A stretch of DNA of 36,544 nt from positions 1-36,544 of IMG/VR virus record IMGVR_UViG_3300010379_000020, one strand, 5' to 3'. Both the position numbers and the translations under genes were made by a program. Below are positions 1-36,544 of this stretch, in pieces. The notes under the pieces are model-generated. The model made no database searches, was not told the origin of the DNA, and saw only the letters and a program-made list of their open reading frames with translations. Within the stretch, counting starts at the first letter, position 1; each line of letters begins with the position of its first letter. The DNA is from a virus.

Positions 1-123
1 CCGCTCAAACCGTCACGATCGGTGCCGGTGGCGCTGGTGGTGCTGCTGGTGCCCACGACGGGACGGCCGGATCGAACACGACGATCGGATCACTTGCCAC
101 GGCGCATGGTGGTGGTGCAGGCA
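1..123. repeat. Terminal direct repeat, left copy (contig closure)
   Basis: Identical over 123 bases to 36422-36544, with the glycine-rich reading frame running through both copies. This is what an assembler leaves when it closes a circular or circularly permuted genome. It is more likely an overlap artefact than a biological terminal repeat because it lies in the middle of a gene. Unique genome length is then 36,421 bp. Confidence 0.9.
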
Positions 124-584
124 TCCACTCCACGACCTCTGGTGGCAACGGTGGTGCCGGTGGAGACGGATCCTTCGGTCCGCTCAACTCAACCAACACG
201 ACCGGTGAGTCCAACGCTTCGGGCGAGGCTGGTGGTGCCGGTGCTGGTGCGGCGACCAACAATGCCGGAACCGGTGGTCCTGGTCTTTCCACCTTCGGTG
301 CTGGTGGTGGCGGCGGTGCTGCTCTCAACAACACTGGCGGTACCGGTGGATCGTCCGCTGCTCAGGCTGGCGGCGCTGGTGTCGCTGGTGCTGGTGGCGG
401 TGGTGGTCAGGGTGGTTACGGTGGGACTGCTGCGGTTGCTGGTGCCACGACCGTTGGTGGGACCGGTGGTATCGCTGGTGCCAACACTGGCGGTGGCGGC
501 GGTGGCGGTGGAGCGGGCACCACGACTGGTGCTGGCGGAACCGGTGGATCCGGCTACGTCATCATCTACCAGCTCGTCCCATAG
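1..584 (+). CDS. Glycine-rich tail fibre / adhesin, C-terminal part (gene continues from 36181)
   Basis: This is the 3' part of a gene cut by the contig ends. The reading frame (codons at positions 3, 6, 9 and so on) runs to TAG at 582-584. Joined to 36181-36421 it gives 274 residues. The body is almost entirely Gly, Ala, Thr, Ser and Asn with GGAGG-, GGTGG- and GAGGAG-type runs, ending in a short hydrophobic tail, SGYVIIYQLVP. Glycine-rich domains of this type occur in receptor-binding tips of phage fibres, where they fold as polyglycine-II sandwiches or glycine-rich trimers; that comparison is by composition only. The endolysin gene starts 4 bases downstream, so fibre and lysis genes are probably cotranscribed. 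The fibre role is inferred from composition and from the preceding fibre gene. Confidence 0.75.
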   Translation, partial: AQTVTIGAGGAGGAAGAHDGTAGSNTTIGSLATAHGGGAGIHSTTSGGNGGAGGDGSFGPLNSTNTTGESNASGEAGGAGAGAATNNAGTGGPGLSTFGAGGGGGAALNNTGGTGGSSAAQAGGAGVAGAGGGGGQGGYGGTAAVAGATTVGGTGGIAGANTGGGGGGGGAGTTTGAGGTGGSGYVIIYQLVP

Positions 585-587
585 GCG

Positions 588-1289
588 GTGCTTGCCTACG
601 ATTCGGACAACGTAGACGACATCCCTGCCGACGCTCCGATCGTCAACTACTACGACGATGGGGAACCGGGCACAGCTTCCGCTGCTCAGCTAACCCGGTT
701 CGCCACGCCGTTTAAATACTCGATCACTCGCAAGCAAGGCGTTCCCGGTTACTGGGGTGACTGCGAGCCTGGTTGCTTGTGGCCTGTCTCGGTTGCAGCC
801 GTCATGTGGCTCAATGGTCTAGTCAAAGGATTGTACGTCGGTGAATCGAACTGGGCAGATCTTCGAGCCGCAGTCGCAAGTCTCGGTGTTCCAAAGCCGC
901 CGTATTGGGTTGCTGCGTTTCCCAACACACTTCCAGTCGGACCGGTCGTTCCGCAATCTTGGATTGCTCTTGGCTGTGTCATGTGGCAGTACGCTGATCC
1001 GCCTTTGTCTGGTGATCATTATGACCTGTCCGTCACCGCACCGGGCTTTCCGCCTCAACCAGTTCCCCCACCGAACGGAGATCAAATGACTGTCGAATAC
1101 AAGGACTACGTTGGCCCTGATAATCGGCGGCGGATCTCTGGTCCGGTCGATGTCGCTCCTGGCGAAGCAGCGATCGCCCTTTGGGTCGAAACTGCGCCGG
1201 GTTCCAATCAGTTCGAGTGGTTCGATTTAAACGAGATCACTGTCAACACCGGAACGCCACCAGCGCCGCACTACATCAGCACGTCGTAA
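588..1289 (+). CDS. Endolysin, glycoside-hydrolase-like (GH25/DUF1906-type) N-domain plus C-terminal beta domain
   Basis: Predicted peptidoglycan hydrolase of 233 residues, starting with GTG 4 bases after the fibre stop. The N-terminal 150 residues look like the glycoside-hydrolase-like lysins of actinophages. There is an early Tyr/Asp-rich strand (VNYYDDGE, 19-26), a GDCEPG motif (57-62) whose Asp58/Glu60 sit where the catalytic acids of GH25-type barrels lie, WVAAFP (107-112), WQYAD (133-137) and YDLS (145-148). WQYA...D near the end of the barrel is typical of GH25 folds. A proline-rich linker leads to a beta-rich C-domain (about 165-233) that could bind cell wall; I do not recognise it. 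A one-TM protein follows with a 1-base overlap, forming a lysis cassette. ATTTAAAC, a near-match of the genome-wide GTTTAAAC motif, is at 1225-1232. Confidence 0.7.
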   Translation: MLAYDSDNVDDIPADAPIVNYYDDGEPGTASAAQLTRFATPFKYSITRKQGVPGYWGDCEPGCLWPVSVAAVMWLNGLVKGLYVGESNWADLRAAVASLGVPKPPYWVAAFPNTLPVGPVVPQSWIALGCVMWQYADPPLSGDHYDLSVTAPGFPPQPVPPPNGDQMTVEYKDYVGPDNRRRISGPVDVAPGEAAIALWVETAPGSNQFEWFDLNEITVNTGTPPAPHYISTS

Positions 1290-1570
1290 TGCTTGGTGCT
1301 GTGCTAAACGGTGGATCGCCTCTGGTTCTTGAACTAGAGGTTGGAGCTGTCCTACTGTCTCTTCTAGGGATCTCCTGGCGTGGTGGCTCGATCATCAGTT
1401 CACTTCGAACCGAACAGAAGGGTGTCGTTAACGACATCGCTGAGATTAAGAAACGGATCGAAGTGATTCAGTCCCAGGAGATCGAGCATCTACGCAGTCA
1501 GATCGCCACTCTCACCACAGCTCTAGCCGTGTTGCAGGCTCGTGCTGGTGTTGTGACCCCACCGGCCTAG
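1289..1570 (+). CDS. Small one-TM coiled-coil protein, holin- or spanin-like
   Basis: Protein of 93 residues; its ATG overlaps the endolysin TAA by one base, so translation is coupled. The N-terminus carries one hydrophobic stretch (about residues 10-28) with Gly-Gly, followed by Glu/Lys-rich heptad sequence (EIKKRIEVIQSQEIEHLRSQ) typical of a coiled coil, then a hydrophobic/Ala tail. A small membrane protein directly after the endolysin is the usual place for a holin or another lysis accessory protein. No family signature supports this, so the assignment rests on context and topology. It is the last rightward gene before the convergent leftward operon. Confidence 0.5.
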   Translation: MLGAVLNGGSPLVLELEVGAVLLSLLGISWRGGSIISSLRTEQKGVVNDIAEIKKRIEVIQSQEIEHLRSQIATLTTALAVLQARAGVVTPPA

Positions 1571-1673
1571 TTCTATGTACGCCGATGCGACCTGCGCTTT
1601 CTAAGCAGGCCAACCGCTACACCGAACATGATGCAGGCCCATACCGTCAACGTCATTTCGTAGATGTGCATGG
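1571..1673. terminator. Convergent intergenic region with short hairpin
   Basis: Rightward lysis genes and the leftward operon meet here. CCTGC (1591-1595) and GCAGG (1605-1609) can form a stem around a 9-base loop. There is no T-run on either side, so intrinsic termination is only a guess. The reverse strand looks vaguely like a tRNA anticodon arm but has no T-arm or acceptor stem. Confidence 0.25.
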
Positions 1674-2141
1674 TCAGGTCCAACTATCCGGTGCGATCAA
1701 GTACCCGAAGTATCCCAACACATAGGTCCATTCGAGCACTATCCCGTCGCCTATACCGTAAGCCTGTTCGAACAGTGCGATGAAGTACGCAAAAGCAGCT
1801 CCGAACAGGACAGCACAGGCCGCAGTCAGCACTCCGATTCCAATCAGAGTGCAAGCAAAGCCGATCCCAGCCGCAGCGCCACCTAGAAACGTATCGAATA
1901 GCACGTCTCCCAACGCAGCATGTGACAAGTGGACGTAGATGACCCATCCAAACGACACTTGCACAAGCGGGATCGGTGGCGGCGGTGGAACGTAATAGCA
2001 TTCGTAGGTCGTACAGACCCATCCGGCCGGTGTGACCGTTGCCACAACGGGTGCTGCCGATGCTGGCGAACTGGTCAGCACCGGCACAGCACAGCTCAAC
2101 ATCGCCGCCATGATTACAGCGATGATTAGTCGTTTTCCCAT
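1674..2141 (-). CDS. Secreted / membrane protein with signal peptide, last gene of leftward operon
   Basis: Protein of 155 residues with a clear signal peptide: MGKRL, a hydrophobic core to about residue 22, then a cleavage-like SPASA-A at 25-30. The mature part starts with a two-Cys segment (VCTTYECYYV), a penta-proline, then long Gly/Ala/Ile-rich hydrophobic stretches (about 65-130) that could span or insert into a membrane. A good Shine-Dalgarno (GGAGG) lies before the ATG. The pattern (signal, GWxIYxxLSHA-like segment, hydrophobic Ala/Gly centre) resembles small secreted actinobacterial proteins of unknown function; this is resemblance by eye. A phage gene for an exported hydrophobic protein suggests envelope action such as superinfection exclusion or a host-surface change, but nothing proves it. 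Being distal in an accessory operon, it may be a late-acquired cargo gene. Confidence 0.6.
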   Translation of the reverse strand: MGKRLIIAVIMAAMLSCAVPVLTSSPASAAPVVATVTPAGWVCTTYECYYVPPPPPIPLVQVSFGWVIYVHLSHAALGDVLFDTFLGGAAAGIGFACTLIGIGVLTAACAVLFGAAFAYFIALFEQAYGIGDGIVLEWTYVLGYFGYLIAPDSWT

Positions 2142-2144
2142 CCA

Positions 2145-2465
2145 TTACCTCCGTTTCCCATTACTAGCGATCAGCTTGCGGATATACATCTTCCGATACT
2201 CCACAACACTTCGCTCGTCTGGATCTTCGAGCATGTAATCTTCCGGATACTCATAACTCCGGAAGATCAGTCTTCCAGTTAACTTCCCCCATGCTTCTCT
2301 TCTCAACGTTCCACAGTTCTCGCAACGGAACGTCAGCCTTGCAGTTCCCCCCGATTCCTTGAACATCCGTTTGCCAAATCCGCCATCGTCGGGAATCTCG
2401 TCCCATGAATGGCGGATTGTTCGGCAACGGATGAAGTCAGGGTCAAGATCTCTTAGTAACGGCAC
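2145..2465 (-). CDS. Small zinc-ribbon-like actinophage protein
   Basis: Protein of 106 residues with a GTG start (2463-2465), overlapping the upstream zinc-finger gene by 23 bases. It contains RCRTIRHSWD (13-22) and FRCENCG (about 47-53), a Cys/His pair and a CxxC knuckle that could together hold a zinc ion. A basic Arg/Lys-rich patch and a Tyr-Pro-Glu-Asp-Tyr segment follow. Small proteins with a Cys...His-x-Trp and a CxxC-x-xxR arrangement are common in actinophage genomes and usually have no assigned function. DNA or RNA binding is possible from the charge and zinc ribbon. It ends 3 bases before the secreted-protein start. Confidence 0.6.
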   Translation of the reverse strand: MPLLRDLDPDFIRCRTIRHSWDEIPDDGGFGKRMFKESGGTARLTFRCENCGTLRREAWGKLTGRLIFRSYEYPEDYMLEDPDERSVVEYRKMYIRKLIASNGKRR

Positions 2466-2712
2466 GCTTGCTCACTTTCTTCACTGGCTTGGACCTCCAT
2501 CCGTGGTACTTCAAACGATGCTGATACATGGCTCTGTCGTTGGTTGATGTTTTCCCGCACGTCGGACAGGTTGGCCGTTCGTTTTCGTCGCCACCGTAGA
2601 TCGCAATCATGCGTTCGATCTCCCGCAGTTTTGCCTTAGCAGGTTCAGCCGCAGCGATCGCAGCGATGAGCGCAGCTCGTTCTTCCTGTAGCGTCCGAAG
2701 CGTTATCGCCAT
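2443..2712 (-). CDS. C2H2 zinc-finger protein with N-terminal coiled coil
   Basis: Protein of 89 residues from the ATG at 2710-2712, chosen because it overlaps the stop of the upstream gene by 10 bases in ATGGCGATAA, a typical coupled junction. An upstream in-frame start would add 11 residues inside the neighbour. Residues 1-45 form an Ala/Glu/Leu-rich amphipathic helix. Then comes CPTCGKTSTNDRAMYQHRLKYH, a C-x2-C-x12-H-x4-H classical zinc finger, and a Lys/Arg-rich tail (KKVSKRAVTKR). Likely a small DNA-binding or partner-binding regulator. Eukaryote-like C2H2 fingers occur in some actinophages. Confidence 0.65.
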   Translation of the reverse strand: MAITLRTLQEERAALIAAIAAAEPAKAKLREIERMIAIYGGDENERPTCPTCGKTSTNDRAMYQHRLKYHGWRSKPVKKVSKRAVTKRS

Positions 2713-2915
2713 TGCTCGATCCACTTCTCTATAGCCGCTAGACAAAACACAGGACCCATCCTCAGCTCAGCTACAGCGTTCGGGAAATCCTTGTACCTCT
2801 TCCGCCAGTTCGACACGCACTGGACCGTGACGCCCATCCGTTCGGCGATTTCCGCACAACCGACGAGAACTGGCATCGTGCTCTGGCGGCGATCTCCACC
2901 TGTGGTACTTGCCAT
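2703..2915 (-). CDS. MerR/excisionase-like helix-turn-helix protein
   Basis: Protein of 70 residues. VGCAEIAERMGVTVQCVSNW (about 17-36) is a helix-turn-helix of the MerR/AlpA/excisionase type: check for the factor, then RxKRYKDFPNAV and a wing ending in AAIEKWIEQW. Such proteins regulate transcription or assist site-specific recombination by bending DNA. No integrase is visible, so a regulatory role is more likely than excision. The ATG at 2913-2915 is preferred to the in-frame start near 3011 because the latter would lie inside the 50-residue zinc-ribbon gene. A second internal ATG at 2876 is also possible and would start right before the HTH. Confidence 0.6.
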   Translation of the reverse strand: MASTTGGDRRQSTMPVLVGCAEIAERMGVTVQCVSNWRKRYKDFPNAVAELRMGPVFCLAAIEKWIEQWR

Positions 2916-2956
2916 GCCGTCGATGTTACCAGCGTTCAAACGGCCGTGTCTAGCGC

Positions 2957-3109
2957 TCACGGTTCGTGCTTTTCGATCTCTAGGCGGATCACAGTCACGC
3001 ACGATGGGCACAAATCGTAGGCTGGGGGTGCGTCCGAGATCACGATAGACGTGATGAAACGACTATCGGCACTGTCCCGACCGCAGCGATCGCAACGGTA
3101 GAGGATCAC
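2957..3109 (-). CDS. 50-residue double-CxxC zinc-ribbon protein
   Basis: Short gene starting with GTG at 3107-3109; the G overlaps the TAG of the upstream gene. The product is 50 residues with YRCDRCGRDS near the N-terminus and DLCPSCV about 25 residues later, a two-knuckle zinc ribbon of rubredoxin type, followed by an acidic-basic helix ending EIEKHEP. The overlap with its neighbour, the intact knuckles and the location within a packed operon all support a real gene. Function unknown; possibly a transcription-related zinc ribbon. Confidence 0.6.
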   Translation of the reverse strand: MILYRCDRCGRDSADSRFITSIVISDAPPAYDLCPSCVTVIRLEIEKHEP

Positions 3110-3567
3110 TACAGCCACCGTTGGCTTATGGCGTATCCGCCGGAGCTGTGGTGTCTGGTGGGCGAGTAGTCACGCTCGCCCCGGTCGTTGCTGTGGTCGT
3201 TGCTAGGGCATCGACGTTCCGACCCAGGTATCCCAATCCGTACTGTTTCACCGATACAGTCGAACCCATCTGGATACAACGTCTGCGAGAGGTTATAGAC
3301 CAACGCAAATCCCATATCCATACCACACCCACCTACCACGATCCCACCATGCGTCCCGATCCGATCGCCTAGTGCTCTGGCGACCCAGTAGTCACACTCA
3401 AAGGGTTCTCCATCGACCATGACGACTACCGAGATCTCCCGCTGCATTCCGGAGCGTGAGACGTGACGGATGATCGTCCGAGCTGTGCTGCCAGGTGGTA
3501 GCCATTCTCGGAGCTGTTTGATTGCTCGCTGCTGTTCCTCTTTGTCTGCTTTTGTCTGTCTAGGCAT
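3109..3567 (-). CDS. Conserved phage protein of the GCGMDMGFALVYNLS type
   Basis: Protein of 152 residues. It carries the segment TARTIIRHVSRSGMQREISV (about 29-48) and then GGCGMDMGFALVYNLSQTLY (about 78-97). I recognise this pair from many phage hypothetical proteins, where the same order of an Arg-His-Val-Ser-Arg-Ser-Gly-Met motif and a Gly-Cys-Gly-Met-Asp-Met-Gly motif is conserved. The biochemical role is unknown to me. The C-terminal 40 residues are Ser/His/Arg-rich and look disordered. Its ATG overlaps the preceding TAA by one base. Confidence 0.65.
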   Translation of the reverse strand: MPRQTKADKEEQQRAIKQLREWLPPGSTARTIIRHVSRSGMQREISVVVMVDGEPFECDYWVARALGDRIGTHGGIVVGGCGMDMGFALVYNLSQTLYPDGFDCIGETVRIGIPGSERRCPSNDHSNDRGERDYSPTRHHSSGGYAISQRWL

Positions 3568-3896
3568 TAGTCATCCTCCGATCCGTAAACACAGTCGTAG
3601 TAATCCACTTCGTGCTGCTCATCCTGCCAGTGAAACTCGATTGTTTCGCCATTGTTCTCGATGCTCGCCCACCAGTCCACGACGTTTGAGAAATCGCCAC
3701 AGTGCGTGTCGATCCAACGTTGTACCGATTCTCTCGTTATCGGTCCCTCTGTGACCGGTAGAGTGTCGCCATCAGTCTCACGCATACAGCCAACGTCGTA
3801 GTCGTCCAGGTTGTATTCCATCGCACACAGTCCGATACCTGGTTGCCAGATGTTACCGACGACCCTAAGCAAGCTTTTGGTGACTGTGTATTTCAT
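3567..3896 (-). CDS. Small acidic hypothetical protein
   Basis: Protein of 109 residues, unrecognised. It starts with a basic MKYTVTKSLLRVVG, then is strongly acidic, with many Asp/Glu/Trp/Tyr and a C-terminal DYYDCVYGSEDD. The ATG overlaps the stop of the upstream gene (ATGA). Acidic small proteins encoded in early accessory operons are often inhibitors or DNA mimics, but that is only a class-level possibility here. Confidence 0.55.
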   Translation of the reverse strand: MKYTVTKSLLRVVGNIWQPGIGLCAMEYNLDDYDVGCMRETDGDTLPVTEGPITRESVQRWIDTHCGDFSNVVDWWASIENNGETIEFHWQDEQHEVDYYDCVYGSEDD

Positions 3897-4216
3897 TCTT
3901 CATCCTCCGGTGGTTCGTAGTTGTGCTCCATTACTTCACCTGCTTCGCAGTAGCGACAATCGCTGGGGTGGAAAGCCTTGATTGCTTCCTCCACCGTTGC
4001 AAACTTCTCCAAGTAAACGAATCCACTGGATGACCACGAATAGATTCGTTTACCACTACGGATCATTCCTTCGCCCCAGTCAGGGTTAGCCCAGTAGTCA
4101 TCTTCTTGTAGGAAACCTTCACTTGCCAACTCATCCACGTAGGCAGTCATCCGGTCTTCTCCTTCTAATCGTCCTGGTGTCGAGTCTGTAACAAGCTGTT
4201 CGTACTTCTCACGCAT
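3893..4216 (-). CDS. Hypothetical protein with Cys-His-like C-terminus
   Basis: Protein of 107 residues, unrecognised. An AAAGGA Shine-Dalgarno lies 7 bases upstream of the ATG. It contains two acidic Trp-rich segments (YWANPDWGEG), a beta-like GFVYLEKFATVEEAIKAF and a C-terminal CRYCEAG knuckle followed by His and an acidic tail. The GF-V-YLEKFATVEEAI block resembles the end of the 4679-5074 product (GYIHLGPYPTVESEE), hinting that the two share a fold or ancestry. Confidence 0.5.
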   Translation of the reverse strand: MREKYEQLVTDSTPGRLEGEDRMTAYVDELASEGFLQEDDYWANPDWGEGMIRSGKRIYSWSSSGFVYLEKFATVEEAIKAFHPSDCRYCEAGEVMEHNYEPPEDEE

Positions 4217-4228
4217 CGCTTATCCTTT

Positions 4229-4549
4229 CTAAGCGTTGAACGTTCCGACGATCACGTAATCCATATCCTGACAGAAGCGGATCACGATTCCACTAAAGAA
4301 CGAATCGGACAGATAGCCTTCCCATTTACGCAACGGGTTGAAATCTGGCAACGGATCCGTTGTTTGGAACTCTGAGATATCGTAAAGCCGATTCTTGTAG
4401 CGGACGAACGTGGCGCTATCTTCTCCACGCTTGATTGCGTCCCAGTCGATGTAATCGAACTCTGCTTGTTCCTTGTCTGTCAGCTCGTAGTCATCCACGA
4501 CCAGACGTGGAACGTTGTTTGTTCGGATCGTGATTTCCTCGCTAGGCAT
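4229..4549 (-). CDS. Hypothetical acidic phage protein
   Basis: Protein of 106 residues, unrecognised. The start at 4547-4549 was chosen because AGGAG sits 8 bases upstream and the ATG overlaps the end of the 45-residue gene upstream by 8 bases. Contents: an acidic N-terminal half (DDYELTDKEQAEFDYIDWD), a central basic RYKNRLYD, and a hydrophobic C-terminus (GIVIRFCQDMDYVIVGTF). Its junction with the upstream gene is nearly identical to that at 5438-5445. Confidence 0.5.
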   Translation of the reverse strand: MPSEEITIRTNNVPRLVVDDYELTDKEQAEFDYIDWDAIKRGEDSATFVRYKNRLYDISEFQTTDPLPDFNPLRKWEGYLSDSFFSGIVIRFCQDMDYVIVGTFNA

Positions 4550-4679
4550 CTGCGTTCTTCTCCTGGTCGATATCGTCCGCCAGATTGTCCCGAGCTGATT
4601 CCCAGTCTTCGATTGGATAGCTGCCATCTTCCGATTCTGGCAGGTATCCAACGATGTTTCTGCTTACGTGGTAATGCAT
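4542..4679 (-). CDS. 45-residue hypothetical protein (gene-junction cassette copy B)
   Basis: Short gene between its neighbours: it overlaps the upstream stop (ATGA) and the downstream ATG. GGAGG lies just before tandem ATG codons at 4682 and 4679; the second has the better spacing. The product begins MHYHVSRNIVGYLPESEDGS and ends in IDQEKNADA. That C-terminus matches IDQERNADA at the end of the 5438-5587 product because the underlying junction DNA is duplicated. Function unknown. Confidence 0.5.
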   Translation of the reverse strand: MHYHVSRNIVGYLPESEDGSYPIEDWESARDNLADDIDQEKNADA

Positions 4680-5074
4680 CATTCCTCCGATTCGACCGTA
4701 GGGTACGGTCCGAGATGGATGTAGCCCGAGCTGGTCAGATCGTGGATTCGGTTAGGTTCGATCCGCCACACCACAGCCGGATACCGATCGCCCCCGAGCT
4801 GCGAGTGGCACGAATCGCACTGGGACCACGAGAACGTACCCTCATCCAATGGGCAGTCTTCCGACCCTAGATCGTGATCGCACGTATCGTTAGGGTGGAT
4901 CGCTCCGAGCGAAACGTCCCATCCGTCATCAATCCCAGCTTGATCCATGATCCGCTGTTTGTCAGCTTCTGTCATATATCCGGCCACTACTCGGTCTTCG
5001 ATGTTCGCTAGACCGTTCGCCCAGTAGTCCAGGCAGTCAGCACAGATACGGATTTCGTAGTGATCGCTAGGCAT
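4679..5074 (-). CDS. Conserved actinophage protein with Cys knuckles
   Basis: Protein of 131 residues with GGAGGA 7 bases before ATG. Two Cys knuckles are visible: ICADCLDYWANG near the N-terminus and WSQCDSCHSQLGGDRYPA (about 87-104). The WSxCDxCxSxLGGDRY block is one I recognise from many small actinophage proteins of unknown function. The spacing fits a single zinc site formed between the two halves. Near the C-terminus YIHLGPYPTVESEE resembles the 3893-4216 product. Likely an early protein interfering with or adapting host functions; no mechanism is visible. Confidence 0.6.
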   Translation of the reverse strand: MPSDHYEIRICADCLDYWANGLANIEDRVVAGYMTEADKQRIMDQAGIDDGWDVSLGAIHPNDTCDHDLGSEDCPLDEGTFSWSQCDSCHSQLGGDRYPAVVWRIEPNRIHDLTSSGYIHLGPYPTVESEE

Positions 5075-5079
5075 CTGTC

Positions 5080-5445
5080 TTATTCCTCCATTTCAAACAT
5101 TGTCAGGCGCTCGTACTGAGCAATGAGGAACTGTCGTTGCGATTCGCTGTATTCCTCGTGGTATTGCGAAGTGTCCGAATACCGGAGCGACTCACCAGCC
5201 GCAGACAGAAAGCTACAGAGTGTCTTTGCCATCTCATTATGCGTTGCTGGTGCTCCGGAGCGCATATCGTCACCGGTAATGATCGGTTCATCGCCCACTG
5301 TCACGATGTAATCCCATCCGTTCTGCCCATAGGATCGTCCGATCGTTCCGCCACCATGCGCTGAGATCCCAATCCACATCAGGTCATCATCGATGTTGAG
5401 CTGTGGGATTTCTTGCCAGTATTCGTATTCGTCAAGATCAGGCAT
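5080..5445 (-). CDS. Hypothetical acidic protein
   Basis: Protein of 121 residues. The ATG at 5443-5445 is preferred because AGGAAAGGAA lies 6-15 bases upstream. An earlier in-frame start would lie inside the upstream gene. Contents: an acidic N-terminus (DLDEYEYWQEIPQLNIDDD), a Gly-rich beta segment (ISAHGGGTIGRSYGQNGWDY), and a C-terminal helix SESQRQFLIAQYERLTMFE. Unrecognised. Confidence 0.5.
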   Translation of the reverse strand: MPDLDEYEYWQEIPQLNIDDDLMWIGISAHGGGTIGRSYGQNGWDYIVTVGDEPIITGDDMRSGAPATHNEMAKTLCSFLSAAGESLRYSDTSQYHEEYSESQRQFLIAQYERLTMFEMEE

Positions 5446-5587
5446 CTGCGTTCCTTTCCTGGTCGATCTCTGCCAGCTCCAAAGCGATCTCTGCCGCATC
5501 GCGCAATACCGACAGACTCGACGTTAGGGCGACGTTGTAGCGGTCCCAGTACGACCGTTGGTGTTCACAGCGGATCGTTTCAAGCAT
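5438..5587 (-). CDS. 49-residue helical protein, first gene of the leftward operon
   Basis: Starts at ATG 5585-5587 with AAAGGA 8 bases upstream. An alternative in-frame ATG at 5620 has a poorer ribosome site. The product is mostly one amphipathic helix (SVLRDAAEIALELAEIDQE) after a basic-aromatic N-terminus with one Cys. The C-terminal IDQERNADA is shared with the 4542-4679 product. As the first gene next to the divergent control region it may be expressed early. Function unknown. Confidence 0.5.
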   Translation of the reverse strand: MLETIRCEHQRSYWDRYNVALTSSLSVLRDAAEIALELAEIDQERNADA

Positions 5588-5913
5588 GATCGTGATCCTT
5601 TCGCTCGGTGCTGCGCTCATCAGCTTACCACGATCTGTGAGTGATCTACACACTCTGTCGTTACAACCTTGTTACAACCTTTCGTCTCCAATCGATCGGA
5701 GCGACGCTCCCTCCCTCCCTCCGATCGACCATGCGACCCCATCCCTAACCGTTCGACCATCCGTTGTAAGTAAGCGTTCGCTTATCGATCGGTTCCCATT
5801 TGGCCGGTCGGGCACCAGCCGTCTCAGAGGAGGCGTCCAAGTCAACGGCGTTCCAGATATACACCGCACCAAATCAGCGCACAACTACCGATGCGGTCAA
5901 ATCATTTAAGACA
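5588..5913. promoter_or_regulatory. Divergent control region between leftward accessory and rightward structural operons
   Basis: There is no convincing gene in these 326 bases. The sequence holds TTACAAC twice in tandem (5661-5667, 5672-5678) and once inverted (GTTGTAA, 5763-5769). A near-palindrome GGAGCG-A-CGCTCC at about 5698-5710 lies inside a wider CGATCGGAG...CTCCGATCG inverted repeat, with CCCTCCCTCC between. A hairpin TAAGCG-TT-CGCTTA is at 5771-5784. AGAGGAGG at 5826-5833 looks like a ribosome site but has no start codon at a suitable distance. Divergent transcription requires at least two promoters here and the repeats are natural operator candidates. I cannot assign -10/-35 boxes with confidence. 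Confidence 0.5.
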
Positions 5914-6513
5914 ATGCCACTTGAAAAAATCGCCCAGCTAATCCAAAATGATCCGTGTCCTATGGCTTCGATGATCCTGATCTCGGTCTTAGCGGGCTTG
6001 ACGATCCTCTGTTTGGTCCTGGTGATTCGGATGATCCTTGGGCAATCGAAGGACCAGACCTCGGCCGCAGCCAGCCAGGCGACACAGATCTCGACGGCGT
6101 TGACCGAGTTCCAGTCGGCACAGACCCGCCAGCTCGGCGAGGTTCTCGATCGCCACTCAGCCGACCTCCAACAAGTCCTCTCGGCCCAGTCCCAATACAT
6201 CGGGCAGTTCCTCAACGGGCCGACGATCCAGGCCGACTCGCCGACCCATCAGCAGCCAGAGCCACCCGATCTGGACCTAGCGGACCCGCTGAACTGGTCC
6301 CTCGAAGACCAGATGGAACATTTGCCCCGGCCAATCCGAGACGAGATCTTGCGGGAACGAGCGGAACAAACGGATCTGGAACGGCTAACAAGACCATCAC
6401 ATCCGATCCACCACAACCCGAACGTCCCGCTGGTGGATCCGGGCCTCTCGTCAGCGGAAGCGATGGCGCAAGCGAACGGGTCTTGGACTATGTACGACGG
6501 TCCGGAGGCTTAA
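5914..6513 (+). CDS. Membrane-anchored coiled-coil protein, first rightward gene
   Basis: Protein of 199 residues from ATG 5914; the frame stays open back to a TTG at 5800, so the start is uncertain. A strong TM segment (MILISVLAGLTILCLVLVIRMIL, about 19-41) is followed by a Gln/Ser/Ala-rich helix with coiled-coil character (about 45-110) and a polar, Pro-rich acidic C-terminus. Third codon positions are almost all G or C across 5960-6400, as in the terminase, which favours this frame over the other open frame on the same DNA. Function unknown. Single-TM plus coiled-coil proteins ahead of terminase are seen in some phages. Confidence 0.5.
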   Translation: MPLEKIAQLIQNDPCPMASMILISVLAGLTILCLVLVIRMILGQSKDQTSAAASQATQISTALTEFQSAQTRQLGEVLDRHSADLQQVLSAQSQYIGQFLNGPTIQADSPTHQQPEPPDLDLADPLNWSLEDQMEHLPRPIRDEILRERAEQTDLERLTRPSHPIHHNPNVPLVDPGLSSAEAMAQANGSWTMYDGPEA

Positions 6514-6752
6514 AGAAACAGCTTCACGGCAACAAGCCGCAGACTCGTCGGCCGGAACTCGACACCGAGATCGAGTTCTTGTTCGAACTTGGCGACATCA
6601 AATACAACCGATCAGGAAACACAGTCGTCCAACTGATCGTGCCTTACGAGTTCGGCGAAGTGAACTTGATACTCCAACGAGCGATCGGCCTGGTGCTCCA
6701 TGCACGAGTGTCGAGACTCCCGATCAGAGACGAAGATGTTCAAGCTGAGTGA
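6483..6752 (+). CDS. Hypothetical protein overlapping the upstream gene; start uncertain (TTG, or part of a longer overlapping frame)
   Basis: The only coding-like frame over 6514-6735. It contains ELDTEIEFLFELGDIKYNRS and VVQLIVPYEFGEVNLILQRA, a convincing folded sequence. The frame has no ATG. Options are TTG at 6483 (89 residues), a long overlap back to GTG 5955 (265 residues), or a -1 frameshift from the upstream gene near its TAA at 6511. The part upstream of 6483 has the Gly/Pro/Arg/Asp composition expected of a shadow of the other frame, so I favour a short gene. GGAGG at 6504-6508 sits right before the upstream stop. Function unknown; its position suggests packaging or head assembly. 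Confidence 0.45.
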   Translation: MDYVRRSGGLKKQLHGNKPQTRRPELDTEIEFLFELGDIKYNRSGNTVVQLIVPYEFGEVNLILQRAIGLVLHARVSRLPIRDEDVQAE

Positions 6753-7152
6753 ACTGGAAGAAGAAGATGCCATTGATCTTCTTCAACAGCTCCTAGAAAC
6801 CGGGATCCCGCCGTCAGCCATAGCCAACGCCTTCCAACTCGAACCGGAGTTCGTCAGAGGCATCCAGGCAGAGATGCGGGTTCGTCGCTATGGCACCGCT
6901 GAGATTGCCGAAGCAATGTCCTGGCTGATGTGGGAAGCCTACGACGAAGCGGTCCAACTACTTCACACCGGCTCCCCTGCCAACCGGATCCGTGCCGTCG
7001 CAATGATTCTTCCTCGATCGGTCGGCATGGCTGCACGTCAGGACCCCGAAGAGTTCTCTCGCATCCGATCGATGATGGAAGACCTGATTGTTTCGCAAAC
7101 CAACGTACCGGCCGGTGTTGAAGAACCCGGCGAGTTCGTGATCGCCGACTGA
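6736..7152 (+). CDS. terS: Terminase small subunit-like protein
   Basis: Protein of 138 residues directly upstream of the terminase region. The N-terminal half is helical with an HTH-like LLETGIPPSAIANAFQLEPEFVRGIQ (about 18-43), matching the DNA-recognition domain of small terminases. A further helical part (AEAMSWLMWEAYDEAVQLL) and a Pro-containing C-terminus follow, consistent with the oligomerisation core. Small terminases diverge greatly, so the call rests on fold pattern and synteny one gene ahead of the large subunit. The ATG at 6736 overlaps the preceding gene by 17 bases. A start at 6700 would be further inside it. Confidence 0.6.
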   Translation: MFKLSELEEEDAIDLLQQLLETGIPPSAIANAFQLEPEFVRGIQAEMRVRRYGTAEIAEAMSWLMWEAYDEAVQLLHTGSPANRIRAVAMILPRSVGMAARQDPEEFSRIRSMMEDLIVSQTNVPAGVEEPGEFVIAD

Positions 7153-7460
7153 TGCCTACTCCACTTCGAATAGTTGAGCAACCGAAGGATCAAGACGACA
7201 ATCCTCATTGGTGGAGTGCCGAACCTGGTGATATGTGGAGATGTCTTTGGGACTCGCATGTTGTAGAAGGTCGTGATCCATGTTGGGTGATTCGTATGCC
7301 AGGTCAGGCTTGGGTTTGGCACACGAATGATAAGGACACGAAGAATGGAAACTTCTGGACCGTAACTGGTGAAGTACCGAACATAACAGTTCATCCATCG
7401 ATAAATATCGGTCCTGAGATTTGGCATGGCTGGATTAAGAATGGGCAGATGGATCCATAA
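7152..7460 (+). CDS. Small DUF6527-like protein inserted between terminase genes
   Basis: Protein of 102 residues that overlaps both neighbours by one base. It is Trp-rich (PHWWSAEPGDMWRCLWD), and the C-terminal FWTVTGEVPNITVHPSINIG...WHGWIKNG follows the pattern W-x-v-x-G-x-xP-T-xxPSI...CHgxIxxG that I associate with the DUF6527 family, with Trp in place of the usual Cys. Its codons end in A or T much more often than those of the flanking terminase genes (for example the AT-rich run at 7155-7220), suggesting separate acquisition. Function unknown; homologues next to terminase genes suggest a packaging accessory, which is inference. Confidence 0.5.
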   Translation: MPTPLRIVEQPKDQDDNPHWWSAEPGDMWRCLWDSHVVEGRDPCWVIRMPGQAWVWHTNDKDTKNGNFWTVTGEVPNITVHPSINIGPEIWHGWIKNGQMDP

Positions 7461-9073
7461 TGCCACTCGCTCTACAGCCCTGGATGGAGCAGCTCTCGAT
7501 CCAGAACAAAGAGACACTCCAAATCGAACGGCTCTCGTTCGACCAACAAGTCTCCGACTACGCCTGGTGCCAAGGTGCTCTCGTCAAAGAAGTGCAACGG
7601 CAATACAACCTCGGCCTGCCCGTCCGCATCATCGTGCTCAAAGCCCGACAGCTTGGCATCAGCACGGTCACAGCCGGGATTATGTATAACTGGACCTTTC
7701 TCCACCCCGGCATCCGATCGCTCGTGATCGCCCACGAAACCGAAGCCAGCAAAAACCTTTTCGACAAGGCCAAGCTGATGTGGGAGGAATGGCCGTACAA
7801 CCCGCTTTACACCGAATCGCACAACTCTCAGAAGACTCTCGGTTGGGAACAGACACGATCCTCGATCCGTGTCGCCACCGCCCGCAACACCGGCTCTGGT
7901 CGATCGTTCACCTATCACGCCGTCCACTGTTCGGAATGCGCTTTTTGGGAAGAACCCGAAACGCTGATGACGGGCCTCGGTCAGTCGGTCCCCTACGCCC
8001 ACGGATCGATCATCATCATCGAGTCCACCGCTAACGGAGTCGGTGGCTGGTTCTACGATGAATGGAGTAAAGCCGTCCAAGGCAAGACCGTCTTCGTGCC
8101 GATGTTCTTCCCCTGGTACAAGCACCCCGGCTACTCGTTCCGGACCACACTCACCCCGCTCGACTACGTGAAAGACGAACGGGAACTCGTGACCACCTTC
8201 GATCTGTCTCCTGGTCAGATCGCATGGCGTCGGCACACGATTCAAAACGAGTGCATGAACGATATGAACAAGTTCAACCAGGAGTATCCGAACACTCCCG
8301 AAGAAGCGTTCCTCTCGACCGGCCACAATGCCTTCCCACTCCTATCCATCGAACAATGCTACAAGCCCATGAACGGTGCTCGTGGCTTCCTCTACATGCG
8401 TCTCGGCCGCTACGAGTTCAAACGGGACCCGACCTCAGCTCTCCGGATCTACCAGTACCCCGCCGAAGATAAACGATGGGGTCAATACATCGTCTCTGGT
8501 GATCCGACTCGTACAGCGTTCGGTGACGGCACCTGCATTCAAGTCCTGAACATGAAGACGTTCGAACAGGTCGCCGTCTTCCACGGATTCATGGATCCCA
8601 TTCCGTTCGCCGAAGAGATGATGAAGCTCGGTCGCTTCTACAACGACGCCTTGCTCAACGTCGAGATCAATGGACCCGGCTACGCAACGATCGGTGCGAT
8701 CATGCAGTCGGGCTACCCGAATGTTTGGCAACACCGATGGATGGACAAGGCACCGGGCAAGATCTCAACCTCGTTCGGTTGGCAGATGTCCTACCACCGC
8801 AAGCACGCTGCAACAGCACTCGTCATCAACCTGCTCGCCCAAAAGGCTTTGACCATTCACGACCGAACCACATACGAAGAGATGAAGAACTTCGTCTATC
8901 TCCCTGGTGGAGAACTCGGTCCGGCATCGCCGCAAGGAAACGACGACTCGGTGACCTCGCTCTTGATTGCCGTCGCCTCGGTTATCTACAATGACCCGCA
9001 GACCTATGGCGAAGGGCCAGCGCCGGTCTACGACGATCTGTTCGATCAACCCCCTTGGGAAGCCTTTCGCTGA
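7460..9073 (+). CDS. terL: Terminase large subunit
   Basis: Protein of 537 residues. The ATPase half has a Walker-A-like KARQLGIST (61-69), an adenine/coupling region SLVIAHETEAS (88-98) and a Walker B SIIIIESTANG (183-193) with the catalytic Glu188. The nuclease half has the RNase-H-like acids Asp348 (VSGDPT), Glu402 (NVEINGPG) and Asp495/496 (QGNDDSVTS). It packages genome into proheads with ATP hydrolysis and cuts the concatemer. Length and motif order fit the terminase_6/GpA-like class. The ATG overlaps the preceding TAA by one base, and the following zinc-ribbon gene is coupled in the same way. This is the most secure annotation in the window. Confidence 0.95.
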   Translation: MPLALQPWMEQLSIQNKETLQIERLSFDQQVSDYAWCQGALVKEVQRQYNLGLPVRIIVLKARQLGISTVTAGIMYNWTFLHPGIRSLVIAHETEASKNLFDKAKLMWEEWPYNPLYTESHNSQKTLGWEQTRSSIRVATARNTGSGRSFTYHAVHCSECAFWEEPETLMTGLGQSVPYAHGSIIIIESTANGVGGWFYDEWSKAVQGKTVFVPMFFPWYKHPGYSFRTTLTPLDYVKDERELVTTFDLSPGQIAWRRHTIQNECMNDMNKFNQEYPNTPEEAFLSTGHNAFPLLSIEQCYKPMNGARGFLYMRLGRYEFKRDPTSALRIYQYPAEDKRWGQYIVSGDPTRTAFGDGTCIQVLNMKTFEQVAVFHGFMDPIPFAEEMMKLGRFYNDALLNVEINGPGYATIGAIMQSGYPNVWQHRWMDKAPGKISTSFGWQMSYHRKHAATALVINLLAQKALTIHDRTTYEEMKNFVYLPGGELGPASPQGNDDSVTSLLIAVASVIYNDPQTYGEGPAPVYDDLFDQPPWEAFR

Positions 9074-9426
9074 TGCCGTTGTTCGAATACCGATGCCCAT
9101 CTGGTCACACTCGAACCGTCGATGTTCGAGCCGAAGCAATCATGTGCGGTTCGGACTGTTCAGAGATCGCCCGTCGCAAGTTCTCGTTCTCGATCAAGCA
9201 TGGAGTCCCCGAACACTTCAACAACAACCTCGGTACCTACGTCACCAACGAGCACGCTGTTCGTGAAGAACTGAAACGCCAGTCCGAAGTCCAGTCGATC
9301 GCTACCGGACTCGATCACAACTACGAGTACCTCTCTCCGGCTGATATGGCCGAAGTCTCAGCTCGTGGTGTCACGACCGAAGGTTTAAACGACGAGGCTC
9401 TCCGCAAGGTTGAGAAACTCGTATGA
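9073..9426 (+). CDS. FmdB-type zinc-ribbon protein
   Basis: Protein of 117 residues beginning MPLFEYRCPSGHTRTVDV, close to the MPxYEYRCxxCGH signature of FmdB-family zinc ribbons. A second Cys pair (CGSDCSE, about 26-32) completes a plausible zinc site. The C-terminal two thirds are helical and polar. FmdB-like proteins are common between terminase and portal in actinophages, with no proven role. The ATG overlaps the terL stop by one base. One GTTTAAAC lies at 9383-9390, read Gly-Leu-Asn. Confidence 0.7.
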   Translation: MPLFEYRCPSGHTRTVDVRAEAIMCGSDCSEIARRKFSFSIKHGVPEHFNNNLGTYVTNEHAVREELKRQSEVQSIATGLDHNYEYLSPADMAEVSARGVTTEGLNDEALRKVEKLV

Positions 9427-11264
9427 CTCTTACCCAAGTCATCGAGCCTCCCGATTATGCGATCCCATCTCTCGTCAACGATCTCACGCAGCTCTACCAG
9501 CTTGCGAAGATGGAGAAGAACCGTTACGCCTCGAACTGGCGGCGCAACTACCTGATCGTCAACAACCGGCACTACGCCACCGAAACATCCGTCATCGGTT
9601 CGCCGAACGTGACCGACTCCGAAGTCTTCCCGATCCTCGATTCTCGAATCGCTTGGATGACCGACCAGAAGGTCATGGTTGATGTCATGCCAGCAGCCTT
9701 CCCATCATCGCCGTTCGGCCAACACATGCAACGGCTCGCTACCGACTTGGAGCAATGCCTTGACACAACCTTCCAAGTTCTCAGTTGGGACCAACAGATC
9801 GTCATGGCTCTTTGGGACTCGTCCCTATTCGGTGCTGGAATACTCTGTGCTGAGTGGGATTCTGGCCTCGATAATGGGCTTGGAAACGTCAACATCCGAC
9901 GTGTCGATCCCTGGACCTTCTATCCCGATCCAAACGCCACATCCCTGAAAGACGCTGAATACCTGTTCGAAGTTCGACGGATGAGCTACGCCGAGATCGA
10001 GCGCCGGTTCCCATCCAGTTCGGAGCAGATGATCCTTGATGCAATCCAGTTTGGGGAGGCATCCGACAACTTCCAACGACCGGGCACAGACAACAACCCG
10101 CAGATCCCGATGGCTTGGCCTGCCGTCCTTCCCGGTGCTTCGGGTAACCAGGGTGCAGGTTCGTGGGGACTCGAAGGGCAAACTAACCTCCATAGCGGAT
10201 CGGTTCTCCAACAGGGGGTGAATGTCTATGTTGCATGGATACGAGAGAACCATAAGTTCACCCGTACATCAACAGATGCGAGTCTCGTGGACTCAGAGAG
10301 TGTGGTCGCCGACGCTTGGCGGGTGGTGGTGTATTCCGGGCGGACGATTCTTCTCGATGAGCTGGCCGAGAACCTTTGGCAAGAATCACGCCATCCTTAC
10401 GTCCGTGTTGTTGACGTGGAGATCGGCGATTTCTGGCCCACAGCGATCACTTCGCATTTGGCTCCCAACCAGATTGCTATTAACCGTCTGCTCAGTTCGC
10501 TTCAAGGGAATGCTGAACTTGTAGGCAACCCCATCTTCCTCGACGTTGCCGATTCAGGTCTGAGTCGTGCTCAGATAATGAACCGGCCCGGTAGCCGACT
10601 CGTGATGAACAAGTCCGCTGCTAACGCACAGGCGCAGAAACCCGATTGGCTCCGACCGCCTGATATGCCTGCCGGTGTCGCAAACCTAGTCCAGTTTCAC
10701 ATCGGTCGAATGGAGAACATCAGTGGTCTATCTGGTCCTACAAAGGGACAACTGCCATCTGGTCGTCAAGGTCAAGCCACGACCCAGGCTACTCAAGAAG
10801 CTGGGTTTGTCCGAATCCGATCAGCTCTACGGAATCTTGAAGCCTCTCTTGGCGAACTCTTCCGGCTTTGTGCAAATCTCTTCATCCAGAATACGAACAT
10901 TCCTCGGATGGTCGCTATTGTTGGTGAGGATGGAACCGACTCAGCTCTTAGGCTTTCCGCACGACATTTCTACATGCCGAGCCGGGACCCTGAGAAACCA
11001 TCAATCCCTTTAAAGTTCTCGCTCATCGTCAAAGCCGGATCATCAGCTCCGACCTCTCGCCAGTCTCGAATCGCCGAAGCCGACGCTCTCCGTTCAATGG
11101 GAGCCATCGACAACCAAGCAGTTCTTGAAGCCCATGCGTGGCCGCACTGGCAAGATGTCGTTTCTCGTATGGAAGCCGAAGCACAGGCCGCAGCACAACA
11201 GGCCGAGATGCAACGTGGTGCCCACGCTCAACCTCGTGGTCCTGGGACGGGGCATGAGCATTAG
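9423..11264 (+). CDS. Portal protein
   Basis: Protein of 613 residues. The N-terminus (LTQLYQLAKMEKNRYASNWR) and the sequence VRRMSYAEIERRFPSSSE match portal clip/stem regions. The block HLAPNQIAINRLLSSLQGNAE and then ISGLSGPTKGQLPSGRQGQA followed by a long helix (TQATQEAGFVRIRSALRNLE) are the classic portal crown-helix region. It forms the dodecameric channel at the head vertex through which DNA enters and leaves. The length and lack of a fused domain suggest a podovirus portal of the P22/T7 kind. The 3' end overlaps the WhiB gene by 11 bases. CTTTAAAG at 11008 is a distant variant of the genome motif. Confidence 0.85.
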   Translation: MTLTQVIEPPDYAIPSLVNDLTQLYQLAKMEKNRYASNWRRNYLIVNNRHYATETSVIGSPNVTDSEVFPILDSRIAWMTDQKVMVDVMPAAFPSSPFGQHMQRLATDLEQCLDTTFQVLSWDQQIVMALWDSSLFGAGILCAEWDSGLDNGLGNVNIRRVDPWTFYPDPNATSLKDAEYLFEVRRMSYAEIERRFPSSSEQMILDAIQFGEASDNFQRPGTDNNPQIPMAWPAVLPGASGNQGAGSWGLEGQTNLHSGSVLQQGVNVYVAWIRENHKFTRTSTDASLVDSESVVADAWRVVVYSGRTILLDELAENLWQESRHPYVRVVDVEIGDFWPTAITSHLAPNQIAINRLLSSLQGNAELVGNPIFLDVADSGLSRAQIMNRPGSRLVMNKSAANAQAQKPDWLRPPDMPAGVANLVQFHIGRMENISGLSGPTKGQLPSGRQGQATTQATQEAGFVRIRSALRNLEASLGELFRLCANLFIQNTNIPRMVAIVGEDGTDSALRLSARHFYMPSRDPEKPSIPLKFSLIVKAGSSAPTSRQSRIAEADALRSMGAIDNQAVLEAHAWPHWQDVVSRMEAEAQAAAQQAEMQRGAHAQPRGPGTGHEH

Positions 11265-11574
11265 CGACGAGTGGAAAGAGTTCGCTGCTTGTCGGGGACA
11301 GTCTGATCTCTTCCTCGCTGGTTCGGGTCAAGGCTCGAACGAAGCTCGTGGTTATCATTTCAATGCTCATAACAAGTTCGATCGAATGATCGTGGAGCAT
11401 TCCAAAGCCGTTTGTGCAACTTGTCCTGTTGAATCAGAGTGTCTCGACTGGGCGCTTTCCGAACGGATCCCGTACTACGTTTACGGCGGTCACTCGTGGC
11501 CGGAGCGCCAGAAGATCCTTCGACAGAATCGCCGCATCCTCGTTGACAGCTCCGACGAGGCGATGCTTGGCTAA
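11254..11574 (+). CDS. whiB: WhiB-family Fe-S transcription factor
   Basis: Protein of 106 residues with all WhiB hallmarks: Cys13 (FAACRG), then Cys54-x2-Cys57-x5-Cys63 (CATCPVESEC) for the 4Fe-4S cluster, and the turn VYGGHSW (76-82) ahead of a basic C-terminal RQKILRQNRR. WhiB-like proteins are confined to Actinobacteria and their phages. They bind the domain 4 of the primary sigma factor and alter promoter choice. In mycobacteriophage TM4 a phage WhiB represses host whiB2. It lies within the structural operon, so expression would be late. The start at ATG 11254 overlaps the portal end. Confidence 0.9.
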   Translation: MSISDEWKEFAACRGQSDLFLAGSGQGSNEARGYHFNAHNKFDRMIVEHSKAVCATCPVESECLDWALSERIPYYVYGGHSWPERQKILRQNRRILVDSSDEAMLG

Positions 11575-11579
11575 CCGGC

Positions 11580-11816
11580 ATGGGCTACCATCACACGCCG
11601 GTCACAGCCAACGAGGCGGTCTTTCTCGGCCAGGGTGGCGATGCCAAGGGCAATCAGGTCTTCCCGCACTATTCGGACAACGACGATGACGACGCCGATG
11701 CCCAACAGTTGATGAACCTGCACGGTGCCGAACGGATCCGTGATCCATACGACGAGTATGGAGTCGTTGAGGGAACTGGGTTCCTTCCGAACCAGAAGCA
11801 TTCGAACGGACTGTAA
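11580..11816 (+). CDS. Small acidic hypothetical protein
   Basis: Protein of 78 residues, unrecognised. It contains SDNDDDDADAQQLMNLHGAE (about 32-51), an Asp-rich loop followed by a helix, and many Gly/Tyr. It starts 5 bases after the WhiB stop and its TAA overlaps the next ATG. Likely a virion-associated or assembly accessory protein by position. Confidence 0.5.
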   Translation: MGYHHTPVTANEAVFLGQGGDAKGNQVFPHYSDNDDDDADAQQLMNLHGAERIRDPYDEYGVVEGTGFLPNQKHSNGL

Positions 11817-11917
11817 TGGCCTGGACCGGTGCGCTCGCAACAAAGATGGGCATGAGCAAGGGTGGTGGCCGGTCCGGCAAACGGTTTGGTGCCCGTAAGT
11901 CCGTTCGCCGTCGATAG
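11816..11917 (+). CDS. 33-residue basic Gly-rich protein
   Basis: Short gene with its ATG overlapping the preceding TAA (taATGg). The product MAWTGALATKMGMSKGGGRS... ends in a basic GARKSVRRR. The basic Gly/Arg tail suggests nucleic-acid binding or packaging within the head. Coupled start and operon position support it. No family recognised. Confidence 0.45.
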   Translation: MAWTGALATKMGMSKGGGRSGKRFGARKSVRRR

Positions 11918-11925
11918 GAGAACCG

Positions 11926-12201
11926 ATGTCCAAGTTCAACCTTCACACCGTCATCGAGTTCGCCGAAGACGTTGAGAACGATGTCCGCAAGGCCGTCGCC
12001 GATTTCCACGATGCCTTGCAGAAGCTCGGGTTCAAGGTGACCGATGCGAAGTTGACCTCGGACACCGGAATCACTTCGGTCACGCCTGCTCCGGTTGAGC
12101 CGGTTGCAACCGAACCCGAAGTCCCCGCTGAGACGGAGCCGGAGGCTCCTGTCGAAGCGCCCCCGGTCGCCGCAACCGAAGAGACTCCACCGGCCGAATA
12201 G
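11926..12201 (+). CDS. Helical N-domain with Pro/Glu-rich tail
   Basis: Protein of 91 residues with AGGAG 5 bases before ATG. Residues 1-45 form an amphipathic helix (VIEFAEDVENDVRKAVADFH), then about 45 residues of Pro/Glu/Val/Thr repeats (PVEP-, PEVPAE-, PEAPVE-) that must be extended. Such short proteins before the scaffold are common; function unknown. Confidence 0.5.
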   Translation: MSKFNLHTVIEFAEDVENDVRKAVADFHDALQKLGFKVTDAKLTSDTGITSVTPAPVEPVATEPEVPAETEPEAPVEAPPVAATEETPPAE

Positions 12202-12389
12202 TGCCGCTTTCGCCGGGATCAGATCGGAAGACGGTCAGCTCCAACATTTCGGAGATGGTGCATTCCGGTTACCCGCAGAAGCAAGCAGTCGCAGCCTCCC
12301 TCAGCAATGCAAGACGGCACCCTACAAGGAAAGGGGGTGGGCAAATGGCACGCAGAGGTCACCGTGGCGGACGCCACAAGCGGAAGTAA
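12201..12389 (+). CDS. Small basic phage protein (PQKQAVAASLSNARR type)
   Basis: Protein of 62 residues with a GTG start overlapping the TAG of the upstream gene. The core SSNISEMVHSGYPQKQAVAASLSNARR is a phage-common pattern (NIxEMxxSGxPxKQAxAIALSxA) related to the DUF6496-like small basic proteins. A Gly/Arg/His/Lys-rich tail follows (RRGHRGGRHKRK). Probably binds packaged DNA or assists head assembly; this is inference from charge and neighbourhood. Confidence 0.6.
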   Translation: MPLSPGSDRKTVSSNISEMVHSGYPQKQAVAASLSNARRHPTRKGGGQMARRGHRGGRHKRK

Positions 12390-12412
12390 GGCATAGACCC
12401 CTTCCGTTCAAT

Positions 12413-12465
12413 CGGTTGGGGATCGGATCTGGCCCCTGAGAACGCACAGGTCCGATCCCTAACCG
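12413..12465 (+). promoter_or_regulatory. 15-bp RNA hairpin upstream of head genes
   Basis: Arms 12413-12427 and 12451-12465 are complementary over 15 positions, one of them a G-U pair, with a 23-base loop. The loop itself contains CCTG...CAGG. The sequence just upstream (CCCC-TT-CCG...CGG-TT-GGGG, about 12398-12421) can pair with the left arm instead, giving an alternative fold. No T-run follows; an A-rich stretch and a strong ribosome site (AAAAGGAG) lead into the gene at 12490. Possible roles are an RNA processing site, an attenuator or a stabilising 5' hairpin. Confidence 0.45.
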
Positions 12466-12489
12466 AAACCACCAACAAAAGGAGTCACC

Positions 12490-12645
12490 GTGGCAGGCGA
12501 GATCCAGCCGAACTACAACTCGCAATACTCTGGTCAGAAGGGCAAGACCAACGTGGTCCTGCAAGGCCAGACCGAAGGTGCCTACGGGTCGAACACCGAT
12601 ATGAAGCGTCGGGAACCCGATCCGCCCGCAGACCTCTCCGTCTAG
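12490..12645 (+). CDS. 51-residue hypothetical protein
   Basis: GTG start with AAAAGGAG 5 bases upstream, one of the best ribosome sites in the window. The product VAGEIQPNYNSQYSGQKGKT... ends in REPDPPADLSV. It is Gln/Gly/Asn-rich and looks unstructured. It follows a long hairpin, so strong translation of this and the next genes is likely. No family recognised. Confidence 0.5.
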   Translation: MAGEIQPNYNSQYSGQKGKTNVVLQGQTEGAYGSNTDMKRREPDPPADLSV

Positions 12646-12649
12646 CAAC

Positions 12650-13021
12650 ATGGCGTCAGGACAAGCAGCGACGTTCAACGGTGCGATGGCCGACATACTC
12701 GGCCGTCTCGGTTCAGCGTTGTCGCTTCCTGATGCCGACGTGCAGTTCGTCGTTAGCCTCCAAACGGCGATCGCAGGCCGCTTGAAGCAGGGCGGTCAAC
12801 CGGCTCCCGGTCAGTCTCCACCGGGAGCCGGTGCGGGTCCAGGTGGACCTGGTGGACCCGGTGCTCCACCGGGATTGCAAATGCCTGGTGCGCCTGGACC
12901 GAACGGAGCAGGAACACAGCAGCCGCCGATGATGGGTGGACTCTCATCGGGTTTAAACCCGATGGGTTCAGCCAACAACCCCGATGAAATGCGTCGGGTA
13001 ATCCAACAGATGACGAGTTGA
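12650..13021 (+). CDS. Protein with collagen-like Gly-Pro region
   Basis: Protein of 123 residues. The N-terminal helix (ATFNGAMADILGRLGSALS) is followed by a Gly/Pro-rich stretch (PPGAGAGPGGPGGPGAPPG) and a polar C-terminal helix (NNPDEMRRVIQQM). Collagen-like stretches in small phage proteins act as spacers or trimerisers. Its place just ahead of the scaffold suggests a head role. A perfect 20-bp palindrome centred on GTTTAAAC lies at 12945-12964. Confidence 0.5.
   Translation: MASGQAATFNGAMADILGRLGSALSLPDADVQFVVSLQTAIAGRLKQGGQPAPGQSPPGAGAGPGGPGGPGAPPGLQMPGAPGPNGAGTQQPPMMGGLSSGLNPMGSANNPDEMRRVIQQMTS
12945..12964. repeat. 20-bp perfect palindrome centred on GTTTAAAC
   Basis: CATCGGGTTTAAACCCGATG equals its own reverse complement. 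It is the most extended of eight exact GTTTAAAC sites: 9383-9390, 12951-12958, 16821-16828, 20233-20240, 21411-21418, 28587-28594, 31853-31860 and 33511-33518. One-base variants are at 710, 1225, 26067, 27172 and 33036. By base composition about 0.3 exact copy would be expected. Confidence 0.8.
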
Positions 13022-13022
13022 A

Positions 13023-14048
13023 ATGACTTTCGTACCGCCGACCGAACCAGTCGCAGACGCTCCACCGCCGCCAGGGAACATCGATCCCCAGTCGGATCAC
13101 CCTGGATTCACTGATGTCGAGTGGAAAGAGATCACAGAGAATCTCGACTCCCACTACACACAGCTCTATGGGTCTGGCTCCGATGCGGGATCTCCATCGG
13201 ACCAGACCGGAGCACCGCAACCGCAACCGGCCGCTGGCCTCGGCAACCAAACGCCCGTCGCTGGTGCTCCGGTTCTTCCAACCGAATACGACCTCGGTGC
13301 GGTCAAAGTTCCGCTTGAAGATGCATCATCGCTTGGTGCGCTCTACACCTTCATCCGGAACAACCCTGACAAGGCGCAAGCGATCCTCGGGATCGTGAAC
13401 GGTCAGCCAGCACCGGCTGCACCTGCTCCGATCTGGCAACAGCAACCAACGCCGACTGCTCCGGTTGCTCCACAAGTGCAGATCGTTCCGCCCGAAGTCA
13501 TCGAGTCGATGGACCCGGCTTCCCGTTATATGTTCGATCGACTTCGCCAGATGGAAGAGGGACAGCAGACCATCCTGCAATCGCTCGACCGTCAGCGTCA
13601 GACCGAAGCACAACGTCAGGCCGAGGAAGCGACTCGTCAACGGGTCGCTCGTGACAGTCAAGCCGGGATCGCTCGGTTCCGTCGTAACCATCCCGAAGTG
13701 ACGGACGATCAGTTCGCCACGATCAACACGCACGCCCAACAGCTCGGAATCATCGGTGGACTGCTCACGCAACTCCCCGGCGACCAAGCCGTCGCACGAG
13801 CGTTCGAGCTGGCTCGACTTGATCTCGGATCCTCGTTGACTGGCGCACCGTTGGCCCCTACTGTCCCCGCTGATGTGCAGCGACAGCGAACCCTCACTTC
13901 TCTCGCAGGAGGGTCTTCCGGCTCGGTTCCCCGCCAAGAGCCGCCCGCTCCCGTTGACACGGCCCCCGATCCGGACCTCAGACGAGCACGAGCCGCAGCG
14001 GTCGATATGTTGAAGCAGGCCAACATCAATCTGGCCGACCACCTGTAA
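13023..14048 (+). CDS. Scaffolding-like protein
   Basis: Protein of 341 residues directly ahead of the major capsid. Pro/Ala/Gln-rich linkers (PTAPVAPQVQIVPPEV) surround a central long coiled-coil helix, ILQSLDRQRQTEAQRQAEEA (about 180-199). The C-terminus is a basic helix (RRARAAAVDMLKQANINL), as in P22-type scaffolds whose C-terminal helix-turn-helix binds coat protein. The low-complexity N-terminus is typical. It would guide coat assembly and leave the prohead. Role inferred from composition and position. Confidence 0.6.
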   Translation: MTFVPPTEPVADAPPPPGNIDPQSDHPGFTDVEWKEITENLDSHYTQLYGSGSDAGSPSDQTGAPQPQPAAGLGNQTPVAGAPVLPTEYDLGAVKVPLEDASSLGALYTFIRNNPDKAQAILGIVNGQPAPAAPAPIWQQQPTPTAPVAPQVQIVPPEVIESMDPASRYMFDRLRQMEEGQQTILQSLDRQRQTEAQRQAEEATRQRVARDSQAGIARFRRNHPEVTDDQFATINTHAQQLGIIGGLLTQLPGDQAVARAFELARLDLGSSLTGAPLAPTVPADVQRQRTLTSLAGGSSGSVPRQEPPAPVDTAPDPDLRRARAAAVDMLKQANINLADHL

Positions 14049-14059
14049 AGGACTGACCA

Positions 14060-15052
14060 ATGGCTGTTACCCCGATCGGAACCACGACCGTCACGGCGAT
14101 CAGTCGTCGGTTGATCCTTCCGAAGATCACCGACAACATCTACGGGTCGAACCCGTTGTTCTATCGGTGGAACCGGATGAACAAGTTCGTTGTGAAGGGT
14201 GGGTTCCAGATCGAGATCCCGCTGATGTATACCAAGATGCAGGGGTCACAGTGGTACAGCGGCTATCAGGTCTTGAACATCACGCCGACCGACTCCGTGC
14301 AGAACGGTGCTCTCGGTTGGGCGCAGCTCCAAGTCGCCGTCACGGTTGACGGTCTGACTCTTCTCCGTGCCTCTTCGAACGAAGCGATCGTTGACTATAT
14401 CGCTACGCAGTTCAAGCAGGCCGAGATGGACATTGCCGACAACCTCGGCTTCGGTCTGTGGTCTGATGGCATTGCTAACCCGCTCGCCACGGTCGGTCTG
14501 TACGCCGCCGTTGACAACGGGAACGTTGCGGCTTCCTACGAGGGAATCGCCCACTCGTCAAACTCGTGGTGGAATGCTCAGATCGACTCGTCTACGACGA
14601 CGATGGGGACCGCAGCTCTGCAATCCCTCTTCGGATCATGCACTTCTGGTGGTCGGTCGCCGACGATCATCGTCTCGAACCAGGCCAACTACAACCGGTA
14701 CTACGCCCTCAACCTGGCTTCGCAGCAGTTCCCGGTGCAGCCAGGCGGTCGGGATCAGCAGATGGCGCAGGCTGGTTTCGAGAACCAACTGTTCAACGGT
14801 GTTCCGTGGATGGTCGATTCCCACGCCGCTCCGTCAGTCACCAATGGTCTTACGGCCGTTGAGACTGGTGGACCCTGGTTCCTGAACGAGTCGTACTTCG
14901 AGTATGTCGTCTCGGAGCGGGCCAACTGCAACCTGCGGGACTTCCAATCCCCGCCGAACCAGGACGCCATGACGGCTCTGCTTCTGTGGGCCGGTCAGCT
15001 CACTTGTTCCAACATCAGTCGTCAGGGCGGATTCACCGCTCTCACCGGTTAG
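14060..15052 (+). CDS. Major capsid protein (HK97-fold, P22-like)
   Basis: Protein of 330 residues with AAAGGA 7 bases before ATG. The N-terminal DNIYGSNPLFYRWNRMNK and GGFQIEIPLMYTKMQGSQWYSGY follow the arrangement of phage coat proteins in which an N-arm and E-loop precede a WYxGYxxL segment. The middle (IVDYIATQFKQAEMDIADNL) is the long spine helix, and TIIVSNQANYNRYYALN is part of the A-domain. The last 40 residues end in LLWAGQLTCSNISRQGGFTA. Length is usual for a small HK97-fold coat. The decoration-like gene follows after 9 bases. Confidence 0.85.
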   Translation: MAVTPIGTTTVTAISRRLILPKITDNIYGSNPLFYRWNRMNKFVVKGGFQIEIPLMYTKMQGSQWYSGYQVLNITPTDSVQNGALGWAQLQVAVTVDGLTLLRASSNEAIVDYIATQFKQAEMDIADNLGFGLWSDGIANPLATVGLYAAVDNGNVAASYEGIAHSSNSWWNAQIDSSTTTMGTAALQSLFGSCTSGGRSPTIIVSNQANYNRYYALNLASQQFPVQPGGRDQQMAQAGFENQLFNGVPWMVDSHAAPSVTNGLTAVETGGPWFLNESYFEYVVSERANCNLRDFQSPPNQDAMTALLLWAGQLTCSNISRQGGFTALTG

Positions 15053-15061
15053 GAGTAATCG

Positions 15062-15505
15062 ATGGGTTCACAACTGATCGGCGATCCTGGCGCACAGGAG
15101 TCCGAATCTGCCGAGATGGGGATCAGCTACGTCCAAGTCCTGAACGGTGACACCGTTTCGCTTCCGATCGGGACGCTGGTGGAAGTTATCGTCCCGTTCG
15201 ACCCAACAGCCGGTCCTTTCAACGTCAAGCGATCTGCCACGACGGCAGACTTTCTGTTGCTTGGCATCGTGGCGGGTCAGGCCATCCCAGTCGGCGGGTC
15301 CGGTCGGGTCACGGTCGAAGGTGTTGCCATTGCTCTGTTCGATGCAGCAACGACTCAGGGCGACGTGGTGACGCAATCGACTGGCACGGCTGGACTCTGT
15401 AAGGACAACAGCACGACCGCCGTTGCGAGCAAGACGATCGGGACGGTCTTGAAGTCCAACGCCGTCTCTCCGTACACTTCCTACATCTACGTTCACAAGA
15501 CGTAG
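15062..15505 (+). CDS. Head decoration-like beta protein
   Basis: Protein of 147 residues with TAGGAG 5 bases before ATG. Beta-rich: GTLVEVIVPFDPTAGPFNVKRS, FLLLGIVAGQAIPVGGSGRVTVEGVAIAL. The sequence GIVxGxAIxVGxxGxVxVxGVA is a pattern of capsid decoration proteins (DUF2190-like) that fold into beta-tulip trimers on capsids. The position after the coat gene agrees. It would stabilise heads at three-fold points. The family assignment is by pattern only. Confidence 0.6.
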   Translation: MGSQLIGDPGAQESESAEMGISYVQVLNGDTVSLPIGTLVEVIVPFDPTAGPFNVKRSATTADFLLLGIVAGQAIPVGGSGRVTVEGVAIALFDAATTQGDVVTQSTGTAGLCKDNSTTAVASKTIGTVLKSNAVSPYTSYIYVHKT

Positions 15506-15507
15506 CC

Positions 15508-16098
15508 GTGACGATCGCCGCCTCGCCGGGGCAGCTCGTCATCGAGCCAGACCAGCAGTTCCGACTCACCAACAACGGTGACGAATCCCGCACATTCAAG
15601 TGGGACCATCGCAAGTATGTGGTCGAAGCCCACTCGCATCGGATCGTTCCGTTCGATGTGATCCGTCTCTACTTCGGCGATCCTCGTTCGGTTCGTGGGA
15701 TCGAGCAGCGGTATGAAGACACCGTTGGCAATCCTCCGAATCCCAATGCTCGGGTTGCGAAGCGGGAGAAGGAAGTTGAGCGGCTTGCTGTTCTCTACGG
15801 TCTGTATGCCGGGAAGGAACAGGACCTTCCGAACCATCCGTCGATCCGAGACTTTGTTGTCGAGACGTTCGATGGTGTCGAGATCTTCTGTCCGGCTGTC
15901 GATCCCGAAGGCGAGATCACCTACGCTCACCGTGAAGCGACCGACAACGTGCAGGACACCGCTGCTCTGCTTGCCATGATGCAGCGTAAGCAGGAGCAGC
16001 AGCAAGCGTTGATCGATCAGCTTCTTGGTAAGGTGAACGGAGCCGAAGATCACGAAGACGACGAGCCGGGGATCGACCGTCCGAGGTTCCCTGAATAA
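15508..16098 (+). CDS. Hypothetical head-region protein with acidic tail
   Basis: Protein of 196 residues, GTG start. A beta N-terminus (LVIEPDQQFRLTNNGDESRTFKWDHRKYVV) resembles minor head proteins that decorate the capsid. A helix TAALLAMMQRKQEQQQALID follows, and then an acidic tail (EDHEDDEPGID). Unrecognised otherwise. Its TAA overlaps the next ATG by one base. Confidence 0.5.
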   Translation: MTIAASPGQLVIEPDQQFRLTNNGDESRTFKWDHRKYVVEAHSHRIVPFDVIRLYFGDPRSVRGIEQRYEDTVGNPPNPNARVAKREKEVERLAVLYGLYAGKEQDLPNHPSIRDFVVETFDGVEIFCPAVDPEGEITYAHREATDNVQDTAALLAMMQRKQEQQQALIDQLLGKVNGAEDHEDDEPGIDRPRFPE

Positions 16099-16430
16099 TG
16101 CGACCGATCAGAGACTATCCATCTCTCACTGTCCCTGATCTCGAAGACGAGTTGTGTCAGGTCGCTTCGGTTCTCGAACGAACGATGGAAGCCCTCGCCA
16201 AAGCGAAGACCGTCCATCACTGTGACAACCTCCGGTTCTACTACGAGAACTTGGAAGAGTCACACGCCGCACGTCAACGAGTCGCCGACTACAACACGCA
16301 GACCCAGTTTGCCGATGTCATCGAGTTCGAGCAAGCGGTCGCAGCCTACCGTTTGAACTACGAGACGCTCATTTCATTCATCAGTTGGCGAAGGAGTGAC
16401 ATCGATGTCTTCGGCCCATCCAGGGTTTAA
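16098..16430 (+). CDS. Hypothetical helical protein
   Basis: Protein of 110 residues, almost wholly helical (DLEDELCQVASVLERTMEAL; NLEESHAARQRVADYNTQ). Likely a small head-to-tail assembly protein from its place between decoration and nozzle genes. It overlaps the next gene by 26 bases. No family recognised. Confidence 0.5.
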   Translation: MRPIRDYPSLTVPDLEDELCQVASVLERTMEALAKAKTVHHCDNLRFYYENLEESHAARQRVADYNTQTQFADVIEFEQAVAAYRLNYETLISFISWRRSDIDVFGPSRV

Positions 16431-16581
16431 GGCTGTCTCCAAGCGGATCCAGGGCGAGGGTTACAGCAAGGAAGCGGCCAACGCCATCCTTGCTTCAAAG
16501 TCCCGCAACGCTTCCAAGTCAGCGAAGAAGTCCAACCCTCGGCTAAAGAGAGTCGGCGGTCGAGCGCACAAGCGTCGGTAA
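16405..16581 (+). CDS. 58-residue basic phage protein (PGFKAV...RKASxxAKxxNPRLKRV type)
   Basis: Protein starting at ATG 16405 with AAGGAG 8 bases upstream. PGFKAVSKRIQ, SKEAANAILASKSRNASKSA and KSNPRLKRVGG match a small basic protein widespread in phages of Actinobacteria and others. Function unknown; the charge (many Lys/Arg/Ser) suggests DNA contact inside the head. It ends 3 bases before the nozzle gene. Confidence 0.65.
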   Translation: MSSAHPGFKAVSKRIQGEGYSKEAANAILASKSRNASKSAKKSNPRLKRVGGRAHKRR

Positions 16582-16584
16582 TGA

Positions 16585-18273
16585 ATGCCTCCCAGAACCA
16601 ATCGGCCCCAAACCGGGGATACCCGTCAAGTCCAGTTTCTTGACATAGACGATTTCACGCCGGGTCTTTACTCGGCATCGCCGATTGCCGCTTCTCTTCC
16701 GGCCAACACTCAGCCTGGACCGTTCCCTGCTCGTGTCGGTGCTGGCGATGCCTCTCAGTCCTGGCAATGTATCGCCCTTCAACAAGGTGGCCTTGGCCCA
16801 CTCCCCGGTGTCATCGGCACGTTTAAACTCTCCGATCTCGGGATCACCGATCCACCCTTCACTGGATGGATCGGTGGTCTGCTCCCCACGCAAACCACCA
16901 TCGATGATGAGTTCGTGGTCTTCCTCGAATGGTTGCACGGTGGCAACAACAATGTCTCGATCTGGTCTGGTGTCCGTGGGACCGGTGTAGGCCATTCGCT
17001 CTACACCAATGACTCGGCGAGCGATCCAAGTAACGGCATCGGTGGATCACCCTTCCCGTTCGCCACTCGTGTTGCAGCAACCGATCCAACGACGACGATC
17101 GGTGAGTTAGTCATCGCCATCCCCTACTACAACATCGGTGACATTCTTCTCTACCCCGATCCTTCCGCACCAACTGTCTTCGGTGTCTACGATTTTATGT
17201 CCACGACGGCGAACACGATCTTCGGTCACCAAAACCGGATCGTTGCCCTAGAGAACGTCAGCCTGTCCTGGCCTGCACCAGTCAGCCTCAACGTCAACAA
17301 TGATGCAATCAACTACACCGATCCGCCGAACTCCGAAACATACCCTGGTGCTTCTCCTGCCGTTATCTTCGCAGCCGAAGAACCCTACGGATATGGTGCG
17401 TGGGGGTCAATCTCCGCTGGCGAGCTATTCCTTGTAAAGTGTCGGGGTGGTGGAGTCGTCGTCCAGGGAGACATCAATAATCCAACTGTCACCTTCCTTC
17501 CTGGTGTACGTCCTACAGGTGCCATCGCAGGCCATGCCGACTCGAACGAGTCCGGTCTGTTTTACTGTGCCTATAACGGTGGGACGATTGAGCCAGGAGG
17601 CGACGGCGCTCATCTTTGGGGTGGCGGAAATGTTTCGCAGAAAATATCAACTCAGTTAGACGACAACTTCTTTGTAGTCACCGAACAGATCCCTTCCCGC
17701 CAGATGTCGTACTTCTGTAAGCGATGGAACGGCTACATGATGTTCTCGAACAACTGGTTGTTCGATCAGCTCACGAACTCCTGGTGGCGATTCCTCAATC
17801 CAGCGACGGCTTCGTGTTTCTGGATCTGCGAGGGATTCCAAGCGAATCAGTTCTACGCAGCCATTGCAGGACTGATTGCGAGTGACGCTACACCGTTCCT
17901 CTACCAGTTCGATAAAGTGAAGCCCGCCTCATCCTGGCAATGGCAATCACTTCCAATCCGTGTTTCAGAAGACCGATGGGTTGATTTCCGTGAAGCGATG
18001 GTTCGCTACTCGAATCCCTATGGTGGTACTGGCACATTCACGATCACTGTCTCGGGTGTCGATGCGGCTGGCAATGTCGTTGCAGCCGACACACTCAACT
18101 ACGCCGCAGCGGTCAACCGACCGCAGATGCAACGGTTCAACATCCGTGTTCAGTCAGAAGACATTACGGTTCGAGTGGCCGTCCAGGCGAACACGGCTGG
18201 TCAACCAGCTCCGGTCGTCCACTCACTCTCGCTTGGCTATCGGACTCGTCAGCACGCCGGGGCAACACTATGA
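16585..18273 (+). CDS. Nozzle-like / packaged-DNA stabilising protein
   Basis: Protein of 562 residues, beta-rich throughout, with repeated Trp/Gly segments (WLHGGNNNVSIWSGVRG; GAHLWGGGNVSQKIS; SYFCKRWNGYMMFSNNWLFD; SWWRFLNPATASCFWICEG) spaced like blades of a beta-propeller. It is flanked by capsid and gp4-like adaptor genes, the place of P22 gp10 / T7 gp12-type nozzle or stabilising proteins, which are beta-propellers that close the tail. An independent C-terminal beta domain (VRYSNPYGGTGTFTITVS) follows. GTTTAAAC is at 16821, read Thr-Phe-Lys-Leu. The role is inferred. Confidence 0.5.
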   Translation: MPPRTNRPQTGDTRQVQFLDIDDFTPGLYSASPIAASLPANTQPGPFPARVGAGDASQSWQCIALQQGGLGPLPGVIGTFKLSDLGITDPPFTGWIGGLLPTQTTIDDEFVVFLEWLHGGNNNVSIWSGVRGTGVGHSLYTNDSASDPSNGIGGSPFPFATRVAATDPTTTIGELVIAIPYYNIGDILLYPDPSAPTVFGVYDFMSTTANTIFGHQNRIVALENVSLSWPAPVSLNVNNDAINYTDPPNSETYPGASPAVIFAAEEPYGYGAWGSISAGELFLVKCRGGGVVVQGDINNPTVTFLPGVRPTGAIAGHADSNESGLFYCAYNGGTIEPGGDGAHLWGGGNVSQKISTQLDDNFFVVTEQIPSRQMSYFCKRWNGYMMFSNNWLFDQLTNSWWRFLNPATASCFWICEGFQANQFYAAIAGLIASDATPFLYQFDKVKPASSWQWQSLPIRVSEDRWVDFREAMVRYSNPYGGTGTFTITVSGVDAAGNVVAADTLNYAAAVNRPQMQRFNIRVQSEDITVRVAVQANTAGQPAPVVHSLSLGYRTRQHAGATL

Positions 18274-18959
18274 CCTCGATCGATAAGTACGTCGGTTCGG
18301 CTGGTGGTCAGCCTCGTTTGCTGTTGCCGAACATGAAGGGTTTCGGCAGGAAGATGGATGCCAACCTTCGGACGCTCTACACATGGGCGAATAGTCTCCG
18401 GTTGAGCGGATCGAGTGGAAGCAGTTTCATCTTCCGGTTCACGACGAATCTTTGGTATCCAGCCTCTTTCCTCGACACCTTGGCTGCACCGGTTCAGAAT
18501 GCACCTGGCACTGGGAACAGCCAATACTATCCGTTCCTTATCGACATTCCTGGCAACGGGTTTAAGACGGCTGGTATCCACGTTCTCCAAGCTGGCAATG
18601 CTGGTGACAAGTTAGAGGTTGGGGTCTACGCCGACACAGGTGGTGGCGCTCCCGGCGCACTGATCTCCGATTGGGGATCGATCAGTCTTGCCGCTCTTGG
18701 TGCTCAAACACTCTCTATCACTTGGGCTCCTACGTTCGGGCTCTACTGGCTTGCCATTTTGCAGCTCTCGACGGGGAACCCACAATGGCAACTACTTGCC
18801 GAGGCTCTTTGGCCTTATGGTCTTCCGAACCCGGTGGCAACGACGGGATACTACGGCTACTACATCAACGGGATCGCCGCCCTTCCTGCCACCGCCGCTG
18901 GTGCTTCTCTCAACCCGAACCAAGGCGGGGCGTACAGTCCCTTCCTACAAGCTGCATAG
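18270..18959 (+). CDS. Tail-associated beta-rich protein
   Basis: Protein of 229 residues overlapping the upstream stop (ATGA). The first 50 residues contain a short basic helix (RKMDANLRTLYTWANSL). The rest is beta-sandwich-like and aromatic, with GAPGALISDWGSISLAALGA and TTGYYGYYINGIAALPATAA. Similar composition is seen in short tail fibres or tail-tip attachment proteins. No family recognised. Confidence 0.5.
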   Translation: MTSIDKYVGSAGGQPRLLLPNMKGFGRKMDANLRTLYTWANSLRLSGSSGSSFIFRFTTNLWYPASFLDTLAAPVQNAPGTGNSQYYPFLIDIPGNGFKTAGIHVLQAGNAGDKLEVGVYADTGGGAPGALISDWGSISLAALGAQTLSITWAPTFGLYWLAILQLSTGNPQWQLLAEALWPYGLPNPVATTGYYGYYINGIAALPATAAGASLNPNQGGAYSPFLQAA

Positions 18960-18966
18960 GAGAATC

Positions 18967-19689
18967 ATGGGTCAGTCAAACGTCACGATGACTCAGGCAG
19001 TCACTAATGTTCGGTCGATGTTGGACGAGCCGAACGCTGCATTCTGGTCTGACACCGAACTCGAACTCTGGATCAATGAAGCGTGCAATGATGTGCAACG
19101 CCAGGCCGAGATCCTTCGTCAGATCGATGCGATCCCGGTGTCGGTCAACGAGCAAAATCTATCAGCTCCGTCTGATCTGCTTCGTCAGTACCGGGCTGAG
19201 TTCGTCCCGACCGCTCAGAATATCTTGACCTACCCGGTCGAGTTCCGAGGCTACATCGGCATGGATCAGATTTGGGGCAACCTACAGTCCTTGCCGTCAG
19301 CGTTCCCCGAATACTTCACCTTCTGGTTCTCGCCAGTCGGTGCCTCGGCCGCTGGTTCACCAGCACCAACTCAGCTCCGGATCCGTCTCTTCCCTGTCCC
19401 GGCCCAAGCTGGCACGCTCAACCTGTTCTACTACCGTCTGGCTGTTCCCGCCTCTGGCACCGAGACGATCGATACTCTCCCTGGTTGGGAAGACATCTGT
19501 TACGACTATGCCGTCTACAAGGCACTTCGCAAGGATGCCGATCCCAGGTGGAACGACCAGTTCAACATCTATAAGGACAAGCTGGTTGAGATGGTCAGTC
19601 GCACGCACCCGGACTGGACCGACCAGCCCGACTACTTCTCCACCGGTCCCCAAGGGATACCCTCGTGGCTGCTCGGGAATACGTGGTAG
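18967..19689 (+). CDS. Head-tail adaptor (P22 gp4-like)
   Basis: Protein of 240 residues with TAGGAG 4 bases before ATG. The segment FWSDTELELWINEACNDVQR (about 26-45) is the hallmark helix of gp4-like and related adaptor proteins that extend the portal ring. A beta part (RIRLFPVPAQAGTLNLFYYR) and a C-terminal helix (DDYAVYKALRKDADPRWNDQ-like, about 180-205) follow. In P22 the homologue joins portal to nozzle. Placing it next to the nozzle-like gene fits. Confidence 0.7.
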   Translation: MGQSNVTMTQAVTNVRSMLDEPNAAFWSDTELELWINEACNDVQRQAEILRQIDAIPVSVNEQNLSAPSDLLRQYRAEFVPTAQNILTYPVEFRGYIGMDQIWGNLQSLPSAFPEYFTFWFSPVGASAAGSPAPTQLRIRLFPVPAQAGTLNLFYYRLAVPASGTETIDTLPGWEDICYDYAVYKALRKDADPRWNDQFNIYKDKLVEMVSRTHPDWTDQPDYFSTGPQGIPSWLLGNTW

Positions 19690-19692
19690 CAC

Positions 19693-19713
19693 CGGGGGGA
19701 TTGCACCCCCCCG
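19693..19713 (+). terminator. GC hairpin in intergenic gap
   Basis: CGGGGGG (19693-19699), loop ATTGCAC, CCCCCCG (19707-19713): a 7-bp all-GC stem just after the adaptor stop. There is no T-run, and a further CCCCC tract follows, so it may only attenuate or pause transcription. The remaining gap to 19790 holds a strong ribosome site at its end. Confidence 0.4.
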
Positions 19714-19790
19714 AACCCCCACAATCGCCGGGACCCCAGTGCCAGCCGGTCGATTTCAGGGGCTTAGGCGCAATCGTAGAAGGAGGTTTT

Positions 19791-20042
19791 TTGGCCGATC
19801 GAGAGGTATATTCGGGCCGTGGCTGGCTGGGCGATTTCCCGACGTGGGACGAGCTGATGAGTGATCGACCGGCTGATGATCGGTCGCCGGACTCGGAGCC
19901 GGAAGATTTATTTGAGATGGTTGATCCGGAAACACTCGAACATAGCCACGAGGGAGACATCTGCCTAGCTTGCTTCTGGAAGGGCGCAAACTGGGGATGG
20001 GGAATGTCTGAAATAGGGTTCCAAACGAAGGCGGACAGTTGA
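19791..20042 (+). CDS. Acidic hypothetical protein, TTG start
   Basis: AGAAGGAGG (19778-19786) lies just upstream of TTG 19791, among the strongest ribosome sites seen; the frame is open further back to 19665, but that would lie in the GC hairpin and adaptor gene. The product has 83 residues, with REVYSGRGWLGDFPTWDELM at the N-terminus and HEGDICLACFWKGANWGWG near the C-terminus (CxxC knuckle, His, Trp). Unrecognised. It couples directly to the next gene. Confidence 0.5.
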   Translation: MADREVYSGRGWLGDFPTWDELMSDRPADDRSPDSEPEDLFEMVDPETLEHSHEGDICLACFWKGANWGWGMSEIGFQTKADS

Positions 20043-20741
20043 ATGCCGGTCGCTCCACCAACCGATGCCGCCTATGGGATCCCCGATCTCTCGTCCCAAT
20101 ACAACACCGAGATCAACAGTGCTCTCCAATCGAACAACCCCTTCCAACAGATCGCCGGGCAACTCGGTGGGCAGGAAGCCAACCAGCTCGCCACCGGCCA
20201 GCTTGGGATCGCCACCGCCGAACAGCAATACGGTTTAAACAATGCCCAAGTTGCAGAACAAAATCTCTATAGTAATGAGTTAGCTGGATATCAACTGGGT
20301 CAACTAAACATCAATCAGCAACAACTAGGTATTCAAGGAACAGGTCTTCAAGAACAGGGCGTTCTCACCGGGGTTGAGCAGCCGATCCAGACAAGCCAAC
20401 TCGTCGGATCCGAAGCAGCGTCCGGTGCGCTGAATACGAAGGGTTCGACCCAACGCCAGCAAGAACTCGGGGCGCAACAGACCTATACGAATGAGCAGTT
20501 GCAAAATGCTCAGCAGCAACTCGGTCTTCTGGCGAAGTCGAACGGGATGAGCCAGCAAGAGGTCTATAACCAACTGGCCTATATGACCCAAGAGGGTAAG
20601 TTGCAGAATGCCGAGAACCCGATCGCTCTGTTGAACTCGATCGCTCAGATTCAAGAGGGTGGTCTGTCCGGCTTGGAGAACATACTGAGTCCGCTTGGGT
20701 TCTCGCAAGGTAACCTCAACCTGTTCCCAGGCCAGCCATGA
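20043..20741 (+). CDS. Gln-rich internal virion / ejection protein candidate
   Basis: Protein of 232 residues with about one Gln in five. Repeats of QLG/QQLG/QLGIQG appear across the length (GQLGGQEANQLATGQLGIAT; GQLNINQQQLGIQGTGLQEQ), giving amphipathic helix predictions. Gln-rich, Ala/Gly-containing proteins between adaptor and the large internal protein are the usual sign of ejection proteins injected with DNA. GTTTAAAC at 20233 reads Gly-Leu-Asn. The bases 20260-20345 are locally AT-rich. Confidence 0.5.
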   Translation: MPVAPPTDAAYGIPDLSSQYNTEINSALQSNNPFQQIAGQLGGQEANQLATGQLGIATAEQQYGLNNAQVAEQNLYSNELAGYQLGQLNINQQQLGIQGTGLQEQGVLTGVEQPIQTSQLVGSEAASGALNTKGSTQRQQELGAQQTYTNEQLQNAQQQLGLLAKSNGMSQQEVYNQLAYMTQEGKLQNAENPIALLNSIAQIQEGGLSGLENILSPLGFSQGNLNLFPGQP

Positions 20742-20881
20742 GTGAAAAAACGTCTACATCTATTCCAGTGACCGGCTGTGTCCCCTTCCCACATCAGCAC
20801 TCTTGGAAGGAATACGCCTACAACTGTTTTTTCTGTCGGGTGGCTGGGTGCCCTGAGAAAGTAGTGGGGCCTGAGCGATAA
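20738..20881 (+). CDS. 47-residue Cys/His-rich protein
   Basis: Short gene, coupled at both ends (ATGA and taATG). The product contains GCVPFPHQHSWKEYAYNCFFCR, then AGCPEKVV: Cys14, His19, His21, Cys30, Cys33 and Cys38, which can form a zinc site. Its base usage is AT-richer than that of its neighbours. It looks like the same type of tiny zinc protein seen elsewhere in this genome, here placed inside the late operon. Confidence 0.5.
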   Translation: MSEKTSTSIPVTGCVPFPHQHSWKEYAYNCFFCRVAGCPEKVVGPER

Positions 20882-21252
20882 TGAGCGATGCCGGTAGTGC
20901 GCTGATCGACAAGAACCATCCTCACATCAAGGCACTTACCGACGCCGGGATCCCCATCGAGCGCCTCACCCAACTGGTGAACGCTTCATCGACGCCCATC
21001 AAGCATGATGCGGTCAGCCAGCAAAATCTTGCTAACGAACAAACAGCAGCGAATGATGCAGCGGCGGCTCAACAGATGCAACAGCTCGGAAACGCACAGT
21101 TCATTCCGCCGCTCGATACACAAGGCTTCCAACAGGCATCCGAACTCGGACCGATGTTTGCTCAAATGCTTGCTGAACTCGTAACGCCACAAGTGCCGAA
21201 CGAACCGCAGTTCGCCAACCTCACCCCACCGACCGGACCGTCCAATGGCTGA
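20881..21252 (+). CDS. Hypothetical virion-region protein
   Basis: Protein of 123 residues with a helix DKNHPHIKALTDAGIPIERL, then Gln/Ala/Asn-rich sequence and a hydrophobic helix FAQMLAELV. Unrecognised. Its composition and place among ejection-type proteins suggest a minor internal protein. Overlaps the next gene by 8 bases. Confidence 0.45.
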   Translation: MSDAGSALIDKNHPHIKALTDAGIPIERLTQLVNASSTPIKHDAVSQQNLANEQTAANDAAAAQQMQQLGNAQFIPPLDTQGFQQASELGPMFAQMLAELVTPQVPNEPQFANLTPPTGPSNG

Positions 21253-22213
21253 AACTATTCCGCCCGTAGAGCACGTCAAGTCGCTGCTCGATCAACTTGG
21301 TGGATCGTCGGGTCCGATTCCCGAAGGCAACCCTAGCCAGCTCGGCGGGAAACTCGAACAACGTCTTCAAGATGTTGGAAGTGCGCTGGCGAAGTTCTTC
21401 ACTCATGGCGGTTTAAACGTCAGCGACTATACCCCGGTTCAAGCACCGGCTTACAAGGACTACTTGCCGAAGAACAAGTTGGGTCAGACCCCCGAAGAGT
21501 ACGTCCAGAATCCGGCCGACAAGACTGCACCGGAAGGGCCGATCACTCCGACGATCACGGACAAGGAGTTCGAGACTCTCCAAAACGAGTCGGCGAAGGG
21601 TAACCACTTCGCCATGCAACTGCTCGATGCCTACAAGCCGAAGTACGGGCCGACTGCGATCCAGTTCGAGCAGTCGCTTACGAACCCGATGGTGCAGGAC
21701 ATCAAGGCTCTGCCAGGTCTTTACAACACGCTGCAAGAGCAACAGTCGATCTACGACAACCAGCTCCCGGCTGCTCTGTCCCAAATAGAGCAGACGGCGA
21801 AGCAATACTCGGGGATTGCTCCACAAAGTCCGAATGCTCAAACATCGGCGCTGATGAATCAGTATGCGTCGATAGCGAACAACGCCATCGCTGCATCGAC
21901 CCCGATTATGGACGCTGCGTTGAAGGATCTTGGGACAGCGGCCGAGATCTCTGTTCGAACGTTCCCGTACACGACGCTGATTCAAGATCTGCTCAACCGC
22001 TATGCCTACCAGATCGAGTCGCCGTCGTACTCGCCACCGCCGATGACTTGGCCTGGTCTGCCCGAATCGATCAAGAAGCTGTTCGCTGCATCGACCGGTT
22101 CAGTCTTCGGTGGTGGTGGGATCACCGCTCCGTCAACACTCGGTACGCCGGACCAGACTGGTCTAACAACGCCATCTCTGCAACCAGCGTCGAACCCGTC
22201 ATCCAGTGGCTAA
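21245..22213 (+). CDS. Internal virion / ejection protein candidate
   Basis: Protein of 322 residues, helical and Gln/Ala-rich (YNTLQEQQSIYDNQLPAALS; QIEQTAKQYSGIAPQSPNAQ), with a hydrophobic segment near DAALKDLGTAAEISVRTFPY and a Pro/Ser/Gly-rich tail. Directly ahead of the 1288-residue protein, as in podoviruses that carry two or three ejection proteins. GTTTAAAC at 21411 reads Gly-Leu-Asn. Assignment by context. Confidence 0.45.
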   Translation: MAETIPPVEHVKSLLDQLGGSSGPIPEGNPSQLGGKLEQRLQDVGSALAKFFTHGGLNVSDYTPVQAPAYKDYLPKNKLGQTPEEYVQNPADKTAPEGPITPTITDKEFETLQNESAKGNHFAMQLLDAYKPKYGPTAIQFEQSLTNPMVQDIKALPGLYNTLQEQQSIYDNQLPAALSQIEQTAKQYSGIAPQSPNAQTSALMNQYASIANNAIAASTPIMDAALKDLGTAAEISVRTFPYTTLIQDLLNRYAYQIESPSYSPPPMTWPGLPESIKKLFAASTGSVFGGGGITAPSTLGTPDQTGLTTPSLQPASNPSSSG

Positions 22214-25200
22214 GTCCAATCTCCAATACTTCCAAAACGACTGGAACAAGACGGTCAACTGGGCCGCTGCTCAGAAGATCCCGAAGACGGCTTGGTATCC
22301 GGTCTATCAGCTCGACTTGCAACGCTATGCCAACGGCGAAAACCCGATGTCCCAAGCGGAACGGGCACGAGCGATCCTTTCGGCTTCGAACCTATCCGCT
22401 AACACCATTCTCCCCACCGACAATCCCTCGCCGACCAATATCTTCTCGAACACACTTACCGATCTCCGCAACATCTTCACTGGACTCGAACCGACGAAGC
22501 TGTTCCAGAATATCTACGACGAGTTTAAGAACACCCTAGAACACCCGGAATGGTTAGCTAATCCGGAGAAGAACACACTGATGCAATGGCTTCCGGGGTG
22601 GGCCGACATCGGTGAATACAAATCAGGTGGAATCGATCAGGTGCTTCGACACCCGATCGTCTCGTTCCTCGACGCTCTCCCCCTGGCCTCCCCAGTGACC
22701 CGTTTAGGTGCCCGCACGGCCGCTGGTGCCGCTGTGGCCGATCGCCTGGGTATGACGGCCGACCAGCTCGCTGCGACCCCCCCGATCCGTCTGGCGGGCA
22801 AGGCGATCAGCGCCCTGCCGGGACGTGCTCGTGGCTTGGGGACACCCGCCGAGCTGGCTGGTTCGATCGAACAGGGTGGCGCACTTCGCAATCTGACCGT
22901 TGGTGATCGATGGAAGCAGTACGCTCGAAGCAAGGGTCTGTCCAAGGCTCAAGCCGATCTGATGGCCGGTGCGTTGAAAGAGAACCACGACCAGACCCTT
23001 CTGCACGTCCAGATCGCCAAGCCGTTCTACGACGCCACTTCTCGACTGACTCGTGACGAGCAATCGCTTCTCTACAACCTTCTACAGAGATCGGGTAAGA
23101 CTTACTCCGAACTTCTTAACGACGACTCGATCGCTGTTGATGTTCGCCAGGCCATCAAAGCCTACGAGCCGATCGAGACGTGGTTCAACGAGGTAGTTCT
23201 TTCGTCCGACAAGTTCGCCAAGATCAAGCTACCGGACGGGACTGAGGAATACTACTCGAACACGCCATCGAACCCGGTTCTAAAGGCGAAGCGTAACGCC
23301 GATCAAGCACTCGAACGACTCACCAAAGCCGCTGCCGTCTCGGATCGGATCGCCGAAGAGATCCAACAGGCCGATACCCAAGCTGCTCCGATGGCCGATC
23401 AGCTCGCTTCTCTACAGAAGCAGATCTATCAGTCTGGCAAACTCAACCTCGCCACGACGATTCTCCACTCTGGCGAATCAATGGATCCGGCTACTGTCGG
23501 CCGACTGTTCGGACTCGATACCGCCGCCAACGCTTTCCAGATGCGGGCGATTACCGAGATCGTTGCTCCTGGTGGTCTGATCGATCAGCTCGAACAGACG
23601 ATCAAGAATGGTGACTTCAAAGCCTACCGATCAGTCGCCTTGAAGTTAGTTCGTCGGTTCCAGAACAAGACATTCGCTCAGGTTGGCCCTGAACTGGCTG
23701 CCGTCCGGCAACTCGCAACTGATCTCTATGAGTATGCGAAGTTCCGTGCCAAGAAGGAGGATCAGTTCACCGCTTCCTTCCACGGCAAGGTTAGTAAGAA
23801 CTTCGCTGGCAGTACGGCTACTCTCCAAAAGGCTGCGACTAAGGCAGCTACCGATTTCGAGAAGGCCGTCTTCCGGAACCCTCCCTCTCGGTTCCGTCCT
23901 GCTTATCTCGATGCTTACGTCGCTAACCTTCTTCGCCATGACAAAGGTTCTCAGATCCTCGATGCCGCTGCAAACGTCCTGATCCGGAAGGGTGCACCGG
24001 AGTCCGAAGTCACCGCTGCTCGTGCCGATCCTCGGGTCATGTACGAACTCATCAATATGTTCTCCAAGTCTTCCTCCACCGACATCATGGGTGGAGTCAT
24101 GGATCGAGAGACTGAATCCGAGATCGCCAACGCTGCCTACGCCGAAGTGGCACGTCTCCGTGCCCAAGGCTTTGTTCCCCACTACATCCCCAATGTCCGA
24201 TCCACATCGGTCGGCGAGATGGGGACCTACAATGTCTTCATTAACACATCTCGGATCCCGACCGTCGATGCTGCGTTCGAGCGGATCAACGATTTCACGA
24301 ACACGATCTATGATGTCTCAGCCTCAGTTAACAAAGGCATTCGCCAAGTCCTTGCTCGTGACGGCACACTTGAATACCTGGACGACTACGTGCAGCAACA
24401 TCTCTACCCGATCGCTGATCTCCAAGCCGTCTATGCTCGTGAGTATCCACTGACCGCTGCGGCCGATGTCGGCTCACGGACGGCTCACTTCGAGCACATC
24501 CTACAAAACGAGTGGGGACTGATGAAGTTCGATCCCCAAGCGATCTTCGGGATGTCGTCAGCTCGTATCGCCAAGGATGCGTTCTATATCCCTGCCGATC
24601 TCGCCAAGGCACTCGATCAGATCGTGAACCGGGAGCAGAACATCGACAAGTCCCTATTCGGTCGGGGAACTACCGTCTTCCGAACCGCTGTTCTCGGGTA
24701 CTCGCCTCGGTTCATCGCCCACATCGTTTTCGGTGGATCGTTCCTCGTCGCTCTACGAGTCTCACCCTTCGTCTTCCGGCACATCAGTGATGCCTATCGG
24801 ATGGCGAAGCAGGGGACATCCGAAGTGCTCCGGTCGCACGCCACTCAGTACGGTGCCGATCCCGTCGAGTACCAGATCGCATCGGGGTTCCATCAGACTG
24901 GGCCTCGCCAGGTCGCTGCCGCCGACAAGAACTTCCACTGGTGGTCGGGCGTCAAGATGCGGAATCTGCTTCTGAAAGAGCAGATGGAGAAGCTGAACCT
25001 CAATCCCGATGAGATCAGTAGTTGGCTCAAAGTCCTTCCGGCATTCACGTTCAAGTTCACCAACTTCGTGGTCAACATGCAGCGGGCCGTTGTCTATCTT
25101 GATGGTGCCGACAAGGCTGAGCGTCGTGGGTTCGTTCTTGACGAAGCAGGGAACAGAGTCAAAGTCTCGCCGGAACGGGCGCACGAGGAAGGGATGCGAG

Positions 25201-26072
25201 CTGCCGAACGGGTGATGGGCGATCTTCGCCACATGACTCCACTCGAACGCCATGTCTTCACGAGGGTCATGCCGTTCTATGGGTGGACAAAACATATCCT
25301 CCGGTATGTTTCGAGCTATCCTTCGGATCATCCGTACCGTGCGATGTTCTTGTCGAACCTCGCCAATATGAACAGCGAGGATGTCCCAAGTGCTTTACCA
25401 ACGAGAATCCAACTGTTGTTCTTCCTCGGGAGTCCTTCTCCGGATGGGTCGGTCAATGCCCTTGATGTCAGAGCACTCAACCCTCTCCGAGACACAGCTA
25501 ACTATGCCACGATCGGTGGATTCCTCTCGTCGTTGAATCCTGCTCTTGTTATCCCAGCAGCAGCGACCATAGTAGATCCGTCGATCATTTTCGGGGATAA
25601 CGTTCTCTACCCGAATCTCCAATACAACCAGCTCTATGGGATCCGAGAAGCAGCGCCAGCCGGTAATCTTCTTACCGCTGTTGAGCAGTTTATTCCACAG
25701 ACCACTGCTCTCGATGCGGCTCTCGGTCTGTCTGCTCAGTATCGCAATCTTCGGAAGACCGATCCGGCTGGCTATGCAAAAACCATCTTCGAGTCTCTCG
25801 GTCTGCCGTTCATGCCAGAGCAGGTCAACATCAAGCAGATCGCTGCGAAGAACGAGATCGACCGCTATCAGCAGGCCGCACAAGCAGCTCTCAACGCTTG
25901 GCAATCCGGTGACTTCGGCCCGATCGCTGGCTACCCGACAGTGCCCGACCCGTTGCAGCCGGACTACAACATCACTCCGATGGCGCTCGAAGCTCTCTAC
26001 CGCAATGCGCTCGCCGCCACTGGTCAGCCTCCGTCCGAGGTCGTGCCGTCCATCCCAGCACCGAACATTTAA
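22206..26072 (+). CDS. Giant internal / ejection protein (1288 residues)
   Basis: GTG start overlapping the upstream stop by 8 bases. Largely helical. N-terminal: ALPLASPVTRLGARTAAGAA (Ala-rich helix, possible membrane-active region). Middle (about 250-700): long charged helices and coiled coils, with EQTIKNGDFKAYRSVALKLV. About 830-900: hydrophobic segments around TVFRTAVLGYSPRFIAHIVF and SFLVALRVSPFVFRHI that could insert in a membrane. C-terminal: RVMPFYGWTKHILRYVSSYP, like the PFYxWTR motif of large polyvalent phage proteins (LPD38 type), with many small helices. Large ejection proteins travel into the cell ahead of DNA and may make a conduit. No catalytic motif such as a lytic transglycosylase or peptidase is evident. 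It ends with TAA inside ATTTAAAC, at the edge of the DnaA-box gap. Confidence 0.6.
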   Translation: MAKSNLQYFQNDWNKTVNWAAAQKIPKTAWYPVYQLDLQRYANGENPMSQAERARAILSASNLSANTILPTDNPSPTNIFSNTLTDLRNIFTGLEPTKLFQNIYDEFKNTLEHPEWLANPEKNTLMQWLPGWADIGEYKSGGIDQVLRHPIVSFLDALPLASPVTRLGARTAAGAAVADRLGMTADQLAATPPIRLAGKAISALPGRARGLGTPAELAGSIEQGGALRNLTVGDRWKQYARSKGLSKAQADLMAGALKENHDQTLLHVQIAKPFYDATSRLTRDEQSLLYNLLQRSGKTYSELLNDDSIAVDVRQAIKAYEPIETWFNEVVLSSDKFAKIKLPDGTEEYYSNTPSNPVLKAKRNADQALERLTKAAAVSDRIAEEIQQADTQAAPMADQLASLQKQIYQSGKLNLATTILHSGESMDPATVGRLFGLDTAANAFQMRAITEIVAPGGLIDQLEQTIKNGDFKAYRSVALKLVRRFQNKTFAQVGPELAAVRQLATDLYEYAKFRAKKEDQFTASFHGKVSKNFAGSTATLQKAATKAATDFEKAVFRNPPSRFRPAYLDAYVANLLRHDKGSQILDAAANVLIRKGAPESEVTAARADPRVMYELINMFSKSSSTDIMGGVMDRETESEIANAAYAEVARLRAQGFVPHYIPNVRSTSVGEMGTYNVFINTSRIPTVDAAFERINDFTNTIYDVSASVNKGIRQVLARDGTLEYLDDYVQQHLYPIADLQAVYAREYPLTAAADVGSRTAHFEHILQNEWGLMKFDPQAIFGMSSARIAKDAFYIPADLAKALDQIVNREQNIDKSLFGRGTTVFRTAVLGYSPRFIAHIVFGGSFLVALRVSPFVFRHISDAYRMAKQGTSEVLRSHATQYGADPVEYQIASGFHQTGPRQVAAADKNFHWWSGVKMRNLLLKEQMEKLNLNPDEISSWLKVLPAFTFKFTNFVVNMQRAVVYLDGADKAERRGFVLDEAGNRVKVSPERAHEEGMRAAERVMGDLRHMTPLERHVFTRVMPFYGWTKHILRYVSSYPSDHPYRAMFLSNLANMNSEDVPSALPTRIQLLFFLGSPSPDGSVNALDVRALNPLRDTANYATIGGFLSSLNPALVIPAAATIVDPSIIFGDNVLYPNLQYNQLYGIREAAPAGNLLTAVEQFIPQTTALDAALGLSAQYRNLRKTDPAGYAKTIFESLGLPFMPEQVNIKQIAAKNEIDRYQQAAQAALNAWQSGDFGPIAGYPTVPDPLQPDYNITPMALEALYRNALAATGQPPSEVVPSIPAPNI

Positions 26073-26123
26073 ACGCAACGGCGCTCTGGAAATCCCCAGC
26101 TCGCCACGCACGAAATCCCCCCG

Positions 26124-26144
26124 TTATCCACTGGCTTGTCCACA
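26124..26144 (+). promoter_or_regulatory. Pair of DnaA-box-like sites (candidate origin)
   Basis: TTATCCACT (26124-26132) and TTGTCCACA (26136-26144) lie head to tail, 12 bases apart. The first is one base from the TTATCCACA consensus; the second is the preferred actinobacterial box. They sit in a 221-base gap without a gene (26073-26293), next to a strong hairpin, between late and early modules. Confidence 0.55.
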
Positions 26145-26216
26145 GGCACCCGTTCTACGATCGTTCCACGCCCGGGTTCCTAAAGCCCATCCCTGGTGGG
26201 CATCGTTGACTCGGGT

Positions 26217-26275
26217 AGCGGGGTCGGTGGACTGAGGCTCGTTGTCCGACACGGCGAGTCGCCACCGGCCCCGCT
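26217..26275. repeat. Strong hairpin with 13-bp stem, candidate origin cruciform or structured RNA
   Basis: Arms 26218-26230 (GCGGGGTCGGTGG) and 26262-26274 (CCACCGGCCCCGC) pair over 13 positions with one G-U; flanking A26217/T26275 adds a pair. The 31-base loop contains a second stem, GGCTCG with CGAGTC, capped by TGTCCGACA. The element ends 19 bases before the start of the HTH gene. Not followed by T's, so a terminator is less likely. Confidence 0.6.
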
Positions 26276-26293
26276 CTATCTCGGACGGGGCGA

Positions 26294-26518
26294 ATGCGGA
26301 TCACGACTCTCAAACGGCTTACCCTCGAAGCCGTTACGACAGACGGAGATCCCATCCCAGCTTATCAAATCGCTGGTGACATCGGTATCCATCCATCCAC
26401 CTTCTCGAAATACTGTCTCGGTCAACGGGAGATCCCCTGGCAACACCGTGACCTGATCGCCAAATACTTTGGTGTAGACGGCAACACCATCGATCAGTGG
26501 GAAACCGTCGATGCCTAA
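26294..26518 (+). CDS. Small Cro/CI-like helix-turn-helix protein
   Basis: Protein of 74 residues. IPAYQIAGDIGIHPSTFSKY (about 21-40) is a helix-turn-helix of the lambda-repressor/Xre class (helix, Gly turn, recognition helix), followed by CLGQREIPWQHRDLIAKYFGV, the usual remaining helices. DNA-binding regulator, perhaps acting on the origin gap or the GTATAC array close by. It is the first gene of the early module. The upstream ribosome site is weak. Confidence 0.65.
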   Translation: MRITTLKRLTLEAVTTDGDPIPAYQIAGDIGIHPSTFSKYCLGQREIPWQHRDLIAKYFGVDGNTIDQWETVDA

Positions 26519-26786
26519 GACGAACGTGACCCAAGTTCGTCAGGGAGAGATTCGGTTCTATCTCGAACAGATCGATGATGAAGCGCCACCGGTTGTCAAG
26601 ATCATCGCATCGGCTCTACTCGGCTTTGAGCGAATGGCTCGTGACTTCCACAATCTCGCCGGACACACGAACTCATTCCTTGGCTGTCAGTACGCTTTAT
26701 GCCGAACGAACAGCCATCAGCTCAACAAGATCTATGCCGACATCATTGCTCTGAGAAGAACGGGCCGGAGCGATGTGTCGGCATAG
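26511..26786 (+). CDS. Hypothetical helical protein
   Basis: Protein of 91 residues, overlapping the HTH gene by 8 bases (ATGCCTAA). Amphipathic helices: VRQGEIRFYLEQIDDEAPPV and VKIIASALLGFERMARDFHN, then HQLNKIYADIIALRR. No Cys/His cluster or known motif. As it shares a transcript with the HTH protein, a co-regulator or antagonist is possible. Confidence 0.45.
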   Translation: MPKTNVTQVRQGEIRFYLEQIDDEAPPVVKIIASALLGFERMARDFHNLAGHTNSFLGCQYALCRTNSHQLNKIYADIIALRRTGRSDVSA

Positions 26787-26798
26787 GTTTGTAAGACA

Positions 26799-26972
26799 GT
26801 ATACGGTACTAAACAGTAAACGGTATACGGGTAGAGCGCCGTATACTGTTTACAAATCGCCGTATACAAGCTGTATACAGGTGTATACACCGGTTGGCTG
26901 TATACCGTTTACAGGCCCCTTATATGACTAATAAGGACAAGGGTTTGTGAACGATCCACACGAGCTGTATAC
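26799..26972. promoter_or_regulatory. GTATAC repeat array (operator or iterons)
   Basis: Eight GTATAC palindromes at 26799, 26823, 26841, 26862, 26873, 26883, 26900 and 26967, seven of them within 107 bases and spaced 10-24 bases. Longer similarity: AAACGGTATACGG, CCGTATACTGTTTAC and CTGTATACCGTTTACAGG carry GTTTAC on one side, so neighbouring sites are inverted pairs. The array fills the 204-base gap before the ribbon-helix-helix gene, and the last copy lies in a 19-codon GTG leader frame (26947-27006). Local sequence is far more AT-rich than the genome. Confidence 0.85.
26908..26934 (+). promoter_or_regulatory. Possible promoter inside the repeat array
   Basis: TTTACA (26908-26913) and TAATAA (26929-26934) with a 15-base spacer, just after the seventh GTATAC. 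If used, repressor bound at the array would cover the -35 region. The spacer is short for a sigma-70-type promoter, so this is a weak call. Confidence 0.3.
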
Positions 26973-26990
26973 GCAGGTCAGGCAGGGGTC

Positions 26991-27482
26991 ATGGCCGACG
27001 AAGTGATCCCGTTCGACAAGCCCCGGCGACGGAGCTACACGAAGGACACCAGCCGGACACCTGATGGCGATACCGATGTTCTCTCGTTCCGAGCACCGAA
27101 GACCATCATCCGACGCCTTGACGAACTCGTGCAATCCGGAAGTGACATCGATCTCAAAACCAAATCAGATGCTTTAAACGATGCGCTGTTCCGATGGCTC
27201 GAATGGTATCTCGAAGAACACCAAGCAGATGTACCAGGAATCCATGACCGGTTCGTTCTCGATCGGATCGGGTTCTACTTCACAGCTCGTGAACGGGAAC
27301 TCGAAATGATGAAATCAACCTATGACAGAGCAACAAGAGAAAGCAACGACGGCTTGTTCAACGCTCTGTTCTACAACTTAATGCGGTTCAAGAATGAACT
27401 CGAAGCCGACCCAATCGCATCACCAGCTCAGTTAGGTGAATGCAATGCCATGATCGAGAAGATACAGAAAAGGAGTAAGTGA
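26991..27482 (+). CDS. Ribbon-helix-helix DNA-binding protein
   Basis: Protein of 163 residues. After a basic N-terminal stretch, TDVLSFRAPKTIIRRLDELV (about 28-47), SGSDIDLKTKSDALNDALFRW (about 49-69) is a ribbon-helix-helix: beta strand VLSFRAP, helix A, then helix B after the conserved K-x-x-A. The C-terminal half is helical and acidic. RHH proteins bind palindromes as dimers or higher multimers along arrays and often control their own gene. The adjacent GTATAC array is the obvious target. A plasmid-like role (ParG/CopG/Arc family) in origin control is also possible. CTTTAAAC lies at 27172 in the RHH helix. Confidence 0.7.
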   Translation: MADEVIPFDKPRRRSYTKDTSRTPDGDTDVLSFRAPKTIIRRLDELVQSGSDIDLKTKSDALNDALFRWLEWYLEEHQADVPGIHDRFVLDRIGFYFTARERELEMMKSTYDRATRESNDGLFNALFYNLMRFKNELEADPIASPAQLGECNAMIEKIQKRSK

Positions 27483-27734
27483 ATGAGGATTCAGGTCTAC
27501 GCCGAAGAGATGACGGGTGAAGTCGATCGGGTCAATAAGAACGGTTATGAGGGAGTCCGCTTCTATCTCCAATCCGGACCGTCGCTCCACCACACGGCAC
27601 TCGATGATGATCGTTCAGCGGTCACCTTCTGGATCCCCCATACGAAACACGAAGCGATCGCTCTCGAAGCTGCACTCGGCCGGGGTCGGAAGCTCGTCAC
27701 TGACTACATCACCGAACAGATGTTGTCGAAGTGA
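27483..27734 (+). CDS. Conserved small phage protein (MRxQVYAEEMT type)
   Basis: Protein of 83 residues immediately after the RHH gene. MRIQVYAEEMTGEVDRV and GVRFYLQSGPSLHHTALDDDRSAVTFWIPHT are a compact beta-alpha pattern that I think recurs in phage replication regions, but no function is known. It precedes the helicase by 1 base. Confidence 0.55.
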   Translation: MRIQVYAEEMTGEVDRVNKNGYEGVRFYLQSGPSLHHTALDDDRSAVTFWIPHTKHEAIALEAALGRGRKLVTDYITEQMLSK

Positions 27735-27735
27735 A

Positions 27736-28713
27736 GTGCCGCTCCCACCCTGGCTCGTTCGGATCCGTCTTCATCAGGTTGAAGCGATCATGCAGACCGT
27801 CGAACAGTTTAGACAGAACGTACCGATTGTGATGGTCGATGCGCCAACCGGCTCCGGCAAAACCCTGATCGCCGAAATGGTCCGACAGACCTTCTCATGG
27901 CGAGCGGTCTATCTCTGCTCGACCCTCTCACTCCAAGATCAGTTCGCTACCGACTTTCCGTACTCAGCCGTTCTTCGTGGCCGATCGAACTACCCAACTG
28001 CCGACACACCCCAGCTCTATCCGAACCTAACCGCCGCCGACTGTACGAAAGAAAACGCAAGTGGTCCGCAATGCTCCGACTGTGATCCTCGTCTCGATCC
28101 TGATGTCGAGTTCAAGCATTGCCGTTGGTGTCATCCTGTCTCGTCGTGTCTCTATGAGATCGAGAAGGCTAGAGCACTTCGGTCCCCGCTGGCGTGTTCC
28201 AACATCTCTTACTTCCTTTACGAATCGAACTACATCGGATGGCTGGCCCACAGCCGGGACCTCATCATCGTGGATGAAGCCGACCTGCTTGAAGATGCTC
28301 TGCTCTCGTTCATCTCGGTGTCGGTCACACCACATCAGCAACGGGAGTATGGCATTTCGATGCCCGCCAAAAAGACAGTGGAAGACACCTGGATCAGATG
28401 GGCCACCGCCACCGAGGCGAAGGTGCGATCTCTAAAGAGTCGTCGCTTCGGAGATGATCTGACATCGATCCGTCGCAAGAAGAATATCGAGCGACTCCAC
28501 ACTGACTTGCTCCGACTTACCAACGAAGAGTCTGGCATCGCCAAAGGTAACTGGGTCTACACCGGTTACGACACCGGCCGCATCGAGTTTAAACCGATCA
28601 ACGTTGCTCCATATGCCAAAGAGTTCCTCTGGCGACACGGACCGAGATTCCTACTGATGTCTGCGACAACGATCTCGTTCGCAGCTCAGGCCGAAGCGTT
28701 AGGACTCGAATGA
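27736..28713 (+). CDS. DinG/XPD-like SF2 helicase, N-terminal half (ATPase domain 1 with Fe-S-type Cys cluster)
   Basis: Protein of 325 residues, GTG start. Walker A DAPTGSGKT (35-43), then a Cys-rich insertion with Cys103, 113, 116, 129, 132 and 138, of which four could hold the 4Fe-4S cluster of XPD/DinG helicases. Motif II VDEAD (179-183) and motif III LLMSATTIS (306-314) follow. The protein stops seven residues after SATT, at ALGLE, before motifs IV-VI. Those motifs reappear in the separate gene at 29407, so the helicase is split. DinG-like helicases unwind 5'-3' and remove R-loops or restart forks. GTTTAAAC at 28587 reads Glu-Phe-Lys. Confidence 0.85.
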   Translation: MPLPPWLVRIRLHQVEAIMQTVEQFRQNVPIVMVDAPTGSGKTLIAEMVRQTFSWRAVYLCSTLSLQDQFATDFPYSAVLRGRSNYPTADTPQLYPNLTAADCTKENASGPQCSDCDPRLDPDVEFKHCRWCHPVSSCLYEIEKARALRSPLACSNISYFLYESNYIGWLAHSRDLIIVDEADLLEDALLSFISVSVTPHQQREYGISMPAKKTVEDTWIRWATATEAKVRSLKSRRFGDDLTSIRRKKNIERLHTDLLRLTNEESGIAKGNWVYTGYDTGRIEFKPINVAPYAKEFLWRHGPRFLLMSATTISFAAQAEALGLE

Positions 28714-28907
28714 TCTGCGAACACTGTGGAGAAGAAATCCAGGGGATCACCACGAACGTCTGGCCTTGGGTCCACAAGACCGGTTATATGACTGGTCGGC
28801 CAGAATGCTCAGCACACGCAACTTGTATGGCAACACCGGTTGAGCCTGGAAAAGCAGAAGTTCTCTATGCGTCAGACATCTTAGAAAAGATACGTCGTGA
28901 TAGGTAG
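28710..28907 (+). CDS. Small Cys/His protein inserted in the split helicase (1 of 3)
   Basis: Protein of 65 residues overlapping the helicase stop (ATGA). CEHCGEE at the N-terminus and a later PECSAHATC give Cys3, Cys6, Cys33, His35 or His36 and Cys39 as a possible zinc-ribbon site. Unrecognised family. Its presence between the two helicase halves with coupled overlaps suggests it is translated with them and might join or regulate them. Confidence 0.55.
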   Translation: MICEHCGEEIQGITTNVWPWVHKTGYMTGRPECSAHATCMATPVEPGKAEVLYASDILEKIRRDR

Positions 28908-29091
28908 CTTCTGGCGGAAGCGGTCGCACTGGGCGATCTGTATCGACTGTGGATACCGTCGATACAACCTGACCGAACGTGGAGCACATCGGGTCGCTGG
29001 TCACCACGAGAAGTTCCACCCGAAGCACACGGTTCAGACTGATATGGATCGGCTCAGCAAACCGATCGTGAAGCATGGGTATATCGGATGA
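28897..29091 (+). CDS. Small zinc-finger-like protein inserted in the split helicase (2 of 3)
   Basis: Protein of 64 residues, GTG start in an 11-base overlap. CIDCGYRRYNLTERGAHRVA then GHHEKFHP gives C-x2-C...H-x3-H, a compact C2H2-like finger with a basic linker (RYNLTERGAHR). Looks like a nucleic-acid-binding finger. No family name. Confidence 0.55.
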   Translation: MIGSFWRKRSHWAICIDCGYRRYNLTERGAHRVAGHHEKFHPKHTVQTDMDRLSKPIVKHGYIG

Positions 29092-29369
29092 GAGCTTATT
29101 CAACTGAGAACGGAAAAACCGACTGGGTTTTTACAATCGGGTTTGATAACCAATGTGATTTTGAGATGTCTCCTTTCGAACCGGAAGATGATGAACCCCT
29201 CTTCATGGTTGTTGAAAACAAACCTGAGTTTATTGATGCTGATGACATCAACGTAATGGCATCGTTAGTTATTCCGTGTCGATGGGGAAGACTGATCTTC
29301 CAGTTCCCTATCTATGAACGAGAGGCTGTAAGTAACTGGTTACAAGATATTGACTTGGCGATCGGATGA
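29088..29369 (+). CDS. AT-rich hypothetical protein inserted in the split helicase (3 of 3)
   Basis: Protein of 93 residues, ATGA overlap. Codon use is clearly different from the flanks: the bases 29100-29260 are AT-rich with many TTT/GAT/AAA codons, so the gene has another origin. Acidic, with FEPEDDEPLFMVVENKPEFI and a hydrophobic VIPCRWGRLIFQFPIY. Unrecognised. Confidence 0.5.
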   Translation: MRAYSTENGKTDWVFTIGFDNQCDFEMSPFEPEDDEPLFMVVENKPEFIDADDINVMASLVIPCRWGRLIFQFPIYEREAVSNWLQDIDLAIG

Positions 29370-29378
29370 GCACCAGCA

Positions 29379-29390
29379 GGGCGACAGCCC
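29379..29390 (+). promoter_or_regulatory. Short hairpin at the right edge of the helicase insertion
   Basis: GGGC-GACA-GCCC forms a 4-bp stem with a tetraloop in the 37-base gap (29370-29406) before the second helicase gene. It is followed by TTACTAGCCCCC. It could aid reinitiation or mark an old insertion boundary. Confidence 0.3.
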
Positions 29391-29406
29391 TTACTAGCCC
29401 CCGGTC

Positions 29407-30039
29407 GTGCATTTCGTGACCTACGGAACCGTCCTAGTCCAATCAACCTTCCCACCGGAACGCCGACCGATCTATCTCTACCCAATCGCCGAAATGTCCC
29501 GAAAGGAACTCGATGCCTCGATCACGCCGATCTGCGCCGCCATCAACAAGATCCTCGCAACTCGTGACGGTAGGACTCTCATCCATACTGTCTCTTACGA
29601 TCTCAACAAGGCGATTAACCAACGAATCCACCAGACTCGTCCTGTCTTCACCTACGCCACTTCCGCTGCTAAGCAACAAGCGATTGAAGGCTATCTATCT
29701 CACCCCGACAGCATTCTTCTCGCCCCATCCCTCGACCGAGGCATCGACCTCCCCCAAGAATACTGCCGCCACATCATCGTCCCGAAGATCCCGTTCCCGT
29801 CCCTCGGCGACAAGCAGGTCTCAGCCCGCCTCTATTCCCGAGGCGGTCGTCTCTGGTACAGCGTGAAGACGATCCGTTCGCTCGTCCAGATGACCGGTCG
29901 TGGTTTCCGATCCGAAGACGACGAATGCAGCTCGTACATCCTCGATAAGAACTTCCTGACGAACATTTGGCGTCAGAGCAAACACCTTCTGCCGGAATGG
30001 TGGAAAGAAGCCCTTGTGTGGAACGCAGGGCAACTATGA
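29407..30039 (+). CDS. DinG/XPD-like SF2 helicase, C-terminal half (ATPase domain 2)
   Basis: Protein of 210 residues starting at GTG 29407, with TAG in frame 12 bases upstream, so it is not a continuation of the N-terminal half. QSTFPPERRPIYLYP (12-26) matches the segment that follows motif III in DinG/XPD. Then GRTLIHTVSY (55-64), LLAPSLDRGIDLP (104-116) and motif VI LVQMTGRGFRSEDDE (159-173) with the arginine fingers Arg165/Arg168. All parts of the second RecA-like lobe are present, so a working two-subunit helicase is plausible. It needs the N-terminal partner for ATP binding. Confidence 0.85.
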   Translation: MHFVTYGTVLVQSTFPPERRPIYLYPIAEMSRKELDASITPICAAINKILATRDGRTLIHTVSYDLNKAINQRIHQTRPVFTYATSAAKQQAIEGYLSHPDSILLAPSLDRGIDLPQEYCRHIIVPKIPFPSLGDKQVSARLYSRGGRLWYSVKTIRSLVQMTGRGFRSEDDECSSYILDKNFLTNIWRQSKHLLPEWWKEALVWNAGQL

Positions 30040-30049
30040 AAGGAACCTA

Positions 30050-30859
30050 ATGCCGCAAGAAGATTGGGAACTATCATCCGGCCTCCGAGATGATGTGACC
30101 TTTACCATCATGCTCGCAACCTTCGGGTTCAGAGCGAACTTCAACAACGGTGCGTCGATGCTCCTGATCCTCGTCGGCACGGACGAAGAGAACCAGCCGT
30201 TCGAGCACATCTGCTCTGTGGGTGCGGACTGGGTTTGTCCGGACGGCAAGCACATCCAGCACCCGACGAAGAAGAACATCAACCGTTCCTCCCGTTACGG
30301 ACAGTGGATCGCAGCGTGCCAGGAGATCCCGACGCTGTGGAACTATCTGATGAACTCGCCGGGTCCGCTCGACGCAAATGTGTGGGAGAACCTGGTCCTG
30401 CATCTGCGATTGAGGAACGTCGTGCAGACGATCCGTGGTGAGTCGGTCAACCGAGACGTGCTGTTGCCCGATGCGTTCATCGGCTTCGCTCAGCCGGGTG
30501 TTCTTGCCGCACCGACGATTCCTCAACCGCCGTTGATGCAACCGCCAATGATGACGCTTGTCGCACAACCGCTCTTGCAACCCGTCGCCCAACCTGCTAG
30601 TCCTGTGATGGCACCTGCCCCGGTCGCTTCTCCTGTCGGCCCGACTCCGGAACAGATGTTGCAAGCAGCTCAGGCGCAAGCAGGATTGGCGACAGCCGAG
30701 TCGCCAATCCGGAGTCAACTACGGGAGATCGCCAGAATGGCACCGGACCACAACACTTTCGTCGGTCAGGCTTTCGCCATCCCGGGAGTCGTAGCGGACA
30801 CCGTGCTCGTCAAAGAGCTGATGGATCCCAACGACTTTTACCCGAAAGCGAGAGTGTAA
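30050..30859 (+). CDS. Possible ssDNA-binding protein
   Basis: Protein of 269 residues with AAAGGA 6 bases before ATG. Residues 1-130 are beta-rich with VTFTIMLATFGFRANFNNGA and ICSVGADWVCPDGKHIQHPT and could be an OB-fold. Residues 150-215 are Pro/Ala/Met/Gln-rich linker (PTIPQPPLMQPPMMTLVAQP) and a helical C-domain follows. Its position between helicase and nuclease/recombinase is where phages carry an SSB. The link is context plus fold guess; I do not see a canonical SSB motif or acidic tail tip. Confidence 0.4.
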   Translation: MPQEDWELSSGLRDDVTFTIMLATFGFRANFNNGASMLLILVGTDEENQPFEHICSVGADWVCPDGKHIQHPTKKNINRSSRYGQWIAACQEIPTLWNYLMNSPGPLDANVWENLVLHLRLRNVVQTIRGESVNRDVLLPDAFIGFAQPGVLAAPTIPQPPLMQPPMMTLVAQPLLQPVAQPASPVMAPAPVASPVGPTPEQMLQAAQAQAGLATAESPIRSQLREIARMAPDHNTFVGQAFAIPGVVADTVLVKELMDPNDFYPKARV

Positions 30860-31420
30860 ATGCCCGACCTACAAACTGGCCTCGTGCTCCAAAAGGAGAA
30901 GGCACCTGCCATCGTCCGCTCAGGCGGTCGTGGTGGTCAGCCGCACGAGTGGGAGAAGATCATCGGCCCGACGATCTCAGCCGACCCTGGTGAAGACTTC
31001 ATCATCTACCTGTACCCGGACCATCCTCCGGCGAACGGTCAGAGCTACACCGAAGATGAACTCGAACAGGGCAAGCGCCAAGCAGCGGCTCGATCGGCTT
31101 CGATCGCAAACCGCTACTGGCATCACGTCCCTGGCGAGCACGTCGAGACATCGGTTCGGATGCGACCCGATGGCATGTATGGCGTGTACGCCACTCACCA
31201 CGGAGCGATGACCGAAGAGAACCGATTGAAGCTGGCGAAGCGTCGTGCGCCTCGTGGCCCCCGGCAAACCTCCGCTCAGGATGAGCCAGGAGCCGACGAA
31301 ACCAACGTCCCGGCACCGAGCACCACACCAGAGCCATCCGTGACGACCGGCGCAGCCGTGCCCACCGCAGCCGAACGTGCGAAGGCGGCGGCGAAGAAGT
31401 CCCAAGGCGCTCGTCACTGA
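30860..31420 (+). CDS. Hypothetical protein, replication module
   Basis: Protein of 186 residues, start 1 base after the upstream stop. N-terminal two thirds are mixed charged (GQPHEWEKIIGPTISADPGE; NRYWHHVPGEHVETSVRMRP), C-terminal third is low-complexity Pro/Thr/Ala with a basic end (AERAKAAAKKSQGARH). Unrecognised. Coupled to the nuclease gene, so probably an accessory to it or to SSB. Confidence 0.45.
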   Translation: MPDLQTGLVLQKEKAPAIVRSGGRGGQPHEWEKIIGPTISADPGEDFIIYLYPDHPPANGQSYTEDELEQGKRQAAARSASIANRYWHHVPGEHVETSVRMRPDGMYGVYATHHGAMTEENRLKLAKRRAPRGPRQTSAQDEPGADETNVPAPSTTPEPSVTTGAAVPTAAERAKAAAKKSQGARH

Positions 31421-32409
31421 TGAGCGAAGCAACCGTGACCGATCCCCCGGTCAGCGATCATGCGATCGTTCGAGTGACCGATACCGGTATCTATTACCGA
31501 GCATCGGCACTCGGCGGTTGCTTCCGGGCACTATGGGCGGCTCGCAACGGTCACGAGCCAAAGCAACCACCCGACGCCATGCAAACCATCTTCGATCGTG
31601 GTCACGAGATCGAAGACATCGTTCTTGATCGGATGGTTGAAGATGGCTGGCAGATCTATGACCGTCAACGAGAGATCATCATCCCGGTCCCGATCGACAC
31701 TGAGGTTCCCTGCTACGTGGTCGGGCATATTGATGCTCTTGGAGTACCGCCAGTCGGAGCTAACCCGGCTGATCCCGAAGCCCATCTCTTCGAGCACCTA
31801 GTCGAAGTCAAAGGCTTCGGCAAGTCCTACATGGACAGCTACCGACTCCACGGTTTAAACGCCCGGTACAAGGTCCAGGTCGGTTCTTACTGTGTCGGCA
31901 TTCCCACATCGACCTGTGCGTTCGCTGTCTATGACAAAGAGAACGACACCTATCACGTCGATTTCATCGAGAACCAAGTCAAGGAATGGGAACTCCACAC
32001 CATCGTTCTCGCCGTTGAAGAGATGTACCGGACGGGCACACTTCCGTCCTGCACCAACGAGTACCCCTGTCCCTACTACTACCTGCACGATCCAAAGGAA
32101 ACGCCGATGCCTCTGGATGCAACGCAAGATACCCTCGTCACTTCGTATCTTGCACTCTCCGATCAGATCAAGATCCTCACTGATGCTCGTTCGATGATCT
32201 CGAATCAGCTCAAAGACTCGATCAACTGGGTCGATGGTGCGCCGACGAGTTACGACGCCACTGGTGCAGTCGTCGTTGTCACTCAGAATCCCCAAGCACT
32301 CGATCGACCGAAGATCCAACAACTTCTAGTCGATGCCGAGCTGGATCCCGATGACTACCTGCTTCCGTCTACCGGTTGGCATTTGCGGATCAATGCGAAG
32401 AAGTCGTAA
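31420..32409 (+). CDS. Cas4/RecB-like PD-(D/E)XK exonuclease
   Basis: Protein of 329 residues. Active-site motifs of the RecB/Cas4 superfamily are in order: GHID (102-105, Asp105), VEVKG (128-132, Glu129 and Lys131) and Q-x-GSYCVG (153-160). Cys34 near the N-terminus and Cys211/Cys217 after the core (LPSCTNEYPC) resemble the Fe-S ligands of Cas4-type nucleases, though a fourth Cys is unclear. It would degrade DNA ends to create single strands. GTTTAAAC at 31853 reads Gly-Leu-Asn beside the Gln motif. Pairs with the Sak4-like gene one gene downstream. Confidence 0.8.
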   Translation: MSEATVTDPPVSDHAIVRVTDTGIYYRASALGGCFRALWAARNGHEPKQPPDAMQTIFDRGHEIEDIVLDRMVEDGWQIYDRQREIIIPVPIDTEVPCYVVGHIDALGVPPVGANPADPEAHLFEHLVEVKGFGKSYMDSYRLHGLNARYKVQVGSYCVGIPTSTCAFAVYDKENDTYHVDFIENQVKEWELHTIVLAVEEMYRTGTLPSCTNEYPCPYYYLHDPKETPMPLDATQDTLVTSYLALSDQIKILTDARSMISNQLKDSINWVDGAPTSYDATGAVVVVTQNPQALDRPKIQQLLVDAELDPDDYLLPSTGWHLRINAKKS

Positions 32410-32576
32410 TGCAACCTGATTGGAATAACCCTTGTGACTTCTGTGTCCATGATAAAGCAGCTCATCGAGAAGGTGAACGTTATTGCACCGCAAAGGTGCA
32501 TGTGTACGCTGTGGATGGATCACTCTGGTACATCTATGACTGTCCCTGTCTAGCGTTTACCGACCATGCCGTTTAA
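32409..32576 (+). CDS. 55-residue CxxCxH...H zinc protein (paralogue A)
   Basis: ATG overlaps the nuclease TAA by one base. Cys9-x2-Cys12-x-His14-x4-His19, Cys26 and a C-terminal CPCLAF (45-50). Exactly the same spacing (C-x2-C-x-H-x4-H...C-x-C-x2-F) appears in the product of 33813-33944, so the two are paralogues flanking the Sak4 gene. Likely zinc-binding; function unknown. Overlaps the Sak4 gene by 11 bases. Confidence 0.6.
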   Translation: MQPDWNNPCDFCVHDKAAHREGERYCTAKVHVYAVDGSLWYIYDCPCLAFTDHAV

Positions 32577-33336
32577 CCCTCGACTCCCAATCAAGGAACG
32601 CATTCTCGATCTCGGTCCAGCCGGATCGGGTAAGACTTCCAACTTCCTCCACATCGCTCGATTCCTCACCGCTACTCAAACGGGTTCGAACTTCTACATC
32701 GGCGACAGTGACTTCGCTATGGAGCGAATGCTGATCGACTACCCCGAACTCATCCCTCACATCGCTGGCGGTATCCACCCGCTCTACGACTGGGATGACT
32801 ACATTCGCTTCGGTCAGTTCGCCATTGCCAACGCCACGCCGAACGATTGGATCTGCATCGACTTCATCGGGTCAGCCTGGAAAGCGGTCCAAGAGTTCTA
32901 CGTCGCCCAGGTGTTCAATCGTGGCATCGGCGACTACTTCCTCGCCGCTCGTAAGAAGGAAGTTGCCGAACTTGAAGGTTGGGTCGATTGGTCTGTCATC
33001 AATCCGCTTTACCAACAGTGGGTCATGCCGCTCCTGTTTAAATCCAAGGCCCATATCTTCGCCACGGCTAAGTCCGATCCTCTCTCTGGTGGCAACAAAC
33101 CCACCGAAGATAAGAACGTCCGGTCGCTGTTCCTAGAGTTTGGAGTCAAGCCGGTCGGACAGAAGGATCTTCCGTTCCAGTTCCACACGGTCCTGATCTC
33201 GGATCGAGATGTGCGAGGCAACCGGCTCATCAATACTGTGAAGGATCGGCAACGACCCGAAGTTCGTGGACAGCTCATTACGAACTTCGCCATCGACTAC
33301 TTGACCAACATCGCAGGATGGACGGTGACGGCATGA
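32566..33336 (+). CDS. Sak4/RecA-like ATPase (single-strand annealing/recombinase)
   Basis: Protein of 256 residues. Walker A LGPAGSGKTSN (16-26) and Walker B DWICIDF (94-100) lie within a RecA-like core; the sequence up to 250 lacks helicase motifs. VLISDRDVRGNRLINTVKDR resembles the C-terminal part of phage AAA_24/Sak4 proteins. Those proteins bind ssDNA and promote strand annealing or exchange, usually partnered with an exonuclease and an SSB, as here. Its size (about 250 residues) fits Sak4. It is the most likely engine of recombination-dependent replication in this phage. Confidence 0.8.
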   Translation: MPFNPRLPIKERILDLGPAGSGKTSNFLHIARFLTATQTGSNFYIGDSDFAMERMLIDYPELIPHIAGGIHPLYDWDDYIRFGQFAIANATPNDWICIDFIGSAWKAVQEFYVAQVFNRGIGDYFLAARKKEVAELEGWVDWSVINPLYQQWVMPLLFKSKAHIFATAKSDPLSGGNKPTEDKNVRSLFLEFGVKPVGQKDLPFQFHTVLISDRDVRGNRLINTVKDRQRPEVRGQLITNFAIDYLTNIAGWTVTA

Positions 33337-33530
33337 AGTGCATCGACTGCAACCTGCCGATCTACGAAGCCCAAGGCAAGACACGGGATGGTCAGCCGCA
33401 ATACTGGCACAATGCCACCTACACGCAGATCCAAGAAGCGGTGCGAGGAACGATCATCTCGCCGCATCATCCGGCCAAACCGTACTCGCAGGACACCGAC
33501 CCGAAGACCAGTTTAAACAGGCCCCGATGA
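33333..33530 (+). CDS. 65-residue CxxC zinc-ribbon protein
   Basis: Starts with ATGAAGTGC overlapping the Sak4 stop (ATGA). MKCIDCNLPIYEAQGK has CxxC; QPQYWHNATYTQ follows with a possible His ligand. The C-terminus is polar (HHPAKPYSQDTDPK). GTTTAAAC at 33511 reads Ser-Leu-Asn close to the end. Unrecognised. Confidence 0.5.
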   Translation: MKCIDCNLPIYEAQGKTRDGQPQYWHNATYTQIQEAVRGTIISPHHPAKPYSQDTDPKTSLNRPR

Positions 33531-33835
33531 AAAGTAATCATCCACAAGCGCACGAGCCAGGAGTTTTTCTTATAGGGAGTGGTGGGCCTAGAACGGCTGT
33601 TTATGAACCGGAAGTGGATTGGTACGCCTGTGATGAACCAGAGCGTCCACATGATAGGCATACTATCTTCATCCACGATTGTTCTAAGTGTTTGCTTTTG
33701 GCTAGAGCACAGCTTGATGGGAAACTCACCCCCGCACACGATCCACCATTAGAACCTGATGAAAAGATTCACATGAGACTATGGTTGGATCAAATGGAAT
33801 GGGAACTGAACGGTGGTATTGGTCTTCTTCGATGA
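33527..33835 (+). CDS. AT-rich hypothetical protein
   Basis: Protein of 102 residues with ATGA overlap. Codon use is AT-rich (for example 33556-33625), unlike the Sak4 gene. Contents: HDRHTIFIHDCSKCLLLARA, a His/Cys pair (CSKC) and an acidic C-terminal helix KIHMRLWLDQMEWEL. Probably a horizontally acquired accessory gene; no family recognised. Confidence 0.5.
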   Translation: MKSNHPQAHEPGVFLIGSGGPRTAVYEPEVDWYACDEPERPHDRHTIFIHDCSKCLLLARAQLDGKLTPAHDPPLEPDEKIHMRLWLDQMEWELNGGIGLLR

Positions 33836-33944
33836 TCCGCTCGCCGTGTGTTATGCCTGCCATCACTACCTGTTAGAACATGACGAGACGCAAGACGACT
33901 TCCCGTGCGACCTCTGCTCGTGCGAACAGTTCGTACCGTGCTGA
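33813..33944 (+). CDS. 43-residue CxxCxH...H zinc protein (paralogue B)
   Basis: Short gene, GTG start 33813 inside the end of the previous gene. The product has Cys13-x2-Cys16-x-His18-x4-His23, then PCDLCSCEQF (Cys32, 35, 37) and ends VPC. Spacing is identical to the 32409-32576 protein. It overlaps the start of the next gene by 65 bases in another frame, so one of the two frames is used less or the next gene starts later. Confidence 0.5.
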   Translation: MVLVFFDDPLAVCYACHHYLLEHDETQDDFPCDLCSCEQFVPC

Positions 33945-34176
33945 TGATCTCCCGTCCGACACACTCATCCGATCCGTCCCCGTCCTACCTCGAAAGAAAT
34001 ACCCGGTCGGATGGGTGGCTCACCACAACAAACCCTGCAACTTCTCAACCGCAATCATGTGCGACGAGATCAGCTTCGACCCGAACGCCGACATCGAACC
34101 TGGATACGAAGCGGCGAAACGTCTCTTGAATGCCCACCTTGCCACCTGCCCGTACCATCTTCCTATCCCCTACTGA
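33880..34176 (+). CDS. Hypothetical protein, start uncertain
   Basis: Protein of 98 residues from ATG 33880; the first 22 residues overlap the zinc protein and look like a basic shadow (TRRKTTSRATSAR). A later start (GTG at 34014) would give about 54 residues. The likely real part contains KKYPVGWVAHHNKPCNFSTA and KRLLNAHLATCPYHL with Cys/His pairs that may bind zinc. It overlaps the ERCC4 gene by 47 bases. Confidence 0.4.
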   Translation: MTRRKTTSRATSARANSSYRADDLPSDTLIRSVPVLPRKKYPVGWVAHHNKPCNFSTAIMCDEISFDPNADIEPGYEAAKRLLNAHLATCPYHLPIPY

Positions 34177-34813
34177 ACACGATCTCCAAAAGGTCCTACC
34201 TAATGCCACCTACTCCCCACTCTGTGAATCCAACGGCTGCGACATCATCGTCCCCACGTCTCGTGGACTTGCTGGCTTCCAACGCAAAACTCTTGCAGAC
34301 CTTGAATCCTCCCTTAGAGACGGACGCTTCGCAATGCAACTTGCTCAGCAACGTAGCTCCACAGCTCTTGCTTGGCGGTTCGTCATCCTCGAACTTGATC
34401 GAAACCGAAGAACGACGGATGGTAAGCACTTCACTGACTCTTCTCTTACGCCTGAGTCAGTTGCGACTATTGGCCTTAAACTGTTCTTTAATGACGCACA
34501 TCTCATTGAGTCAGCGAATGTCCAAACAACCGTTGACCGTATTGAGAGAACTGTTAGCTATATCGAATCAGATGGAGCCGATCGTCTCAGCCGCCCGAAG
34601 CCTGATAGCGGACCTTGGGGGACTCGAAGTAATCGAGACTGGGGGATCCACATCCTCCAATCCTTCCCAGGAGTCGGACCAAGAACCGCAGGACTGATCT
34701 ACGATACGTTCGGTGTCCCGTTGAAGTGGACGGTTGGTGAGAAGCAACTGACATCGATTGTCGGTGTTGGCAAGGTGATCGCTCGACGGTTGCTCGAAAC
34801 GTTAGGAGAATGA
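34130..34813 (+). CDS. ERCC4/XPF-type nuclease with helix-hairpin-helix
   Basis: Protein of 227 residues. Residues 38-70 (DIIVPTSRGLAGFQRKTLAD, then LESSLRDGRFAMQL) align with the ERCC4 core, where Glu-Arg-Lys-x3-Asp and a following acidic/basic DGR are catalytic and metal-binding. Here the Glu is Gln51 (QRKTLAD). SFPGVGPRTAGLI (178-190) and VGVGKVIARRLLE (211-223) are tandem helix-hairpin-helix motifs at the C-terminus, as in XPF/Mus81/Hef. The family cuts branched DNA such as forks and flaps, useful for resolving recombination intermediates. An alternative frame on the same DNA is a Ser/Leu-rich shadow. Confidence 0.75.
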   Translation: MPTLPPARTIFLSPTEHDLQKVLPNATYSPLCESNGCDIIVPTSRGLAGFQRKTLADLESSLRDGRFAMQLAQQRSSTALAWRFVILELDRNRRTTDGKHFTDSSLTPESVATIGLKLFFNDAHLIESANVQTTVDRIERTVSYIESDGADRLSRPKPDSGPWGTRSNRDWGIHILQSFPGVGPRTAGLIYDTFGVPLKWTVGEKQLTSIVGVGKVIARRLLETLGE

Positions 34814-34992
34814 TGGTCAGCGCACCAAAGGGTGAAGTAACGGTTACTCATGTTCAGGTTCATGCTGTCCTGTTTTGTGACGAACCGGAATGTGAGATTC
34901 TCTATGAGTGGACCGGTGAGACTGCCGAACAGTGTGAAGCGTTCTTGAAAGCGATCCTCGAAGTTCACAAGCAGCTCTGGCATCCTCGTTGA
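34810..34992 (+). CDS. 60-residue hypothetical protein
   Basis: ATGA overlap with the ERCC4 gene. VHAVLFCDEPECEILYEWTG contains CxxxxC, followed by a helix EQCEAFLKAILEVHKQLW. Small, mixed charge, likely zinc or redox-active pair. Last gene of the replication module, ending 7 bases before a hairpin. Confidence 0.5.
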   Translation: MMVSAPKGEVTVTHVQVHAVLFCDEPECEILYEWTGETAEQCEAFLKAILEVHKQLWHPR

Positions 34993-34998
34993 CCTCGG

Positions 34999-35028
34999 CA
35001 CGCCCGCCACATACCCTCGGCGAGCGTG
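34999..35028 (+). terminator. Hairpin at the replication / fibre boundary
   Basis: CACGCCCGCC (34999-35008) and GGCGAGCGTG (35019-35028) pair over 10 positions with one mismatch around a 10-base loop. The right arm includes the GTG start of the next gene, so the hairpin may both slow transcription and mask translation. No T-run. Confidence 0.4.
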
Positions 35029-35337
35029 GGGTTCGTCTCTGCCCAGGTCGCTGTCGCTGGAACCGCCGTGCCGCTCTGGCAACCGCCAGGAGGCACGCAG
35101 GTTGGTGCTGAGCCTGTCCTGACCAAGACGGCTGGGACGATCCAAGATCCTGTTCCGATCGTTGTCACGTTCTCGGTTGCGGTTTTCATCGGTCCAACCG
35201 GTGTTTCTTCTTCAACCGGTGTCCTATGGCCTGCTAACACTCCGCTTTCACTTGCCGTTGTTGGTACTAGTGACCAACTGTTCGCCATTGATGATGGATC
35301 GTCCGGTACCGCTTACGTTCTTGTTGGACGGCAATAG
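35026..35337 (+). CDS. Small beta-rich virion protein
   Basis: Protein of 103 residues, GTG start 35026. Beta strands such as GFVSAQVAVAGTAVPLWQPP, PIVVTFSVAVFIGPTGVSSS and QLFAIDDGSSGTAYVLVGRQ suggest a small beta-sandwich. Its last codon is directly followed by the next ATG. Probably a tail-fibre base or decoration protein by composition and linkage. Confidence 0.5.
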   Translation: MGFVSAQVAVAGTAVPLWQPPGGTQVGAEPVLTKTAGTIQDPVPIVVTFSVAVFIGPTGVSSSTGVLWPANTPLSLAVVGTSDQLFAIDDGSSGTAYVLVGRQ

Positions 35338-36144
35338 ATGAGCATGGGCGGATTCGGGGAGCGGATCGACGGGTCCGGTCCTACGAGTGGCGAATCCCCT
35401 GGTGGTCCGGCCGGTGGTGACCTCGCTGGTACTTATCCGAATCCGACACTTGCTGGCACTGTTCATCCGGCCGGTGGCACGCTCGATGTTGCTGGTGCGA
35501 TCCTCACAACTGGCACCATTCAAAGCGGTGCTAGTCAGACCATAACTGCCGGTGGAGTGCTTGTAGCAACAGGTACTACTGGTGCGGCCTCTGCTGCTTC
35601 CATCTTGACGGGCAACAGCGGAGCCGTTGGTCACCCTACAACCGGTGCTCATCTTCAATGGGAAATCGCTCTTGACTCCAACGGTGCAATGTGGGTTTGC
35701 ACCGTCGCTGGTACTCCTGGCACATGGGTTCAAGTTGGTGGTGGTGGATCTCTCACTCACGATGCCGTCGCCCTCGGAATGGACACCAACTGTCCCGCCG
35801 GATCTGACACGCCCATTCTCTCGACCGACTCTCTCGGAATCGGCACTTGGCTCATCATCGCCGGGGCCACCGTCGAGAACAACAACGCCGGATTCACCGG
35901 ATGCGGAGTCAAGATCGATGTCGGCACCGCTACAGCGACCTTCCTCGGTCGCCAATCGAGCGACGTAGCCTCAAACGTCGCAAATGTTCTCGATTACACC
36001 TCGCACTCGATGATGGTGATCGCCACCATCACCGTCGCTGGCACCCTTTCGATGGTTGTCCATGCCAACGGTGGGGCCGGGCTGGCCCGAGCCTCGGCCG
36101 ATTACGGGCAGGCCACCGGGATCGTCGCTATCAAGATCGGCTAA
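35338..36144 (+). CDS. Tail fibre with GDLAGTYPNP motif
   Basis: Protein of 268 residues. The motif GPAGGDLAGTYPNPTLAG (24-41) is a frequent turn in phage tail and neck fibres, usually followed by beta-repeat shaft, as here (AGGTLDVAGAILTTGTIQSG). The C-terminal 140 residues are beta-rich (GTWLIIAGATVENNNAGFTG; VIATITVAGTLSMVVHANGG) like trimeric C1q/TNF-type tips. Its place next to the Gly-rich protein and lysis genes supports a receptor-binding role. Confidence 0.7.
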   Translation: MSMGGFGERIDGSGPTSGESPGGPAGGDLAGTYPNPTLAGTVHPAGGTLDVAGAILTTGTIQSGASQTITAGGVLVATGTTGAASAASILTGNSGAVGHPTTGAHLQWEIALDSNGAMWVCTVAGTPGTWVQVGGGGSLTHDAVALGMDTNCPAGSDTPILSTDSLGIGTWLIIAGATVENNNAGFTGCGVKIDVGTATATFLGRQSSDVASNVANVLDYTSHSMMVIATITVAGTLSMVVHANGGAGLARASADYGQATGIVAIKIG

Positions 36145-36180
36145 CCCCGAACCACCCCCTACCAGTAAAGGAACAATCCC

Positions 36181-36544
36181 ATGCCAAAGTACGGAACTCT
36201 CGGTGAGGAACTCGCCGATCTTCAAGGAGTCGGACAGGTTGCTCCCCCGCAGGTCTTCACAGCGACGGGCACTTGGACTCCCTCTGGTTCGACAACCGCC
36301 ATCTACGAAGCCTTCATGGTTGGTGGAGGCGGTGGCGGTGGATCAGGTGGTTCGACTGCCGGTGGCGGCGGCGGTGGTGGCGGTGAAGTGCTCGACCGCT
36401 TTTACCTCGGCAACGTCACGGCCGCTCAAACCGTCACGATCGGTGCCGGTGGCGCTGGTGGTGCTGCTGGTGCCCACGACGGGACGGCCGGATCGAACAC
36501 GACGATCGGATCACTTGCCACGGCGCATGGTGGTGGTGCAGGCA
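36181..36544 (+). CDS. Glycine-rich tail fibre / adhesin, N-terminal part (continues at position 1)
   Basis: ATG at 36181 with AAAGGA 9 bases upstream. The N-terminus MPKYGTLGEELADLQGVGQV is followed by VFTATGTWTPSGSTTAIYEA, MVGGGGGGGS and a Gly-rich body. The TWTPSGSTT-YE-FMVGGGGGG arrangement (a T-W-T-x-P strand, then V-x-GGGG) is common in phage Gly-rich tail proteins with an N-terminal beta strand attaching to the shaft. The gene runs off the window and continues at 1-584, for 274 residues in all. Confidence 0.75.
   Translation, partial: MPKYGTLGEELADLQGVGQVAPPQVFTATGTWTPSGSTTAIYEAFMVGGGGGGGSGGSTAGGGGGGGGEVLDRFYLGNVTAAQTVTIGAGGAGGAAGAHDGTAGSNTTIGSLATAHGGGAG
36422..36544. repeat. Terminal direct repeat, right copy (contig closure)
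   Basis: Second copy of the 123-base repeat at 1-123; see that entry. The reading frame continues from this copy to the left one. Confidence 0.9.

Follow-up and report, generated by a model that had tools for sequence, protein, structure and literature searches.

Two separate genes for a DinG/XPD-type helicase in a clade of tailed phages, probably encoding a two-subunit enzyme

Organization of the locus

The stretch of DNA analyzed (the window) is a phage contig of 36,544 bases from an IMG/VR virus record, and carries genes for a large terminase, a portal and a major head protein; no tRNA genes were found in it. The major head protein (14060-15052) is a distant relative (27%) of its counterparts in Myxococcus phage Mx8 and in Bradyrhizobium phage ppBjS10J-1. 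A DinG/XPD-type helicase is encoded in two genes of this contig, with three small genes between them (Table 1).

Table 1. Features of the helicase region
Feature	Position	Strand	Remarks
CopG/ribbon-helix-helix-like gene	26991..27482	+	conserved neighbor upstream of helicase
83-codon gene, PHROG 20753	27483-27734		just before helicase
Helicase N-half	27736..28713	+	325 aa; GTG start, TGA stop
Small Cys/His-rich ORF	28710..28907	+	65 aa; ATG overlaps N-half stop (ATGA); apparent passenger
Small Cys/His-rich ORF	28897..29091	+	64 aa; GTG start; apparent passenger
Small AT-rich ORF	29088..29369	+	93 aa; ATGA overlap with preceding ORF; apparent passenger
17-codon ORF	29366..29419	+	ATG overlaps stop of third small ORF; TGA overlaps GTG 29416
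Helicase C-half	29416..30039	+	RecA2 (motifs IV, V, VI); probable GTG start
'ELSSGLRDD' family gene	30050..30859	+	269 aa; no known domain; conserved neighbor downstream
Cas4-like PD-(D/E)XK exonuclease	31420..32409	+	conserved neighbor downstream
Sak4-like P-loop protein	32566..33336	+	conserved neighbor downstream

The N-half (GC 0.55) contains RecA1 with motifs I, Ia, II and III, a four-cysteine cluster and an Arch-like insertion. It matches ResIII/DEAD in Pfam and positions 19-373 of the 579-position PHROG 2488 profile (E 7.7e-36). The C-half (GC 0.56) matches Helicase_C_2 in Pfam (3.5e-22) and positions 381-576 of the same profile (E 1.6e-40). Together the two halves cover the profile with essentially no loss at the cut, which bears out the sequence-only reading of this locus, namely that motifs I-III and the cysteine cluster lie in one gene and motifs IV-VI in another. 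The three ORFs in between were also confirmed as described there, two of them rich in Cys/His and the third AT rich, with a GC of 0.42 against the values of the halves. No homologues of the three were found at E 1 in 50,697 phage records, and Pfam and PHROG profile searches assigned none of them to a recognisable family. An Rfam search of 27400-30300 for introns or structured RNA returned only a spurious snoRNA match (E 3.5), and no intein family was detected in the halves or in the gap ORFs.

The C-half has its own GTG start, as had been proposed, but the alignment favors position 29416 over the 29407 given at that time. GTG 29416 is the more likely start on sequence grounds, because the Met column of 'MxYxTVxVPSTFP' aligns across the split relatives and because joining at this codon reproduces the linker length of an unsplit relative (see below). 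The 17-codon ORF that ends on this start may provide translational coupling into the C-half. It was not counted as a gene because its codon use resembles non-coding sequence and is unlike that of the phage's genes.

The gene order HTH, CopG-like, helicase N, helicase C, 250-270 aa protein, ~150-200 aa protein and Cas4-like nuclease is kept in most split contigs with a neighborhood long enough for reading, and the Sak4-like P-loop protein follows next after the Cas4-like nuclease where visible. This conserved order suggests a replication or recombination module around the split helicase. A role in anti-phage defence was considered, as the halves match type IV CRISPR DinG models in PADLOC. It was set aside because the neighbors checked (the Cas4-like nuclease, the P-loop protein and the small ORFs) gave no match to any defence model and resemble phage recombination genes. 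The PHROG 20753 gene just before the helicase is a widely shared small phage gene, found also in Brevundimonas, Xanthomonas, Gordonia and Mycobacterium phages.

Unsplit relatives

A search of IMG/VR with the C-half alone found no close relatives, and a genome scan for prophage relatives yielded only a DinG-like helicase of ordinary type, from a Nitrospiraceae MAG. Closer relatives were found by scanning with an alignment of the window and the unsplit contigs L010 and L012, plus a DNA pattern for motif VI. Sorting of all loci holding both parts, by frame and stops, separated 10 split from 89 unsplit distinct sequences. An additional scan, made with the N-half alone, returned an identical split set, all other sequences being unsplit. 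The unsplit homologues that the sequence-only reading had suggested looking for do exist, therefore, L010 and L012 among them.

L010 (IMGVR_UViG_3300001592_000018) encodes a single 629-codon helicase that shares 44% identity with the N-half of the window and 48% with the C-half, set between a CopG-like gene on one side and window-type downstream genes on the other. L012 encodes a single 563-codon helicase in a setting like that of L010. The junction region of L010 reads ..LGL-KHKFATVSMEN-TFP.., where the window has ..LGLE at the end of the N-half and MTYGTVLVQ-STFP at the start of the C-half (GTG 29416). The window halves abut relative to L010, with zero residues missing, and in an alignment with complete helicases from other phages the joined sequence has every motif in order. 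The unsplit L010 (5671-6000) and L023 (near 3700-3800) carry at the N terminus an additional SWIM-like Cys/His motif (CSCYAHYFG...CSHVLAVIMY), and the split N-halves are without it. Straight after its unsplit helicase L010 also carries two similar Cys-rich genes in tandem (7583-8342), an apparent duplication.

Structural position of the cut

The predicted model of the N-half (pLDDT 83.4) aligns with residues 10-478 of Escherichia coli DinG (Z 20.0, rmsd 3.5, 301 aligned) and 10-474 of human XPD. The model of the C-half is of moderate quality (mean pLDDT 64.7) and aligns with DinG 489-698 (Z 12.9, rmsd 3.5, 176 aligned) and XPD 487-711, with Z values of 12.9-13.1 overall; because of this quality, the match mainly confirms that made by sequence. 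The structural references were 6FWR/6FWS for DinG and 2VSF, 3CRV and 6RO4 for XPD. HD1 with an Arch-type insertion and the HD2 fold were both present in the predicted models. The cut maps between DinG 478 and 489 and between XPD 474 and 487, which in these models is the hinge between HD1 and HD2 (RecA1/RecA2). The earlier suggestion that the cut lies at a natural hinge agrees with this mapping.

Split relatives, origin and selection

The split set comprises the window, L015, L016, L017, L018, L019, L020, L025, L115 (=L158) and L150 (=L159). The N-halves end in the pattern ..SAT(T/I)IS..LGL/I(D/E)*, and the C-halves begin just before V.VPSTFP. In all split contigs but L159 the N-half stops 0-2 residues past the post-SAT LGL/LGI; that of L159 extends a few residues beyond. 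What lies at the junction is variable. The halves overlap by TTGA in L020 and by ATGA in L017 and L018, and are six bases apart in L019. The gap holds one 46-codon Cys-rich gene in L015, one 61-codon gene in L016, one overlapping Cys-rich ORF in L025, two genes in L115 and three in the window. In L015 and L016 the C-half start overlaps the stop of the in-gap small gene. The frame of the C-half relative to the N-half varies among the split contigs. In L159 (5890-6010; the same contig as L150) the reading frames of the overlapping halves differ and a start codon is lacking around the position expected for the C-half, so that either a frameshift product or an upstream start with a long overlap is needed, or else the contig has an assembly indel.

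The small genes shift among slots of the operon, and the gap between the halves is one such slot. The in-gap Cys-rich protein of L015 is 57% identical to an L017 homologue encoded upstream of the helicase, and the L015 homologue of the 83-codon gene that precedes the helicase in the window is situated far downstream, past the Cas4-like gene. By sequence comparison, the in-gap genes are passengers and not conserved partners of the helicase, because their number and sequence vary, because they are absent in L017, L018, L019 and L020, and because the L015 protein has its L017 homologue outside the gap. The earlier proposal of zinc proteins bound to the helicase is not supported by the same observations.

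An IQ-TREE analysis of 50 joined sequences places all ten split members in one clade (bootstrap 98, SH-aLRT 94). On the joined tree the split state requires one change, compared with 9.3 when labels are shuffled, and a single change was obtained in 97% of bootstrap trees. The tree of the N-half alone likewise gives one change. The tree of the C-half alone, which is the shorter part, does not place L025 reliably with the other split members, which gives two changes, with weak support. These trees and the shared junction pattern indicate that the fission arose once and that the cut point is common to the clade. Identity to the TerL protein of the window is 47-60% for the eight split contigs with a TerL gene, and 41-46% for five unsplit contigs; split and unsplit forms thus coexist within one wider phage group.

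Across the split clade, APTGSGKT, DEAD and SATT in the N-half and motifs IV-VI with their arginines (QMTGRGxRS) in the C-half are invariant or nearly so; among the aligned split members, the Walker A lysine, the DEAD-box acids, SAT and the motif VI arginines do not vary at all. The cysteines C103, C129, C132 and C138 of the N-half are invariant in 9/9 aligned split members, and their position between motifs Ia and II is that of a 4Fe-4S-type cluster site, with cluster binding putative. In both halves pN/pS is ~0.2-0.45, with dS saturated or nearly so and pN at 0.16-0.37, and w is 0.09-0.19 where computable, values that indicate strong purifying selection on both. The distances of the N- and C-halves correlate (r 0.81). 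Alignments, trees and substitution rates together document two genes of single origin with a common cut point, intact motifs and continued selection.

A probable helicase of two chains

Helicases of the DinG/XPD type hold ATP between their two RecA domains. With the cut at the RecA hinge, the ATP site would therefore be built from two polypeptides, and since ATP lies between RecA1 and RecA2, neither half should be an active motor alone. The locus is very probably that of an obligate two-subunit DinG/XPD-type superfamily 2 helicase (PHROG 2488), cut once, maintained by selection and assembled non-covalently. A two-subunit helicase was among the possibilities raised by the sequence-only reading, and is now strongly supported by the single split clade, the common cut, the purifying selection and the position at the RecA1/RecA2 hinge.

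According to this proposal, the gene was cut a single time, at the hinge, in the ancestor of a tailed-phage clade whose genomes measure ~32-40 kb, and selection has kept both halves since then. One chain consists of RecA1, the iron-sulfur-type cysteines and the Arch region, and the other of RecA2, and ATP would be bound between motifs I and II of the first and the motif VI arginines of the second. The two proteins would assemble non-covalently into a working helicase, and their joint production may be aided by start and stop codons that adjoin and in many cases overlap within a single operon. The Cas4-like nuclease, the Sak4-like P-loop protein and the conserved 250-270 aa protein are probable partners in replication or recombination. 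Physical assembly of the halves, helicase activity and a role in one of these processes are thus predicted from sequence. The fission boundary itself has turned into an ordinary intergenic slot, a landing place where small genes come and go.

The absence of inserts from several split relatives bears most directly on the possibility that a three-gene mobile cassette was recently inserted into an intact helicase, the fragments of which still work or are beginning to decay. Such a cassette would account for the three extra genes, one of them AT rich, and for the gene order shared with the unsplit L010 and L012, and phage genes split by homing endonucleases have precedent (PMC2988022). However, the nearest relatives of the window are likewise split, searches of the three ORFs revealed no domain of a homing endonuclease, a transposase or an integrase, and purifying selection acts on both halves. 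The insert-free split relatives largely refute a recent cassette, which is judged very improbable. That an insertion broke the gene, as had been suggested, fits poorly, since the split is common to members without an insert; no insertion as such is demonstrated for the window, because its closest relatives are also split and several of them are gap-free.

Restoration of a full-length protein by RNA splicing, protein splicing or programmed frameshifting is extremely unlikely. The window halves happen to share a frame and the L159/L150 halves overlap out of frame and lack a nearby start, both of which could be taken in its favor, but no group I or II intron was detected with Rfam, and L017, L018 and L020 have nothing between the halves and yet change frame. 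Because the halves overlap in these three contigs, splicing cannot serve as a general explanation of the split; it was a possibility that the sequence-only reading had asked to be considered. Whole genes and stops lie between the halves in the window, L015, L016 and L115, so frameshifting cannot join them there. The 693-base insertion that preserves the frame in the window, to which meaning had been attached, is a coincidence, because the frame of the C-half differs among relatives, three contigs having overlapping halves. A further possibility is that the split was kept while the halves diverged to separate jobs, for example a DNA-binding scaffold (N) and a regulator (C), with no ATP-driven helicase. 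Physical separation would permit such subfunctions, but the invariance of the Walker A lysine, the DEAD-box acids, SAT and the motif VI arginines would be anticipated only with a composite ATP site that remains in use, and the two halves evolve in step; divergence of this kind is regarded as very improbable.

A two-chain helicase would be of mechanistic interest in that the two RecA domains of a monomeric helicase close on ATP and reopen at each step, and the presence of a covalent linker to join them is seldom questioned. There is a reasonable likelihood that these phages carry a natural obligate heterodimeric SF2 helicase, with RecA1 and RecA2 separate, joined non-covalently and persistent through the clade, in which assembly and disassembly could switch the motor. 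A clade free of the linker would be a natural experiment on how the halves meet, on processivity and on regulation by subunit exchange. Gene callers may label such halves as broken genes.

Comparison with known systems

The helicases of Tunturiibacter phage Tunturi_5 (XOB77635.1), Bacillus phage G (gp73), Vibrio phage Kuja, L010 and L012 are like the split helicase in family (PHROG 2488), motifs and cysteine cluster, and L010 and L012 also in neighboring genes. All of these are single chains, whereas RecA1 and RecA2 of the window are encoded by separate genes. The window and its nine relatives, in none of which both RecA domains lie in one polypeptide, represent a split variant of the family. 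E. coli DinG and XPD are likewise one chain, with which the two chains of the window align in predicted structure. To our knowledge, a natural DinG/XPD helicase whose RecA domains sit on two different chains has not been described, and a limited search of the open-access literature found no report of a split DinG/XPD or split phage helicase.

Genes in pieces are documented in T4-like phages, where nrdA of Aeh1 is split by mobE with a reportedly fully functional enzyme, a topoisomerase gene of T4 is split by mobA, and the DNA polymerase gene is divided into 43A and 43B; a homing endonuclease sits in the cut of Aeh1 nrdA and of the T4 topoisomerase (PMC2988022). In these cases, as here, a phage gene of replication or nucleotide metabolism is cut into two polypeptides. 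They are not helicases, however, and are tied to homing endonucleases or an untranslated spacer, neither of which was seen at the present locus, where the split is an old, clade-wide trait with variable gap content. An unsplit orthologue in relatives, as is typical of genes split by homing endonucleases, is found here, but no endonuclease lies between the halves. The locus also differs from genes interrupted by introns or inteins, the split relatives including gap-free ones.

Palindromes upstream of the operon

GTATAC palindromes occur nine times in the whole window, compared with 2.3 expected, and 8/9 of them are located at 26799-26972, just 5' of the CopG-like gene and the helicase operon. 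In the split relative L025, 6/8 GTATAC palindromes lie at the equivalent place. The cluster is possibly an operator array of the ribbon-helix-helix protein or a set of replication iterons.
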